From Erythrobacter sp. (GTDB taxonomy: Bacteria > Pseudomonadota > Alphaproteobacteria > Sphingomonadales > Sphingomonadaceae), in NCBI GenBank assembly GCA_029937545.1, contig JAPYPR010000004.1, forward strand, positions 1 through 64,000: 64,000 nt of DNA, written 5' to 3'. Each line of letters opens with the position of its first letter. Within the stretch, counting starts at the first letter, position 1. The notes under the pieces were generated by a model. The model did not search any database. It saw only the letters and a list, made by a program, of their open reading frames with translations, and had not been told where the DNA came from. This document shows, piece after piece, positions 1 to 64,000 of this stretch. The translations under genes were made by a program, and so were the position numbers.

Positions 1-17
1 CTCGCCTCAGGCAAACT

Positions 18-470
18 ATGGATACCCTTTGTCCCCGAAACCTAGAGGAGAAAGACTTGATTACGCTGATCACGGAGAGGGGGCGGATTGATTTCCTGCC
101 TAGTCAGATTTCGCAAATTGAATGGTCAAAAGACGTTCCGTTTCTTTTGCTCGTCAACGGCGAGCGCTACCGCATCGATCATCGCGATTTAGATACAATA
201 CAAAGAGAGATGACCGCAGAAAGTTTTCCAGCCAGTAAGGGAACTTATCTGCTCTCATACTTCTCTGATGACGAATACGAAGAAGTCACTCGAACGCCTG
301 TTTTGGCGTGGCGAATTGATGGCGCTGGTCGGACCCGGCCCACGGTTCTTGGCTCTCACGATCTCAGTGGCGATGATTTTTCTATTCTTTTCTCCGATGG
401 CACTGTTGAAGACCTAGACAGGAATTGCCGGGACAGTGAGGAAGCCTGGCTGAAGGACCAGCGGCTTTAA
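18..470 (+). CDS. hypothetical protein, low GC
   Basis: A 150-residue acidic soluble protein that I do not recognise. No signal peptide, membrane segment or cysteine cluster is visible. It starts MDTLCPRNLEEK and looks like an alternating strand/helix fold rich in Asp and Glu. Its base composition is about 42-50% GC, well below the 60-70% of its neighbours, and it uses A/T-ending codons freely, which suggests acquisition from outside. It converges on the hydrolase-OsmC gene with a 4-base tail-to-tail overlap, so it is probably the edge of an accessory segment extending left of the window. The start is the first ATG after an AGGCAA ribosome-binding sequence. Function unknown. Confidence 0.6.
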   Translation: MDTLCPRNLEEKDLITLITERGRIDFLPSQISQIEWSKDVPFLLLVNGERYRIDHRDLDTIQREMTAESFPASKGTYLLSYFSDDEYEEVTRTPVLAWRIDGAGRTRPTVLGSHDLSGDDFSILFSDGTVEDLDRNCRDSEEAWLKDQRL

Positions 471-1687
471 TCAGCTCGCTCCGTATGCACATGCAACTCG
501 CCCTCGAGCGTCTTGTGCACCGGGCATTTGTCGGCAATCTCGATCAGCTTCGCGCGTTGATCATCGTCCAGACCGTCACCTTCGATCGTGATTGTCCGGT
601 GGAGCGCCTGGAGCTGCTTGCCCTGCTTCATCGCTTCGACGTGGTCGCATTCGTCCGCGTGCTTGCGTTCGTGGCGCACTTCGACCGTTATGCCTTCCAG
701 CGGCCAATTCTTGCGGTCGGCATACATCTTCATGGTCATGGCAGTGCAAGTGCCGAGTGCGGCGTTGAGCAGGTCGTAGGGCGTCGGGCCGGTGTCGTCG
801 CCGCCATAACTGCGGGGCTCGTCCGCGATGAAGCGGTGGCTCTTGGTATGGACCTCGGTGCCGAATTTGCCGTGACCGGTCTTCACGACCACGCCGTCCT
901 CCGGCATCGGCCAATCGTCGCGTAGGGGCAGGTAGCGCAGTGCCCAGCCGGCGATCACCGTGGCAGCGAAGCGCGCGTCGGCTTCCTTGACCAGAAGATG
1001 ATCCGCACCCTCGAGGCTGACGAAGCTCTTGGGATGTTTCGCCGCTTGGAACAGTGAGCTGGCGTGCTCGATGCCGACGATCTGGTCAGTCGGCGAGTGG
1101 AGGAACATGAGCGGCTTGCGGATGCGGGCGATCTCGGCCAGCAGGTCGGCGCTTTCGACCTTGTCGATGAACTCCTTGCTGAGTCTGAATTCGCGGCCGC
1201 CGATCGTGACCGTGGTACTCTCGCCAGCCCGGACCGCTTCGAGGTCGCCCTCGATATTCTCGAGCACATGCGGCACATCGCTGGGCGCGCCGATCGTGGC
1301 AATCGCGGCGACGTGATCGAAGCCCAGGTCGTCCGCCGCCGCCAGTACGGCGGCCCCGCCGAGCGAGTGGCCGACCATCAGGATCGGGCCTCCGAAGCGC
1401 TCGACCAACGTGCGGGCTGCATCCACCAGATCGCTGACATCGGTGGCAAAGCCGGCGCGCCCGAACTCGCCCTCGCTACCGCCGAGTCCGGTAAAGTCGA
1501 ACCGCAGCGTCGCGATGCCCTGCTGCGCCAGCGCGCGCGCCACGGTGACAGCGGCCTTGCTGTTCTTGGTGCAGGTGAAGCAATGCGCGAACAGCGCGGC
1601 GCCCCGCACCAGTCCGGTAGGGAGTTCGAGCGACCCTTCGAGCGCATGGCCCGCATCGGTCGTGACAGTGATTGGTTCGGTCGGCAT
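467..1687 (-). CDS. bifunctional alpha/beta hydrolase-OsmC family protein
   Basis: A 406-residue fusion. Residues 1 to about 250 are an alpha/beta hydrolase with nucleophile elbow GHSLGG (Ser108) and a late GADH histidine region. Residues about 270-406 are an OsmC/Ohr-like domain with the two expected redox cysteine sites, GTCTAMTM and CPVHKTL. OsmC domains reduce organic peroxides through a Cys pair; the hydrolase substrate is unknown. This domain order is a known standalone family in Proteobacteria. The ATG is preceded by AGGAGA on the minus strand. It is divergent from moxR, sharing a gap of about 100 bases. A role in oxidative or lipid-peroxide stress is inferred from the OsmC half. Confidence 0.88.
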   Translation of the reverse strand: MPTEPITVTTDAGHALEGSLELPTGLVRGAALFAHCFTCTKNSKAAVTVARALAQQGIATLRFDFTGLGGSEGEFGRAGFATDVSDLVDAARTLVERFGGPILMVGHSLGGAAVLAAADDLGFDHVAAIATIGAPSDVPHVLENIEGDLEAVRAGESTTVTIGGREFRLSKEFIDKVESADLLAEIARIRKPLMFLHSPTDQIVGIEHASSLFQAAKHPKSFVSLEGADHLLVKEADARFAATVIAGWALRYLPLRDDWPMPEDGVVVKTGHGKFGTEVHTKSHRFIADEPRSYGGDDTGPTPYDLLNAALGTCTAMTMKMYADRKNWPLEGITVEVRHERKHADECDHVEAMKQGKQLQALHRTITIEGDGLDDDQRAKLIEIADKCPVHKTLEGELHVHTERAD

Positions 1688-1788
1688 ATGCTCTCCTGTC
1701 CGTCCGGCGGGCCGTGAAGGTTACAACGCCCCCTTGCCCTTCGCGTGCCCTCCCCCTAACGCTCGCGTCAAGTTGCAAGGGAAAACCC

Positions 1789-2655
1789 ATGGCCGAACAG
1801 ACTACCGAACAGACCCGTTTCGAGGGCACGAAATCCTATATCGCGACAGAAGACCTCAAGGTCGCGGTGAATGCGGCCGTGACGCTGCGCCGCCCGCTGC
1901 TGGTGAAGGGTGAGCCGGGCACGGGCAAGACGGTCCTCGCGCACGAAATTTCGAAAGCACTCGATGCGCCGCTGATCGAATGGAACGTGAAGTCCACCAC
2001 CAAGGCGCAGCAGGGCCTTTACGAATACGATGCGGTTGCACGCCTGCGCGATGGCCAACTTGGCGACGAGCGAGTCCACGACATCTCGAATTACATCAAG
2101 AAGGGCAAGCTGTGGGAAGCCTTTACCAGCGAACAGCTGCCCGTCCTGTTGATCGACGAGATCGACAAGGCCGACATCGAGTTTCCCAACGACCTGCTGC
2201 AGGAACTCGATCGGATGAGCTTCGATGTCTACGAAACGCATGAGCGGATCGAGGCGAAGGAGCGCCCGATCGTGGTCATCACCTCGAACAACGAGAAGGA
2301 ATTGCCCGACGCATTCCTGCGCCGCTGCTTCTTCCATTACATCAAGTTCCCCGATCGGGAGACGATGCAGGACATCATCGATGTCCATTATCCCGATATC
2401 CAGAAGACGCTGGTCAAGAAGGCGATGGATATCTTCTACGAGCTGCGCGAAGTGCCGGGCCTTAAGAAGAAGCCTAGCACGAGCGAACTGCTCGACTGGC
2501 TGAAACTGCTGATGAACGAGGACATGCCGCTCGAGACCCTGCAGGACGCCAATCCCAACAGCGCCATTCCGCCGCTGCACGGTGCGCTTCTGAAGAACGA
2601 GCAGGACGTGATGATGTTCGAACGGCTGGCCTTCATGGCGCGGCGCCAGAGCTAG
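1789..2655 (+). CDS. MoxR-family AAA+ ATPase
   Basis: A 288-residue AAA+ ATPase of the MoxR group. Walker A is GEPGTGKT (residues 41-48), Walker B LLIDEID (about 120-127), sensor-1 ITSNN, with a following arginine-finger segment LRRC. MoxR proteins act as chaperone-like ATPases that work with VWA-domain partners in cofactor insertion or complex assembly. Here the VWA partner lies 1.6 kb downstream on the same strand. The in-frame upstream extension to 1672 is rejected because it overlaps the divergent promoter and lacks homology character; ATG 1789 follows an AAGGGAAAA ribosome-binding sequence. A hairpin terminator follows the stop. Confidence 0.9.
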   Translation: MAEQTTEQTRFEGTKSYIATEDLKVAVNAAVTLRRPLLVKGEPGTGKTVLAHEISKALDAPLIEWNVKSTTKAQQGLYEYDAVARLRDGQLGDERVHDISNYIKKGKLWEAFTSEQLPVLLIDEIDKADIEFPNDLLQELDRMSFDVYETHERIEAKERPIVVITSNNEKELPDAFLRRCFFHYIKFPDRETMQDIIDVHYPDIQKTLVKKAMDIFYELREVPGLKKKPSTSELLDWLKLLMNEDMPLETLQDANPNSAIPPLHGALLKNEQDVMMFERLAFMARRQS

Positions 2656-2682
2656 CAACGTTACGTAGTTAGATACCAGAGC

Positions 2683-2712
2683 GAGGGCGTGAACCAGATG
2701 GTTCGCGCCCTC
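2683..2712 (+). terminator. rho-independent terminator after moxR
   Basis: Two 13-base arms (GAGGGCGTGAACC and GGTTCGCGCCCTC) pair with one G-T wobble around an AGAT loop and are followed by TTTCGTGT. It lies between the convergent moxR and chemoreceptor genes. Confidence 0.75.
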
Positions 2713-2737
2713 TTTCGTGTATCGATAAGTCTTCGGA

Positions 2738-4138
2738 TCAGCGGAAGCTGTAGGCTAGTTCGAAGTCACCCCAGCGGCGACCGTTGATTACGACCGGCAC
2801 ATAGACATTGCGCACGACGACGTAATTCTTTCCGTCGCCTTCCTGGCGATAGACTGCCATCATGAACGCATCGTTCTGTTGCTTGGCTTTCTTGTCGATA
2901 CCATACAGCATGATGCGACCGTTCCTGCAGTAGGTTGTATCGTGCGTGATGTCTCCGGTGGGTTTGCGGCAGCGGTCGCTTATGTGCGTGGGAAGGAACC
3001 CGTTCATGTCGGCTTGCGAACACATCATGATCGCGCCGCCCTCCGCAACCACCCGGTCATTTACAGGGCGCCAGTTGGCATCGGCCCAATTGCAGAGCGA
3101 CGTCCTGTATTGCTTGGGGTTGGTGCCTGCGACATGGATGTAATTCCGGTCGAACAGCTGCTCCATGGTCAGTGAGCCGTCGGCCAGCGCGCCCTCGGCA
3201 AGCTTGGTTATTTCGTCAGCATAGCGGCGAGCTTTATCAACCATCAGGCTGTCGTCCGGCGAAAGTCCCGCCTTGACCAGATTGTCGAACATGTCGCTTG
3301 CGGTCAGTTCGAGATCTTCCATGCGGTCATGCGCAGTGGCGAGCTTCTGCTCGTTGTCGCTGACCGCGCTGTCGAAGTCGCCAAGCGTGTCCTGCACGCG
3401 GTGGACGTGTTCCGAAATGGTCGCGGTGTTGCGGGCGATCTGGTCCTGTTGCTGGTCGACCTCGCCGATCAGTTCGGTGACGCCTTGCAACGTGTGCTCT
3501 ATAGCGGTGACCGAGCTCTTGGCCTCGGCGCTGGCGGTCGCGCCGACCTGGATTTTTTCGATCACCTGTTCCGCCTCTTCCCCGAGAGTGTCGATCGTCC
3601 GGCCGATTTCCTCGGTGGCCCGGCGGGTCTCGCTGGCGAGCGTCTTAACCTCGTTGGCGACCACAGCGAAGGTGCGACCCTGTTCGCCGGCACGCATGGC
3701 TTCGATGGTGGCGTTCAGTGCGAGGATATTCGTCGTCTCGGCAATCTGGTCGATTTCCTGCGAACTGCGGCGGACCTGATCCATCGCCGCAGCGAAGCCG
3801 GTGACATGTTCGGTCAGCGTTTCGACGAGACCGAGAAGGTTGCCAATCTGCCCGAGCGAATTGCCGATGAGCTCGGAGCCCTGGGAAAGCCGCTCGATGG
3901 CACGCTGCGAAAGCAGTCGCGCTTCGTCGGTCGCTTCGAGGACCATGCGCTGGTCTTCGTCGAGTGCGGAGACCGTGCCCTGCAATTCGACATATTCTTC
4001 GCGTAAATGGCCGAACGAGTCGATGACGCCCTGCACGATACCGGCGACATCGGTGCAGCCGACGGTGACCTTTCCGCAACTCTCCGGAATTGCAGACAGA
4101 TCCTTGCTTTCCGTCATCGCGATTTCGCGCATTTCCAT
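2738..4138 (-). CDS. soluble methyl-accepting chemotaxis-like protein
   Basis: A 466-residue cytoplasmic chemoreceptor-like protein with no membrane segment. An N-terminal coiled coil leads into the conserved signalling hairpin around residues 130-175 ([20 protein letters not shown], then [11 protein letters not shown]). A C-terminal region of about 150 residues contains the block [22 protein letters not shown], a Cache-like conserved motif seen in other receptors. Such proteins control CheA or a CheA-like kinase in response to a cytoplasmic or membrane-permeant ligand. The gene sits inverted between moxR and its VWA partner. Start is either ATG 4138 or the internal Met8 (4117); the first is given. 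CtrA-like half-sites lie upstream. Ligand unknown. Confidence 0.82.
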
Positions 4139-4191
4139 GCTCGGTTAAGTCCCTGTATTTCTAGACCCGGTTCGGGGGTTAAGCGGGAATG

Positions 4192-4207
4192 GTTATTGCC
4201 CAGTTAA
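4192..4207. promoter_or_regulatory. possible CtrA-like site between chemoreceptor and VWA genes
   Basis: TTAT-N7-TTAA (4193-4207), one mismatch from the CtrA consensus TTAA-N7-TTAA, lies about 55 bases upstream of both divergent start codons. GTTAA also occurs near 4143 and 4178. CtrA control of motility and chemotaxis genes is common in alphaproteobacteria; use here is inferred. Confidence 0.25.
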
Positions 4208-4262
4208 TCAGCCTTTCCGATTTTCGCTTCGCCATCTCGGTAGAGGGCGCTAAGCCTGTGTC

Positions 4263-5444
4263 ATGTTTTTCAATTTCGTAGACGAGCTGCGCGCTGCCGG
4301 AATTTCGGCAAGCTTCAAGGAACACCTCACACTGCTCGAGGCGCTCGACAAGGATGTGATCGAGCAGACGCCGGAAGCGTTCTACTACCTCTCCCGCGCG
4401 ACCTTTGTGAAGGATGAAGGCCTGATCGACCGCTTCGACCAGGTCTTTGCCAAGGTCTTCAAGGGCATCCTGACCGATTACGGCCAGAACCCGGTCGACA
4501 TCCCGGAAGACTGGCTGAAGGCCGTCGCCGAGAAGTTCCTGTCCGAGGAGGAGATGGAGAAGATCAAGTCGCTGGACGACTGGGACGAGATCATGGAGAC
4601 GCTGAAAAAGCGGCTCGAAGAGCAGGAAAAGCGCCACCAAGGCGGCAACAAGTGGATCGGCACGGGCGGCACCAGCCCGTTCGGCAATTCCGGCTACAAT
4701 CCCGAAGGCGTGCGGATCGGCGGCGAGAGCAAGCACAAGCGCGCGATCAAGGTATGGGACAAGCGCGAGTTCAAGAACCTCGACAACACCAAGGAACTGG
4801 GCACCCGCAATATCAAGATGGCGTTGCGTCGCCTGCGCCGTTTCGCGCGTGAGGGCGCGGCGGACCAGCTCGATATCGACGCGACCATCGACGGCACGGC
4901 GAAGCAGGGGTGGCTGGACATCCATATGCGGCCGGAACGTCGCAATGCGGTGAAGCTGCTGCTCTTCCTCGATGTCGGAGGATCGATGGATCCCTTCATC
5001 AAGATCACCGAAGAGCTGTTCAGCGCAGCGACCAGCGAGTTCAAAAACCTGGAGTTCTTCTATTTCCACAACTGCCTCTACGAAGGCGTGTGGAAGGACA
5101 ACCATCGCCGCTGGCAAGAGCGGACCAAGACCTGGGATATCCTCCACAAATACGGCCACGACTACAAGGTCGTGTTCGTCGGCGACGCCGCCATGAGCCC
5201 ATATGAGATCACCCATGCGGGTGGCAGCGTGGAGCATATGAACGAAGAAGCGGGTGCCACTTGGATGCAGCGGATGACCAACACCTATCCCGCGACCGTC
5301 TGGCTCAATCCGGTGCCTGAAAAGCAGTGGGGATATTCTCAGTCGACCAAGGTGATGAAGCACCTCGTCAACGACCGGATGTATCCTCTCACGCTGGACG
5401 GTCTCGACGACGCGATGCGCGAATTGAGTCGCAAGCAGGGCTAA
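4263..5444 (+). CDS. VWA domain protein, CoxE-like partner of MoxR
   Basis: A 393-residue protein with an N-terminal helical region (residues 1-130) and a C-terminal von Willebrand A fold. The metal-site motif is DVGGSMD near residues 237-243, where the usual DxSxS has Gly in place of the first Ser, as often seen in this family. The long charged segment about 95-125 is predicted coiled coil. MoxR-VWA pairs act together as ATPase and metal-dependent adaptor, so this should work with the MoxR gene at 1.8 kb although an inverted chemoreceptor separates them. The DUF817 gene starts five bases after its stop, so the two are probably cotranscribed. Confidence 0.85.
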   Translation: MFFNFVDELRAAGISASFKEHLTLLEALDKDVIEQTPEAFYYLSRATFVKDEGLIDRFDQVFAKVFKGILTDYGQNPVDIPEDWLKAVAEKFLSEEEMEKIKSLDDWDEIMETLKKRLEEQEKRHQGGNKWIGTGGTSPFGNSGYNPEGVRIGGESKHKRAIKVWDKREFKNLDNTKELGTRNIKMALRRLRRFAREGAADQLDIDATIDGTAKQGWLDIHMRPERRNAVKLLLFLDVGGSMDPFIKITEELFSAATSEFKNLEFFYFHNCLYEGVWKDNHRRWQERTKTWDILHKYGHDYKVVFVGDAAMSPYEITHAGGSVEHMNEEAGATWMQRMTNTYPATVWLNPVPEKQWGYSQSTKVMKHLVNDRMYPLTLDGLDDAMRELSRKQG

Positions 5445-5449
5445 AGACC

Positions 5450-6292
5450 GTGCGGCACACCCGCTTCGAGGCGGTCCGCCTTCGGCTCGAGCGCTTCGAT
5501 CCCGGCACAGGCTGGCGGCTGTGGCTCTACGAGTTTCTGCTGTTCGGCTTCAAGCAGGCGTGGGCCTGCCTGTTCGGTGGGTTGATGCTGGCGCTATTGC
5601 TGGCGACGCATTTGTATTATCCCGAAGAAACCTCCCCGCACCGATACGATTTCATCACCTTGGCGGCGATCGGCATTCAGGCTGCGATGCTGGCCTTCCG
5701 GCTTGAGACTTGGTCGGAAGCCAAGGTCATCCTCATCTTCCATCTCGTCGGGACTATAATGGAGCTGTTCAAGACGGCAGGAGGATCGTGGATCTACCCC
5801 GAACCGAGCGTGTTGAAGATCGGCGATGTGCCGCTGTTCTCGGGATTTATGTACGCGGCGGTAGGCAGCTATATTGCCCGCGTCTGGCGCATCTTCGACT
5901 TCCGCTATTCGCACTACCCTGCCCGTTGGGCCACCTATGCGCTAGCGGTGGCGATCTACGTGAACTTTTTCGCGCACCACTGGCTCCCAGACATCCGCTA
6001 CCTGCTGTTTGGAGTCACGATCCTGCTGTTCTGGCGAACGAGAATGCACTTCCGTATCTGGCTGAAACATCGCTGGATGCCGTTGCTGCTTGGATTCTTC
6101 CTAGTCGCGTTATTCATCTGGGGTGCAGAGAATATCGGTACCTTTGCACGCGCCTGGACCTATCCGGGGCAGGATGACGGCTGGCAGCCGGTCAGCCTCG
6201 CCAAGCTGGGGAGCTGGTTCCTGCTGATGCTGATCAGCTTCGTTCTCGTCAGCCTTGTGCACCCGGTGCGCGAGCCGGGAGACGACCATTGA
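5450..6292 (+). CDS. DUF817 integral membrane protein
   Basis: A 280-residue polytopic membrane protein with about seven to eight hydrophobic helices and the DUF817 signature (segments such as LYEFLLFGFKQAWACLFGG, FKTAGGSWIYPE and FSGFMYAAVGSY). The function of DUF817 is unknown. The start is GTG 5450, five bases after the VWA stop, because the reading frame upstream of it lies inside the VWA gene and encodes nothing family-like. It is in an apparent operon with the VWA gene and the small exported protein that follows, whose leader overlaps its end. Length is normal for the family. Confidence 0.85.
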   Translation: MRHTRFEAVRLRLERFDPGTGWRLWLYEFLLFGFKQAWACLFGGLMLALLLATHLYYPEETSPHRYDFITLAAIGIQAAMLAFRLETWSEAKVILIFHLVGTIMELFKTAGGSWIYPEPSVLKIGDVPLFSGFMYAAVGSYIARVWRIFDFRYSHYPARWATYALAVAIYVNFFAHHWLPDIRYLLFGVTILLFWRTRMHFRIWLKHRWMPLLLGFFLVALFIWGAENIGTFARAWTYPGQDDGWQPVSLAKLGSWFLLMLISFVLVSLVHPVREPGDDH

Positions 6293-6303
6293 AGGAAAAC
6301 ACG

Positions 6304-6690
6304 ATGCGTTATCTTGTGTTACCCGCCCTGGCCCTGGCAGGCGTTGTCATTGCTGCGGAGCCCGAAGACGAGCGCGCGGCATCCGGCGAAACCGGGATGG
6401 CCGCGGAGACAACACCTTGCGACGGCAGCGTACCGGTGTTCAATCCCGAAGGCTGCCCCGAAAAGCCCATCGAAGTCGACGAATGCGAGCAGACCATCAA
6501 GCAAGTTCGCGACGCAAATGGCCAGCCTTCGCTACGGCGGGAGGGTGCCGCACCGGAAGACGCCGAGACGATCGCGGCGGTCGATCACCAGATCGATGGA
6601 TGCAGCATCATGGTAATGCACAACGACACGTCGGATGTCCGCCCTGTGCCCGAACCGAACGATCGCGTCGAGCTGATCCCCGCCGGCTAG
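6304..6690 (+). CDS. small exported hypothetical protein
   Basis: A 128-residue protein starting MRYLVLPALALAGVVIAA, a cleavable signal peptide, followed by an acidic, Pro-rich region with four cysteines that could form periplasmic disulfides. No family was recognised. The ATG at 6304 is preceded at good spacing by GAAGGA; an in-frame TTG at 6289 would overlap the DUF817 gene end and is less likely. It is the last gene of the VWA-DUF817 run and ends tail-to-tail, with a 4-base overlap, with the MFS gene. Confidence 0.6.
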   Translation: MRYLVLPALALAGVVIAAEPEDERAASGETGMAAETTPCDGSVPVFNPEGCPEKPIEVDECEQTIKQVRDANGQPSLRREGAAPEDAETIAAVDHQIDGCSIMVMHNDTSDVRPVPEPNDRVELIPAG

Positions 6691-7979
6691 TCCTGCTTGT
6701 CCAGCTCATCGTTGAGACGCAGGCTGCACCGCCAGAAGAAAAATGCCGGGATCAGACCGAGGAAAGCCGCGCCGTAGAGCACGTAGCGGACGCTCTCCTC
6801 CCCATATTCCGGGCGCAGCCAGTCGGACAGCATGCCGAAGAATAACGGCCCGAGACCGAGCCCGATCAGGTTTTGAAAGAACAGCAGGACGGCGGCTGCG
6901 ATGGCTCTTGAGCGAAGCGGGACCAACCCTTGCGCCGCGGAGTAGGTGGGCCCGTAATACAAGGAATTCAGCAGGGTCGGCACGAAGAGCAGGATCAGGC
7001 CCATCTGCCAGCTCTGCGCCTGATAGGCGAGAAACGCGATCGGGGCAGCGACAGCCATGCCGATCGCAGGAGCCGTGAGGACGTGCCGGCGATTTTGCGA
7101 CCCGAAGCGGTCTGCAAGCCAGCCCCCGAGCACGGTGCCAGCGATGCCCGCGCCACCGCTGACGATACCGAACCAGAAGCCGACCTCTCCCGGGGACATG
7201 CCATGGGTCCGCTGGAAGAAGATCGCCGTCCAGGTGACCTTGCCATAGGCGAGAAATGCCGCTGCCGACCCCGCGCATAGCAGCAGGACGAAGGCACGCG
7301 AGCGCATGACCTTGCCCATCGCCTTGAAGAACGGGACCACATCTTCGGTGCTTCTCTGGCGCAGGACCTCGAGGCTGTCCTTGCGGCGCGGCTCTTTCAG
7401 GACAAACCACACAATCAGGGCGAGAACCACGCCTGGAATTCCAACGAAGAGAAACGCCCTGCGCCATCCGACCCAATCCGCCAGTACGCCGCCGATGAGC
7501 ATGCCGAGCAGCGTTCCTATCGGGATGCCGAGCGCAAAGAACGCCAGCGCCGAACTGCGTTTTTCCGGCGGCACGAGATCCGAAATCAGCGAATGCGCTG
7601 GCGGCGTGCAGCCAGCCTCCCCGACCCCAACGCCGATGCGCGCGAGCAGCAACTGAATGAAGTTTTGGGCCAGGCCGCACAGCGCGGTCATCGCCGACCA
7701 GGTCGCCAAGGCCAATGCAATCAACCGCGGCCGATGCGTCGTCGGCCTGTCGGAATAGCGCGCGATGGGCAAGCCGAGCACGGTGTAGAACAGCGCGAAT
7801 GCAAGCCCCGTCATCAGGCCGATCTGCGTATCGCTCAGGCCCAGATCCTGCGCGATCGGTTCGGCCAGGATGTTGACGATCTGCCGGTCGATGAAATTGA
7901 AGATATAGACGACCAACAGAATCCAGAGGGTGGCGCGCACTGAACTCTGCGCTGCGCCGGTCGGTGCCGCTGTCGCCAT
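6687..7979 (-). CDS. MFS transporter (spinster-like group)
   Basis: A 430-residue major facilitator with about 12 membrane helices. The N-half has the loop motif RYSDRPTTHRPRL after helix 2 and the early motif NFIDRQIVNILAEPI typical of the Spns/hexuronate-like MFS group common in Sphingomonadales. Substrate cannot be read from sequence; the group often carries organic anions, lipids or aromatic compounds. ATG 7979 is chosen over an in-frame start 15 codons upstream because GGGAGAGA precedes it. The nearest gene upstream on the same strand is the hydroxylase, 118 bases away, and no shared role is evident. Confidence 0.85.
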   Translation of the reverse strand: MATAAPTGAAQSSVRATLWILLVVYIFNFIDRQIVNILAEPIAQDLGLSDTQIGLMTGLAFALFYTVLGLPIARYSDRPTTHRPRLIALALATWSAMTALCGLAQNFIQLLLARIGVGVGEAGCTPPAHSLISDLVPPEKRSSALAFFALGIPIGTLLGMLIGGVLADWVGWRRAFLFVGIPGVVLALIVWFVLKEPRRKDSLEVLRQRSTEDVVPFFKAMGKVMRSRAFVLLLCAGSAAAFLAYGKVTWTAIFFQRTHGMSPGEVGFWFGIVSGGAGIAGTVLGGWLADRFGSQNRRHVLTAPAIGMAVAAPIAFLAYQAQSWQMGLILLFVPTLLNSLYYGPTYSAAQGLVPLRSRAIAAAVLLFFQNLIGLGLGPLFFGMLSDWLRPEYGEESVRYVLYGAAFLGLIPAFFFWRCSLRLNDELDKQD

Positions 7980-8096
7980 GAAATTCTCTCCCGAAGCGCG
8001 GGTATGCCCGTCACTTTCAGTCAAGCAACCCTATCCATTGGCTTTCGTCAAGCGTTCTTCGACCGATCGAAAGTCGGGTTTGGTGCTAGGGGTGTC

Positions 8097-9059
8097 TCAA
8101 TAAGAGTCCACCGCGTCGAAAAGGGCAGCGATTTGCGCTTGCTCGATTTCGTCGAGATCGGGATGCCAAATGTCGAAAATCAGGACCAAGCGGTCGGTCT
8201 GCGAGCGGTTCCAGGCTTCATGTTCGATCGTGTCGTCGAAAACCAACAATTTGCCCCTCTCCCAAGCCCGCGTCGACGAACCCACCCGAAGGGCACCGTC
8301 TCCCGGCACGACCAGTGGGAGGTGGCATATGAGCCGCGGGTTCAGCATCCCGGTATGCGGAGGAATATGCGCTCCCGCCTTGAGCAAGGAGAACATTATC
8401 GTCGGTGCACGTTTGGGTATCCGGCATTGGGGAGCGAAGTCGGTAATCGCACTAAACGTGTGCGGGCAAAGCTCCACCCGGTCCGCGATCGGCTTTTCCG
8501 AATCGATGAGATCGAAGGTGCTCCAATCGTCATTCTCAAGCAAACCATGCGAATTGCCCTGTGGGCGGTCTGCGGTGCGCTTCATGTAGGCCGCGAAAGT
8601 ATCACCGCCATCCATGAGGGCTTCCGCTTCCGAGACGATCTGCTCCGTATATGCTTCGACTTCTTCTACCCAGTACCAGCCACCGGTATCGTAATATTCC
8701 GCATAGGGCAGATCGGGATAGAAATAGGTCGTTGGCATCCGGAGATATTGCTCGCCGGTGTTTTCGCGCTGAACCTGGCCGGTCATGATTGCGATACTTT
8801 TCGCGAATCTCGGATGCCATTCCGATTGCGGGAAACCCCGCCGTTCCAGCGATGTGTGGAGATGGCGCACATAGCCCTGCTCGATATCCTGCAAGCGCCG
8901 CAAGGCTGTTTGCGCTGTGGGCCGATCATAGGGTGCGCCTGCTTCGGCCTGTTTCAAGGCGGCTGTGTAGTAGGCGGAAGCGGCCCGATGATCACCAGCG
9001 TCGAGACGAGCATCCCCTTCGGCCACGAGGTTTGCGAAATCTTGGACGGCCTGGCTCAT
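8097..9059 (-). CDS. aspartyl/asparaginyl beta-hydroxylase family protein
   Basis: A 320-residue Fe(II)/2-oxoglutarate-type oxygenase. An N-terminal TPR-like helical segment (about residues 1-65) precedes the catalytic cupin, which holds the family blocks HTGMLNPRLICHLPL (first His region) and W..GKLLVFDDTIEHEAWN (second His). These enzymes hydroxylate Asp or Asn side chains, or small substrates or lipids in bacteria. The ATG overlaps the stop of the NamZ-like gene as ATGA, so translation is coupled; an extension 12 codons upstream lies inside that gene and is rejected. The target is unknown; the neighbours suggest a cell-wall or periplasm-linked process. Confidence 0.85.
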   Translation of the reverse strand: MSQAVQDFANLVAEGDARLDAGDHRAASAYYTAALKQAEAGAPYDRPTAQTALRRLQDIEQGYVRHLHTSLERRGFPQSEWHPRFAKSIAIMTGQVQRENTGEQYLRMPTTYFYPDLPYAEYYDTGGWYWVEEVEAYTEQIVSEAEALMDGGDTFAAYMKRTADRPQGNSHGLLENDDWSTFDLIDSEKPIADRVELCPHTFSAITDFAPQCRIPKRAPTIMFSLLKAGAHIPPHTGMLNPRLICHLPLVVPGDGALRVGSSTRAWERGKLLVFDDTIEHEAWNRSQTDRLVLIFDIWHPDLDEIEQAQIAALFDAVDSY

Positions 9060-10258
9060 CCGTACAGCAGGTGCGGTGCGATCGTCTCTCGCCACGCCGT
9101 CTCGTCTGCGTCCGCGAGGCTATCCAGGTCGCCGGGTTCGGCGTTGCTGTCGTCCACCCATTCGCGCAGGCTCGGACCGCCGTTGATTACGTCGATGGCC
9201 AACCGCTCAAGCTCGTATTCGTAGGGAAAATCGCGCCACAAATCGTAGTCCGGATAGAGGTTGCGGATCGCTTTGAAGGCCAGCGCCTGCAACCGCCAGG
9301 GACGGAACTCGTGATGATCGTAGAACGGGCCTTCCGCGTGTATCATCAGGGCGTTGCACAGTGTCCCGGCGTGCTTGTGAAACGTCGGCTCGAACCAGCA
9401 CTCGCGCAAGGCGCTACCCCGAAGCCATGCGGGAGCAAGTCGCTCCATCTCTCGGAGAACTCCGCCCGCGTCGATGTCGGGCGCGCCGAACAGCACTTCG
9501 AGCGGCCGGGTCGTCCCCCTGCCCTCGCTCAGTGTCGTCCCTTCGAGCATGACGGTGCCGGCATAGGCCCGGGCCATATTGAGGCTGGCGGCATTCGGGC
9601 TCGGGTTGATCCACACCCGGTCCTGCGGCCAGCCAAAACCGGGGGCCTGCCCGGGCTTCCACCCGACCATCTCGATCACCTTGTAATCGAGATCGAGGTC
9701 GAAATGCGCTTTGAACCACTCGCCCATCTCCCCCATAGTCATGCCGTGGCGCATGGGCATGGGCGCAGCGCCGACGAAGCTTTCCTGTCCGGGCACCAGC
9801 AACGTGCCTTCCACCGGGCCGCCGGCGGGGTTGGGGCGGTCGAGCACCCAGACCGATTTTCCCGCCTTCGCCGCCTCCTCCATCAGGTAGAGCAACGTCG
9901 TCACGAAGGTGTAGATGCGGCAACCGAGATCCTGCAGGTCGAACAGGAACACGTCCGCCGTGGACATCATCTGTCCAGTGGGCCGGCGGACTTCGCCATA
10001 AAGGCTGAAGATCGGGATAGTGTGGCGCGGATCGGTTTCGTCCGCGGTCTCGACCATATTGTCCTGCTTGTCGCCCTTCAGCCCGTGCTGCGGACCAAAG
10101 GCGGAGGTTACATGGACTCCTCGTTTAATTAAGGCGTCGAGCGAATGGTCAAGTTGCGCGGTGACCGAAGCCGGATGCGCCACCAGCGATACGCGCTTCC
10201 CCGCCAGCGGGGCGCGCAGTTCGTCTTCGGTCAGAAGGCGGTCGATGCCGAATTTCAT
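9056..10258 (-). CDS. DUF1343 protein, NamZ-like exo-beta-N-acetylmuramidase (GH171)
   Basis: A 400-residue DUF1343 protein. Family blocks visible include LVAHPASVT, FGPQHGLKGDKQDNM, FDLQDLGCRIYTF, DRPNPAGG and the C-terminal LYPDY..WRDFPYEYE. Members of the family, typified by Bacillus NamZ, release N-acetylmuramic acid from non-reducing ends of peptidoglycan fragments. No signal peptide is obvious at the chosen ATG, so a cytoplasmic recycling role or non-classical export is possible. Start and stop both overlap neighbours as ATGA, making it the middle gene of a tightly coupled trio with the DOMON-like protein and the hydroxylase. Confidence 0.88.
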   Translation of the reverse strand: MKFGIDRLLTEDELRAPLAGKRVSLVAHPASVTAQLDHSLDALIKRGVHVTSAFGPQHGLKGDKQDNMVETADETDPRHTIPIFSLYGEVRRPTGQMMSTADVFLFDLQDLGCRIYTFVTTLLYLMEEAAKAGKSVWVLDRPNPAGGPVEGTLLVPGQESFVGAAPMPMRHGMTMGEMGEWFKAHFDLDLDYKVIEMVGWKPGQAPGFGWPQDRVWINPSPNAASLNMARAYAGTVMLEGTTLSEGRGTTRPLEVLFGAPDIDAGGVLREMERLAPAWLRGSALRECWFEPTFHKHAGTLCNALMIHAEGPFYDHHEFRPWRLQALAFKAIRNLYPDYDLWRDFPYEYELERLAIDVINGGPSLREWVDDSNAEPGDLDSLADADETAWRETIAPHLLYG

Positions 10259-10797
10259 GGCGCGGTGGGTGCCGCAAGCTCGCCCGTGAAGCAAGCCGGT
10301 TCATGGAAATCCGGCGCATCGTCCGCATGGCAGAGTGCCCAAAAACTCTTCGTGCCGCCCTGCTCCTCGATGGCGCAGGTCATTGCGTAGTCGCAATCGA
10401 CCGGCGCTATGACATTGGCGGGGATGGCCGCATCGAAGATGGCGAAGCTGCTGCCGAGCCGCATGGTACAATCGGGCTCTCGGTCCATCGGGAGTTCTCG
10501 CATGCCCTTTCGCGGCGAGTGGAATGCGTAGATATTCCAGCGCTCCGACGGAGACAGGTTGAATTCGACATAAGAGGTGCCGCCCCTTGGTTTCACGAAC
10601 ATCTCGAAGCAGGTGGTCTGCCAAAGGCCGTCCGCCCGACCACGTCCCGCGAACTTCGGCACGACCAAATTTTGTGCGCCCTCGATGCGCCAACGGACAC
10701 GCAACCAATGGGCATCGCGCCCGACGATCCGCGCCGTCACGGAGCTCACGCCAGCCGGAGGATAGGCCGGATGCGGCACCAGTTCATGCGTTTGCAC
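10255..10797 (-). CDS. DOMON-like domain protein
   Basis: A 180-residue beta-rich protein resembling the MurB-like DOMON group: an immunoglobulin-like sandwich of the kind that binds sugars or haem, with segments [15 protein letters not shown] and [17 protein letters not shown]. No enzyme motif is visible. It begins with GTG at 10797, only 32 bases from the divergent tyrS ATG, and ends with an ATGA overlap into the NamZ-like gene. Its position before a muramidase-like enzyme suggests a carbohydrate or muropeptide ligand, which is inference. The first in-frame Met is too far inside to be the start. Confidence 0.75.
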
Positions 10798-10829
10798 GGG
10801 CGTTCTTACCTGCTAGCGCGCGCTCCATC

Positions 10830-12059
10830 ATGAGCAGCTTTTCCTCCGACCTCCTGCGCACGCTCGAAGAGCGCGGCTACATCCACCAGATCACTAATGG
10901 CGAGGCGCTGGACGCTCTCGCCACCAAGGGCACGGTGCCGGGCTATATCGGCTTCGACGCTACCGCGCCATCGCTCCACGTGGGGAGCCTGGTGCAGATC
11001 ATGATGCTGCGCCGCTTGCAGCAGGCTGGGCACAAGCCGATCGTCGTCATGGGCGGCGGCACGACCAAGGTGGGCGACCCGAGCGGCAAGGATGAAAGCC
11101 GCAAGATGCTGACCGATGCCGATATCGATGCGAACATCGCCGGCATCCGAAAGGTCTTCGAACGGCTGCTGACTTTCGGTGAGGGTCCGACCGACGCCGT
11201 AATGGTCAACAATGACGAGTGGCTGAGCGAGCTCGGCTATATCGAGTTACTGCGCGATGTCGGCCCGCACTTCACCGTCAATCGCATGCTGACCTTCGAT
11301 TCGGTCAAGCTGCGGCTCGACCGCGAGCAGCCGCTGACGTTCCTCGAATTCAACTACATGATCCTGCAAGCCTACGATTTCCGCGAGCTGGCGCAGCGCT
11401 ATGGCTGTCGGTTGCAGATGGGTGGGAGCGACCAGTGGGGTAATATCGTCAACGGCATGGAGCTTGCCCGGCGCATGGATGGCAGCGAGCTGTTCGGCCT
11501 GACGACGCCGCTGCTCACGACCGCCGACGGATCGAAGATGGGCAAGACTGCGGCGGGTGCCGTGTGGCTCAACGAGGACCAGCTCCCGAGCTACGACTTC
11601 TGGCAGTTCTGGCGCAATGTCGACGATCGCGATGTCGGGCGTTTTCTGCGGCTGTTCACCGATCTTCCGCTGGACGAGATCGCCAGACTGGAAGCGCTGG
11701 AGGGTGCGGAGATCAATCAGGCGAAGACGGTGCTGGCCAACGAGGTCACCGCATTGGTCCGCGGTCGCGATGCCGCAAACGCCGCGGCGCAGACGGCCAG
11801 CGATACTTTCGCTGGCCGCGGTTCGGGGGAAGAACTGCCCTCGCTTTCGGTCGGCAGCGACGGCATGCGGATCGGTGCTGCGCTCACCGCGCTCGGCTTC
11901 ACGGCTTCCAATGGCGAGGCGAAACGCAAGCTGGCGGAAGGCGCGGTCAAGCTCGATGGCGAGGTCGTCGACGATCCGGGTTTCCTGGTGAACGTAGAGC
12001 CTGATTCCGAAATCAAGCTCAGCCTGGGCAAGAAGAAACACGCGATTTTGCGCCGCTGA
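10830..12059 (+). CDS. tyrS: tyrosyl-tRNA synthetase
   Basis: A 409-residue class Ic synthetase that charges tRNA-Tyr. The HIGH-like motif is HVGS at about residue 50, the KMSKS-like motif SKMGKT at about 235, and a C-terminal S4 RNA-binding domain occupies residues 345-409. The tyrosine pocket segment [11 protein letters not shown] is intact. Length matches the bacterial enzyme. The frame is open far upstream, but ATG 10830 gives the normal N-terminus ([16 protein letters not shown]). It is transcribed divergently from the DOMON/NamZ/hydroxylase operon and followed by a perfect 11-bp hairpin terminator. Confidence 0.97.
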
Positions 12060-12061
12060 AC

Positions 12062-12089
12062 TTGGCGCTCGCCACCTTGCGAGCGCCAA
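12062..12089 (+). terminator. terminator after tyrS
   Basis: Perfect 11-bp arms TTGGCGCTCGC and GCGAGCGCCAA around a CACCTT loop, followed by TTCCTTCG, two bases after the tyrS stop. Confidence 0.8.
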
Positions 12090-12170
12090 TTCCTTCGTGC
12101 GGGTTTACCAAATATCAGCCTTTGCCGGTGCATGTCGTTTGCGATCAATTTTTCGGAGGGATCGCAACAG

Positions 12171-12509
12171 ATGAGTGCCGGAGCACAATTGAGCGTAACC
12201 GACCAGCGGCGCATGGCGCGCCATCCGGTCGATCACCCCGTCATTGCCGAACATTTCGGCAAGGGTGACCTGCGCCTCCACATCGCCAATATCTCGGCAA
12301 ACGGCTTCATGGTCGACAATGCCGATGGTCTCAGCCGCGGCGAGCGGGTGATCATTCGCCTGCCGGTAATCGGACGGATCGAATCCTACGTGATCTGGAC
12401 CCGTGACAATCGCGCCGGTTTCCAGTTCGAGCGGATCATCCGGATGGACGATTTCCTCGCCCTGATCGACGAGCTTCAGCCGAATCCGCGCCTGCGCAAG
12501 CTACGCTGA
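12171..12509 (+). CDS. PilZ domain protein
   Basis: A 112-residue single-domain PilZ protein. Both c-di-GMP-binding elements are present: RxxxR (RRMAR, about residues 12-16) and the N/DxSxxG motif NISANG (about 41-46), so nucleotide binding is expected. Such proteins pass c-di-GMP levels to motility, polysaccharide or cell-cycle targets; the partner is not evident. The start at 12171 is chosen because GGAGGG lies ten bases upstream; an ATG at 12132 would place that ribosome-binding site inside the gene. It stands alone between the tyrS terminator and another hairpin. Confidence 0.85.
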   Translation: MSAGAQLSVTDQRRMARHPVDHPVIAEHFGKGDLRLHIANISANGFMVDNADGLSRGERVIIRLPVIGRIESYVIWTRDNRAGFQFERIIRMDDFLALIDELQPNPRLRKLR

Positions 12510-12537
12510 CCGCCAAGATCTGATACTGACACGCAAA

Positions 12538-12571
12538 GCAGGCGCGTCTTCCCATCGGAAGGCGCGCCTGC
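12538..12571 (+). terminator. hairpin after the PilZ gene
   Basis: Fifteen-base arms (12538-12552 and 12557-12571) pair with one G-T wobble around CATC. A T tract is missing, so it may be a weak terminator or a leader hairpin of the MFS gene, whose GTG lies 12 bases downstream. Confidence 0.5.
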
Positions 12572-12583
12572 CATGCGTCTGGT

Positions 12584-13893
12584 GTGAGCCAGACCGACCC
12601 AGCAATAAACCCCGATAGCTCGCCCTTCCGGATCGCGAATTTCCGCGCCTACTGGCTGTCGCGCCTGAGCATGACGCTGGCGCAATATGCGATGATGCTG
12701 ATCATCGGATGGCAGACCTACAACATTGCCCGCGATTCCGGGATGAGCGTGGCGGAGTCCTCCGGCCAGCTTGCGCTGATCGGCCTCCTGCAATTTTTGC
12801 CGCTGTTCGTTCTCACGCCTTTTTCGGGCTGGGCCGCCGATCATTTCGACCGGCGCAATATCGCGCGGCTCACCATGCTGGCTCAGTTGGGTTGCGCGGC
12901 AACTCTGGCATTCCTGACATGGCATGGCGATCTTTCGCTCGCCTGGCTCTATGGCGTCGCCATCGTGCTCGGTGTGGTGCGCGCATTCAACGGCCCCGCG
13001 CTGTCGGCGCTGGCTCCGAACCTCGTGCCCAAGACGATTCTCCCGAATGCCATCGCCCTGTCGAGCATCGCATGGCAGGTCGGCATGATCGTGGGCCCGG
13101 CGATCGGAGGCTATACCTACGCTATACTGCCCGCCCTGCCCTACCTCGTGGCGGCCGCTCTGTTCGCCGTGTCGATCACCGCGATCTCCTTCATTGGCAG
13201 GGTCCCACAGCCACCGCGCGAGGCGAACAAGCGCCCGATTCACCAGATGGTTGAGGGGCTGCGCTATGTCGTGCGCAACAAAATGGTGCTCGGCGCGATC
13301 ACGCTCGACCTGTTCGCGGTGTTTCTGGCCGGGGCGACTGCGCTGTTCCCGGTTTATGCGCGCGACATCCTGGAGGTCGGCGAGACCGGCCTTGCCCAGC
13401 TCGCCATGGCTCCCGCCGTCGGCGCAGCACTGACCGCGCTGCTGTTTTCCTTCCGCCCGCTCAAGACCAATGTCGGCCCAAGAATGCTCTGGGCAGTCGC
13501 AATTTTCGGTGTGGCCACCATCGTTTTCGGCCTGTCGACCTATATGCCGCTCAGCCTCGCCATGCTGTTCGTCGTCGGCGCGGCGGACATGTTCAGCGTC
13601 TATATCCGCCAGTCGCTGATCCAGCTGCACACCCCGGACGACAAGCGTGGCCGGGTATCTTCGGTCAGCCTTTTGACGATCAGCGCCTCCAACGAATTCG
13701 GCGATTTCTTTTCCGGGTCGCTCGCTTTCGTCTTCGGCCCGGTGATTGCCGTGGTCGGAGGAGGTGCCGGAGCCATCGTCACAGTAGCGCTGTGGAGCAA
13801 GCTGTTCCCGGTCTTGCGGACAACCCGGACCTTTGACCCGCCTGAAGAATTGCTAGAACCGACACCGGAAGAAAAGCTCAAGGAGCAGATGCC

Positions 13894-13897
<4 letters not shown>
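12584..13897 (+). CDS. MFS transporter (EntS-like MFS_3 group)
   Basis: A 437-residue major facilitator with about 11-12 membrane helices and the motif [15 protein letters not shown] after helix 2. The arrangement resembles the MFS_3/EntS exporters of siderophores and small metabolites. The start is GTG 12584; an ATG ten bases upstream is out of frame and stops at once. It overlaps cysK as ATGA and opens a three-gene coupled operon with cysteine synthase and a dienelactone-hydrolase-like enzyme. Export of a sulfur- or cysteine-related compound is conceivable from context but unproven. Confidence 0.85.
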
Positions 13898-14807
<910 letters not shown>

Positions 14808-14811
<4 letters not shown>

Positions 14812-15512
14812 GCGAACTCCAGCGTATCGACTACAGCGGCACGCCGCTCGTTGCTCTGCACGGTAAACCTGCGGGACAGGGCCTGGCAGCTGTGGCGGTT
14901 TTTCCGACCTTCATGAATTCCACGCCCGGTGTCGAAGCCAAGGCCCGGGCCCTGATCGACGAGGGCTACGAAGTCCTGATCGGCGATTTCTACGGTCCTG
15001 ACGCACCCTCGAATCTCGACGAAGCCTTTGTGGCGCTCGAGAAACTGCGCGGCGATCCGCCCGCCATGCGCCAGCGGGTGCGAACGACGCTGGAGCTTTT
15101 GCGCGAGTTGGCACCGGACGAACCGCATCTGGCGATCGGGTTTTGCTTGGGCGGGATGGCGGTCCTCGAAATGGCCCGCGACGGACAAGATCTGCTCGCT
15201 GTGGCGAGTTTCCATGGCCTCCTCGAAACGCGGCTTCCGGCAAAAGGAAGACCGAAGGCGCGCATGCTCGTCTGCCATGGCGACCGCGACGAACTGGTGC
15301 CACGCTCGCATGTCATGGCGTTCTGGGAAGAGATGGATCAGGCGGGGGCCGATTGGCATTTTCACAGCTATGCCAATGTCGGACATGGCTTCACCGCCAA
15401 GGTTGGACTCGACGGATCGCCCACTCCTGCCTTCGACGCCAGCGCCGACCGTCAGAGCTGGCGGGCGATGCTCGGCCTGTTCGATGAGGTGCTCTCTAAC
15501 TCGCGAACGTGA
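14808..15512 (+). CDS. dienelactone hydrolase family protein
   Basis: A 234-residue alpha/beta hydrolase with the Cys-nucleophile elbow GFCLGG (Cys113), an acidic residue in [10 protein letters not shown] and a catalytic His in GHGF. Classical members open dienelactones in chlorocatechol breakdown, but most chromosomal homologues have unknown substrates and no catabolic neighbours, as here. The start overlaps the cysK stop (ATGA), making it the third gene of the MFS-cysK operon. A strong hairpin 40 bases downstream separates it from the convergent acyl-CoA dehydrogenase. Confidence 0.88.
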
Positions 15513-15551
15513 CGCCCAACCAATCCGGCAATTGGTCTTGTGAAAAACGAA

Positions 15552-15575
15552 AAGGGGGCACCGAAGCGCCCCCTT
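15552..15575. terminator. bidirectional terminator
   Basis: AAGGGGGC and GCCCCCTT pair perfectly around an eight-base loop. The flanking A-rich tract (about 15541-15553) becomes a T tract for minus-strand transcription, so it best serves the acyl-CoA dehydrogenase gene but lies between convergent genes. Confidence 0.8.
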
Positions 15576-15596
15576 CACAGTGAGATCGTCCGCGCG

Positions 15597-17402
15597 TCAG
15601 GCAGCGGTAGCGAATGCCTCTTCGCCCAGGGCCATCATGCTTTCCGAACCGCTTTCCAGCTTGCGGCGCAGCGCGCCGGCATCGGGCAGGAAGCGGTCCA
15701 TGTAATAGCGCGCGCTAGCAAGTTTGGCTTCGTAGAACGCCTTGTCGTCGCTTCCACCGGCCAGGGCTGCCGCAGCGGTTTTCGCCATGCGCAGCCACAT
15801 CCACCCGAGCGAGACGATTCCCATGATGTGCATGTAATGGTGCGCACCGGCGCCGAGGTGGTTGGGGTTCTGCATCGCGTTCTGCATGAACCACATGGTC
15901 GCTGCCTGCTGCTGACCGAGCGCCTTCTCGAGCGCTTCGGCCATCGGTGCGAGAGCCTCATCGTCTTTGGCCGCGGCGATGTCTTCACCGACCACCTTGA
16001 AGAAGGCCTGGATCGCAGCGCCGCCCTTCTGGGCAAGCTTGCGACCGCACAGGTCCATCGCCTGCACCCCATTGGTGCCTTCGTAGATCTGGGCAATGCG
16101 GGCATCGCGCACGAACTGGCTCATGCCCCATTCTTCGATATAGCCGTGACCGCCGAAGACCTGCTGCATATTGGTCGCGACTTCATAGCCCTTGTCGGTG
16201 CCGTAGCCCTTGATGACCGGGGTCAGCAGGCCGATCATCATGTCGGCTTCCTCGCGCTCTTCCTCGGTCTGCGCTTTATGGGTCAGGTCGACCTGCAGCG
16301 CGCCCCACAGGCACAGCATGCGCATGCCTTCGGTGAAGGTTTTCGCATCCATCAGCATACGGCGCACGTCGGGGTGGACGAAGATCGGATCGGCTTGCGC
16401 CTCGGGATCGGCCGGACCAGTCAGCGCCCGACCCTGACGACGGTCGAGCGCGTAGGCGACGGCGTTCTGGTAGGACACCTCGGCCTGGCTCAGGCCCTGG
16501 ATGCCGACGCCGAGACGCGCAGCATTCATCATGATGAACATCGCGGCGAGGCCCTTGTTCTCTTCACCGACGAGCCAGCCCTTTGCGCCATCGTAATTGA
16601 GCACGCAGGTCGAGTTGGCGTGAATACCCATCTTGTGCTCGATCGAACCGCACATCACGCCATTGCGCTCGCCCGGTGTCCCGTCGTCATTGACGATGAA
16701 CTTGGGCACGACGAACAGCGAGATTCCCTTCGTGCTGTCAGGCGCGCCGGGAAGTTTGGCGAGGACGAGGTGAATGATGTTCTCGCTCATGTCGTGTTCG
16801 CCGGCCGAGATAAAGATCTTGGTGCCGGTGATGGCGTAGCTGCCGTCGTCCTGTGGTTCGGCCTTGGTGCGGATCATGCCGAGGTCGGTGCCGCAATGCG
16901 GCTCGGTCAGGTTCATGGTGCCGGTCCATTCGCCGGACACCATTTTCGGCAGGTACTTTTCCTTCTGTTCCTGCGAGCCCTTGGCGATCAGGGCCGAAAT
17001 CGCGCCATTGGTGAGGCCGGGATACATGCCGAAGGCCTGGTTCGCGCTCGAAATGAATTCTTCCATTGCAAAGCCGAGGACGTGGGGCATGCCCTGCCCG
17101 CCGAATTCTTCAGGATGCGACAGTGTCCCCCAACCAGCTTCATTGAAAAGATCGAATGCCTCTTTGAAGCCTCTCGGTGTAGTGACCGAGCCATCCTCAT
17201 TGCGGGTGCAGCCTTCCTGATCACCCGCCAGGTTGAGCGGCGCCAGCACTTCGGCACAGAATTTCCCGCCCTCGTTGATGACGGCATCGGTCACGTCGGC
17301 GCTCGCCATCTCGAAACCGGGAATATTGCCATAGCTGCCGAGGTCGAGAACTTCGTTCACAATGAAGCGCGTGTCGCGGGTCGGGGCGGAATAGATGGGC
17401 AT
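15597..17402 (-). CDS. acyl-CoA dehydrogenase (FadE/DmdC-like, long form)
   Basis: A 601-residue flavoprotein of the long acyl-CoA dehydrogenase group with an additional C-terminal domain. The FAD and substrate segments MNLTEPHCGTDLGMIRTKA and QVFGGHGYIEEWGMSQFVRD are present, and the catalytic-base region IAQIYEGTNGVQAMDL holds the expected Glu. It oxidises an acyl-CoA, probably fatty acyl, in beta-oxidation; related DmdC enzymes act on methylmercaptopropionyl-CoA. The start is ATG 17402, eight codons inside the longest frame. The MerR gene lies 45 bases upstream on the same strand, so the two form a regulated operon. Confidence 0.92.
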   Translation of the reverse strand: MPIYSAPTRDTRFIVNEVLDLGSYGNIPGFEMASADVTDAVINEGGKFCAEVLAPLNLAGDQEGCTRNEDGSVTTPRGFKEAFDLFNEAGWGTLSHPEEFGGQGMPHVLGFAMEEFISSANQAFGMYPGLTNGAISALIAKGSQEQKEKYLPKMVSGEWTGTMNLTEPHCGTDLGMIRTKAEPQDDGSYAITGTKIFISAGEHDMSENIIHLVLAKLPGAPDSTKGISLFVVPKFIVNDDGTPGERNGVMCGSIEHKMGIHANSTCVLNYDGAKGWLVGEENKGLAAMFIMMNAARLGVGIQGLSQAEVSYQNAVAYALDRRQGRALTGPADPEAQADPIFVHPDVRRMLMDAKTFTEGMRMLCLWGALQVDLTHKAQTEEEREEADMMIGLLTPVIKGYGTDKGYEVATNMQQVFGGHGYIEEWGMSQFVRDARIAQIYEGTNGVQAMDLCGRKLAQKGGAAIQAFFKVVGEDIAAAKDDEALAPMAEALEKALGQQQAATMWFMQNAMQNPNHLGAGAHHYMHIMGIVSLGWMWLRMAKTAAAALAGGSDDKAFYEAKLASARYYMDRFLPDAGALRRKLESGSESMMALGEEAFATAA

Positions 17403-17447
17403 CTGCGTGTCCTTGCTTGAAATCAAACTGGATAATCGAACCTGAAA

Positions 17448-17906
17448 TCAGTCGAGATCGAGCGTTTCGATCTGGTCGATGAAATCAGTCAGTTCGTTGA
17501 TCGAGCTGTCGATGTCGTCGCGCTGCTCCTTGAGCTTGGCGACGTGGGCCTTGCACTTTTCGACCGTAACGCGGCGCTGTTCGACCCGCCCGTCGCCGAG
17601 ATCGTAAAGATCGATCATCTCGCGAATTTCGGTGAGGGAAAACCCGACGTTCTTGGCCCGCATGATCCAGGCGAGCCGTGCACGATCACGCTTGGAATAA
17701 ATGCGGGTCAGCCCCACGCGCGATGGCGCGATCAGGCCCTCGTCCTCGTAAAAGCGCAGGGCGCGGGCGGTACAGCCGAACTCGCTGGTCAGATCCGAGA
17801 TCGAGAACTGCTCACGGTCGAAGGCATCCGGGCGTTCGAGGTGCGCGCCGGCGTGACGGCGGTCGCCTTCGCTGCGCGCAGCATCTTTGGGAAGCGGCTG
17901 GTTCAT
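17448..17906 (-). CDS. MerR-family regulator, LiuR-like
   Basis: A 152-residue MerR-type regulator. The N-terminal winged helix (about residues 30-100) includes FSISDLTSEFGCTARALRFY and EDEGLIAPSR, followed by the dimerising coiled coil up to residue 150. No metal-binding cysteines occur at the C-terminus, which fits the LiuR/MerR group that senses acyl-CoA-type ligands and controls branched-chain or fatty-acid catabolism. It is cotranscribed with the acyl-CoA dehydrogenase, and a palindrome of LiuR type lies just upstream, suggesting autoregulation. The ATG 17906 follows TAGGGA; a TTG six codons earlier is less likely. Confidence 0.88.
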   Translation of the reverse strand: MNQPLPKDAARSEGDRRHAGAHLERPDAFDREQFSISDLTSEFGCTARALRFYEDEGLIAPSRVGLTRIYSKRDRARLAWIMRAKNVGFSLTEIREMIDLYDLGDGRVEQRRVTVEKCKAHVAKLKEQRDDIDSSINELTDFIDQIETLDLD

Positions 17907-17923
17907 GCTGCTATCCCTACTCA

Positions 17924-17939
17924 ACGTTTACGTAAGCGT
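17924..17939. promoter_or_regulatory. LiuR-like operator
   Basis: A 16-bp imperfect palindrome, ACGTTTACGTAAGCGT, is centred on TTACGTAA and lies 18-33 bases upstream of the MerR start. It resembles the known LiuR-type recognition sequence of proteobacterial MerR regulators. Autoregulation of the MerR-acyl-CoA dehydrogenase operon is inferred. Confidence 0.6.
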
Positions 17940-18310
17940 CAAGTCTTGACGGGTTGGAGAGATCGCCCCTCCACGACCCTGTAAAAGCAACTGCGAGCGC
18001 CCGTGTGGCACGTCGGCCCGGCGGGGCTGCAGTGGAGGAGAAAAGCATCCTGGTCGCAATCCACCTGGATATCGTCGACCTTCAGGATATTCCCGGAGGT
18101 CTCGCCTTTCTTCCAGAGCATTTCGCGGGATCGCGAGTAAAAGTGCGCCTCCCCACTCTCGAGCGTTGCTTCAAGTGCTTCGGCATTCATGAAGGCGACC
18201 ATCAGGATGTCTTTGGTCTGCGAGTCCACAACGACGGCACTCAGCAGACCGCGATCGTCGTATTTGGGGTTGAGGGTGTGCGTGGTTTCACGCTGATCGC
18301 TGTCGGACAC
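17939..18310 (-). CDS. hisI: phosphoribosyl-AMP cyclohydrolase
   Basis: A 123-residue enzyme of the third step of histidine synthesis, opening the purine ring of phosphoribosyl-AMP. The metal-binding signature VDCDQDA and the zinc cysteines in CHTGARSCFY are intact; there is no fused HisE domain, so pyrophosphohydrolase must be elsewhere. The start is GTG 18310 with AAAGG upstream; a longer frame from TTG 18379 adds a non-family N-terminus. It stands apart from any his operon, head-to-tail with the MerR gene, and its stop lies next to the LiuR-like operator. Confidence 0.92.
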   Translation of the reverse strand: MSDSDQRETTHTLNPKYDDRGLLSAVVVDSQTKDILMVAFMNAEALEATLESGEAHFYSRSREMLWKKGETSGNILKVDDIQVDCDQDAFLLHCSPAGPTCHTGARSCFYRVVEGRSLQPVKT

Positions 18311-18437
18311 GCGGCTGGACCTTTCGGGATCGTAGAATTGCGACGGGCTTGTTGCACGATAACCACAAAGCGGTCTCAAAATCGAGCAGCTTTCAAAATG
18401 CCTGTTCCATCGATCGCCCGCATAGTGGACATTCTAC

Positions 18438-18660
18438 TGGTGGATCGCGACGATCCGCCAAACCGGAGCATCGGTGCCGTTAGAGTGCCAGGTTCATGGG
18501 GGTTTCGGATCCGCTGCCGCGTTGAGGGTTTTCGCGGCGCATCCGATAACGATGAGGGATGGATCGAGGTGCTTGCTGGGGGGCAGCACCGCCGTCGAGA
18601 GACCGGTCCGGTATTATTCGTCACGTGGCGCCCGGGTTCGCAAGGACCCGGGCGTTTCGT
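18438..18660 (+). ncRNA. putative structured small RNA
   Basis: The 350-base gap between hisI and comF contains no convincing gene but several strong hairpins readable on the plus strand. A 10-bp stem lies at 18438-18447/18451-18460 with a CGA loop and a G-U pair. A nested stem is formed by 18505-18510/18541-18546 enclosing 18516-18521/18533-18538. GGTGCT/AGCACC pairs at 18568-18573/18585-18590, and a terminator-like hairpin follows at 18629-18654 with TTTCGTT. I do not recognise it as 6S, SRP, tmRNA or RNase P. The 5' end is undefined; a leader acting in cis is ruled out because no plus-strand gene follows. Confidence 0.3.
18629..18654 (+). terminator. hairpin terminator in hisI-comF gap
   Basis: CGCCCGGGT and ACCCGGGCG pair perfectly around TCGCAAGG and are followed by TTTCGTT on the plus strand. 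On that strand no upstream protein gene needs it, which supports a non-coding transcript; it could also end comF transcription from the other side. Confidence 0.65.
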
Positions 18661-19434
18661 TCAGGCGGCGCGCCGCGACAAGTCCTTCGCCTCTTCCAGA
18701 ACCCGCGCGAAACACGCGATCCGAACGGTCTTGGCACCAGCGCGCTTGAGGACCTTCACGCAGGTCGAGGAAGTCGCCCCGCTCGTCAGAACGTCATCCA
18801 CCAACAGGACGTTTGCTCCATCGAGGTCCGCTTTTGCCTTCGGGTTGATCGCAATCGCTCCGGCGAGGACTTTCTTTCGCGCCTTCGCCCCCAAGCCGCC
18901 GAGCGAGGGCGTAGGTTTCGTCCGCACCAGCGCATCGACAACCAATTTCCCGTGACCGAGCTTCTCCAGCTCCCGCCCCAGCAGTGCTGCCTGGTTATAT
19001 CCCCTCTGCCTCAAGCGCTGGCGATGAAGCGGCACCGGCACGATGATCCGATTTTCTCCCGCCCCGGTTTCAGGAATGCGCGCAGCGATCAGGCGCCCCA
19101 ACATCGGGGCGAGTGCGATCCGGCGGCCATGTTTCAGTGCGAGAATTAGCTTTCTCGCGGTCTCACCATAGAGTGTTCCTGCCGAAATCCCGTCATGGAC
19201 CGGGGGATCAGCAAGGCACGGCGCGCAAATCGCTCCGTGCTTCGGCCCGCTGTCGCCGAACGGGCGTTGGCAAAGGCGGCAATTGGGTTCCGCGGGGATG
19301 ACCAGCTCATCCCAGCAGGCGTGGCACAGGCCGCCCTGTTCGCCCACGCTATCGCCACATGCCGGACACCGCGGCGGGTAGATGAAGTCCACCACCGGCG
19401 CGAGGCTTTCGGCGAGGAAGCGTCTTGTCGACAT
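18661..19434 (-). CDS. comF: ComF family phosphoribosyltransferase-like protein
   Basis: A 257-residue ComF-family protein. An N-terminal double zinc ribbon (CPACG, CHACW, CRLCQ, CAPC; residues about 22-66) is followed by a type I phosphoribosyltransferase fold whose PRPP loop is VLLVDDVLTSGAT near residue 210. ComF homologues are needed for DNA uptake in several naturally competent bacteria, although the biochemical activity is unclear. The start is ATG 19434 (MSTRRFLAES); upstream open frame overlaps the divergent methyltransferase. The two start codons are 54 bases apart, so promoters overlap. Confidence 0.9.
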   Translation of the reverse strand: MSTRRFLAESLAPVVDFIYPPRCPACGDSVGEQGGLCHACWDELVIPAEPNCRLCQRPFGDSGPKHGAICAPCLADPPVHDGISAGTLYGETARKLILALKHGRRIALAPMLGRLIAARIPETGAGENRIIVPVPLHRQRLRQRGYNQAALLGRELEKLGHGKLVVDALVRTKPTPSLGGLGAKARKKVLAGAIAINPKAKADLDGANVLLVDDVLTSGATSSTCVKVLKRAGAKTVRIACFARVLEEAKDLSRRAA

Positions 19435-19488
19435 CGAAACCTGATGCCTGTCTTGCGCGCCTCCTGCAAGCACGGCAGGGGACGCAGT

Positions 19489-20247
19489 ATGGCCAGCACG
19501 CCCCCGCCCCGCATTTTCTCGCGCCGCCGCCGCATTGCCGGAGTGCGCCGCGCACGGGTTCGCCAGTCGCAGCGCGATGCCGCGCGCTACATCTTGCAGG
19601 ATATGGTCGAGGATGTGCTCGAGCGGCTCGAATTCATGCGCCTGTCGCCGGCCCGCGCGCTGGTGATCGGCGACTGGACTGGTACGCTCGCGCTGTCGCT
19701 GCGTGGGCTCGGCGCCGAGGTGGAGGAGGCCGATGTCGCTACGCTGGACGAGGAGCAGCCCCTGCCGGGCAACCCCTACGACCTCATCGTTTCGCTTGCT
19801 TCGCTCGACCGGGTGAACGATCTGCCGGGTGCCCTCCTCCATCTTCGCGGCGCGCTGAATGAGGGCGGCATCCTGATCGCGAGCGTGGTCGGGGCCGGAA
19901 GCCTCGCCAATCTGCGGACCGCAATGATCGCCAGCGAGCCGGACCGGCCGGCGGCGCGGATGCATCCGCTGATCGACAACGCGGCGGCCTCCGCCCTGCT
20001 CCAGCGTGCCCTGTTCCGGCGGCAAGTGGTCGATGGACGGTCGTTGAGCGTGTCCTACGGCAGCCTCGATCGGCTGGTCTCCGACCTCCGCGACCAGGGC
20101 CTCGGCAGCTCGCTCGCCAGCCCGGCACCGCCGCTCGGCAAGGCCGCACTGGAGCGAGCGCGGGAGGCTTTCCTGCGCTCCGCCAATGGCAAGGGCCGCG
20201 TCGTCGAAACCTTCGAGATTCTGACTCTAACTGGTTGGAAAGACTAG
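19489..20247 (+). CDS. SAM-dependent methyltransferase, NDUFAF5/BioC-like
   Basis: A 252-residue class I methyltransferase fold, somewhat degenerate. An N-terminal basic segment leads to LVIGDWTGTLALSL, which takes the place of the glycine-rich SAM motif (about residues 58-70), then DLIVSLASLDRVNDLPGAL, matching the post-motif III region of the NDUFAF5/BioC group. In alphaproteobacteria this family sits beside comF, as here. The substrate is unknown, and the NDUFAF5 relationship hints at protein arginine or quinone-complex assembly. ATG 19489 follows AGGGGA. An ATG at 19444 is an alternative. It ends with a 4-base overlap with ppdK on the other strand. Confidence 0.8.
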   Translation: MASTPPPRIFSRRRRIAGVRRARVRQSQRDAARYILQDMVEDVLERLEFMRLSPARALVIGDWTGTLALSLRGLGAEVEEADVATLDEEQPLPGNPYDLIVSLASLDRVNDLPGALLHLRGALNEGGILIASVVGAGSLANLRTAMIASEPDRPAARMHPLIDNAAASALLQRALFRRQVVDGRSLSVSYGSLDRLVSDLRDQGLGSSLASPAPPLGKAALERAREAFLRSANGKGRVVETFEILTLTGWKD

Positions 20248-22919
20248 CGTAGGCTCGCCTGTGCCGCTGCGAGGCGCGCGATCGGCACGCGGTAGGGGGA
20301 GGCACTGACGTAGTCGAGCCCGGTCTTCTCGCAGAACGCGATGCTGGCCGGGTCGCCGCCATGTTCGCCGCAAATGCCAAGCTTCAGCCCATCGCGTGTC
20401 GCCCGCCCGCGTTCGCTCGCCAGCTCGACCAGCTGGCCGACACCGTCGATGTCGAGGCTGACGAAGGGATCGCGCGCGAAGATGCCCTTGTCGACATAGG
20501 TCGTCAGGAAGCGACCAGCATCGTCGCGGCTGACACCGAGTGTGGTCTGCGTAAGGTCGTTGGTTCCGAAGCTGAAGAATTCGGCGGATTCCGCTATGTC
20601 GCCCGCCATCAGGGCCGCGCGCGGTAGCTCGATCATCGTGCCCACAAGATAGTCGACGGTGCAGCCTTTATCCGCGAACACCTGCTGCGCGGCGCGGTCC
20701 ACCACATCCTTGAGCAGCTCCAGCTCGCGCTTCGTAGCGACCAGCGGGATCATCACCTCGGGCACTGGCGCCTCGTCGCTGGCCTTCGCCACCTCGCAAG
20801 CCGCTTCGAAGATCGCGCGCGCCTGCATCTCGTAGATCTCGGGATAGGTGATCCCGAGGCGGCACCCGCGATGGCCGAGCATAGGGTTGAACTCGTGCAG
20901 CTCGTTCGCGCGGCGGCGCAGCTTGTCGATGCTGACGCCGGTCGCCTCGGCCAGCTCTTCGAACTCCGTATCGCCATGCGGCAGGAACTCGTGGAGCGGC
21001 GGGTCGAGCAGGCGGATCGTGCAGGGTAGCCCCGCCATCACTTCGAAGATCTTCACGAAGTCGCCACGCTGTTCGGGCAGCAGCTTGTCGAGCGCGGCGC
21101 GGCGGCCGGCCTCGTTTTCGGCGAGGATCATCTCGCGCACAGCGCTGATCCGGTTCGCGTCGAAGAACATGTGCTCCGTACGACAGAGGCCGATGCCTTC
21201 CGCCCCGAACTGGCGCGCCATCTTGCACTCGGTTTCGGTCTCGGCATTGGTGCGCACGCGCATGCGGCGGTGCTTGTCGGCCCATTCCATTAGGGTGCCG
21301 AAATCGCCTGCGAGCTCCGGCTCGATGGTGGCGACTTCGCCCGCCATCACCTGGCCGTTGGCGCCGTCGATGGTGATGACATCGCCTTCGGAAAGCTCGC
21401 GATTGCCGATAGTTAGCGTGCGCGCTTTCCCTTCCTCTGGGCGCGCAATCGCAACCTGCGACGCGCCTGAAACACAGGGCCGCCCCATGCCGCGCGCGAC
21501 CACGGCAGCGTGGCTCGTCATCCCGCCGCGGGCGGTAAGGATGCCGGTCGCCGCATGCATGCCGTGGATGTCCTCGGGGCTGGTCTCGACCCGCACGAGC
21601 ACGACCTTCTCGCCGCGATTGGCCCACAGTTCGGCAGTGTCGGCATCGAGCACGATCTTGCCGCTGGCCGCGCCGGGCGAGGCCGGCAGGCCGGTGGTCA
21701 GCACGTCGCGCGGCGCTTCGGGATCGAGCGTCGGGTGCAGCAGCTGGTCGAGCGCCATCGGGTCGACGCGCAGGATCGCGGTTTTCTCGTCGATCAGCCC
21801 CTCGCCCACCATGTCGACCGCCATCTTGAGCGCGGCCTTGGCCGTGCGCTTGCCGTTGCGGGTCTGGAGCAGCCACAGCTTGCCCTGCTGCACGGTGAAT
21901 TCGATGTCCTGCATGTCCTTGTAGTGCTTTTCGAGCAGCTCGAAGACATGGGCGAGTTCGCCGAAGGCATCGGGCATGGCTTCTTCCATGCTTGGCTTGT
22001 CGGCCCCGGCGGCTTCGCGGCGCGCCTGGGTAAGGTATTGCGGCGTGCGGATGCCGGCGACCACATCCTCTCCCTGCGCATTGACCAGCCATTCGCCGTA
22101 ATAGGCCTTCTCGCCGGTCGAAGGGTCGCGGGTGAAGGCGACGCCGGTCGCGCTGGTATCGCCCATATTGCCGAACACCATCGCCTGCACATTCACCGCC
22201 GTGCCCATGTCATGCGGAATGTCGTTGAGGCGGCGGTAGATTTTGGCGCGCTCGGTATCCCAGCTGTCGAATACGGCGCTGATTGCGCCCCAGAGCTGTT
22301 CGATGGGGTCCTGCGGGAACGGCTTGCCGAGCTCCTGCTCGACGATGCTTTTGTACTCCGCGACGAGCGTCTTCCACTCCTCGGCGCTCAGCTCGGTATC
22401 GGCGTAATAGCCTGCGTCTTCCTTGGCGATTTCCAGCGCTTCCTCGAACAGGCCATGATCGACGCCCAGAACCACGTCGCCATACATCTGGATGAAGCGG
22501 CGGTAGCTGTCCCAGGCGAAGCGTTCGTCGCCGCTGGTGTTGGCGAGGCCCTCGACCGTTTCGTCGTTCAGGCCCAGATTGAGGACGGTATCCATCATGC
22601 CGGGCATCGAGATCGCCGCGCCCGAACGGACCGACACGAGCAGCGGATCGGATGGATCGCCGAACCCCTTGCCCACGGTGCGTTCGACGTGCTTGAGCGC
22701 TTCAGCAACGTCCTCGCGCAGCTTCGGGCTGAAGTCCGAGCCACCTGCCAGATACTTCAGGCATTCCTCGGTCGCGATGGTGAAGCCGGGAGGCACGGGC
22801 AGGCCGATGCTGGCCATCTCGGCAAGGTTCGCGCCTTTGCCGCCAGTAATGGTCTTGTCCTTCTGGCGCGCATTCGTATGCGGGGCGTCGCCGCCGAAGG
22901 TGAAGACTGTGTCGGTCAT
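20244..22919 (-). CDS. ppdK: pyruvate, phosphate dikinase
   Basis: An 891-residue three-domain enzyme interconverting pyruvate, ATP and phosphate with phosphoenolpyruvate, AMP and pyrophosphate. The N-terminal ATP-grasp domain starts at FGGDAP..GGKGANLAEM; the swivelling phosphohistidine domain has GGMTSHAAVVARGMGRPC with the catalytic His near residue 470; the C-terminal PEP/pyruvate barrel has GTMIELPRAALMAG and the Cys proton donor region CGEHGGDPASI. It supplies gluconeogenic PEP. ATG 22919 follows AGGATGA. It lies 120 bases downstream of glyS, with a perfect palindrome in that gap that may control it separately from the glycyl-tRNA synthetase genes. Confidence 0.96.
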   Translation of the reverse strand: MTDTVFTFGGDAPHTNARQKDKTITGGKGANLAEMASIGLPVPPGFTIATEECLKYLAGGSDFSPKLREDVAEALKHVERTVGKGFGDPSDPLLVSVRSGAAISMPGMMDTVLNLGLNDETVEGLANTSGDERFAWDSYRRFIQMYGDVVLGVDHGLFEEALEIAKEDAGYYADTELSAEEWKTLVAEYKSIVEQELGKPFPQDPIEQLWGAISAVFDSWDTERAKIYRRLNDIPHDMGTAVNVQAMVFGNMGDTSATGVAFTRDPSTGEKAYYGEWLVNAQGEDVVAGIRTPQYLTQARREAAGADKPSMEEAMPDAFGELAHVFELLEKHYKDMQDIEFTVQQGKLWLLQTRNGKRTAKAALKMAVDMVGEGLIDEKTAILRVDPMALDQLLHPTLDPEAPRDVLTTGLPASPGAASGKIVLDADTAELWANRGEKVVLVRVETSPEDIHGMHAATGILTARGGMTSHAAVVARGMGRPCVSGASQVAIARPEEGKARTLTIGNRELSEGDVITIDGANGQVMAGEVATIEPELAGDFGTLMEWADKHRRMRVRTNAETETECKMARQFGAEGIGLCRTEHMFFDANRISAVREMILAENEAGRRAALDKLLPEQRGDFVKIFEVMAGLPCTIRLLDPPLHEFLPHGDTEFEELAEATGVSIDKLRRRANELHEFNPMLGHRGCRLGITYPEIYEMQARAIFEAACEVAKASDEAPVPEVMIPLVATKRELELLKDVVDRAAQQVFADKGCTVDYLVGTMIELPRAALMAGDIAESAEFFSFGTNDLTQTTLGVSRDDAGRFLTTYVDKGIFARDPFVSLDIDGVGQLVELASERGRATRDGLKLGICGEHGGDPASIAFCEKTGLDYVSASPYRVPIARLAAAQASLR

Positions 22920-22951
22920 ATCGTCATCCTGTGCATGGACCACCGACCGGC

Positions 22952-22967
22952 CTGTTTTGCAAAACAG
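22952..22967. promoter_or_regulatory. palindromic operator candidate upstream of ppdK
   Basis: CTGTTTTGCAAAACAG is a perfect 16-bp palindrome 33 bases before the ppdK start codon. The TTTGCAAA core matches the recognition core of RamB/ScfR-type regulators of acetate and short-chain acyl metabolism. The assignment is inference. Confidence 0.45.
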
Positions 22968-23038
22968 CAGCTGGAAGCCATGTCCTTGTAATCGAGTGAA
23001 TATTCGACCGATGAAGCTTCGGGAGTGTCACCTTCCGC

Positions 23039-25357
23039 CTAGCCCTCGATCCGGCTGAAATCGGCAACTTTGTGTACTGCAGCACGAAAAGCTGCAAGCA
23101 GGTCCAGCCGGTGTGCCCGCTTGTTTTCTTCATCTGCATTTACCGTGACTTCTTCGAAGAACCGGTCGATCGGACCGCGCAGGCTGGCCAGCGCCGCCAT
23201 AGCCGCGCCGAAGTCCTCCGCTGCGATGGCTTGTGAAGCAGCCGGTTCGGAAGTGTCGAGCGCATCCATTAGCGCCTTTTCGGCAGGTTCGGGCGTGTAG
23301 GAAAGCTCCTTCGCGTGCCGCTCGGACATTTTCGCGTCGATCACCGCCTTCATGTCGGGATCGTCGACCAGCGCCAGCGGATCTTCCTCGCCGGTCTTCG
23401 CGATCTCGCCCTCCGCGCCGTGCCAGTCCTCCTTCTTGAGGATATTGGCCGCGCGTTTGTAGCCGGCGAGAAGGTTGGCGCCGTCTTCGGTCTCCATGAA
23501 GGACTGAAGCGCCTTCACGCGGGCGAGCAAGCGGACGAGATCGTCCTCGCCGCCGAGCGCGAAGATGGCGTCGATCAGATCGTGGCGGACGCCCGCCTCG
23601 CGCTGCTGGACCTTGAGGCGGTCAATCAAGAATTCTGACAGGGGTTGCTGAGCGTCACTAATGCCCCGGTTAATCTTCTCTGCTTCGAACGACCAGTTGT
23701 GAATGTCCTCTGGACCGATGCCGAGAGATTCATCTTGGTCAGGGCGGTCAGGATAGCGATAGCCTTCGAAACCCAATAGCTTCTCACCATAGCGTTTGAG
23801 ACGAGCGATTAAAGCACTCGCGTAGTGCCCTTCAGACGCCCAAGCGTGCAAATCTTCCCAACTCGAGCGAAGATTGTTTTTGGTGATGAGGCGAATGATC
23901 GCCAATTCAGCCCGTCGAAGGGCGAAAGGATCCTTTGAGCCAGAGGGCTTTTCGCCAATCACAAAAAAGCCTGAGAGGGTATCCAGCTTGTCCGCCAAGC
24001 TCAGTGCAACCGTCACCGGAGCAGTCGGCACATCATCGCCCTGCCCGACCGGCTTGTAATGATCGCGGATCGCATCGGCGACGGCATCGGGCAGCCCCTC
24101 GGCGCGGGCGTAGTAGCCGCCCATCAGGCCCTGCAGTTCGGGAAACTCGCCGACCATCTCGGTGACGAGATCGGCCTTGCACAGCTCGGCGGCCTGACGA
24201 GCAAGCTTGGGGTCGCAATTCGGCACGATCCCTTCGGTCGCCAACCATTCGGCCAGCTTGGCCACACGCTCCACCCTGTCGGCGACGGTGCCGAGCTTCT
24301 CGTGGAAGGTGATCCGCTCCAACCCCTTGGCATGCTCGGCGAGCGTTTTCTTGCGGTCGACGTCCCAGAAAAAGCGCGCGTCGGACAGGCGCGCGGCGAG
24401 GACCTTGCGGTTGCCGTCGACCACGCGCGCGCCGCCATCTTCCGCCTCGATGTTGGCGGTGCACATGAAGGCGTTGGCAAGTTCGCCTTTCGCATCTTCG
24501 CAGACGAAATACTTCTGGTTCACGCGCGCGGTCAGCTGGATCGTCTCGGGCGGAACCTCGAGGAAGTCCTCCTCGAACCGGCCGAGCAGTGGGACGGGCC
24601 ATTCGGTCAGGCCTGCGTTCTCGACCACCAGACCTTCGTCCTCGACCAGCTTGAGGCCGGCTTCGCTGGCGACCTTGGCGGCGCCCGAGCGGATCAGGTC
24701 CTGCCGTTCCTCATGGTCGACGATGACGTGGCCTGCGCGCAGCTTCATCGCATAGTCGTCGGCATTGCCGATGGTGATGTCGCCCGAATGGTGGAAGCGG
24801 TGGCCCAGCGTGACCGACCCCGAGGTGACGCCGTGCACCACGCATTCGACAACCTCGTCACCGAGCAGCGCCACAATACCCGAAAGCGGGCGAACCCAGC
24901 GCAGGCTCTCGGTGCTGATCGAGGCAGCGCCCCAGCGCATCGACTTGGGCCAGCTGAAATCGCGGACGATCACGGGAATCGCCTCGGCGAGCAGGTCCTT
25001 CGTCGCGCGGCCGGGGATGTTCTTGACAGCGAAATAGGTCTCGCGGCCCTTCACCTCGCGGATCTCGAGATCGCCCTTCTCGACACCGGCCTTGCGGCAG
25101 AACCCGTCCAGCGCCTGATCGGGCGCGCCGACCGGCGGGCCCTTCAGTTCCTCGCTGACAGCCTCGGTGGTTTCGGGAAGGCTGCGCGCGATCAGTGCGA
25201 GGCGGCGTGGGGTCGACCATACGGTGATCTCGCCAATCTCGACACCGGCTGCATCCATCTCGCGACGGAACAGCTTTTCGAGCTCGGCGCGCGCCCCTGC
25301 CTGCATTCGGGCAGGGATTTCTTCGGAGCGGAGTTCAAGCAGGAAGTCGGAGCTCAT
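23039..25357 (-). CDS. glyS: glycyl-tRNA synthetase beta subunit
   Basis: A 772-residue beta subunit of the alpha2-beta2 glycyl-tRNA synthetase; it binds tRNA-Gly. It opens with [15 protein letters not shown] and contains the HD-like region and a C-terminal anticodon-binding DALR-type segment (about residues 650-760). ATG 25357 overlaps the glyQ stop as ATGA. A stretch of about 370 bases (23.63-24.01 kb) has roughly 50% GC against about 70% in flanking parts of the same gene, yet the reading frame and protein are intact, suggesting allelic recombination with a relative. Order glyQ-glyS-ppdK is common in Sphingomonadales. Confidence 0.96.
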
Positions 25358-26253
25358 TTCGACCACTCCGGATATTTCTCGGCCCAAACAGGCGCTTCCT
25401 TGGCCATATGGGCTTCACAGGATCCACGTGCGAGGTCGCGGACGCGGCCCATGTAGCTGGCGCGTTCCTGCACGCTGATTACGCCGCGAGCCTGCAGCAG
25501 GTTGAAGATGTGGCTGGCCTCGACCGCCTGCTCATACGCGGCGATGGGCACTTCATTGGCGAGCGCATTCCTGCATTCGGCTTCGGCCTTGTTGAACAGG
25601 TCGACCAGCGCATCGGTCTCGGCGACCTCGAAGTTCCACTTCGACATCTGCTTCTCGTTCTCGAGGAAGACGTCGCCATAACTCACGCCCTGCCCGTTGA
25701 AGTCGAGATCGTAGACGTTGTCGACGCCCTGGATGTACATGGCGAGGCGTTCGAGACCGTAGGTCAATTCGCCTGCAACCGGCTTGCAGTCGAAGCCGCC
25801 CATCTGCTGGAAATAGGTGAACTGGGTGACTTCCATCCCGTCGCACCAGACTTCCCAGCCGAGGCCCCAGGCGCCGAGCGTCGGGCTTTCCCAGTCGTCT
25901 TCCACGAAGCGGATGTCGTGCTTGAGCGGATCGATCCCGATCACCTCGAGGCTCTTAAGGTAAAGGTCCTGGATGTCGGGTGGGCTCGGCTTCAGGATGA
26001 CCTGGTACTGGTAATAGTGCTGAAGCCGGTTCGGGTTCTCGCCATAGCGCCCGTCGGTCGGACGACGGCAGGGCTGCACGAAGGCCGCATTCCACGGTTC
26101 CGGCCCCAGCGCGCGCAATGTCGTCGCCGTGTGGAACGTCCCCGCTCCCATGCGCATGTCGTAGGGCTGGAGGATCAGGCAGCCGTGCGTGCTCCAGAAA
26201 TCGTGCAGCGCAAGGATCATGTCCTGGAAGGATTTACGCGGGTCTCGGTCCAT
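25354..26253 (-). CDS. glyQ: glycyl-tRNA synthetase alpha subunit
   Basis: A 299-residue class II catalytic subunit that activates glycine. Diagnostic blocks are [46 protein letters not shown] and [12 protein letters not shown]. Length is normal. ATG 26253 is chosen; an upstream in-frame TTG adds only four residues. Translation is coupled to glyS by an ATGA overlap. The divergent upstream gap of about 190 bases is shared with the UrcA-type gene and holds a group of inverted repeats closer to the latter. Confidence 0.97.
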
Positions 26254-26337
26254 GGATCGGCGCAATGGCGCAAGGGCGAAAACGCGTCAATGCCGCAGCG
26301 CTCGCGCCCCGCAAAAGGCAGGTCATCAAAACTTTTT

Positions 26338-26398
26338 GTCAGGTTATGTTGACATAGTCAGCGAATCGCGACATATAGTCATAACAACCTGACATAAC
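26338..26398. promoter_or_regulatory. promoter and multi-site operator upstream of UrcA-type gene
   Basis: A sigma-70-like promoter, TTGACA (26349-26354), 17 bases, CATATA (26372-26377), is surrounded by inverted repeats: GTCAGGTT (26338-26345) with AACCTGAC (26386-26393), GTTATGT (26343-26349) with ACATAAC (26392-26398), and TATGT-TG-ACATA across the -35 element. The symmetry argues for a dimeric repressor; its identity is unknown. Confidence 0.55.
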
Positions 26399-26445
26399 GG
26401 AAGGTTACCCTACCACTGGACCGAATATCCAACTGGAGACGACAC

Positions 26446-26763
26446 ATGAAAAAGACCGTACTGATTGCCGCCGCCCTCGCCGTCCTGCCCACGCAGGCCA
26501 TTGCAAGCGACATTCCCTCGATCTCCGTGGAGACCACCGATCTCGACCTTGCCTCGGCGAAAGGTCAGGACCGACTGGAAAGCCGCGTCGAGCGTGCCAT
26601 TCGCAAGGCCTGCACCGTCGGTGGCAAGGGTCTGACCGTCATGGCCGCGGAAAAGCAGTGCCGCGACGAATTGCGTGAGGCCGCGAATGTCGAAATCCGC
26701 CTCGCCATTGCTGCCGCCCGCGAAGACCGTTTCGCAGCGCTAGACGTCGATCCCGACGCCTGA
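26446..26763 (+). CDS. UrcA family protein
   Basis: A 105-residue exported protein with signal peptide MKKTVLIAAALAVLPTQAIA and the UrcA-family pattern: a V.T.DLDLAS segment, then DRLESRVERAIRKAC with a single cysteine, and a second Cys in KQCRDE. Mature size is about 85 residues. The family is abundant in Sphingomonadales and Caulobacterales and has no defined biochemical role. A GGAGA ribosome-binding sequence precedes the ATG. The upstream promoter is embedded in inverted repeats, so expression is probably switched rather than constitutive. Confidence 0.8.
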   Translation: MKKTVLIAAALAVLPTQAIASDIPSISVETTDLDLASAKGQDRLESRVERAIRKACTVGGKGLTVMAAEKQCRDELREAANVEIRLAIAAAREDRFAALDVDPDA

Positions 26764-26832
26764 GCCATCACTTACCGCCGGGGCGGCGTGCCCTACGCGC
26801 CCCCCCCCGACGACCCTGCGAAGAGTTTGTCC

Positions 26833-26973
26833 ATGAGCAACCCGCCCATTATCAAGCGCCAGATGCAAGTGCGCAGCTACAATGTCGCGACGCTGGTCGC
26901 CCTGCGCTCTTTTGTCGTCGTCGCAGCCTTCTTCGTCGGCAACGCCTGGGCACGTATCCGGGGGACTGCATGA
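26833..26973 (+). CDS. small single-helix membrane protein (possible)
   Basis: A 46-residue reading frame whose middle (TLVALRSFVVVAAFFVGNAW) forms one likely membrane helix with basic flanks. Its stop overlaps ATG 26970, upstream of the HTH gene, as ATGA, which suggests coupling with the regulator. No ribosome-binding site is strong and no family was recognised. A run of nine C bases (26810-26818) lies 15 bases before the start. It could be a real small protein or only a leader for the HTH gene. Confidence 0.35.
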   Translation: MSNPPIIKRQMQVRSYNVATLVALRSFVVVAAFFVGNAWARIRGTA

Positions 26974-26987
26974 ATGGAGCAGACTGT

Positions 26988-27185
26988 ATGAAGAACCGCC
27001 TCAAGGTCCTTCGCGCCGAACGCGACTGGAGCCAGGCCGAGCTCGGCATGCGTCTCGACGTGTCGCGGCAAGCGGTAAACGCGATCGAGACCGGCAAGCA
27101 CGATCCTTCGCTTCCCCTCGCTTTCCGCATCGCCCGCCTTTTCGACATGCCCATCGAGGATATTTTCGATGACGAACTTGACTGA
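26988..27185 (+). CDS. Cro/C1-type HTH regulator
   Basis: A 65-residue protein that is almost entirely one XRE-type helix-turn-helix: MKNRLKVLRAERDWSQAELG, then SRQAVNAIETGKHDPSLPLA and FDMPIEDIF. It belongs to the compact YozG-like regulators often paired with a membrane protein gene. ATG 26988 follows GGAG; ATG 26970 overlaps the small ORF stop and would add six residues. Its last 17 bases overlap the membrane-protein gene downstream, so the two are translationally linked. It is a candidate to bind the repeats upstream of the UrcA gene, but no own operator was seen. Confidence 0.85.
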   Translation: MKNRLKVLRAERDWSQAELGMRLDVSRQAVNAIETGKHDPSLPLAFRIARLFDMPIEDIFDDELD

Positions 27186-27822
27186 CTTGGAAGCTCGGGA
27201 AACCGAGCAAGCTTCTCCGTTCCGCCGCTGGCTGGGCGTGGGTACGCTGGGGTTCATCCTCATTGCCCTGCTCGGTTTCGTGACCGGCGTGCTGATGTCT
27301 GCCGCCGAAAAAGGCGGGCTTTCGATGCGCGGCGGCATGCTTCTGATGGTCGCGATCGCTTTGATCGCTCTGTGTGCCTGGGGTATCGTCAGGCTCAGGC
27401 CTGCGTTTCTGACCGGCGAACCGCAATCGGCGAAAACCAGACGCGCCAACTGGGTGCTTGTCGCCTGCGGCGCACTCGGAGGCGTCATCGGCCTGACACT
27501 TTCCATTGCAGGGCTGGCCAACGACGAGAACGGCGTTTTCAGCAACGGATCGCTTTCGCCAACCGTGGCGGTAATCGTCGTCGCCGCCATCGCGCTGCTC
27601 GTGCCGCTTCTGAGCTTCTATTGGTACGCCAATGCCGATGAGTTCGAGAAACGCGCTTCGGGTGATGGCGCCATCATCGCGATGTATGTCTATTCGATAA
27701 TCGCACCATGCTGGTGGCTGCTCGAACGCGCCGCCCTGATCCCGCCGCAGGAACCGATGACCGTGTACCTGCTTGTCATATCAGTCTGGGGTATCGTCTG
27801 GCTGTATCGCAAGGCCAACTGA
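27169..27822 (+). CDS. multi-pass membrane protein
   Basis: A 217-residue integral membrane protein with about six hydrophobic helices and short charged loops. It matches the pattern of membrane proteins that accompany compact XRE regulators, but I could not name a family. It overlaps the HTH gene by 17 bases and is followed 30 bases later by a TraB/GumN lipoprotein gene. A membrane sensor or regulator partner role is inferred from the pairing only. Confidence 0.7.
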   Translation: MTNLTDLEARETEQASPFRRWLGVGTLGFILIALLGFVTGVLMSAAEKGGLSMRGGMLLMVAIALIALCAWGIVRLRPAFLTGEPQSAKTRRANWVLVACGALGGVIGLTLSIAGLANDENGVFSNGSLSPTVAVIVVAAIALLVPLLSFYWYANADEFEKRASGDGAIIAMYVYSIIAPCWWLLERAALIPPQEPMTVYLLVISVWGIVWLYRKAN

Positions 27823-27851
27823 TAGCTTCCTTCACCTGAGAGATAATCGAT

Positions 27852-28772
27852 ATGAAAAACCTCCTTCTGGCCGCCGCCCCGCTCGCGCTTATGCTCCAGG
27901 GATGTGCCACCTATGCCGACGACACCGCCGTTGCCTCTACCCCTGTTGCGCCAGCGGGACAGGGCACTGGCGAAGGCCCCGCCCTGTGGAAGGTCGCCGA
28001 CGAGGATACGACCATCTACCTCTTTGGCACCGTCCACGCCCTGCCCGACGGGGTCGAATGGTATAGAGGGCCGATCGAGACTGCGCTCGGTTCCGCCGAT
28101 ACGCTGGTGACCGAGATCCCGGCCGATGCGACAAGCGATCCCGCTTCGCAACAGGCCATTGCGATGCAGGCCATGTTGCCTGAGGGCGAGACCCTTCGCG
28201 GTATCCTGGGTGAAGAGCAATCGGCGAAATACGAAGCTGCGCTCACCGGTTTCGGCCTCCCCGTGAACGCCTTCGACCGGTTCGAGCCGTGGTTCGCCGG
28301 GATGACCATGGCGGTGCTCCCGCTGCTGAAGAACGGCTGGACGGCCGAAAGCGGTGTCGAGAACGTGGTCGAGACCAATGCGGGAGAAGCGGTGGCGCGC
28401 GATGCGCTGGAGACGGTCGAGTACCAGATCGGCGTGTTCGACAATCTTCCGCAAGAAACACAGATCGAGTTTCTCATGAGCACGATCGATAACATCGACC
28501 AGCTCGTCCCCCTGATGGACGAGATGCTGGCCGAATGGGTCGCCGGCGATGCCGATGGCTTGGCCGAGCTTATGAACCGCAGCCTCACCGATCCCGCGCT
28601 TGCGAAGGCCTTGCTCTATGATCGCAACGCCAATTGGGCGGAGTGGATCGACGAGCGGATGGACACGCCGGGCACGGTCTTCATCGCCGTCGGCGCGGGC
28701 CATCTAGCAGGTGAGAAGAGCGTGCAGGATTATCTCGCCGAGCGCGACATCGCGGTAACCCGCATCCAGTAA
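27852..28772 (+). CDS. TraB/GumN family lipoprotein
   Basis: A 306-residue exported protein. The signal peptide ends in a lipobox, LQGC (Cys18), so it is probably an envelope lipoprotein. The TraB/GumN signature appears as LWKVADEDTTIYLFGTVHAL, ending in the conserved GTVHALP, and the C-terminal VGAGHLAGEKSV. The fold is related to the Tiki/EreA group, in which some members are metal-dependent proteases or esterases. The activity in bacteria is uncertain. The next gene is a paralogue in tandem. Confidence 0.87.
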   Translation: MKNLLLAAAPLALMLQGCATYADDTAVASTPVAPAGQGTGEGPALWKVADEDTTIYLFGTVHALPDGVEWYRGPIETALGSADTLVTEIPADATSDPASQQAIAMQAMLPEGETLRGILGEEQSAKYEAALTGFGLPVNAFDRFEPWFAGMTMAVLPLLKNGWTAESGVENVVETNAGEAVARDALETVEYQIGVFDNLPQETQIEFLMSTIDNIDQLVPLMDEMLAEWVAGDADGLAELMNRSLTDPALAKALLYDRNANWAEWIDERMDTPGTVFIAVGAGHLAGEKSVQDYLAERDIAVTRIQ

Positions 28773-28841
28773 GCTACTCCGCGCGGGGGCACATGTGGCG
28801 TGCCCCTTGCGCGGTCCGGCAGTTTCGGCTGGAAGACCAGC

Positions 28842-29723
28842 ATGTTGAAACGACTTGCCTTCGGCTTTGCCGCTCTCGCGCTTGCGACGGCTTGTGGGGA
28901 GCGAGCCGCGCAGCCACCCGAGCAGGCGACTTACCCCGCGCTATGGGAAATCGCGCGGGAGGACGGTGCCGTCGAAGGCTGGCTGTTCGGTACGGTCCAT
29001 GCCCTTCCGGACGATATTGCCTGGCGCTCCCCGCAGCTCGAACAGGTGATCGCAGATGCCGACATGCTCGTGGTCGAGGTCGGGGACCTTGGCGATGGGG
29101 CGAAACTGTCCGCCCTGTTCGAGGAACTGGCCTTCGACCGGCCCGAGGGTCCGATCCGCACCCGCATCCGCGAGGATCTGCGCGACGAATTCGACGAGCT
29201 GCTGGTGAAAGCCAAGGTCCGCCGCAGCTATTTCGATCCGATGGAGAGCTGGGCCGCCGCACTCGCCCTCGCCCAGGTCGCTCAGGAAGGGCAGTCGGAG
29301 AACGGGGCCGACCGTGCGCTGATCGAAGCGTTCGACGGCCGCGACCTGATCGAACTTGAGGGGGCCCGCTCGCAATTGGCGATGTTCGACAGCCTGCCCC
29401 GCGCGGAACAACGCGACCTGCTCAACGCAGTGCTGGAAGAGGCTGCCACGCACGGACGCGATCCCAGACGCCTCTCCCGCTTGTGGCGTGAAGGCGATAC
29501 TGACGAACTGCAGCGCCTCACACAGAGCGGGATGCTGGCCGACCCGGAACTGCGCCAGGCCCTGCTCATCGACCGGAATATCGTCTGGGCTACGCGGATT
29601 GAAAACCTACTGTCCGCCAGCGACCAACCGCTGATCGCCGTGGGTGCAGGGCATCTGCTCGGTGACGACGGCCTGCCTGCGCTGCTACGGGCGAGCGGAT
29701 ATGTCGTGACCCGGGTCGAATAG
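28842..29723 (+). CDS. TraB/GumN family lipoprotein, tandem paralogue
   Basis: A 293-residue protein with a short signal peptide and lipobox LATAC (Cys17). It carries the same signature as its neighbour, LFGTVHALP and AVGAGHLLGDDGL, but the two share only moderate overall identity, indicating an old duplication. ATG 28842 (MLKRLAFGF) is chosen over an upstream ATG that adds residues without signal-peptide character. Together with the preceding gene it may form a two-gene unit; rplY follows after 125 bases. Confidence 0.86.
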   Translation: MLKRLAFGFAALALATACGERAAQPPEQATYPALWEIAREDGAVEGWLFGTVHALPDDIAWRSPQLEQVIADADMLVVEVGDLGDGAKLSALFEELAFDRPEGPIRTRIREDLRDEFDELLVKAKVRRSYFDPMESWAAALALAQVAQEGQSENGADRALIEAFDGRDLIELEGARSQLAMFDSLPRAEQRDLLNAVLEEAATHGRDPRRLSRLWREGDTDELQRLTQSGMLADPELRQALLIDRNIVWATRIENLLSASDQPLIAVGAGHLLGDDGLPALLRASGYVVTRVE

Positions 29724-29848
29724 TCCGACCCGGCCAAATCGCTTGCGTTTCGCGCCGGACCTGCTAGGCGCGCGCCCTTCGGCACCATGGTCATCCCTGG
29801 AGGCGTGGTGGGACCGAACATTCAAAATGCATTCGAAAGGTATGTGCA

Positions 29849-30547
29849 ATGAGCGACGCTCTGACCCTGCCGGCCGAGGCGCGCGAACGGGCTGGCAAGG
29901 GAGCCTCCCGTCAACTTCGCCGCGAAGGCCGTGTTCCCGCCGTTATCTATGGCGGCAAGGAAGAACCCACCCTGATCCACGTGGAAGCGAAGGAGCTGGT
30001 CCGCCAGCTCGGAACCGGCCACTTCATGAACTCGATCGTGGAGATCGAGCTCGACGGCAAAAAGGTCCGCACGCTTCCCAAGGACGTCGCCCTGCACCCG
30101 GTCAACGACCGTCCCGAGCATGTCGATTTCTTCCGTCTCGCGAAGGGCGGCAAGATCGAAGTGAACGTGCCCGTGGTGTTCAAGAACGAAGAAGCATCGC
30201 CCGGCCTCAAGAAGGGCGGCGTGCTCAACGTCGTTCGTCACGAGCTCGAGCTGGTGTGCGATAACGACAAGATCCCAGGCGAGATCGAGATCGACGTCAC
30301 CGGCAAGGAAGTCGGCGATTCGATCCATATCAGCGAAGTGCAGCTGCCCGAAGGTAGCGAAAGTGCGATCACCGATCGCGACTTCACCATCGCAACGCTG
30401 GTCGCCCCGTCCGCCCTCAAGAAGAGCGAAGGCGCCGAAGGCGAGGAAGGTCAGACCGGCGAAGGCATGGAGCCGGGCGAAACCGCTGCTACCGAGCAGG
30501 GTCCGGACGACGACGCCGCAGACGAGCAGGAAGCGAAGAGCGAATAA
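29849..30547 (+). CDS. rplY: 50S ribosomal protein L25/Ctc
   Basis: A 232-residue long-form L25 (Ctc type) that binds 5S rRNA. The N-terminal L25 domain ([25 protein letters not shown]) is followed by the beta-barrel TL5-like domain with [19 protein letters not shown] and an acidic, low-complexity tail of about 40 residues. The order rplY-pth is typical of alphaproteobacteria. A GAAAGG ribosome-binding sequence precedes the ATG, and a hairpin terminator lies just after the gene. Confidence 0.95.
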
Positions 30548-30578
30548 TACGCTCCGCATCCAGCTACGAAACACGAAG

Positions 30579-30602
30579 CGCCGGTCCAGCAATGGGCCGG
30601 CG
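30579..30602 (+). terminator. terminator after rplY
   Basis: CGCCGGTCC and GGGCCGGCG pair with one wobble around AGCAAT and are followed by TTTTGCTTTT. It lies 36 bases before the pth start, so pth may be partly uncoupled from rplY. Confidence 0.78.
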
Positions 30603-30638
30603 TTTTGCTTTTGGGCAACACGAAGCTAGAGGGCGCTC

Positions 30639-31208
30639 ATGCAAATCTGGACTGGCCTTGGAAATCCCGGATCCAAATACGCCCTGCACCGGCACAATGT
30701 CGGCTTCATGGTGTGCGATGTGCTGGCCGAAATCCACGGGTTCGGGCCGGTGCAGAAGAAGTTTTCCGGGTGGACGCAGGAAGGCCGCATCGGCGGCGAG
30801 AAGATCCTGCTGCTGAAACCGGCCACCTTCATGAACGAAAGCGGCCGCGCCGTGAGCGAGGCTCTGCGCTTCTACAAGCTGGAACCCGAGGCGCTTACCG
30901 TCTTCCATGACGAACTGGACCTGGCCCCGTTCAAGGTGAAAGTGCGGGACGGCGGCGGTCTTGCGGGCCATAACGGGCTGCGCTCGATCAACCAGCATCT
31001 CGGCCCCGATTTTCGCAGGGTTCGCATCGGGATCGGTCATCCCGGCAGCAAGGACCGGGTGACCGGCCATGTGCTGGGCAACTATGCCAAGGCCGAGATG
31101 GACCCCCTTGCCGACATGCTCGCCGCGATTGCCGCGGAAGCAGGCTGGCTGGCCGCAGGGGACAATGCCCGGTTCATGAGCGATTTCGCGATGCGAATGC
31201 AGTCCTGA
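30639..31208 (+). CDS. pth: peptidyl-tRNA hydrolase
   Basis: A 189-residue hydrolase releasing peptides from prematurely dropped peptidyl-tRNA. The substrate Asn is in GLGNPGSKY (Asn9), the catalytic His is His19 in HRHNVGF, and the partner Asp is in FHDELDLAP near residue 92. Further family blocks are KPATFMNESG and GGGLAGHNGLRSI. Length is normal. The gene follows rplY after a terminator-like hairpin. Confidence 0.97.
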   Translation: MQIWTGLGNPGSKYALHRHNVGFMVCDVLAEIHGFGPVQKKFSGWTQEGRIGGEKILLLKPATFMNESGRAVSEALRFYKLEPEALTVFHDELDLAPFKVKVRDGGGLAGHNGLRSINQHLGPDFRRVRIGIGHPGSKDRVTGHVLGNYAKAEMDPLADMLAAIAAEAGWLAAGDNARFMSDFAMRMQS

Positions 31209-31349
31209 GCAGGCAGCGCGACGCCTTGAATAGTGAATCTGACGCAGTGTGTTCCCTAATGAGACAGGCGCGTCGTCCTGCTGGCATTGTCGCATCGCTC
31301 CTGCCACTCCGACACAATCAATCAGGCCGGAACCGAGACGGGGGCTACC

Positions 31350-32084
31350 GTGAACTTGAAACGACTTTTCCTTAGGGCACTTGCTATTGTCGGTGTGGCA
31401 ACCGCCGCGCCGGCAGCTGCAGAGCCGATCCTGCTCGACGCCGGCTCGGTCGGCGAAAGCTTCACCATCAGCTTCGACGGTTTCGTCGATGGCGGCTCCT
31501 CGATCGACGGCCTCGGCTCCGAGCTTACGCTCACGCTGACCGGTATCGAGAACGGCGTCTACGCTTTCGATTACACGATGACGAACACCGGCGCGGACGG
31601 CGACGGCGTCGGCTCGCGCGTGTCGGGCTTCGCCTTCAACACCGATCCGGACATCGATTCGGCCACCAGCACCGGCACTTACGGTTACACGAACACCGAT
31701 TCGAACTATCCGAACGGCATCGGCACGGTGGACGTGTGCTTCCAGGCGCGGCGCACCGGCAGCTGTGCCGGCGGCGGTTCGGGCGGTGTTTTCGACGGCG
31801 ATAGCGGAAGCGGCACTTTGAGCCTCGATTTCGGGGGGTCTGCTCCGGCTTCGCTTACTCTCGACGATTTCTTCGTTCGCTATCAGTCGGTCACGGGAGT
31901 GCATGGCGTTGGTTCGGCCAGCGGTCGCCAGACCTCGACTAGCACCGGCGGCACGACAAGCGGCACCGATGTTCCGGAACCGGGCATGATGCTGCTCTTC
32001 GGCCTCGCAGTCCTCGGGCTTGCGATCGGCACCCGCCGTCGCCGCTCGCTGGCGGCGGCTCCGGCCCGGCTTGCCTACGCCTGA
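31350..32084 (+). CDS. PEP-CTERM protein, cistern family
   Basis: A 244-residue exported protein: signal peptide (LFLRALAIVGVATAAPAAA), a beta-rich body with repeated Gly/Ser/Thr/Asp, and a C-terminal sorting signal VPEPGMMLLFGLAVLGLAIG followed by an Arg-rich tail. PEP-CTERM proteins are cut by an exosortase and usually delivered to the surface with exopolysaccharide. The body resembles the cistern family (TNTG.. SRVSGFAFNTDP). GTG 31350 with GGGGG five bases upstream is chosen since the longer frame has no signal peptide at its start. No exosortase is in the window. A hairpin terminator follows. Confidence 0.78.
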   Translation: MNLKRLFLRALAIVGVATAAPAAAEPILLDAGSVGESFTISFDGFVDGGSSIDGLGSELTLTLTGIENGVYAFDYTMTNTGADGDGVGSRVSGFAFNTDPDIDSATSTGTYGYTNTDSNYPNGIGTVDVCFQARRTGSCAGGGSGGVFDGDSGSGTLSLDFGGSAPASLTLDDFFVRYQSVTGVHGVGSASGRQTSTSTGGTTSGTDVPEPGMMLLFGLAVLGLAIGTRRRRSLAAAPARLAYA

Positions 32085-32108
32085 TAGATTAGTCTCCTGA
32101 CTGACGGA

Positions 32109-32142
32109 AAACGGCGCGAGACCAATGGGTCCCGCGCCGTTT
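32109..32142. terminator. terminator between PEP-CTERM and TPR genes
   Basis: Two 15-base arms, 32109-32123 and 32128-32142, beginning AAACGGCGCG, pair with a single mismatch around AATG. T-rich flanks occur on both sides, so it can serve both convergent genes. Confidence 0.72.
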
Positions 32143-32188
32143 CTGTGTCTGGTGCCAAAATAGTCGAGATCGACCGGTAGGAAGGGAT

Positions 32189-33712
32189 CTAACCCTTTGT
32201 GGCTTCGGTCAGATGCCGCTGGATCGTCGCATTGTCGGGATCGAGCTTCGCCGCCCGGCGCAACATTTCAAGGCCCCGCGCCCTCGACCCGTTCTGAACC
32301 AGCAACCAGCCGGCGGTGTCGAGGATCGATGCATTGTCCGGCTCGAGCTTGGCCGCGCGCAGGGCCATCTCGAGCGCCTGTTCTTCCTTGCCGAGCTTCT
32401 CTTTCGCGAAGGCCAAGTTGTTGAGGACCATCGCATTGTCGGACCGCGTGCGCGACAGGATGCTTTCGTATCGCGTTTCCGCATCGCGCCATTGCCGGTT
32501 GCGCAGCGCCTGGTCCGCCTTTGCCAATTCGCCCCCGACCCATTCTGCCGAGGGCATCTCGGCGCGGCGCTCGAATTCATTGGCGGAATCACTTCCCGCG
32601 CGTTCTGCCGCACGGGCGGCGAGGCGCAATTCGGCAGGCGTCGCATCGGCTCGGCTCGCCAGCGGGCGGATCGTGCCCAGGGCGGCGCCCGCGTCACCAC
32701 TGTGAAACTGCGCGCGCGCGACGAGCCGACGCAGCGGGCGCGAATTCGGCTGTCGGCTAAGCTCCGGCTCCAGCACGCCGAGCGCCAGCGAGGGCTGGTC
32801 GATCTCGATCAGCGATTCGCCGTAGATCGCGGGCAATCCCGCAGCAGACCGCAGATCGTTTTCGTAAGGCTGCAGGATCTTCCGGACCGCCTGCCATTCA
32901 CCCTCGCCCGCAGCGATCCGGGCTTGGAGGAAAGCGACCGAGCGATCCTCGGGCGCCTCGCGCGCCAGATCGTCGGCGATAGCGGACGCTTCATCGAACC
33001 GGTCGAGACGAGCAAGCATTTGCGCCTTGCCCAATCGGCCGTCGAAATTGTCGGGATGCAATTCGAGCGCGCGGTCATAGGCCATTAGCGCGCCGCTCAG
33101 GTTGTTGCGGTTTTCCCTGACGAGGCCTTGGACCAGATGCGCTTCGACCAGTTGCGGATCGATTTCGATCGCCCGCACGACCAGCTCTTCTGCCTTGTCG
33201 CCCTCTCCATTCGCCAAGGCGAAGCGTCCATAGGCCGCCAGCAGGCGCGGATCGGGCTCCTCACGGGCGGCACCCGTGGCGAAGGCTTCTGCCGCCTCGT
33301 CAAACTTGTCCTGGCCGATGTAGGCCAACGCGCGAATGCGGTCGGCGGACCCTGTTTCGATGTCGGCCACGCCCACGAGCGCTTCGTCGAAACGCCCTCG
33401 CAAAATGTCCGATTCGGCACGCACGATGGCGACGCGAGGCTGCGAGGCAAACTCCGCAGGAAGAGCATCGAGCGACGAAGCTGCCCCCTCCCCGTCTCCC
33501 AGCGCCAGTTGCGCCCGCGCAAGGAGCAGCCGCATTTCGTGATCGCCCGCCTGTTCCTTTAGCCCGGCAATCAGCGAAATACGCGCCGCACGAAAGTCGT
33601 TCGCGGCGAAGGCTTCCTCGGCAGTGGCGAAACGCGTGGCGGGATCGGGCGAACACGCGGCAAGCGCCGCGGCCAGCACGAGGGTCGATGCGAAATGGCG
33701 TTTTCCGAACAT
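32189..33712 (-). CDS. TPR-repeat lipoprotein
   Basis: A 507-residue envelope lipoprotein (lipobox LAAC, Cys20) built from about a dozen tetratricopeptide repeats. The best are YDRALELHPDNFDGRLGKA and LRRAAKLDPDNATIQRHL near the C-terminus. TPR lipoproteins act as scaffolds. The PEP-CTERM-associated PrsT family has the same design but is usually near 900 residues, so this could be a short relative, supported by the convergent PEP-CTERM gene. Start ATG 33712 gives the signal peptide; 22 upstream codons are excluded. It diverges from the SDR gene. Confidence 0.8.
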   Translation of the reverse strand: MFGKRHFASTLVLAAALAACSPDPATRFATAEEAFAANDFRAARISLIAGLKEQAGDHEMRLLLARAQLALGDGEGAASSLDALPAEFASQPRVAIVRAESDILRGRFDEALVGVADIETGSADRIRALAYIGQDKFDEAAEAFATGAAREEPDPRLLAAYGRFALANGEGDKAEELVVRAIEIDPQLVEAHLVQGLVRENRNNLSGALMAYDRALELHPDNFDGRLGKAQMLARLDRFDEASAIADDLAREAPEDRSVAFLQARIAAGEGEWQAVRKILQPYENDLRSAAGLPAIYGESLIEIDQPSLALGVLEPELSRQPNSRPLRRLVARAQFHSGDAGAALGTIRPLASRADATPAELRLAARAAERAGSDSANEFERRAEMPSAEWVGGELAKADQALRNRQWRDAETRYESILSRTRSDNAMVLNNLAFAKEKLGKEEQALEMALRAAKLEPDNASILDTAGWLLVQNGSRARGLEMLRRAAKLDPDNATIQRHLTEATKG

Positions 33713-33823
33713 GATCCCCCGATTAGCAAGATTGCCTGAAATCTTCGTGAAATTTTCGCATCGGCGAACCCCTGTCAATCCGCAGCGCCGGTGCTAGGTT
33801 GCCGGCGTTTCAGGAGACAGACC

Positions 33824-34819
33824 ATGCCCAGCATCGATCGCCGCACCCTTCTTGCCGGAGCCGCCGCCACGGGAGTAGCCGTCGTAGGAGCGCGCGCCGC
33901 GCTGGCCGACACCACACCGGTACCCGCCAGCCTAGCGGGCAAGAGCATCCTCATCACCGGCTGCTCTTCGGGCTTCGGCCGCCTGATGGCCGAGGATTAC
34001 GCGCGCAAGGGCGCGAAGGTCTTCGCCACCATGCGCAATTTGCCGCGTCCCGAGGCCGCTGAATTGCGCGCCCTGGCCGAAGCAGACGATCTGGACCTCC
34101 ACATCATCGAGATCGACGTGACCGACGATGCCCAAGTGGCTACCGGTGTTGCAGAGGCGGAGCGGATCGCGGGTGGCGCGATGGATGTGCTGGTCAACAA
34201 TGCGGGCATCGGGATTTCCTCACCCGTCGAGGTGCAGGACATGGAAGCCACGCAGCTGATTTTCGACACCAATGTCTTCGGCTGCCACCGCATGGCCCGC
34301 GCCGTCCTCCCCGGCATGCGCGAGCGCGGCTCGGGATTGATCGTGCCGATTTCCAGCCAGCTCGGCCGGGTCATCGTGCCGAACGCGGGTCACTACTCCG
34401 CGACGAAGTTCGCGCTGGAGGCGATGAGCGAGCAGCTGGCTTACGAGCTGGTACCGCATGGCATCGAAGTGGCGATCATCGAGCCCGGCGGCTATCCGAC
34501 CAAAGTCTGGGTGAACCGCAACATCTATTCGGCCCAGCTCAAGGAACGCGCCGAGGACATTCACACCAGCGGCTATCCGCAGGTGGTCGCGCGTATGGGA
34601 GAAGAAGACGGCTCCACCCGCAACGCGGATCCGATGGATGTGCCCAATGCCATTGCCGCGATCATCGCCATGCCGCCGGGCACCCGCCCGCTCCGCACGC
34701 CGGTCCATCCCGGTCCGAAGCCCCAGATCCCGATCAACGAGGTAACCGCGAAGGTGCAGGTCGGCTGGCTCGGCGAGAGCGGTTACGGCCCCTGGATCAA
34801 GGCCGTCCATAACGTCTGA
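33824..34819 (+). CDS. SDR oxidoreductase with Tat-like signal
   Basis: A 331-residue short-chain dehydrogenase. The Rossmann motif TGCSSGFG, NNAG, catalytic Ser in PISSQLG and YSATK are all present, so it should be an active NAD(P)-dependent oxidoreductase. Unusually, it starts with a twin-arginine-type leader: SIDRRTLLAGAAATGVAVVG followed by an Ala-rich cleavage region, implying export. Folded NAD-binding enzymes do use the Tat route in other families. ATG 33824 is used; eleven upstream codons would move the Arg pair inward. Substrate unknown. Its promoter region is shared with the divergent TPR lipoprotein. Confidence 0.85.
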   Translation: MPSIDRRTLLAGAAATGVAVVGARAALADTTPVPASLAGKSILITGCSSGFGRLMAEDYARKGAKVFATMRNLPRPEAAELRALAEADDLDLHIIEIDVTDDAQVATGVAEAERIAGGAMDVLVNNAGIGISSPVEVQDMEATQLIFDTNVFGCHRMARAVLPGMRERGSGLIVPISSQLGRVIVPNAGHYSATKFALEAMSEQLAYELVPHGIEVAIIEPGGYPTKVWVNRNIYSAQLKERAEDIHTSGYPQVVARMGEEDGSTRNADPMDVPNAIAAIIAMPPGTRPLRTPVHPGPKPQIPINEVTAKVQVGWLGESGYGPWIKAVHNV

Positions 34820-34884
34820 CGCTCTGGCATTCCTGCGGCGGCGGCGCTAAGGGCGCGGCCAAACCTAGTTTTCCGGAGTCATCA

Positions 34885-35985
34885 ATGGGTTTCCGCTGTG
34901 GGATCGTCGGCCTGCCGAATGTCGGCAAGTCCACCCTTTTCAACGCCCTTACCGAAACGCAGGCCGCGCAGGCTGCGAACTATCCCTTCTGCACGATCGA
35001 GCCAAATGTCGGCCAGGTCGCGGTGCCGGACGAGCGGCTGGACAAGATTGCGGGCATCGCGAAATCGGCCAAGGTCGTGCCGACCCAGCTGGCCTTCGTC
35101 GATATCGCCGGCCTTGTGAAAGGCGCGAGCCAGGGCGAAGGGCTCGGTAACCAGTTCCTCGGCAATATCCGCGAGGTGGATGCCATCGTCCACGTGCTGC
35201 GCTGCTTCGAGGATGACGACATCCAGCACGTCTCGAACAAGGTCGATCCGATCGCCGATGCCGAAGTGGTCGAGACCGAGCTGATGCTGTCCGACCTCGA
35301 AAGCCTGGAGAAGCGCGTGCCCGCAGCGGCCAAGCGCGCAACGGGCGGGGACAAGGAAGCGAAGATCATGGCCAGCGTGCTTGGCCAGGCGCTCGATCTG
35401 CTGCGCGACGGCAAACCGGCGCGCCTCACCCAGCCCAAGGACGATGAAGAAGCGCGCATGTTCCGCCAGGCGCAGCTGCTGACTGCGAAGCCGGTGCTCT
35501 ATGTCTGCAATGTCGCCGAAGAGGACGCGGCCAAGGGCAATGCCTTGTCCGACCTCGTGTTCGAAAAGGCCAAGGCAGAAGGCGCCGAAGCTGTCGTCGT
35601 GTCCGCTGCCATCGAGAGCGAGCTGGTCGCCATGCCGCAGGAAGACCGTACGGAATATCTCGCCGAGCTGGGTCTTGACGAGTCCGGCCTTAGCCGTGTC
35701 ATTCGCGCTGGCTACAAGCTGCTCGGCCTCAAGACCTTCTTCACTGCGGGCCCCAAGGAATCGCGCGCGTGGACCTTTCCCGACGGCGCGAAGGCGCCGC
35801 AGGCGGCGGGCGAAATCCACACCGATTTCGAGCGCGGGTTTATTCGCGCCGAAACAATTGCCTACGATGACTACGTCGCTCTCGGCGGCGAAAGCGGTGC
35901 CAAGGAAGCAGGCAAACTTCGCCAAGAAGGCAAGGAATATATCGTTCAGGATGGCGACGTGATGCTGTTCAAGTTCAACGTCTGA
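34885..35985 (+). CDS. ychF: redox-regulated ATPase YchF
   Basis: A 366-residue Obg-family P-loop NTPase. The P-loop is GLPNVGKST (residues 9-17), followed by LVKGASQGEGLGNQFL and a C-terminal TGS domain (about 280-366, ending QDGDVMLFKFNV). YchF/OLA1 proteins prefer ATP over GTP and affect ribosome function and oxidative stress responses. GGAG precedes the ATG. The ENPP-like gene starts ten bases after its stop with its own GGTGA ribosome-binding sequence, so the two are probably in one operon. Confidence 0.96.
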   Translation: MGFRCGIVGLPNVGKSTLFNALTETQAAQAANYPFCTIEPNVGQVAVPDERLDKIAGIAKSAKVVPTQLAFVDIAGLVKGASQGEGLGNQFLGNIREVDAIVHVLRCFEDDDIQHVSNKVDPIADAEVVETELMLSDLESLEKRVPAAAKRATGGDKEAKIMASVLGQALDLLRDGKPARLTQPKDDEEARMFRQAQLLTAKPVLYVCNVAEEDAAKGNALSDLVFEKAKAEGAEAVVVSAAIESELVAMPQEDRTEYLAELGLDESGLSRVIRAGYKLLGLKTFFTAGPKESRAWTFPDGAKAPQAAGEIHTDFERGFIRAETIAYDDYVALGGESGAKEAGKLRQEGKEYIVQDGDVMLFKFNV

Positions 35986-35995
35986 GGTGAAAGCC

Positions 35996-37261
35996 ATGAA
36001 CCGGATTGCCGCCGCACTGGCGTTAGGTTTTGCCGCCACGCTGGGCGGCTGTGCGACCAATGCCGATGCTCCGCCGGTTGTCACAGCGGAGGTGGAGCAG
36101 CGCGAGCCGGTCACCATTCTGATCTCCATCGACGGCTTCCACCCGGACTATCTCTATCGCGGGCTCACGCCGACCCTGTCCGGCCTCGCCGAAAATGGCG
36201 CGACAGCATCGATGCAGTCGTCTTTTCCTACCAAGACCTTCCCCAATCACTGGACGCTGGTCACCGGGCTGGTGCCCGATCACCACGGCATCACCGCCAA
36301 CCGGATGGAAGACCCCGAGCGGCCGGATGAGGCCTTCGGCATGTCGAATGTCGATCCATGGTGGTGGGCCGATGCGCGGCCGATCTGGGTCGATGCCGAA
36401 GAGGCCGGTATCCGCAGCGCGGCGATGTTCTGGCCAGGCTCTGCCGTGCCTTGGGGTGGCACGGCGAAGCGTTTCGGCCCGGTGGACGACGGGGTACTGC
36501 CGAGCGACTGGCAGGCCTTCAGCATGCAGGTCGGCAATACGCAGCGCGTCAACAGCGTGCTGGATTGGCTGCGTCGTCCGGCGGATATCCGCCCGGAGTT
36601 CGTGACGCTCTATTTCGACACCATCGATACCGCCGGCCACGATGTCGGCCCGCAAGGCGAAGAGCTCGATGTCGCCTTGCGCGAAATCGACCGGCACATT
36701 GCCGATCTGGTCGCGGGCCTGGAGCAACTGGCGCAGCCGACAAACCTTGTCATCGTGTCCGACCACGGCATGGCACCAACCGGCTCGGAGCGGATGATCG
36801 GGCTCGACACGATCGTCGATCCCTCGCTCTATCGCCTCGTCGAGGGCGGTGCCTATGCCACCTTCGAGCCGACCGACGGCAACCGCGCCGCGTTCGAGAC
36901 GGCTATCCTCGCCGAACACGAGAACATGGAATGCTGGCGCAAGGAGAACATTCCGACGCGGTTCGAGTACGGCACGCATCGCCGAATCCCGCCGTATTTC
37001 TGCCTTGCGGAAACGGGCTGGACGATTGCGCCGACCGTATCCGACAATAAATGGTCGGGCGGGTCGCACGGATACGATCCCGCCGCGCCGGAAATGGCAT
37101 CGCTCTTCATCGCGCATGGTCCGGCCTTTCGCACCGGGGTCGCCCTGCCCTCGTTCCGGAACACATCGGTAGAGCCGCTACTGCGCGAGCTGATCGGCCT
37201 GCCTCCCCGCAGCCGGACCGACGGATCGCTCGATCCCCTGCGGCCTGCCCTCGACCGATAG
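35996..37261 (+). CDS. ENPP-like phosphodiesterase lipoprotein
   Basis: A 421-residue envelope lipoprotein (lipobox LGGC, Cys19) of the alkaline-phosphatase superfamily, ENPP type. Metal and nucleophile sites are visible: Asp46 in ISIDGFHPDY, nucleophile Thr81 in FPTKTFPNHW, FDTIDTAGHDVGP, SDHGM and SHGYDP. Such enzymes hydrolyse nucleotide pyrophosphate or phosphodiester bonds outside the inner membrane, supplying phosphate or nucleosides. ATG 35996 is preferred to GTG 35987 because GGTGA is correctly placed before it. It is in an apparent operon with ychF, though no functional link is known. Confidence 0.9.
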   Translation: MNRIAAALALGFAATLGGCATNADAPPVVTAEVEQREPVTILISIDGFHPDYLYRGLTPTLSGLAENGATASMQSSFPTKTFPNHWTLVTGLVPDHHGITANRMEDPERPDEAFGMSNVDPWWWADARPIWVDAEEAGIRSAAMFWPGSAVPWGGTAKRFGPVDDGVLPSDWQAFSMQVGNTQRVNSVLDWLRRPADIRPEFVTLYFDTIDTAGHDVGPQGEELDVALREIDRHIADLVAGLEQLAQPTNLVIVSDHGMAPTGSERMIGLDTIVDPSLYRLVEGGAYATFEPTDGNRAAFETAILAEHENMECWRKENIPTRFEYGTHRRIPPYFCLAETGWTIAPTVSDNKWSGGSHGYDPAAPEMASLFIAHGPAFRTGVALPSFRNTSVEPLLRELIGLPPRSRTDGSLDPLRPALDR

Positions 37262-37265
37262 TTAT

Positions 37266-37291
37266 GGAACGGATTTCGACTGCGCCACGTT
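37266..37291 (+). promoter_or_regulatory. EcfG-type stress promoter before DUF1206 gene
   Basis: GGAAC (37266-37270), 17 bases, CGTT (37288-37291) matches the general stress sigma factor EcfG consensus of alphaproteobacteria and ends 28 bases before the DUF1206 start codon. Confidence 0.65.
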
Positions 37292-37319
37292 AGCCCCCTG
37301 AACAACAGGGAGCATCGAC

Positions 37320-38132
37320 GTGGTCGACAAGTCAGAAAAATTCAATTGGTTGGTGCGCGTAGGCTATTTCAGCCGCGCGATCCTCTATTTCGTCCTTGGC
37401 CTGATCGCGCTGACCAGCGCCCAAAAAATCGCCGAGGGTACCGACGGTACATTCCGCGCGATCCAGGAATTCCCGCTCGGCACTGCGATCCTGTGGATCA
37501 TGGTCGTCGGCCTGATCGCCTACGCGCTGTTCCGTTTCTGCTCCTTGTTCTTCGATATCGAGAACAACGGCTCCGACGCCAACGGGTGGGGCAAGCGCAT
37601 CGGCCATGCCGGTAGCGGCGTCGCACACCTTGCACTCGCATACTCGGCTTATAAGTTCGCCACCAGCGATACGGGCGGTTCGTCCGGAAGTGGCGGTGGC
37701 GGCGCGCAAGAAGCGGCTTCCGGCGTCCTCGGCTTCGAATTTGGCGGCATCGTGCTCGGCCTGCTCGGCATCGCGCTGTTCGTCGCAGCGTTCCACCAGG
37801 CGAAAAAGGGCATCACCGGCAGCTTCATGCACCGCATCAGCGCACAGGCTCCCGATTTCACCCGCTGGCTCGGCGGAGCGGGCTTCCTCGCCCGCACCGT
37901 AGTCTACACCGTGATCGGCTGGTCGCTGTTCCAGGCAGGCTTCATGTCGGGTGGCGCGGACCAGATCAAGACGCTGGGCGACGCGGTTGCCAGCTTGGCG
38001 GGTGACGGGTTCGTCTTCACGCTGACCGCGATCGGCCTGCTGCTCTTCGGTCTCTTCAGCCTCGTGCTTGCGCGCTATCGGATCATTCCCGATCTCGACT
38101 CCGATGCCGGCGTGCCGAAGTTCCGCGCCTGA
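37320..38132 (+). CDS. DUF1206 membrane protein
   Basis: A 270-residue integral membrane protein made of three repeated two-helix DUF1206 units, the clearest starting WLVRVGYFSRAILYFVLGLI, VAHLALAYSAYKFAT and LARTVVYTVIGWSLFQAG. A Gly/Ser linker lies near residue 120. Function unknown. GTG 37320 follows GGGAG. The EcfG-type promoter upstream indicates induction in stationary phase or general stress, agreeing with similar control of the ElaB/YqjD-like cluster at 52 kb. The next gene has its own operator. Confidence 0.88.
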   Translation: MVDKSEKFNWLVRVGYFSRAILYFVLGLIALTSAQKIAEGTDGTFRAIQEFPLGTAILWIMVVGLIAYALFRFCSLFFDIENNGSDANGWGKRIGHAGSGVAHLALAYSAYKFATSDTGGSSGSGGGGAQEAASGVLGFEFGGIVLGLLGIALFVAAFHQAKKGITGSFMHRISAQAPDFTRWLGGAGFLARTVVYTVIGWSLFQAGFMSGGADQIKTLGDAVASLAGDGFVFTLTAIGLLLFGLFSLVLARYRIIPDLDSDAGVPKFRA

Positions 38133-38140
38133 GTTGAAAG

Positions 38141-38157
38141 ATACCCCTTGGGGGTAT
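38141..38157. promoter_or_regulatory. CsoR/CstR-like operator
   Basis: ATACCCC-TTG-GGGGTAT, perfect seven-base arms ending 12 bases before the start codon of the glutaredoxin-MauE gene. This G/C-tract palindrome with flanking TA is the hallmark of operators for the CsoR/RcnR/CstR family, which sense copper, nickel, formaldehyde or persulfide. No such regulator is in the window. Confidence 0.6.
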
Positions 38158-38168
38158 ATGTCTAGAGG

Positions 38169-38909
38169 ATGACCAAGACCGCGAAACTCTACCGCATGGT
38201 GATGGACGAGCATGTCTGTCCCTATGGCACCAAGTCGAAATGGCTGCTGGAACGAGAGGGTTTCGCGGTCGAGGATCATCACCTTACCACACGCGAGGAA
38301 ACCGACGCGTTCAAAGAGGAATACGGCGTCCAGACGACGCCGCAGACCATCATCGATGGCGAGCGGCTCGGGGGCTATACCGACCTCCGCAAGCATTTCG
38401 GCTATGACAGGAAGGACGAGAGCGGGAAAAGTTATACGCCCGTTCTCGCCGTCTTCGGGGTCGGCGCGGCCCTTGCGGTCGCGCTGAGCCTCTTTGTCTA
38501 CCAGGCGCCCCTCACCATCCGCACCGTCGAATGGTTCGTCGCCTTTTCGATGGCGATGCTGGCGATGCTCAAGCTGCAGGACGTCGAGCAGTTCTCTACC
38601 ATGTTCGTCGGCTACGACCTGCTTGGCCAGCGCTGGGTGCCCTATGCCTACGCCTACCCATTTCTCGAGGCGTCCGCGGCGGTTTTGATGGCCGGGCGCA
38701 TATTGCCATGGATTTCGATACCGGTGGCGCTGACAATCGGCACGATCGGCGCAGTCAGCGTTTTCTACGCGGTTTATATCCAGAAGCGCGACATCAAATG
38801 CGCCTGCGTGGGCGGATCGGGCAATGTCCCGCTCGGCTTCATTTCGCTCAGCGAGAACCTCGCCATGATCGGCATGGGGGTTTGGATGTTGCTTCGCCCC
38901 GCGCTCTGA
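38169..38909 (+). CDS. glutaredoxin-MauE/DoxX-like membrane fusion
   Basis: A 246-residue fusion. Residues 1-80 are a glutaredoxin domain with active site CPYG (Cys17; no second Cys, so monothiol type) and the cis-Pro region QTTPQTIIDG. Residues about 95-246 form four membrane helices of the MauE/DoxX type with a C-terminal CACVGG pair near residue 218 that could take part in thiol exchange. It likely moves reducing equivalents to a membrane or periplasmic target. No Shine-Dalgarno is properly spaced before ATG 38169, so a leaderless transcript is possible. The palindrome just upstream suggests control by a thiol or metal sensor. Confidence 0.85.
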   Translation: MTKTAKLYRMVMDEHVCPYGTKSKWLLEREGFAVEDHHLTTREETDAFKEEYGVQTTPQTIIDGERLGGYTDLRKHFGYDRKDESGKSYTPVLAVFGVGAALAVALSLFVYQAPLTIRTVEWFVAFSMAMLAMLKLQDVEQFSTMFVGYDLLGQRWVPYAYAYPFLEASAAVLMAGRILPWISIPVALTIGTIGAVSVFYAVYIQKRDIKCACVGGSGNVPLGFISLSENLAMIGMGVWMLLRPAL

Positions 38910-38923
38910 TCCATCTACACGGG

Positions 38924-39388
38924 ATGATCTATTTCGAAGATATCGAAGTCGGCAGCCGCCAGTCTTTCGGCCGGTACGAAGTCACCCGCGAAGAGGTGCT
39001 GGAATTCGCCGGCAAATACGACCCGCAGCCCTTCCACCTCGACGAGGAAGTTGCAGCGCAAACCCATTTCGGGCGTATTTCGGCGAGTGGCTGGCATACC
39101 TGCGCCATGACCATGGCCATAATGGTCAAGAACATGACCGCCAACAAGCAGGCCGGGCTCGGCTCACCCGGTGTCGATCAGCTCCGCTGGAAAAAGCCCG
39201 TCTATCCCGGCGATACTCTTCGCTGCGAAAGCGAGATACTCGAAAAGCGCCGGAGCAAATCGCGCCGTGAAATGGGTATCTTCAAGAGCCGGACGACGAC
39301 CTTCAACCAGCATGACGAACCTGTGCTCGAAATGATCAGCAACGGTCTCATCCGGGTGCGCGACGAAGACGCGCCGATCGAGGACTAG
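38924..39388 (+). CDS. MaoC family dehydratase
   Basis: A 154-residue hot-dog-fold protein of the MaoC/R-hydratase type: YFEDIEVGSRQSFGRYEVTR, then FAGKYDPQPFHLDEE with the hydratase Asp/His pair, and GWHTCAM. Such proteins hydrate enoyl-CoA or act as single-domain homologues with unknown acyl substrates. Start ATG 38924 lies 15 bases after the glutaredoxin-MauE stop, so it may share that operon. It ends one base from the convergent lipoprotein gene. Confidence 0.87.
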   Translation: MIYFEDIEVGSRQSFGRYEVTREEVLEFAGKYDPQPFHLDEEVAAQTHFGRISASGWHTCAMTMAIMVKNMTANKQAGLGSPGVDQLRWKKPVYPGDTLRCESEILEKRRSKSRREMGIFKSRTTTFNQHDEPVLEMISNGLIRVRDEDAPIED

Positions 39389-39389
39389 T

Positions 39390-39875
39390 TCATGCGCCGC
39401 ACTGCACGATGCCGGTGGATTGGTAGACTACGCCGCCATACTGGTCTTCGACCGTAAGTTCCCCGGAGTAGTCGCTGGTTTCCATCCCGCTTGGCGCCTC
39501 GCTGGCATCGTCGACTTCGAGCGAGAAGGAATAGGCTTTCCCGTCATATCTCGAGCGGGCGAGATAGGGCAATTCCCTGCTTCCCGAGTCTGCCGCGAAC
39601 GTCAGTATCTCGCCCTTCCGCTTGAGATAGCCTTCTTCCGCCATCGCGATTGCCACGGCACCCATTCCGCCGCCGTCGGGAGCGAAGTTGCATCCAGCGC
39701 CATAGAGGTCATTCGCTTCGATATCGGGATAACCGATTGTCTCCAGCACCAGCGTTTCCGGTGCCGGTGTCCGGTTTGCCTCAACCTCGGCAACGGCTGC
39801 CCGGCGTTCCTCCTCGCTCGGCTCGCCCGAACAGGCTGCCAAAGCCAGCACGGCCAGGGAAATTGCAATCCGCAT
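39390..39875 (-). CDS. hypothetical lipoprotein
   Basis: A 161-residue lipoprotein with signal peptide MRIAISLAVLALAAC (lipobox LAAC), an acidic linker (GEPSEEERR..) and a beta-rich domain with cysteines in GAGCNFAPDGGG and IVQCGA that may form a disulfide. No family was recognised. ATG 39875 overlaps the mutL stop by one base (TGATG), so it is translated as the second gene of a mutL operon. A link to mismatch repair is not suggested by the sequence. Confidence 0.65.
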   Translation of the reverse strand: MRIAISLAVLALAACSGEPSEEERRAAVAEVEANRTPAPETLVLETIGYPDIEANDLYGAGCNFAPDGGGMGAVAIAMAEEGYLKRKGEILTFAADSGSRELPYLARSRYDGKAYSFSLEVDDASEAPSGMETSDYSGELTVEDQYGGVVYQSTGIVQCGA

Positions 39876-41680
39876 CAATGCCTCCCGAAGAGTTTCTCGA
39901 CGTCATCCATCGACAGTTTCACCCATGTCGGCCGCCCGTGGTTGCACTGTCCTGAACGGGGAGTGCGCTCCATTTCGCGCAGCAGCGCGTTCATCTCGTC
40001 GACCCGCAATGTGCGCCCCGCCCTCACCGAGCCATAACAAGCCATCGTCGCGAGGACGAGATCGAGCTTCTCGCCGAGCAGTAGCGCTTCCCCGTTGAGT
40101 GCCAGATCGTCGTCGATATCGCGCAGCAGTTTCTCCGGATCGGTCCGGGCGATGGCATGCGGCATGGAGCGCACCAGCATTGCGGACGGCCCGAAACGCT
40201 CTATGCCGAGGCCGAGTTCGGCGAGCTTCGGCGCGGCGCCTTCGAGCCGGTCGCAGGCGGTTTCTTCCAGCTCGACCACTTCGGGAATGAGCAGCGCCTG
40301 CTCGCGTTTCACTGCGTCCTCCGCGCCCGCAGCGCGCAGCCGCTCCAGCACGAGGCGTTCGTGTGCCGCATGCTGGTCGACCAGCACGAGCCCGTCCTGT
40401 GCCTCGGCGACGATATAGGTGTTGGCCACCTGTCCCCGGGCGATGCCGAGCGGATAGTCCCTGTCCTCCTCCGCGACCGGCTGCGCCTCTTCCGCCCGGC
40501 CCCGCGGTGCAGCCATCACATCGGTTTCCATGCCTCGCCAAGCGGCATCTGGCTCCGAAACGTGCGAGGGCGATGGGCCGGTCCAGTCGCGGCCCGAAAA
40601 GATCGAGCGAAGTGCGGGCGATGGCTCTTCGCGCGCGGGTTCGGCCTGCCAGCGTCCCATGGCCGTGGCATCGGGGCTTTGCGCGCTGCGCTTGTCGCCG
40701 GTCGCAAGTGCCTGTCGCAAGCCCGACACGATGAAGCCGCGCACACCCTGCGCATCGCGGAAACGGACCTCGGTCTTGGCCGGGTGGACGTTCACGTCGA
40801 CATCCTCGGCCGGAACGTCGAGGAACAGCGCAAGCACGGCGTGGCGGTCGCGCGCGAGCATATCGGCATAGGCCCCCCGTACCGCGCCGGTCAGCAGCCG
40901 ATCCTTCACGGGACGGCCGTTGACGAACAGGTACTGGTGATCGGCGACACCGCGATTGTAGGTCGGCAGGCCTGCAACGCCGGTCAGCCGCATTGCGCCC
41001 CGCTCCATATCGAGCAGCACGCCATTGTCCTTCAATTCGCGCGCGACGATCTGGGCGACCCGGTCCTGCGGCGTTTCTCCGCCCTGCAGTGCAAGGATAC
41101 GGCGGTCGCCATGATCGAGGGTGAAGGCAATGTCCGGGCGCGCCATCGCCAATCGCTGCACCACATCCTTGCACGCGGCGTATTCGCTGCGGGGGGTCCG
41201 CAGGAACTTGCGCCGCGCAGGGACCTTGCCGAACAGGTTCTCGACCCGAACGCGGGTGCCGGGCGGAAGCGCCGCGGGCCCCTCGGCCGTCGTCTCGCCA
41301 TGGTCGACGACCCTCTTCCAGCCAGATTCCGCACCCTGCGGCCGACTTTCCAGCGTGAAGCGTGCGACACTGGCGATGCTGGGCAAAGCTTCGCCGCGGA
41401 ACCCCAATGTCATCACCTGCTCGATCGCCTCGTCAGGCAGCTTCGACGTCGCGTGCCGTTCCAGCGCGAGGCTCATCTCGTCCGCCGACATGCCGCAGCC
41501 ATCGTCGGTGACCTCGAGGCTCGCCAGCCCGCCTTCGACCAGTTTCACCGCAATCCGGCTTGCACCGGAATCGATCGCATTCTCGACCAGTTCCTTGAGC
41601 GCGGAGGACGGCCGCTCCACCACTTCGCCCGCAGCGATGCGATTGACCAGAGCGTCGGGAAGGCGGCGTATTTGCGGCAT
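39875..41680 (-). CDS. mutL: DNA mismatch repair protein MutL
   Basis: A 601-residue mismatch-repair ATPase. N-terminal GHKL motifs are ELVENAIDSGA, DDGCGM and GFRGEALPSI. The C-terminal half contains DQHAAHERLVLE near residue 433, an exact DQHA-x2-E-x4-E endonuclease motif, so this MutL should nick DNA itself; that agrees with the absence of MutH in alphaproteobacteria. The start is ATG 41680 (MPQIRRLPDALVNRIAAGE); a long upstream open frame belongs to the strand opposite mreB. It diverges from mreB, 192 bases away, and shares an operon with a lipoprotein gene. Confidence 0.96.
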   Translation of the reverse strand: MPQIRRLPDALVNRIAAGEVVERPSSALKELVENAIDSGASRIAVKLVEGGLASLEVTDDGCGMSADEMSLALERHATSKLPDEAIEQVMTLGFRGEALPSIASVARFTLESRPQGAESGWKRVVDHGETTAEGPAALPPGTRVRVENLFGKVPARRKFLRTPRSEYAACKDVVQRLAMARPDIAFTLDHGDRRILALQGGETPQDRVAQIVARELKDNGVLLDMERGAMRLTGVAGLPTYNRGVADHQYLFVNGRPVKDRLLTGAVRGAYADMLARDRHAVLALFLDVPAEDVDVNVHPAKTEVRFRDAQGVRGFIVSGLRQALATGDKRSAQSPDATAMGRWQAEPAREEPSPALRSIFSGRDWTGPSPSHVSEPDAAWRGMETDVMAAPRGRAEEAQPVAEEDRDYPLGIARGQVANTYIVAEAQDGLVLVDQHAAHERLVLERLRAAGAEDAVKREQALLIPEVVELEETACDRLEGAAPKLAELGLGIERFGPSAMLVRSMPHAIARTDPEKLLRDIDDDLALNGEALLLGEKLDLVLATMACYGSVRAGRTLRVDEMNALLREMERTPRSGQCNHGRPTWVKLSMDDVEKLFGRH

Positions 41681-41725
41681 TTGCGAATTGTAGCGATGAA
41701 CGGGCGCGAATCCGAGATCGAGTGA

Positions 41726-42916
<1,191 letters not shown>

Positions 42917-42927
42917 GGGGACTGCAT

Positions 42928-43818
42928 ATGGCGCCGACAGGCCAGCGGCGCTCGGGCTATTCGCGAAGGGCGCAGTACAATCTCTTCACCGGCTATATCA
43001 TCGCCGGGATCGGTGCCCTGATCGGTGCCGTGCTGCTGCTGCTGTCCTTCTTCCAGCCCCACCTGTTCGGCGGACTACGAGGCGCGGCGACCGATGGCGT
43101 CTCTCCGGCGACCGAGACTTCCGCCACGGTGCGCACGGGCAGCAAGAGCATTTGGGATTCGATCAGCGGATACTACCGCGCGGGGTCCAAGAATGCCGAG
43201 CTCAAGCGCGAAATGGAAATTGCCCGTATCCGCCTGGCCGAAGCGCAAGCGGTCGAACAGGAAAACCTTCGCTTGAAGGCTCTGCTGGGGCTGCGGGAAG
43301 AAGACGTCGAGCCCGTCGCCGTGACGCGGCTGGTCGGCTCGACGGCTTCGAGCACCCGGCGCTTCGCCTATGTCGGTGCAGGCAGCGACCAAGGGGTCGA
43401 GGTCGGAATGCCGATCCGCTCGCCGCGCGGCGTCGTCGGGCGCGTGCTTGAGACCGGCAGCGAGAGCGCCCGCATCCTGCTGCTGACCGATACCGAAAGC
43501 GTCCTGCCTGTCCGCCGCGCGCGCGATGAGGTCGTGGCTTTTGCCGAGGGTCGCGGTGATGGACTGCTGCGCATCCGGCTGATCAACCTTGGCATCAACC
43601 CGCTCGAAAAAGGCGACTTGTTCGTGACGAGCGGCGCAGGCGGATATTATCGCCCGGGTGCTGCCGTCGCGATCCTCGTGGAGAAGACCGACGACGGAGG
43701 TCTCGCCCGCATGGTCAGCGATCCGGCGGCGACCGACTTCGTCTCCATCGATCCGATATTCGAGCCGGAAGCTGCTCTGGCAGTCGACACGCCGACCGAG
43801 ACGGAGCTGTCCGACTAA
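42928..43818 (+). CDS. mreC: rod shape-determining protein MreC
   Basis: A 296-residue bitopic membrane protein. One membrane helix (about residues 20-45) is followed by a periplasmic coiled coil (about 75-115, KNAELKREMEIARIRLAEAQ) and the beta-barrel MreC domain with SPRGVVGRVLETGSES. It links MreB and PBP2 in the elongation machinery. It starts 11 bases after mreB and its stop overlaps the mreD start (TAATG). Length and layout are normal for the family. Confidence 0.95.
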   Translation: MAPTGQRRSGYSRRAQYNLFTGYIIAGIGALIGAVLLLLSFFQPHLFGGLRGAATDGVSPATETSATVRTGSKSIWDSISGYYRAGSKNAELKREMEIARIRLAEAQAVEQENLRLKALLGLREEDVEPVAVTRLVGSTASSTRRFAYVGAGSDQGVEVGMPIRSPRGVVGRVLETGSESARILLLTDTESVLPVRRARDEVVAFAEGRGDGLLRIRLINLGINPLEKGDLFVTSGAGGYYRPGAAVAILVEKTDDGGLARMVSDPAATDFVSIDPIFEPEAALAVDTPTETELSD

Positions 43819-44369
43819 TGGAGCGGATCGACCCGCGTGCGCGCAGCGACGCCTACGGCAACCGCATCAATCGCTCGCATTCGACGTTTCTCGCGACGGT
43901 CGTGCCGTGGGGATCGATCCTCCTCGCCTCGATCCTGCCGCTGTTCCCGATAGCATCCGCGCTGCCGCTCCTGCCACCGCTCGGCTTTCTCCTTCTGCTG
44001 GGGTGGCGGCTCGTCCGCCCTGGCCTTCTGCCGGTGTGGGCCGGCATTCCGCTCGGCCTGTTCGACGATCTTTTCAGCGGCCAGCCCTTCGGCTTCGCCA
44101 TCATGACCTGGTCGCTCGCCCTGATCGGGATCGAGATCCTCGAAGGTAGGTTGCCGTGGCGCGCCTTCTGGCAGGACTGGTTCACCGCTGGTATAGTCGT
44201 CGGCGTGTATCTGATTGTTGGCTGGCTGCTATCCGGCGCCACACCCAACATTCATTCGCTTATCGCTCTCGTGCCGCAACTCGTGCTTTCCATCCTGCTC
44301 TTCCCCATCCTCTCCCGCATCATCGCGCGGCTCGATCGTTTCCGGCTGCATCGCTGGAGGACGATCTGA
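43818..44369 (+). CDS. mreD: rod shape-determining protein MreD
   Basis: A 183-residue integral membrane protein with about five helices, fitting MreD: LLLLGWRLVRPGLLPVWAGI and the conserved LFDDLFSGQPFGFAIMTWSL. It works with MreC in positioning wall synthesis. Both junctions are one-base overlaps (TAATG with mreC, TGATG with mrdA), consistent with tight coupling and equal expression. Confidence 0.9.
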   Translation: MERIDPRARSDAYGNRINRSHSTFLATVVPWGSILLASILPLFPIASALPLLPPLGFLLLLGWRLVRPGLLPVWAGIPLGLFDDLFSGQPFGFAIMTWSLALIGIEILEGRLPWRAFWQDWFTAGIVVGVYLIVGWLLSGATPNIHSLIALVPQLVLSILLFPILSRIIARLDRFRLHRWRTI

Positions 44370-46486
44370 TGGGACTGCGGAACCGTAACAAGCGGCGCGA
44401 TATCGTCAGCCAGACCACGCTGGACAATGCTTTCGACCGCCGCACTTTCACCATCGGCACGGCGATGGGCGGGCTCGGCGTCCTGCTCGCTGCACGCATG
44501 GGCTATATCGCCATTGCCGAGAACGAGAAATACGAACTCGAAAGCGAGAGCAATCGCGTCAATCTGTCACTGATCCCGCCGCGGCGGGGCTGGCTGCTCG
44601 ATCGCAACGGTGCGCCGCTGGCCTCCAACCGCGCCGACTTCCGCGTCGACATTATCCCGGAGCGCACGCGCGATCCGGACCGGACGGTTGCGGTCCTCAC
44701 CGACATACTCGAGCTCGACGAGAACCAATCCGCCGACGTCCTCAAACGGATCGAGGACTCACCCGGTTTTCAGCCCGTCGAAGTCGCCTCCGGCCTCAAA
44801 TACGATCAGTTCGCCGCAGTCAGCGTGCGCTTGCCCGACCTTCCCGGTGTCGTGCCGCAGCGCGGCTTCTCGCGCTTCTACCCGACCGGTCCATCGGTCG
44901 GGCACCTGATCGGCTATGTCGGGCCCGCCAATGCCGAGGAGTACGAAGAGCAGGACCGCAACCCGCTGCTGATTACGCCTGGCTACAAGATCGGTAAGGA
45001 CGCGCTGGAACAGCAGTTCGAGCTGGATCTGCGCGGCGTCCCCGGAGCGCGGCGGGTCGAGGTTACGGCATCGGGCCGTATCGTTCGCGACCTGGAAACG
45101 CGCGAGGATATTCAAGGCGATCCTGTTCGCCTGACCATCGATGGTCCGCTGCAGGATTACGCCGCGCGGCGCATCGGCCTCGAAAGCGGGTCCTGCGTGG
45201 TCATGGACTGCGAGACCGGCGACGTGCTGTGCATGTCCTCCATGCCGAGCTTCGATCCGAACAGCTTCTCGCAAGGGATCGGCCGCGTGGAATATGCCAT
45301 GCTGCGTGAGGACGAGCGCGTGCCGCTGCGCAACAAGGTGCTGAAGGGGCTTTACCCGCCCGGTTCGACAGTCAAGCCGATGCATTGCATGGCCTTCCTC
45401 GATGCAGGCGTGAAGCCGGAAGAAACCATTATCTGTGGCGGCGGCCGGCGCATCGGCAACCGCTTCTTCAATTGCTGGAGCAATCACGGTTCGGTCGACA
45501 TGGCCAAAGCCATCTACCAGAGCTGCGACAGCTATTTCTACCACTTCGCCCAGCAGGTCGGTTTCGACCATGTGGCGAAATGGGCGCACAAGATGGGTTT
45601 AGGCGAGGAATTTCCCCTGCCCGTAACCAGCCAGTTCTACGGCACCGTGCCCGACCCGGCGTGGAAGAAGAAGAAGTTCGATCAGGATTGGCAGCCGTAC
45701 GATACAGTCAACTCGTCCATCGGCCAGGGCTACTATCTGACCAACCCTCTGCAGCTCGCCGTCATGAGCGCGCGCCTCGCCACCGGCAACAGGGTCATGC
45801 CGCGCCTGCGCCTGACCGATGAAAAACCGAAGTTCGAGCATTTCGACTTCAGCCCCGAAGAGATCGGATACGTCCGCCAGGCGATGAGCGACACGGTCAA
45901 CGGACCCGGGACGGCAGGCCGCGCCCGCCTGCCGTTCGACGACATTCTCATGGCCGGGAAAACCGGTACGGCGCAGGTGGTTTCGCTGAGCATTTCGGAC
46001 GGCAAGACCGGTCCTTGGAAATATCGCGATCACGGCCTGTTCGTGTTCTTCGCACCCTTCGACAAGCCGAAATACGCCGGCGCCGTGGTAATCGAACACG
46101 GCGGCGGATCGGGCTCGGCTTACCCCATTGCGCGGGACGTCATGACCTTCATGTTCGATCCGGCGAAGGGCATGGAGGCCCTGCGCCCGCTCGAGGAGCA
46201 ATGGGGCGGAACGGCACAACAGCGCCTCAATCAAAAATATCGCGCCTACGCGGCGGCCGCCGGCGAAGCGGTTCCGCCGGTGCCCGAGCGCGACGAGGAT
46301 ATCTTCGACCAGGTAGAGGCCGAAGCGCGCGTGGCTGCTCGGCAACCCGAAGCGATTGCCGAGGATGCCAGCCCGTCCCGCGTCGATACCCGCTCCGCCG
46401 AAGAGGTCTCCGAAGACACCAACTCGGCGAGGCCGACTTCGTCCGGATCGACCACGCAGGCCACCTCGGCGGACGATCCGGAGTGA
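44369..46486 (+). CDS. mrdA: penicillin-binding protein 2
   Basis: A 705-residue elongation-specific transpeptidase. A membrane helix near residues 28-50 is followed by the dimerisation domain and the penicillin-binding domain: nucleophile motif STVK (Ser about 333) and KTGTAQ (about 530). Length exceeds the usual 620-650 because of an acidic, Pro/Ala/Ser-rich tail of about 80 residues at the C-terminus. The correct start is ATG 44369, overlapping mreD; the open frame extending upstream is inside mreD. Partner of RodA, with which it overlaps by GTGA. Confidence 0.95.
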   Translation: MGLRNRNKRRDIVSQTTLDNAFDRRTFTIGTAMGGLGVLLAARMGYIAIAENEKYELESESNRVNLSLIPPRRGWLLDRNGAPLASNRADFRVDIIPERTRDPDRTVAVLTDILELDENQSADVLKRIEDSPGFQPVEVASGLKYDQFAAVSVRLPDLPGVVPQRGFSRFYPTGPSVGHLIGYVGPANAEEYEEQDRNPLLITPGYKIGKDALEQQFELDLRGVPGARRVEVTASGRIVRDLETREDIQGDPVRLTIDGPLQDYAARRIGLESGSCVVMDCETGDVLCMSSMPSFDPNSFSQGIGRVEYAMLREDERVPLRNKVLKGLYPPGSTVKPMHCMAFLDAGVKPEETIICGGGRRIGNRFFNCWSNHGSVDMAKAIYQSCDSYFYHFAQQVGFDHVAKWAHKMGLGEEFPLPVTSQFYGTVPDPAWKKKKFDQDWQPYDTVNSSIGQGYYLTNPLQLAVMSARLATGNRVMPRLRLTDEKPKFEHFDFSPEEIGYVRQAMSDTVNGPGTAGRARLPFDDILMAGKTGTAQVVSLSISDGKTGPWKYRDHGLFVFFAPFDKPKYAGAVVIEHGGGSGSAYPIARDVMTFMFDPAKGMEALRPLEEQWGGTAQQRLNQKYRAYAAAAGEAVPPVPERDEDIFDQVEAEARVAARQPEAIAEDASPSRVDTRSAEEVSEDTNSARPTSSGSTTQATSADDPE

Positions 46487-47601
46487 GCCGAATTGTCCCC
46501 GATCCGATAGCCCGACAGCCATGGCGGATGCTGTTTCCGCTGTTCGTCCTGATCGGATTCGGTGCGCTCGTGCTGTTTTCGGCGGCGGGAGGGTCTTGGG
46601 ACCCCTATGCCTCCTCGCATGTGATCCGCTTCCTCGTATTCCTGCCGATGGCTTTCGTCATCAGCATGTTCAGCCGGGAGCTGGCGCAGTTCTTTGCCTT
46701 CCCCATCTACATCGTGATCATCGTCATGCTGATGGCGGTGGAGGCGATCGGCTTCGTGGGCGGGGGCAGCCAGCGCTGGCTCGATCTCGGCTTCATACAA
46801 TTACAGCCGTCGGAGCTGATGAAACCGGGGCTGGTCCTCGTCCTTGCGCGGTTTTACGCCAACCTGCCCATCGGCTTGATTCCGACCTGGCGATCGGTGG
46901 TGCCTGCCGCAGCCTTGATCGGCACTCCGGTGGCGCTGGTCCTGCTGCAACCGGATCTCGGCACCTCGTTGGCGCTGGCCTTCGGCGGCGCAGTCGTCAT
47001 GTTCGTTGCGGGCCTGCCGTTACGCTGGTTTCTCGCTGCTGGAGCGGCGGCGGCCGTGCTAGCGCCGATCGCCTTCTTCTTCGGCCTTCAACCCTACCAG
47101 CAGCGCCGCGTTTTTACCTTCCTCGATCCGGAAAGCGATCCGCTGGGCGATGGTTACCACATCACCCAGTCCAAAATCGCGATTGGATCGGGCGGGCTGA
47201 GCGGCAAGGGCTTCAACGAAGGCTCGCAGAGCCACCTCAACTACCTGCCCGAACCACAGACCGACTTCATCTTTTCGACCATGGCGGAAGAATGGGGGTT
47301 CATCGGCGGTCTCGTCGTGATCGGCGCTTTCGCCATGATTTTGGGTTGGGGCCTGAAGACAGCGCGCGAAAGCCAGGACCGGTTCGCCAAGCTGCTGGCC
47401 ACCGGCATGACGGCGACGATCTTCTTCTACGTCGCGATCAACCTCATGATGGTGATGGGTCTAGCGCCCGTTGTGGGTATCCCCCTGCCCTTCATGAGCC
47501 ATGGCGGCAGCTCGATGATGACGAATATGATATGCATCGGATCGCTGATGATGGTCGCCCGCTGGAACCGCCGTGCCCCGCGCACCGGCCTGATCTCCTG
47601 A
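46483..47601 (+). CDS. rodA: SEDS peptidoglycan glycosyltransferase RodA
   Basis: A 372-residue SEDS polymerase with ten membrane helices. Signature blocks are SRWLDLGFIQLQPSELMKP-like (here GSQRWLDLGFIQLQPSEL), LLQPDLGTS, the large periplasmic loop, and LPFMSHGGSSMM. It polymerises lipid II glycan with PBP2 during elongation. GTG 46483 overlaps the mrdA stop (GTGA). It closes the mre operon; the tRNA-Lys gene begins 110 bases later and no clear terminator was found in that gap. Confidence 0.96.
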   Translation: MSRIVPDPIARQPWRMLFPLFVLIGFGALVLFSAAGGSWDPYASSHVIRFLVFLPMAFVISMFSRELAQFFAFPIYIVIIVMLMAVEAIGFVGGGSQRWLDLGFIQLQPSELMKPGLVLVLARFYANLPIGLIPTWRSVVPAAALIGTPVALVLLQPDLGTSLALAFGGAVVMFVAGLPLRWFLAAGAAAAVLAPIAFFFGLQPYQQRRVFTFLDPESDPLGDGYHITQSKIAIGSGGLSGKGFNEGSQSHLNYLPEPQTDFIFSTMAEEWGFIGGLVVIGAFAMILGWGLKTARESQDRFAKLLATGMTATIFFYVAINLMMVMGLAPVVGIPLPFMSHGGSSMMTNMICIGSLMMVARWNRRAPRTGLIS

Positions 47602-47711
47602 GCGCATCTGCGCCCGACGGAAAAACCCCTTTCAATCGCGAGCAAGCCAGCTATATGAGCGCCTCCCCGATTCGGGACGCCCATTCACGGGCGAGCGGCA
47701 AGCCGCAGTGT

Positions 47712-47787
<76 letters not shown>

Positions 47788-47850
47788 TTTCCTTCATTTC
47801 GTACCAGGTCATTTGCCCGACACAGGCGAAATGTGCCTCGGACACACATG

Positions 47851-47895
47851 CAATGTGATGTCCGTGTTTGACATCACATTGCGATGTGATAGTTA
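47851..47895 (+). promoter_or_regulatory. three-half-site operator and promoter of the HTH-ribBX gene
   Basis: CAATGTGATGTC (47851-47862) and GACATCACATTG (47870-47881) are perfect 12-base inverted arms 7 bases apart. The second arm pairs again with ATGTGAT (47884-47890) across TGCG, giving three ATGTGAT/ATCACAT half-sites. TTGACA (47868-47873) and TAGTTA (47890-47895), 16 bases apart, look like -35 and -10 elements, so a bound protein would block the promoter. The expected transcription start coincides with the ATG (47904), suggesting a leaderless mRNA. No FMN-riboswitch structure is visible. Confidence 0.65.
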
Positions 47896-47903
47896 GCCGC
47901 ACT

Positions 47904-49142
47904 ATGAACACTATCGAAAAAGTTCGCTCGCTCGTTTCGCAAGGTCTCATGACCCGCGCCGGTCTCGCCCGCGCATCCGGGCTGCATGCCAACACGCTGC
48001 GCGACTGCGCCGAGGATGGTTGGAACCCGACTGCAGATACACTTGCGAAACTCGAAGCTTTCCTAGAAGCGAACGACGAAACGCCGGTGATCGTCGGGGC
48101 CGAGGAAATCATCAACGAAGCACGCAACGGCCGCATGTACATCCTTGTCGACGACGAGGATCGCGAGAACGAGGGCGATCTCATAATCCCCGCGCAAATG
48201 GCGACGCCCGATGCGATCAATTTCATGGCGACCCACGGCCGCGGGCTGATCTGCCTGGCGCTCGACCGCAAGCGAGTCGAGGCGCTCGGCCTCGAACCGA
48301 TGAGCCGCGACAATCGGGAGAGTATGCAGACCGCCTTTACTACCTCGATCGAGGCGAAGACCGGCGTCACTACCGGGATCAGCGCCGCAGACCGCGCGCG
48401 GACCGTGTCGGTCGCGATCGATGCGAGCAAGGGGCCGGACGACATCGTCACTCCGGGCCATGTTTTCCCCCTCGCCGCGCGCGACGGCGGCGTTCTGGTT
48501 CGGGCAGGTCATACCGAAGCGGCAGTCGATATTTCGCGCCTTGCGGGTCTCAATCCGGCAGGCGTGATTTGCGAGATCATGAACGAGGACGGCACCATGG
48601 CCCGCCTCGACGACCTCGTCACGTTCGCGCGCAAGCACGACATGAAGATCGGCACGATCCGCGACCTCATCGAATATCGCATGCGCAACGACCACCTCGT
48701 CGAACGCGTTGCCGAAGACAATTTCGAGTCCGACTATGGCGGCGCATGGCGCATGATGACCTATCGTAACACGGTCGACGGCAGCGAGAGCTATGTCCTG
48801 CAGAAGGGTGAGGTGAAGTCCGGCGAACCCACCCTCGCCCGCGTGCACCCAATCTCGATCTTCGACGACGTGCTCGGCAAGCCGGGTGCCCGCAAGCGGA
48901 CCTTGCAACGGGCGATGCAGGCGGTCGGCGATCATGGCGCGGGCGTGATCGTAATCATCACGGGCCGTCCGGCGAGCGGCTATGGCGAGAGCGAGGCGGA
49001 GCGCAACGTCGGCATCGGCTCGCAGATCCTGGCGGACCTCGGCATCGAGGACATGATCCTGCTCAGCAATTCGCAGCCCAATGTCGTGGCGATCGAAGGC
49101 TATGGCCTCAACATCGTCGACCACCGTCCGATTCCGGAGTGA
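47904..49142 (+). CDS. ribB: HTH-RibBX: DHBP synthase with N-terminal HTH and degenerate RibA domain
   Basis: A 412-residue three-part protein. Residues about 15-53 form a Cro/C1-like HTH ([19 protein letters not shown], then [14 protein letters not shown]). Residues 65-265 are RibB, which makes 3,4-dihydroxy-2-butanone 4-phosphate from ribulose 5-phosphate; [10 protein letters not shown] (83-92), [11 protein letters not shown] and HTEAAVDI are intact. Residues 270-412 resemble GTP cyclohydrolase II, but the zinc-cysteine cluster that should follow RVH is absent ([16 protein letters not shown]), matching the RibBX variant; a separate ribA is therefore needed. No Shine-Dalgarno precedes the ATG. 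The palindromic operator upstream suggests autoregulation by the HTH. ribH follows after four bases. Confidence 0.9.
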
Positions 49143-49146
49143 TTCC

Positions 49147-49569
49147 ATGGCCAAGTTCCTGATCGTCGAAGCACGTTTCTACGACCATCTCAACGACATG
49201 CTGATCGATGGCGCGCGCGAGGCGCTGGCAGCGCAGGACCACGAGGCCGAAGTGCTCACCGTGCCCGGCGCACTGGAAGTGCCCGGCGCGATCTCGATAG
49301 CCGCAGACAGCGGTCTGTATGACGGCTTCGTCGCAATCGGCGTCGTGATTCGCGGCGAGACCTATCATTTCGAGATTGTCGCAGGCGAAAGCGCACGCGG
49401 GATCATGGCGTTGACCATGGATGGCATCGCGATCGGCAACGGCATCCTGACGGTCGAGAACGAAGAGCAGGCGCTGGTACGCGCCGATCCTAAGCAAAAG
49501 AACAAAGGCGGCGAAGCGGCCAAGGCTGCACTGGCGCTGCTCGAATTGCAGGGGCGCCTCGCCGGCTGA
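49147..49569 (+). CDS. ribH: 6,7-dimethyl-8-ribityllumazine synthase
   Basis: A 140-residue lumazine synthase, the penultimate step of riboflavin synthesis, joining the butanone phosphate made by RibB with the ribitylaminouracil. Conserved segments are [29 protein letters not shown] with the active-site His, and the phosphate loop region [15 protein letters not shown]. It begins four bases after the RibBX stop, so both substrates' supply and use are coordinated in one operon. Length is normal. Confidence 0.95.
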
Positions 49570-49573
49570 CAAG

Positions 49574-50402
49574 ATGCTCCAAATCGCCGCCCCGATGATG
49601 ATCTCGTCAGGCGCGATCCATGCGGTGGTGAATGCCGTCCTCAAATCAGGCGACGACAAACTCGCTGGCCGGGCGCTTATCGACCTGAGTGGCGGCTTGC
49701 TGGTGCTGCCGGCCATCTTTTTCTTCCCTCCGCCTCATGGTGCGTGGGGCTGGCTGCTGGGATCGCTGATCGTCCATGCCGTCTATTTCCTCGCGCTGGT
49801 GCGGGCGTTCGAGGTCGCGGACATGAGCGGGACCTATCCGGTCATGCGGGGCACGGCACCGGTCTTTGCTGCCTTCGGCGCGGTGGTGTTCCTGGGCGAC
49901 GCGATCACTCTTCCGGGCGCAATCGGCATGGGACTGGTCACGAGCGGAATCCTGCTCAGCGCGATCGGGCGTAACTTGACGCAGGAGGCGCTGGGCTATT
50001 CTCTGCTCACCGCCTCTCGGTGGCAACCTACACCGTGCTCGACGCGGGCGGCGTCCGGAACGTGCCCACGCCCTTCTCCTACATCGCCTGGGCGTTTTTC
50101 GTGCTGGGAGCAGTCATCGGCGGAGCCTTCGGGGCATGGCGCGGGCGCGCCTTCATCGGATACGCGCATCGCAACTGGAAAATCTGTGTCGCGGCCGGAA
50201 CGGCAGGCGTCGTCAGCTATGGTCTGGCAATGCTGGCCTATTCGGTCGGAGAATTGCCGCGCCTAGCCCCCTTGCGAGAGAGCTCTATCCTGTTCGCGCT
50301 GTTCATCGCGACGCTAATTCTCGGCGAGCGGCCGGACGGCTCAAGATCGCCGGCGGGATCGTGATTTTCGGCGGCTTGGTGGTGCTCTTGCTCTCTCGCT
50401 AG
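49574..50402 (+). pseudogene. EamA-family transporter, frameshifted twice
   Basis: The remains of a ten-helix DMT/EamA transporter. The first frame codes for MLQIAAPMMISSGAIHAVVN through GYSLLTA and then breaks near 50013. Reading continues from VATYTVLDAGGVRN in another frame, breaks again near 50340, and finishes as LKIAGGIVIFGG in a third. Each break is repaired by adding a single C to a short C run (GCCTCTCGG near 50013, GGCTCAAG near 50340). Two breaks point to decay, but single-base losses in C runs could also be sequencing errors. It follows ribH by four bases and was probably the third gene of that operon. Confidence 0.75.
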
Positions 50403-50614
50403 CTAGCCCCGTCGAGAAATTCGCCGAGGCCGAGCGGTGAAAACGGCCCGCTGATGAGCTGCTCGATATCCTCGCGCTCCGCTTTCAGGGGGCCGGGATG
50501 GAGACGGTGCCCCCAATCGGGATCGGTTTATCCCAGTCCCCGCATCTGGAAGCGCGACAGCGGCTCGAGCGTCACCTGCTCCGGCGCGCCGGGCACGGCT
50601 AGGCTGACAATCGT
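50399..50614 (-). pseudogene. degraded 3' fragment of an unknown gene
   Basis: On the minus strand a coding-like stretch reads IVSLAVPGAPEQVTLEPLSR, FQMRGLG, an in-frame TAA where a Tyr codon fits, then TDPDWGHRLHPGPLKAERED to a TAG at 50399. It lacks a start and a 5' half, and the eno stop lies just upstream, so it is a truncated relic. The RFQMRGLG(Y).DPDWGH pattern looks like a conserved C-terminal motif, but I cannot name the family with confidence. Confidence 0.45.
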
Positions 50615-50630
50615 TTAGCCGGATGGCGCG

Positions 50631-52043
<1,413 letters not shown>

Positions 52044-52091
52044 TCAGGAGCGTTGGGGGCTTGAAAACAATTGAGGGCAAGGACGACAGCA

Positions 52092-52733
52092 ATGGCCAAT
52101 ACCGACGGAACCGGCGCACCGGAAAAGCGCAAGACACCCGCCAAGACGAAATCCACTGCCGCCAAGCCGCGCAAGACCGTGGCGAAGACGCCCGCAGCCA
52201 AGGAGACCACCCCCGTGACCAACACCGCAATCGATACCGCCGAACCGACCACCACCGACAACCGCACCGAAGCCAAGTCGCGCTTCAATGCCGCCCTCGA
52301 AGAAGCCAAGGCCGGAGCTGCCGCGCTAAAAGCAGAGGGCAAGGATCGCGCGGCGGCCTACCGCACCCAGGCCAAGGGCAAGGGCGACGATTGGGTGGCC
52401 GAAGCCAAGGGCTATGGCGACAATGCCAAGGTCAAGGGTCGCGAACTCGCCACGGAAGGCAAGGTTAAGGCCAGCGAAGGCATGCGCTCGCTCGGCCGGA
52501 TGGTAAACGACAACGCCTATCAGGTCGATGAGAAGCTCGGCGCGAAGTATGGTGATTATGCCCGCACCGCGTCGAAGTCGCTCGACGATTACGCCGCGAA
52601 GCTCGACCAGAAGAGTGTCGACGACCTTGTCGACGACGGCCGCGAATTCGTTCGCCGGAGCCCCGGCAAGGCACTCGGCATCGCCGCAGTCGCCGGTTTC
52701 TTACTCTCGCGCCTGTTCGGCGGTCGCCGTTGA
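52092..52733 (+). CDS. ElaB/YqjD/DUF883-like membrane-anchored protein
   Basis: A 213-residue protein: a Lys/Ala/Pro-rich, histone-H1-like N-terminus (about residues 1-60), a long amphipathic helical middle rich in Ala, Lys and Glu, and a C-terminal membrane anchor ALGIAAVAGFLLSRLFGGRR. The anchor is the hallmark of the ElaB/YqjD group, which tethers ribosomes to the inner membrane in stationary-phase E. coli; whether that holds here is inference. The upstream EcfG-type promoter fits a stress role. It is first in a run of four genes resembling yqjD-yqjE-yqjK. Confidence 0.78.
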   Translation: MANTDGTGAPEKRKTPAKTKSTAAKPRKTVAKTPAAKETTPVTNTAIDTAEPTTTDNRTEAKSRFNAALEEAKAGAAALKAEGKDRAAAYRTQAKGKGDDWVAEAKGYGDNAKVKGRELATEGKVKASEGMRSLGRMVNDNAYQVDEKLGAKYGDYARTASKSLDDYAAKLDQKSVDDLVDDGREFVRRSPGKALGIAAVAGFLLSRLFGGRR

Positions 52734-52755
52734 TCGACGCATCAGGGGGTCTGCG

Positions 52756-53190
52756 ATGAGGAATGACGAAGTTGAGCGAGGGACCGAGAGCTATCTCGGT
52801 CCACTCGACATACCGGACGATTACGAACCTTCCGAGCGAGAGCAGAAATCCGGCGAAGCTTCGCTGGTCGATGACGTCGTGGCATTGTTTTCCGACGGAA
52901 AGACCTACGCCGAAGCCGAGCTCGCTTTCCAGAAAAGCCGCGCAGGCTACACAGCCAACAGGGCCAAGGGCGCGATCGCCTTTGGCCTTGCTGCATTCGG
53001 GGTCTTCCACCTCGCACTGATAGCGGCGACTGTCGGCCTCGTCATCGCGCTCGTCCCACTGATCGGTCCATGGGGCGCAACTGCGGTTGTGACGCTCGCC
53101 CTCATTGTGATCGGCATCGTGCTACTGCGGATGCTGAAGGGCCGTGTCGACGATATTCGCACTGCTTTTTCTGAGGGCACAGAAGAATGA
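52756..53190 (+). CDS. phage-holin-like superfamily membrane protein (YqjE-like)
   Basis: A 144-residue protein with an acidic soluble N-terminus (about 70 residues) and two adjacent hydrophobic helices (FGVFHLALIAATVGLVIALV and the following VVTLALIVIGIVLL), the layout of the YqjE/holin-X family. It is not evidence for a prophage: no phage genes are nearby. It lies between the YqjD-like and YqjK-like genes as in enterobacteria, and its stop overlaps the next start (ATGA). Confidence 0.78.
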   Translation: MRNDEVERGTESYLGPLDIPDDYEPSEREQKSGEASLVDDVVALFSDGKTYAEAELAFQKSRAGYTANRAKGAIAFGLAAFGVFHLALIAATVGLVIALVPLIGPWGATAVVTLALIVIGIVLLRMLKGRVDDIRTAFSEGTEE

Positions 53191-53504
53191 CTCGCCGCGA
53201 AAGAATGCTCGAGGATCGCTACTTGCGCGATTCTGCGAAAGCCTTGTTGGAAGCCGATCTGGAGCATGTGAAAGCCGACTTGGCGCGCAAAGGTCTGGTC
53301 GCCCGCACATTCGACACTGTCAAGGACGGAGCCGTCGATCTTTACGAGGAAGCCGTAGACGCTGCCGAGGACAACAAGGGTGCGCTTGTCGCACTGGTCG
53401 CGGCGGTCGTCGTCTGGTTTGCCCGCAATCCCCTGCTCGACCTGTTCGGCCTCGGCGAGGGCGACGATGCGAGCGAGGATGACGCCGAACCGGCGGAACG
53501 ATAA
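53187..53504 (+). CDS. YqjK-like small membrane protein (tentative)
   Basis: A 105-residue protein with a charged helical N-terminus, one hydrophobic helix (GALVALVAAVVVWFA) and an acidic tail. The order and size fit the third member of a yqjD-yqjE-yqjK type locus, but similarity at residue level is too weak to be sure. Translation is coupled to the preceding gene by ATGA. The end of this gene contains the -35 element of the following gene's stress promoter. Confidence 0.6.
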   Translation: MTRRERMLEDRYLRDSAKALLEADLEHVKADLARKGLVARTFDTVKDGAVDLYEEAVDAAEDNKGALVALVAAVVVWFARNPLLDLFGLGEGDDASEDDAEPAER

Positions 53505-53520
53505 GCCTCGCGCAGCCGTT
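53495..53520 (+). promoter_or_regulatory. second EcfG-type promoter in the stress cluster
   Basis: GGAAC (53495-53499), 17 bases, CGTT (53517-53520), 30 bases before ATG 53551 and overlapping the stop of the upstream gene. It would allow the last gene to be induced separately. Confidence 0.65.
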
Positions 53521-53550
53521 ATATATCCGAACACACATTCGGAGATTTTC

Positions 53551-54084
53551 ATGGCTGACACAGCAGAAACCAACAACGTCACCCCGATCAGTGCGGACAG
53601 CAAGCTGACCGACGAACAGAAGCGTGAGCAGCTTCGCGCGAAGATCGAAGCAGGAGAGAAGCGCAATGCCGAACGCAGCTTTGCCGACCAGGCGAAGGAT
53701 ATCGCGGACAGCGCCGTCGATTTTGCCAAGAAGCATCCGTTTGCCGTTGTCGGTGGTGCAATCGCCATCGGTCTCGCAATTGGCGCAATGACCCGTCCGG
53801 GGCGCAGGCTTGGTCGTCGTGGCGGTGCATTGGCCACGCTCGCACTTGATAGCGTTCTAGCCTACGGTGCCCGTGCGATGGATGGTGCAGCCAATGCCGC
53901 GGAATACGCCGGCGACCGTTTCGAGGACTTCGGTGACAGCGCCGCCACCACCGCCCGGGGCCTGCGTCGCGATGCGGCCTACCGAATGGACGTAGCCAAC
54001 GATGCACTGCGCGCCAATTCGCGCAAGGCAAAGCGTGCCGGTTCGCGAAGCGCACGTTCGCTGAAGACTCGTTTCGGTTACTGA
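53551..54084 (+). CDS. DUF883-like helical protein with membrane segment
   Basis: A 177-residue protein with an acidic helical N-terminus, a central hydrophobic segment HPFAVVGGAIAIGLAIGAMT followed by a Gly/Arg linker, and a C-terminal Ala/Arg/Asp-rich amphipathic helix. It resembles the ElaB/YqjD group in composition with the anchor in the middle. Its own EcfG-type promoter and strong terminator make it an independent stress-induced unit. Function unknown beyond the group resemblance. Confidence 0.68.
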   Translation: MADTAETNNVTPISADSKLTDEQKREQLRAKIEAGEKRNAERSFADQAKDIADSAVDFAKKHPFAVVGGAIAIGLAIGAMTRPGRRLGRRGGALATLALDSVLAYGARAMDGAANAAEYAGDRFEDFGDSAATTARGLRRDAAYRMDVANDALRANSRKAKRAGSRSARSLKTRFGY

Positions 54085-54105
54085 CACCACCGATAGGTCA
54101 CATAT

Positions 54106-54135
54106 GCGGCGCGACGGGCTTGCCTGTCGCGCCGC
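54106..54135 (+). terminator. terminator after the stress cluster
   Basis: Thirteen-base arms (54106-54118 and 54123-54135; GCGGCGCGACGGG with CCTGTCGCGCCGC) pair with one wobble around CTTG and are followed by TTTCGTTATT. Confidence 0.85.
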
Positions 54136-54186
54136 TTTCGTTATTGGGCCGTGGCACTCGCCCTCCCCAACCGAGAAAGCCATCCC

Positions 54187-54417
54187 ATGGAAGAAACCGA
54201 AGCCAAGCAAACGCTCTACCTCGTAATGGGTGGTCGCGTCACCGATCCGCGCTCCGAGACTTTTGCCGATCCGGAGAGCATCCATGTCGCCGGCGTGTTC
54301 AGCAATTATGACGCGGCGGTCGATGCCTGGCGGGCCAATGCGCAGCGGACGGTCGACGATGCCGAAATGAAATACGTCGTCGTCCACCTTCACAAGCTGC
54401 TCGACCCCGGCGCCTGA
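54187..54417 (+). CDS. DUF4170 protein
   Basis: A 76-residue soluble protein matching DUF4170: LYLVMGGRVTDPRSETFADP, AGVFSNYDAAVDAWRANAQR and TVDDAEMKYVVVHLHKL. The family is confined mostly to alphaproteobacteria and has no known role. ATG 54187 gives the family N-terminus; a GTG-type extension upstream adds nothing conserved. The GNAT gene begins ten bases after the stop, so the two are probably cotranscribed. Confidence 0.85.
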   Translation: MEETEAKQTLYLVMGGRVTDPRSETFADPESIHVAGVFSNYDAAVDAWRANAQRTVDDAEMKYVVVHLHKLLDPGA

Positions 54418-54427
54418 GCATCGGCGG

Positions 54428-54904
54428 GTGGCCTATGCGATCCGCCCCTACCGGGATGAAGATGCCGAGACGGTCGCCGCGGTATGCACCGCAGCCATAG
54501 AGGCGATCGGCCCCCGCGCCTATTCCGCCGAGGAGGTCGCTGCCTGGCGTGCACGCCATCCCGGGCCGCAACGCTATCGGGACCTCATCGCTAACGGCGC
54601 GGAGATCATAGTCGCAGCCAATGATCAGGACCGGCCTGTCGCCTATGCGCTACTGGAGCGCGAGGGACACCTCGACCACCTCTATTGCCATCCCGACCAC
54701 ACGCGGCGTGGCCTTGCGGACCTGCTCCTCGCCGAAGCGGAAGTCATGGCGCGCGAATGGGACGTGGAGCGGTTGCACACGGAAGCAAGCGACCTCGCCC
54801 GACCCGCCTTCGAACGGGTCGGCTATGAAGTTACGCACAAGCGCGAATTCGCAATCGACGGCATGCCGATTCACAATTGGGCGATGGAAAAAGCGCTGGC
54901 CTGA
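54428..54904 (+). CDS. GNAT family N-acetyltransferase
   Basis: A 158-residue acetyltransferase. The acetyl-CoA motif is DHLYCHPDHTRRGLADLLL (V/C-x-P-x-x-R-R-x-G-x type, near residues 78-97), with the C-terminal strand TEASDLARPAFERVGYE completing the fold. Substrate unknown; the family acts on small amines or protein N-termini. Starts with GTG 54428 after GGCGG. It converges on greA. Confidence 0.88.
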   Translation: MAYAIRPYRDEDAETVAAVCTAAIEAIGPRAYSAEEVAAWRARHPGPQRYRDLIANGAEIIVAANDQDRPVAYALLEREGHLDHLYCHPDHTRRGLADLLLAEAEVMAREWDVERLHTEASDLARPAFERVGYEVTHKREFAIDGMPIHNWAMEKALA

Positions 54905-54923
54905 CAGCGTCTTTGTGCGCCGC

Positions 54924-55391
54924 TCAGATGAATTCGATCTTCTCGATCAGGTAGAACTTGTCGCCCGACGGCACGGTCACCTCGATCTCGTCGTCGACCT
55001 GCTTGCCGATCAGCGCGCGGGCGATGGGAGAGTTGTAGCTGATCCGGCCCTTCGCCGCATCGGCTTCGGTCTGGCCGACGATCTGGTATTTTATCGGCTT
55101 GTCGTCCTCGTCGAGCAGGGTCACGGTCGCGCCGAAGATCACCTTGTCGCCCGACAGGGTCGAGGGATCGATGATCTGCGCGCGGCTGGCCTTGTCTTCC
55201 AATTCGGCAATTTGCGCCTCGACCTGGCCTTGGCGTTCCTTGGCCGCATGATATTCCGCGTTCTCAGAGAGGTCACCATGCGCGCGCGCTTCTTCGATCG
55301 CGTCGACGATCAGCGGACGTTCCGCACGCAGCGTCTTCAGATCGGCAGTGATCTTTTCGTAGCCTTCGGCCAGCATCGGCACCTTTTCCAT
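54924..55391 (-). CDS. greA: transcription elongation factor GreA
   Basis: A 155-residue transcript-cleavage factor. The N-terminal coiled coil carries the acidic tip [18 protein letters not shown] (Asp and Glu needed for RNA polymerase backtrack cleavage), and the C-terminal domain ends [18 protein letters not shown]. Length is typical. It rescues backtracked RNA polymerase. Located just downstream of carB on the same strand, 110 bases away. Confidence 0.96.
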
Positions 55392-55501
55392 GGCGCGCGT
55401 CCTTCCTGTTCTCCCCTCCCCTGTTCGGACAATTCGACCCCGGCCCGCCGTTCTGCAGGGCCGATCGGGTTCGAATGTCGGGAGGAAATCGCGTTAATCT
55501 G

Positions 55502-58500
55502 TCAGCTATAATAGTCTTGCAACGAACGCACTTCAAGCTGCTGCGGCGAAACCTCCGCAATCGCGCGCGCAGCGGCCAAACTAGCGGCGGCCGTAGTGTA
55601 GTACGGTAGCTTCTTTTCGAGCGCGGCTTCGCGGATCGACTGGCTGTCGAGCAACGATTGCCAGCCTTCGGTGGTGTTGAAGATCAACGCCACCTCGCCG
55701 TCGATGATCGCATCGACGATATGCGGACGCCCTTCGGCCACCTTGTTCACCTGCTCGACGTCCAGTCCCCGATCCGCGAGGAAGCGATGCGTGCCGCCGG
55801 TCGCGATAACGCGGAATCCTTGCTCGAGCAGCGTCTCGACCGCAGGCAGGATCACTTCCTTGTCGCTATCCTTGACCGAAACGAACAACGTGCCTTCGCG
55901 CGGCGGGATCATGCCTGCGCCCAGCTGCGATTTGAGGAAGGCTGCGGGGAAATCGGTATCGATGCCCATCACTTCGCCGGTGGACTTCATTTCCGGGCTC
56001 AGCACTGGGTCGGCGCCGGGGAAGCGCGCGAAGGGGAACACTGCTTCCTTTACCGCCATATGCTTCGGCCGGATGTCGAAGGGCTCGAATTCGTGCAGCC
56101 CCTCGCCCGCCATCACGCGCGCGGCGATCTTCGCGATCGGCCGGCCGATGGCCTTGGCGACGAAGGGCACCGTGCGGCTCGCACGCGGGTTTACCTCGAT
56201 CAGGTAGACCTCTCCATCCTTCACCGCGAACTGGACATTCATCAGGCCGCGAACCTGCAGCGCCTTGGCCAGCGCTTCGGCCTGCCGCTCCATCTCGGCG
56301 ATAATATCGTCGGGCAGGCTGTAGGGCGGGATGGTGCAGGCGCTGTCGCCCGAATGGACGCCGGCTTCCTCGATATGCTGCATCACGCCCGCGATGCGGA
56401 CCTCGAAGCCATCCGCAACCACGTCGACATCGCATTCGATCGCATCGCGAAGATACTGGTCGACCAGCACGGGGCTGTCGCCGGAGACGTTCACCGCCGT
56501 GGCGATGTAGTCGTCGAGCTGCGCTTCGCTGTCCACGATCTCCATTGCGCGGCCGCCGAGCACGTAGCTGGGGCGCAGCAGCACCGGGTAGCCAATGCGC
56601 GCGGCGACGGCGGCGGCCTCGTCGCGGCTGCGGGCGATGCCGTTGTCGGGCTGCATGAGCTTGAGCTTGTTGACCAGCTTGGCGAACCGCTCGCGGTCTT
56701 CGGCCAGGTCGATCGCGTCGGGGCTGGTGCCGAGGATCGGGATACCCTCCCGCTCCAGCGCATTGGCGAGCTTGAGCGGCGTCTGCCCGCCGAACTGCAC
56801 GATCACGCCCACGACTTCGCCCTTCGACATCTCGACGCGCAGGATTTCGAGCACGTCTTCCTCGGTCAGCGGCTCGAAATAGAGGCGGTCGGAGGTGTCG
56901 TAATCGGTGGAGACGGTCTCCGGGTTGCAATTGACCATGATCGTCTCGAACCCGGCCTCGGCCAGCGCGAAACAGGCGTGGACGCAGCAATAGTCGAACT
57001 CGATGCCCTGCCCTATGCGGTTGGGGCCGCCGCCGAGGATGACGATTTTCTTGCGATCGCTCGGGTCCGCCTCGTCCTCTGGTTCCCCGAAACTCGGGGC
57101 CTCGTAGGTCGAGTACATATAGGGCGTAACGGCCTCGAACTCGGCGGCGCAGCTGTCGATGCGCTTGAAGACGGGATGCACGCCGAGCTTCTCGCGCAGC
57201 TTGCGGACCTCCTGTTCGCTCGTGGCCCCGGCCATCGCGCGCAGGGCATCGTGAAGCAGGCCGGACCCGCGCGCCTTCGTTTCCGCAAGGCCGCCCGCGA
57301 CGCCGACCGAACGCACGGCCAGCGTGGCGAGCCGCTTGTCGGAAAAGCCCATTGCTTTCAGGCGGCGCAATTCATCCGCATCGTTCGGCAAGCCATTGTG
57401 GCCGATCATCTTCTCTTCGTAGATGATCGCCTCGATCTGGCGCAGGAACCACGGGTCGAAGCCGGTAATCTGGGCGATTTCCTCGACCGTGAAGTCCTCG
57501 CGAAAGGCCTGCGCGATCTTGAGGATGCGATCGGGGCGGCGCTGGCTGAGCGCGGCGGTGATTTTCTCTTTCGAGACGCCTTCCAGCTCGGGCATGCGGT
57601 TGAAGCCGTCGAGCCCGGTTTCGAGGCCGCGCAGCGCCTTCTGCATCGATTCCGCAAAGCAGCGCCCGATCGCCATGACTTCGCCGACCGACTTCATCGC
57701 CGTCGAAAGATCCGGCTTCGATCCCTTGAACTTCTCGAAGGCGAAGCGCGGAATTTTGGTAACGACATAGTCTATGGTCGGCTCGAAACTGGCGGGCGTC
57801 GCGCCGGTGATCTCGTTCTGGATCTCGTCGAGCGTGTAGCCCACCGCCAGCTTCGCCGCGACGCGCGCGATGGGAAAGCCGGTGGCCTTGGAGGCCAGCG
57901 CCGAGGACCGCGAAACGCGCGGGTTCATCTCGATCACGATCAGGCGGCCATCCTTCGGATTGACTGCGAACTGCACGTTCGAACCGCCTGTTTCCACACC
58001 GATTTCGCGCAGCACGTTGATGCTGGCGGTGCGCATGATCTGGTATTCCTTGTCGGTCAGCGTCAGCGCCGGGGCGACGGTGATGGAATCGCCCGTGTGC
58101 ACACCCATCGGATCGACATTCTCGATCGCGCAGATGATGATGCAATTGTCCTTGCGGTCGCGCACCACCTCCATCTCGTATTCCTTCCAGCCGAGGAGCG
58201 ATTCCTCGATCAGGACTTCGGTGGTGGGCGATGCATCGAGCCCGTCGCGGACGATCCGTTCGAACTCGGCCTTGTTGTAGGCAATGCCGCCGCCGGTCCC
58301 GCCCAGCGTGAAGCTGGGGCGGATGATCGACGGCAGGCCGGTGCGTTCGAGCACCGCATAAGCCTCGTCGACCGTGGTGGCGACGCCGCTGCGTGCGCTT
58401 TCGAGGCCGATCTTGTCCATCGCCTCGCGGAAACGCTGGCGGTTCTCGGCCTTGTCGATCGCATCGGCATCGGCGCCGATCATCTGGACGCCGTATTTCT

Positions 58501-58825
58501 CGAAAGTGCCGTCGTTGAACAGCGCGAGCGCGCAATTGAGCGCGGTCTGCCCGCCCATCGTCGGCAGCACCGCGTCTGGCCGTTCCTTTGCGATGATCTT
58601 GGCGACGATCTCGGGCGTGATCGGCTCGACATAGGTCGCGTCGGCCATTTCCGGATCGGTCATGATGGTGGCGGGGTTGGAGTTGACCAGGATGACCCGG
58701 TAGCCCTCTTCCTTCAACGCCTTGATCGCCTGCGTGCCGGAATAGTCGAACTCGCAGGCCTGGCCGATGATGATCGGACCAGCGCCGATGACGAGGATCG
58801 AGGAGATGTCAGTGCGTTTGGGCAT
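55502..58825 (-). CDS. carB: carbamoyl-phosphate synthase large subunit
   Basis: A 1107-residue enzyme making carbamoyl phosphate for arginine and pyrimidine synthesis. It begins [20 protein letters not shown], contains two ATP-grasp halves ([13 protein letters not shown] in the first, [20 protein letters not shown] opening the second) and a C-terminal MGS-like allosteric domain (about residues 960-1090) that normally binds UMP and ornithine. Length is normal. Its ATG directly follows the stop of a small exported protein (TGAATG), which itself overlaps carA, so carA, the small gene and carB are read together. Confidence 0.97.
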
Positions 58826-59185
58826 TCAGCGGGCCTCGAAGGAGATAGAAATAGCTTCGTCAGAATTGCGAATCGCTTGGATCACGCACTCCAGACTTTC
58901 ACGGTTTTCAGGGGTCACGGGTATTTCGTAAGCGATGCCGTGATGTGGACTGAGCTGCATCTCGAACTGTTCATTGCCGCAGTCGCGGATCGTCGATCCG
59001 GTCGTTAGCGAAAGGCTATTGAGATCATCCAAGTCTGATCCAGCAGGAATAATGTCCGGCGCAGAAACAATCAGGGCAATTTCAGGAGTTTCCTCGTTCT
59101 CGGCCAGCGCCAATTGGCTGATCGAAAAAGCAAGCGCGCTGACCGCAGCACCGCAAGCAAACCAGATGAGACGTGTACGTCTCAT
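58826..59185 (-). CDS. small exported protein inside the carA-carB operon
   Basis: A 119-residue protein: MRRTRLIWFACGAAVSALAF starts a signal peptide ending near SQLALA, then an acidic mature domain of about 90 residues with two cysteines (STIRDCGNEQ and ESLECVIQ) suited to a disulfide. No family recognised. ATG 59185 overlaps the carA stop as ATGA, and the stop abuts the carB ATG with no spacing. Composition is slightly lower in GC than carA or carB. It has no evident tie to carbamoyl phosphate and looks like a later insertion that kept translational coupling. Confidence 0.65.
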   Translation of the reverse strand: MRRTRLIWFACGAAVSALAFSISQLALAENEETPEIALIVSAPDIIPAGSDLDDLNSLSLTTGSTIRDCGNEQFEMQLSPHHGIAYEIPVTPENRESLECVIQAIRNSDEAISISFEAR

Positions 59186-60360
59186 CCCAACATCCCCACG
59201 AATTTCTCGAACAGGTAAAAGCTGTCCTGTGGACCCGGGCTCGCCTCCGGGTGGTACTGCACGCCGAACGCGCGCTTGCCCGTAATCTCGATCCCGCAAT
59301 TGGTGCCGTCGAACAGCGAGACGTGGGTTTGCTCCACGCCCTCAGGCAAGGTCTCGCCATCGACCGCGAAGCCGTGGTTCATGCTGGTGATCTCGACGAG
59401 GCCCTCGCTCTCGCCCCACCCTTCCCCGACGCGCTGCACGGGGTGGTTGGCGCCGCGGTGGCCCTGGAACATCTTGGCGGTCTTCGCGCCCGCTGCGAGG
59501 CCGAGCATCTGGTGGCCGAGGCAAATGCCGAACAGCGGCACGTCCGCATCCAGCAGGCCCTTGATAACGGGCACCGCATATTCGCCCGTCGCCGCCGGAT
59601 CGCCCGGACCGTTGGAGAGGAACACCCCGTCGGGCTTTAGCCGCATGATCTCGTCGAGCGTGGTGCGCGCGGGCACCACCGTAACCTTTGCGCCCGCCTT
59701 CACGAGATTGCGGAAGATATTGTCCTTCGCGCCGTAATCGATGGCGACCACATGCGGCTTCGCATTGTCCGCCGCGCCGTAGCCGGTGCCGAGCTGCCAA
59801 TATCCACCGCGCCAGTCCTCCAGCACGCCGCGCGTCACGCCAGGGACGAGGTCGAGCCCTTCCAGCCCGCTCCACTCCGCCGCTTGGCGCTTCAGTGCCT
59901 TCACATCGAATTGCCCGCGCGGACTATGTGCGATCACCGCGTTGGGCGCGCCCTGCACACGGATGCGGCGGGTCAGCGCGCGGGTATCGACACCCGAAAG
60001 GCCGATCTTGCCATGTCTCACGCACCACTCGACGAATTCATCGCGCGCGCGGAAATTCGAATGGCGGGTCACGTCCTGCCGCACGATCAAGCCGACCGCG
60101 CCTAACCCGCGGCTCTCGTGGTCTTCCTCGTTCGCGCCGACATTGCCGATATGCGGGAAGGTGAAGGTGACGATCTGGCTGTCGTAGGAGGGATCGGTCA
60201 TCACCTCCTGATAGCCGGTCATCGCGGTGTTGAAGCAAACCTCGCCCACTGCGCTTCCGGTGGCTCCGAAGCCCTTTCCCCAGATACAGATGCCATCCGC
60301 GAGAACGAGAACGCCCGTCGCATTTTTGGGTTGCGCGTGCGAAAATACGGGCAGGGCCAT
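59182..60360 (-). CDS. carA: carbamoyl-phosphate synthase small subunit
   Basis: A 392-residue glutamine amidotransferase subunit that supplies ammonia to CarB. The N-terminal CPSase domain (GFGATGSAVGEVCFNTAMTG) precedes a class I amidotransferase with nucleophile GICLGHQ and the His/Glu pair in FGVQYHPEASPGP. Length is normal. It heads the operon; the gap of about 160 bases to the divergent YqeY-like gene should hold both promoters, but no site was clear enough to call. Confidence 0.96.
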   Translation of the reverse strand: MALPVFSHAQPKNATGVLVLADGICIWGKGFGATGSAVGEVCFNTAMTGYQEVMTDPSYDSQIVTFTFPHIGNVGANEEDHESRGLGAVGLIVRQDVTRHSNFRARDEFVEWCVRHGKIGLSGVDTRALTRRIRVQGAPNAVIAHSPRGQFDVKALKRQAAEWSGLEGLDLVPGVTRGVLEDWRGGYWQLGTGYGAADNAKPHVVAIDYGAKDNIFRNLVKAGAKVTVVPARTTLDEIMRLKPDGVFLSNGPGDPAATGEYAVPVIKGLLDADVPLFGICLGHQMLGLAAGAKTAKMFQGHRGANHPVQRVGEGWGESEGLVEITSMNHGFAVDGETLPEGVEQTHVSLFDGTNCGIEITGKRAFGVQYHPEASPGPQDSFYLFEKFVGMLG

Positions 60361-60522
60361 GGGCTCTCCGAGTCAGGGGTTTTCCGGCGATGTCGCTAAG
60401 CCCCACCCGCTAAGGCCGCTTGCGAGTCCCGTCAACCCGAGACTTGGGCGGAACACTTGGCTTTGCGCCAGCTTCTTCTAAATGAAGCGCCAATCATCCA
60501 CAGATACCGAACGGGACCATCA

Positions 60523-60975
60523 ATGCTCCGCGATACGATCCAGACCGAAACCGTCACCGCCATGAAGGCCAAGGACAAGGAGCGCACCGCCGCGCTGCGC
60601 CTGATCGGTGCCAAGATCAAGGATCGCGATATCGAGCTGCGGACGTCGGACAAGAAGCCCGAGGACGACGAGCTGGTCACCGATGTGCTGATGAAGATGG
60701 CCAAGCAACGCCGCGAATCGATCACCATGTACGAGGACGGCGGTCGGCAGGAGCTGGCCGACAAGGAAAAGGCCGAACTCGCCGTGATCGAGGAATTCCT
60801 GCCCCAGCAGATGAGCGAGGACGAGACCCGCGCCGCCATCGCGCAGATCAAGGCGGACCTCGGTGCCGACGGTATGAAGGACATGGGCCGCGTGATGGGC
60901 GAACTCAAGGCGCGTCACGGCGCATCGCTCGACATGAGCCGCGCCAGTGCCCTCGTGAAGGAGTCGCTGTCGTGA
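60523..60975 (+). CDS. GatB/YqeY domain protein
   Basis: A 150-residue YqeY protein, homologous to the tail domain of GatB, the tRNA-dependent amidotransferase subunit. Blocks visible are LRDTIQTETVTAMKAKDKER, RLIGAKIKDRDIELR, FLPQQMSEDE and KDMGRVMGELKARHG. A role in tRNA interaction is inferred from GatB; standalone YqeY has no defined activity. It often precedes dnaG and rpoD in alphaproteobacteria, as here. Its stop overlaps the following GTG start (GTGA). Confidence 0.9.
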   Translation: MLRDTIQTETVTAMKAKDKERTAALRLIGAKIKDRDIELRTSDKKPEDDELVTDVLMKMAKQRRESITMYEDGGRQELADKEKAELAVIEEFLPQQMSEDETRAAIAQIKADLGADGMKDMGRVMGELKARHGASLDMSRASALVKESLS

Positions 60976-61670
60976 GGGCGCTCGCACTGATCGCGTTGCC
61001 GTTCGCGCTGGCCGCCTGCAGCGAGCCGGCTCCCGAGCCGGAGCCGACCCCCACGCCCACTGTCGCAGCACCGCGCACGCTGGTCGGCGCGGATCTCGAC
61101 CTGTCGACGCTGGGCGCGAAGATCGTGGGTCCGCAGGGGCCGGAGGTCGAGACGACGCTGAGCGCCGGCGGTCGCCAGCTCGGCACGATGGTCAGCTATG
61201 TCGCCTGCCCCAAGGGTGTCGGGGACTGCGTGCCGGGCCAGATGCCGGAGGACACGGTTTACACCTATGTCCATCAGATCACGCTGGCCGATGCGGATGA
61301 GAAAGCTGCCGAGGCTCAACCTACCGAAGGCCCGGAAGTCCGCGAGACGCCGCCCACGCTGTTCCGCACGACCCACCGGGCACACGGCTTCAACCAGTCG
61401 GTCGGCTATGCCCGCGCGCAGGTCGAGGAAGCGCTCGGCGATCCCGACGCGATTACGATCAGCATCGACAATGGCAGCCTGATCTGGCGGGTCGTAGCAG
61501 GGTCCGGCTGGCAGCCCGGCACCACGCTCACCTTCTGGTGGCAGTCGACCCTGCCCCCGGCCGGTCCGGCAGACGCTTATCTGCTGGAAGTCGACGGCAA
61601 CCAGGCGAGCGCTACGGGGCCGTTCCCGGCAGAGCCGGAAAATCCGGCAGACGGAGCCGCCGGCAACTAG
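60972..61670 (+). CDS. hypothetical lipoprotein
   Basis: A 232-residue lipoprotein: signal peptide MRALALIALPFALAAC with lipobox LAAC, a Pro/Glu/Thr linker (EPAPEPEPTPTPTV), and a soluble domain with a possible disulfide pair in VACPKGVGDCVPG. The C-terminus is Pro/Ala rich. No family recognised. It begins with GTG overlapping the YqeY-like stop, and dnaG follows 36 bases later, so it is in the YqeY-dnaG operon. Confidence 0.65.
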   Translation: MRALALIALPFALAACSEPAPEPEPTPTPTVAAPRTLVGADLDLSTLGAKIVGPQGPEVETTLSAGGRQLGTMVSYVACPKGVGDCVPGQMPEDTVYTYVHQITLADADEKAAEAQPTEGPEVRETPPTLFRTTHRAHGFNQSVGYARAQVEEALGDPDAITISIDNGSLIWRVVAGSGWQPGTTLTFWWQSTLPPAGPADAYLLEVDGNQASATGPFPAEPENPADGAAGN

Positions 61671-61706
61671 CGATTCGCGGGGCGCGGCTGTAGGGATTTT
61701 CGCCCT

Positions 61707-63560
61707 ATGGCCCTAACACCTCAATGGCTCGACGAATTGCGCGCGCGGACCACGCTGTCCGCGGTGATCGGTCGTACCACGCGGCTGACCAAGGCCGGGC
61801 GCGAGTTCAAGGCGTGCTGCCCGTTCCACAACGAGAAGACCCCCAGCTTCTACGTCAATGACGAGAAAGGCTTTTATCACTGCTTCGGTTGCGAGGCGCA
61901 TGGCGATGCGATTCGCTGGCTGACCGACCAGCGCGGCATGCCGTTCATGGACGCGGTGAAGGAACTGGCGGCAGAGGCCGGGATGGAGGTCCCCGCCCCC
62001 GATCCACAGGCAGCCAAGCGGGCCGAGAAGCGCGCCAGTCTGCACGATGTGACGGCTGCGGCGCAGGAGTGGTTCGAAAGCAATCTGCGCGGCAGCGAAG
62101 GGGCTGCGGCGCGCGGCTATCTCGGCATGCGCGGCTTTTCCGATGCGACCATGCGCGAGTTCGGCTTCGGCTATGCGCCGGAGGACCGCCAGGCGCTCAA
62201 GCGCGCGCTCGGCAAGTTCGAAGAGGCCATGCTGATCGATGCCGGCATGCGCATCACCGTCGAGGACAAGGAGCCTTACGATCGGTTCCGCGGCCGGCTG
62301 ATGCTGCCGATCCACGATACCCGCGGCCGGGTCATCGCCTTCGGCGGACGCATCCTCGATGCCGAGGCCAATCCCAAGGCCCCGAAGTATCTCAACAGCC
62401 CGGACACGCCGCTCTTCGACAAGGGCCGCACGCTCTACAACCTCCACCGCGCCGCCCCGGCCGCGCGGCAGAGCGGGCGGATGATCGTTGTCGAAGGCTA
62501 CATGGACGCGATCGCGCTCGCCAACGCAGGCATACGCGAAGCTGTCGCGCCCCTGGGGACGGCGCTCACCGAAAACCAGATCGAACTGCTCTGGCGGCAG
62601 GTCGAGCGGCCGATCCTGTGTTTCGATGGCGACAATGCCGGCCAGCGGGCTGCCATGCGCGCTATTTCCCGCGCCTTGCCCATGCTGCGTCCGGGCCACT
62701 CGCTGTCCATTGTGCGCTTGCCCGCTGGCATGGACCCCGACGATCTCATCCGCGAAAAAGGCGTCGGCGCGATCGAAGCCTTGCTCGAACAGCCTTCCAG
62801 CCTGCTCGACACGCTGTGGGAGTTCGAAAAGGCCGCAACACCGCTCACTTCACCTGAAGACAAGGCCGGGCTGAAGGCGCGGCTGCTCGACCATGTCGAG
62901 GCGATCCAGCATCCCGATATTCGCGCCCTCTACAAGCGCGAGCTGCTGGAACGCTTCTCCACCTTTGCCTTCCCCCCGCGTCCGCGACGCCAGTTCACGC
63001 CGCGCAGCGACTGGAAGAAGGGCGACTGGAAAGCACCCATCCCCACTCTCTCGCCGCAAACTGCCGACAAGCTGAAACGCGCTATTGCGGGCGGCTCGCG
63101 CGACCTCTTCTCGCGCGCCGTTATCGCCGGGCTGGTGCGCTTCCCGGACCAAATTGTCCGCCACGAGGAAACCCTGGCCGCTTTCGCCAGGCGTGACCAA
63201 AATGTCGGCCCGGCGATCGATTTGCTGCTCGAGGCCGCCGAAACGCTTGATTTAAACAGCGGATCGCCCATATCGCTGGAACGAGGCCTTCCCGCCCTGC
63301 CGGCTAAACCCAATTTCGCCTTCCTCGATGAAGGCACCGATCCGGATGAAGCGCGCGAGGATCTGGCCGAGGCCGTGTCGCTGCTGGTCGAGAGACCGGC
63401 GCTGGAATCCGCCTTGGCGGAGGCTACAGCGCGTTTCGAACGCGACCCGGAAGGCTCCATCGCCGAACAGGCCCGATTGCGTGAGCGCTTGCTGGTCCTT
63501 AACGAGCGATTGAAGCAGTTCGGGCGCAGGAAGGCGGCGGGACCGGACGATTCGGATTAA
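61707..63560 (+). CDS. dnaG: DNA primase
   Basis: A 617-residue primase that lays RNA primers at the replication fork. The N-terminal CHC2 zinc site uses Cys38, His41, Cys59 and Cys62 (CCPFHNEKTPSF..HCFGC). The TOPRIM domain contains VVEGYMDAIALANAG and CFDGDNAGQRAAMR. A C-terminal helicase-binding region follows residue 430. Length is normal. The arrangement YqeY-dnaG-rpoD is the macromolecular-synthesis order of alphaproteobacteria. Confidence 0.96.
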   Translation: MALTPQWLDELRARTTLSAVIGRTTRLTKAGREFKACCPFHNEKTPSFYVNDEKGFYHCFGCEAHGDAIRWLTDQRGMPFMDAVKELAAEAGMEVPAPDPQAAKRAEKRASLHDVTAAAQEWFESNLRGSEGAAARGYLGMRGFSDATMREFGFGYAPEDRQALKRALGKFEEAMLIDAGMRITVEDKEPYDRFRGRLMLPIHDTRGRVIAFGGRILDAEANPKAPKYLNSPDTPLFDKGRTLYNLHRAAPAARQSGRMIVVEGYMDAIALANAGIREAVAPLGTALTENQIELLWRQVERPILCFDGDNAGQRAAMRAISRALPMLRPGHSLSIVRLPAGMDPDDLIREKGVGAIEALLEQPSSLLDTLWEFEKAATPLTSPEDKAGLKARLLDHVEAIQHPDIRALYKRELLERFSTFAFPPRPRRQFTPRSDWKKGDWKAPIPTLSPQTADKLKRAIAGGSRDLFSRAVIAGLVRFPDQIVRHEETLAAFARRDQNVGPAIDLLLEAAETLDLNSGSPISLERGLPALPAKPNFAFLDEGTDPDEAREDLAEAVSLLVERPALESALAEATARFERDPEGSIAEQARLRERLLVLNERLKQFGRRKAAGPDDSD

Positions 63561-63615
63561 TGTGTGCCGCGGAAGTGCACGCCGCGCGTAACGATAGATT
63601 GGGTTGACGTACCTT

Positions 63616-64000
63616 ATGGCCACCAAGTCGAAGTCCACCGACAAGGACGACGCACCTCTGATCGACCTCAACGAGGCATCGATCAAGAAGCTGATCACCA
63701 AGGCGAAGAAGAAGGGCTACGTCACCTATGACGAGCTCAACGACGCTTTGCCGCAAGGCGAGATGAGCTCCGACCAGATCGAGGATATCCAGTCCGCCCT
63801 GTCCGACATGGGCGTGCAGATCGTCGAGAGCGACGAGGATGCCGAGGCGGCAGAGGACGAGGCAAACGAGGTCGAGGAGATCTCGATCGAGGGCAAGGCC
63901 GACAAGAAGGATGCCAAGAAAGCGCCCGCCGCGGCCCCCAAGAAGCTGGCTGCGGGCGAACGCACGGACGATCCGGTGCGCATGTATCTGCGCGAAATGG
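63616..64000 (+). CDS. rpoD: RNA polymerase sigma factor RpoD, partial
   Basis: The first 128 codons of the housekeeping sigma factor, running off the window end. Region 1.1 is visible (IDLNEASIKKLITKAKKKGY, VTYDELNDALPQGEMSSDQI), followed by an acidic stretch and the start of region 1.2 (RTDDPVRMYLREM). It recognises -35/-10 promoters. It lies 55 bases after dnaG, in the same direction. Confidence 0.95.
   Translation, partial: MATKSKSTDKDDAPLIDLNEASIKKLITKAKKKGYVTYDELNDALPQGEMSSDQIEDIQSALSDMGVQIVESDEDAEAAEDEANEVEEISIEGKADKKDAKKAPAAAPKKLAAGERTDDPVRMYLREM

Follow-up and report, generated by a model that had tools for sequence, protein, structure and literature searches.

A Cro-like domain fused to RibBX and a conserved palindrome before its gene suggest autoregulation of a riboflavin enzyme

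Comparison of ribBX loci suggests, with a probability of roughly 0.8, that RibBX proteins carrying an N-terminal helix-turn-helix domain (HTH-RibBX) are active DHBP synthases repressing their own gene and, in the DNA studied here, the adjoining ribH as well. Autoregulation of ribBX is well supported by these comparisons, and the HTH and its operator are probably of phage origin. The window, that is the whole stretch of DNA analysed, comprises 64,000 nt of an Erythrobacter sp. contig (family Sphingomonadaceae); the relevant features are listed in Table 1. A first-pass annotation, made from the letters alone, had proposed an enzyme-repressor acting on an operator in front of its own operon. This interpretation is supported in part by the analyses described here; the phage link was absent from it.

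Table 1. Features of the ribBX region in the window
Feature	Position	Strand	Basis or remark
Distal half-site ATGTGAT, two helical turns 5' of core	47853..47859	+	
Perfect 13-nt inverted arms, 7-nt spacer	47850..47882 (arms 47850-47862, 47870-47882)	.	
TTGACA, candidate -35 element	47868..47873	+	sequence; TTG enrichment among relatives
Core operator ATCACAT-tgcg-ATGTGAT, putative HTH-dimer binding site	47873..47890	+	conservation
HTH-RibBX gene, 412 aa	47904..49142	+	ATG 13 nt 3' of core operator
N-terminal Cro/C1-like HTH, residues 1-58	47904..48077	+	homology to short phage HTH proteins
RibB (DHBP synthase) domain with intact catalytic motifs, residues 67-258	48102..48677	+	Pfam and alignment
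RibX domain (GTP cyclohydrolase II-like, without zinc cysteines)	48702..49139	+	Pfam and alignment
ribH, lumazine synthase	49147..49569	+	Pfam DMRL_synthase 141 bits; starts 4 nt past ribBX stop

The RibB domain is intact as judged from its Pfam score (DHBP_synthase, 281.5 bits on residues 67-258), and the D83-D92 motif, H186 and E205 are invariant in 33 aligned rows. The RibX domain matches Pfam GTP_cyclohydro2 with 100.2 bits, and the TIGR00505 ribA model gives 38.4 bits compared to a cut-off of 205.85. A separate true RibA with intact cysteines is encoded in the genome of the window (G000:C72, 199.8 bits). The N-terminal domain had been read as Cro/C1-like and is homologous to small HTH proteins of phages; on the HTH alone no Pfam model reaches the gathering cut-off (HTH_31, the best, 14.5 of 27 bits; HTH_3, 13.3 of 23). 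In the AlphaFold model of residues 1-65, helices extend from 2 to 12, 18 to 25, and 44 to 57 (mean pLDDT 84.7); DSSP assigned no helix at the expected position of the recognition helix (about residues 28-35). Among 155 HTHs, the recognition segment G-L-H-[A/P]-N-[T/S]-L-R and a W-N-P motif are almost invariant. One RibBX chain combines a catalytic domain with a domain of DNA-binding (HTH) type.

Upstream of ribBX, half-sites are arranged as ATGTGAT-N13-ATCACAT-N4-ATGTGAT. The inverted arms were confirmed and are one nucleotide longer than the 12 claimed before, and the third half-site, also built on ATGTGAT, is located at 47884-47890. The window contains a single occurrence of the 31-nt palindrome pattern, while the mean of 100 shuffles was zero (up to three mismatches). 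ATGTGAT by itself is not rare there, with six occurrences and 4.8 expected; the rarity lies in the arrangement. If one mismatch is allowed, TCACATNNNNATGTGA is found at a single site in the 3.04 Mb of this genome, the one at ribBX.

To see how widely domain and palindrome are distributed, 199 genomes of the family were searched. A RibBX match was obtained in 193, and a single locus was retrieved from each of 180 genomes. According to an HTH profile derived from alignment A1, the domain is present in 156 of the 180 ribBX loci and missing in 24, in agreement with the earlier remark that HTH-RibBX proteins occur in relatives. Counts for 155 loci refer to the HTH-positive set without L118. Within 150 nt, the best core of the form ATCACAT-N4-ATGTGAT showed no mismatch in 45 of these loci, and one, two, three, or four mismatches out of 14 in 48, 39, 21, and 2, respectively. 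The palindrome suggested for other HTH-ribBX genes is therefore detected in front of all 155 with at most four of 14 positions changed, compared to six to eight in 18 HTH-negative loci, defined as those in which the RibBX match begins after residue 50. A second count over 300 nt yielded five to seven mismatches in 21 HTH-negative loci. In mononucleotide shuffles the best cores centred on six mismatches, and about one in 155 had three. Since picking the best match inflates conservation, all 7-mers were counted as well. ATCACAT/ATGTGAT was the commonest 7-mer upstream of HTH-positive genes (130/156) and absent from all 24 HTH-negative loci, for which the 120 nt upstream were measured from the match start, possibly including coding bases. 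The maximum for any 7-mer in 20 shuffles was 12.

When the loci were aligned on the core, TATCACATTNNAATGTGATA was conserved up to 2.2 bits and the flanks were near background. In the 155 HTH-positive loci, TTG is enriched about 5 nt 5' of the core. A distal ATGTGAT-like 7-mer (no more than one mismatch) was obtained 77 times at offsets -19 to -22 from the core, and zero to three times at each other offset between -45 and -7. The first in-frame start codon follows the core by 10-13 nt in 96 of the 155. As an example, a gene annotated as ribB on plasmid p1 of Novosphingobium sp. ES2-1 has TCACATCACGATGTGAT and CGCGATGTGAC before its ATG. A RibBX tree (74 rows, quick method) required six HTH changes. 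Only two independent contrasts for HTH gain have good branch support. Both are in agreement (p 0.5), and they are too few to serve as a test of linkage between HTH and operator. The main evidence is therefore the conservation of the site against unconserved flanks, together with the phage cases described below.

TGTGA, contained in the half-site, occurs in CRP/FNR-type sites, and the palindrome could be bound by an unrelated, e.g. CRP-like, regulator, the HTH having another role. CRP sites have the order TGTGA-N6-TCACA. The core reads TCACA-N6-TGTGA, the reverse of this order, and the spacer of the outer pair is longer; a CRP-type site was rejected. As the motif tracks the HTH (130/156 versus 0/24) and no other such site with one mismatch or less is present in the genome of the window, an unrelated regulator is very improbable.

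DHBP synthases are homodimers. A RibBX dimer would set two Cro-type HTHs on the palindrome ATCACAT-N4-ATGTGAT (18 bp). This palindrome probably takes up the -35/-10 spacer, and the distal half-site, some two helical turns 5' of it, would provide an added contact. Bound RibBX would exclude RNA polymerase, and expression would be set by the enzyme level; concentration-dependent autorepression would be the default mode. The repeats had been described as lying over the -35/-10 region. TTGACA and the recurring TTG among relatives fit this, but a consensus scan of 47600-47990 gave no sigma-70 pair of -35 and -10 elements, so that the assignment is weak for the window by itself. With the promoter placed on the TTG, transcription would start near the ATG, and a leaderless mRNA is probable, the start codon being 10-13 nt past the operator in most relatives. 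By eye, no Shine-Dalgarno sequence precedes the ATG of HTH-RibBX. A transcript of this kind would leave no room for a riboswitch.

Alternatively, the HTH could activate transcription, or switch between activation and repression depending on the protein level, a behaviour that phage repressors can show at their own promoters. The distal half-site, or a second upstream operator, is present in about half of the loci and could place a dimer beside the polymerase. The most conserved site, however, is located 3' of the TTG, with 10-13 nt between its end and the start codon in 96/155 loci; this position suits exclusion of the polymerase, and activation is regarded as quite improbable. A possible, if rather unlikely, variant is an autoregulator under ligand control, in which ribulose-5-phosphate, DHBP, a flavin or an intermediate acts on the RibB or X domain and alters affinity to the operator. 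The classical enzyme-repressors PutA, BirA, and NadR respond to ligands. In S. oneidensis RibBX, the X domain regulates RibB activity by an unknown mechanism, according to parts of one report (PMC10012899). No computed result indicates a ligand, and the proposal of FMN, riboflavin or pathway intermediates as the signal found no support. The first-pass annotation was correct in that the C-terminal domain has no zinc cysteines; the further idea that a sensor arose through their loss was not supported. The cysteines are likewise missing in 14 HTH-less alphaproteobacterial RibBX rows of the alignment, and parts of the same report describe RibBX of other organisms without them (PMC10012899). Their loss is therefore not tied to the HTH.

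Under concentration-dependent autorepression, ribH would be controlled in the window together with ribBX. The proposed operon of the two genes is seen here, but it is not universal: ribH starts within 18 nt of ribBX in only 17 of 39 full-length HTH-positive loci, as determined by a motif search that can miss some. In 22 of the 155 HTH-positive loci, a riboflavin synthase C-terminal motif was detected no more than 400 nt upstream, so that HTH, promoter, and operator stand there between ribE and ribBX. This is consistent with their insertion inside an older rib operon.

FMN riboswitches (RF00050) control the same steps as those considered here. In most of the Proteobacteria examined in one study, a single biosynthesis gene, ribB or ribH2, is under FMN riboswitch control (PMC3766115). 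In the window, tRNA is the sole Rfam family reaching the gathering score; RF00050 had no match, as had been noticed before, and FMN riboswitch control of this ribBX was rejected. The element was detected, with strict filters, in one of 199 family genomes; in the order, 16 of 147 genomes have it, all of them in other families. The one case within the family (G164, L269, G164:C1:1156500-1162500) has a ribD-ribE-ribBA-ribH cluster just 3' of the riboswitch. Its RibBA has intact zinc cysteines, the genome has no HTH-bearing match, and its riboflavin operon was apparently exchanged. Control by protein-DNA contact is predicted in its place. As the riboswitch is also missing from most members without the HTH, this domain is not a simple replacement everywhere.

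Searches for the HTH beyond the family revealed matches in 60 of 147 genomes of the order, 57 of them family members whose best matches all contain open frames of RibBX length. The three outside the family are a 94-residue ORF opposite an S24 ORF (G209) and two CoaBC fusions (G227 and G266). In the class, 19 of 385 genomes matched; four are members of the family and the others were weaker. HTH-CoaBC is present in 2 of 29 genomes of another family of the order. In both genera (L285 988-2481, minus strand, G227; L286 806-2290, minus strand, G266), an HTH of this family is located at the N-terminus of CoaBC (Pfam Flavoprotein and DFP), and the genes follow UbiE/UbiB-like genes. CoaBC is a second coenzyme enzyme with an HTH of the RibBX type. 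No clear operator was found in L285; L286 has a 5/7 palindrome at 11 nt.

Homologues of the HTH are found in phages as free-standing proteins of 60-90 aa. The A1 profile matches L268, L277, L278, L280, and L282-L284, of which only L268 contributed to A1. In G017, a genome with two RibBX copies both devoid of the HTH, a short ORF within a phage-like gene cluster is 57% identical to RibBX residues 2-57. It lies opposite an ORF that combines Peptidase_S24 with a weak Cro/C1 HTH, and the same ORF is carried by an IMG/VR contig (L278). Upstream, gATGTGAT-N13-ATCACAT-tcag-ATGTGTT ends 12 nt before the ATG, so that this prophage site has the half-sites, spacings, and register of the window. Two further sites, 31 bp apart, are present 2.7 kb away before another ORF. 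The homologue of Pseudanabaena phage Pan3 (L277) is also opposite an S24 ORF; it has the recognition residues HRNTLN and the palindrome AGCATAT-tctg-ATATGCT (7/7) 12 nt before the ATG. The ORF (L277 3001-3168) is unannotated, and two hypothetical proteins are annotated there on the opposite strand. L282, L284, and L298 combine DTTLR recognition residues with ATGCG half-sites. The distance from the 7-N4-7 palindrome to the ATG is 13 nt in the window, 12 nt in L268, L277, L280, and L282, 11 nt in L284, and 9 nt in L298. In these few cases, the layout is constant, but a change in the recognition helix is accompanied by a change in the half-sites, which suggests that the HTH reads these bases. The palindrome is absent from several non-RibBX homologues. 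In a register test of 12 such homologues with a usable ATG, p was below 0.02 in three (L268, L277, L282), four scored 5/7 (p 0.06-0.10), and five scored 4 or less; L286 was scored from a later ATG and reaches 5/7 at 11 nt from the first. Scans of viral contigs with single protein queries returned mainly the queries themselves and L315 and L317; no clear palindrome was seen in either of the latter two.

A temperate-phage cro gene is the probable source of both HTH and operator, which would have been moved jointly to a position in front of ribBX. In the reverse transfer, they would have arisen in RibBX and then been taken up by phages. RibBX HTHs are numerous, and an HTH tree (36 rows, 55 columns) placed the phage rows without support, so that this tree was discarded as an indicator of direction. 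The position opposite a C1-type repressor is the usual one for Cro, and three phage-type homologues (L268, L277, L284) lie opposite S24/C1-type repressors. The ribBX of the window is not opposite such a repressor; it is preceded, in the same orientation, by tRNA and rodA-like genes. Because the phage genes are diverse, including Pan3 from another host group, and occupy this Cro-like position, capture by the host is favoured; the CoaBC fusions with the same HTH family also speak against the reverse transfer, which is unlikely. A wider scenario is put forward tentatively, at somewhat less than even odds: a cro gene was captured from a temperate phage as a unit with promoter and operator and fused to a vitamin-enzyme gene, the resulting protein switch replaces the FMN riboswitch in most of the family, and the HTH family was captured by CoaBC as well. 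As operator specificity is still common to phages, RibBX may repress incoming phages with these operators.

A described HTH-RibBX or HTH-CoaBC regulator was not found in the literature searched, which mostly excluded subscription journals; the earlier statement that no regulatory role is described agrees with this. The closest RibBX proteins are those of A. baumannii, S. oneidensis, and A. salmonicida, and no operator is described for them in the accessible part of PMC10012899. The A. baumannii structure (6mnz) aligns to residues 64-410 of the RibBX studied here, and the aligned part includes no N-terminal HTH. Phage Cro-like regulators of the L268/Pan3 type share a homologous HTH and a palindrome in similar register before the ATG, but they are free-standing, whereas the HTH of the window is fused to an enzyme. 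AcrIIA15 (8jfu, 8jfr) was also counted among the closest known systems. The enzyme-repressors or trigger enzymes NadR, BirA, and PutA resemble HTH-RibBX in joining an enzyme to its own DNA-binding domain, with pathway control being predicted for HTH-RibBX. The latter differs in acting in the riboflavin pathway, in its phage-cro-like domain with an operator common to phages, and in having no known ligand. RbkR is an archaeal HTH-riboflavin kinase regulator of riboflavin genes; here, too, a riboflavin enzyme is combined with an HTH, but enzyme, domain of life, and HTH differ. If correct, autorepression by HTH-RibBX would explain riboflavin control in a family almost without FMN riboswitches and bring a vitamin B2 enzyme into the small group of enzyme-repressors. 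A cassette of DNA-binding domain, operator, and probably leaderless promoter would then be common to phage immunity regions and housekeeping metabolism. The natural HTH/operator pairs with ATGTGAT, ATGCGAT, and ATATGCT form a specificity series.

Operator-like sequences are not confined to ribBX. ATCACATNNNNATGTGA was found with one mismatch or less in at least 158 of 199 family genomes; among the matches listed, many are directly before ribBX and others elsewhere. Extra sites are present in several of 18 genomes examined. In G175, ribH is on a different contig from ribBX and has its own site, ATCACATTTGGCTGTGAT, 96 nt before the ATG. This is the only one of eight extra-site loci inspected that fits the riboflavin pathway, and a wider regulon was rejected. 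Extra sites of the L103 type are intergenic, in DNA devoid of riboflavin genes. At L271 1929 (G103) and L289 1595 (G197), extra sites are followed by a shared ATGTGAATCGATGTGA, again intergenic and away from riboflavin genes. A flavin-reductase-like gene (by eye) is divergent to the operator in L273 1412-1602 (G175) and L271 4710-4816 (G103); as a general partner it was dismissed, its motif being near only 2 of 39 full-length HTH-positive loci. The extra sites of G017 and G101 look phage-linked. In G101, ATCACATCACAATGTGAG and ATCACATCACATTGTGAT (L287 1685 and 1795, G101:C21) precede phage-like ORFs, terminase-like by eye. The RibBX of this genome carries the HTH, and cross-talk between host enzyme and prophage is possible. 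In the window, the gene 3' of ribH (49574-50364, EamA/DMT-transporter-like by eye) is split into two overlapping frames, 49574-50266 and 50020-50364, which suggests a frameshift or an assembly error.
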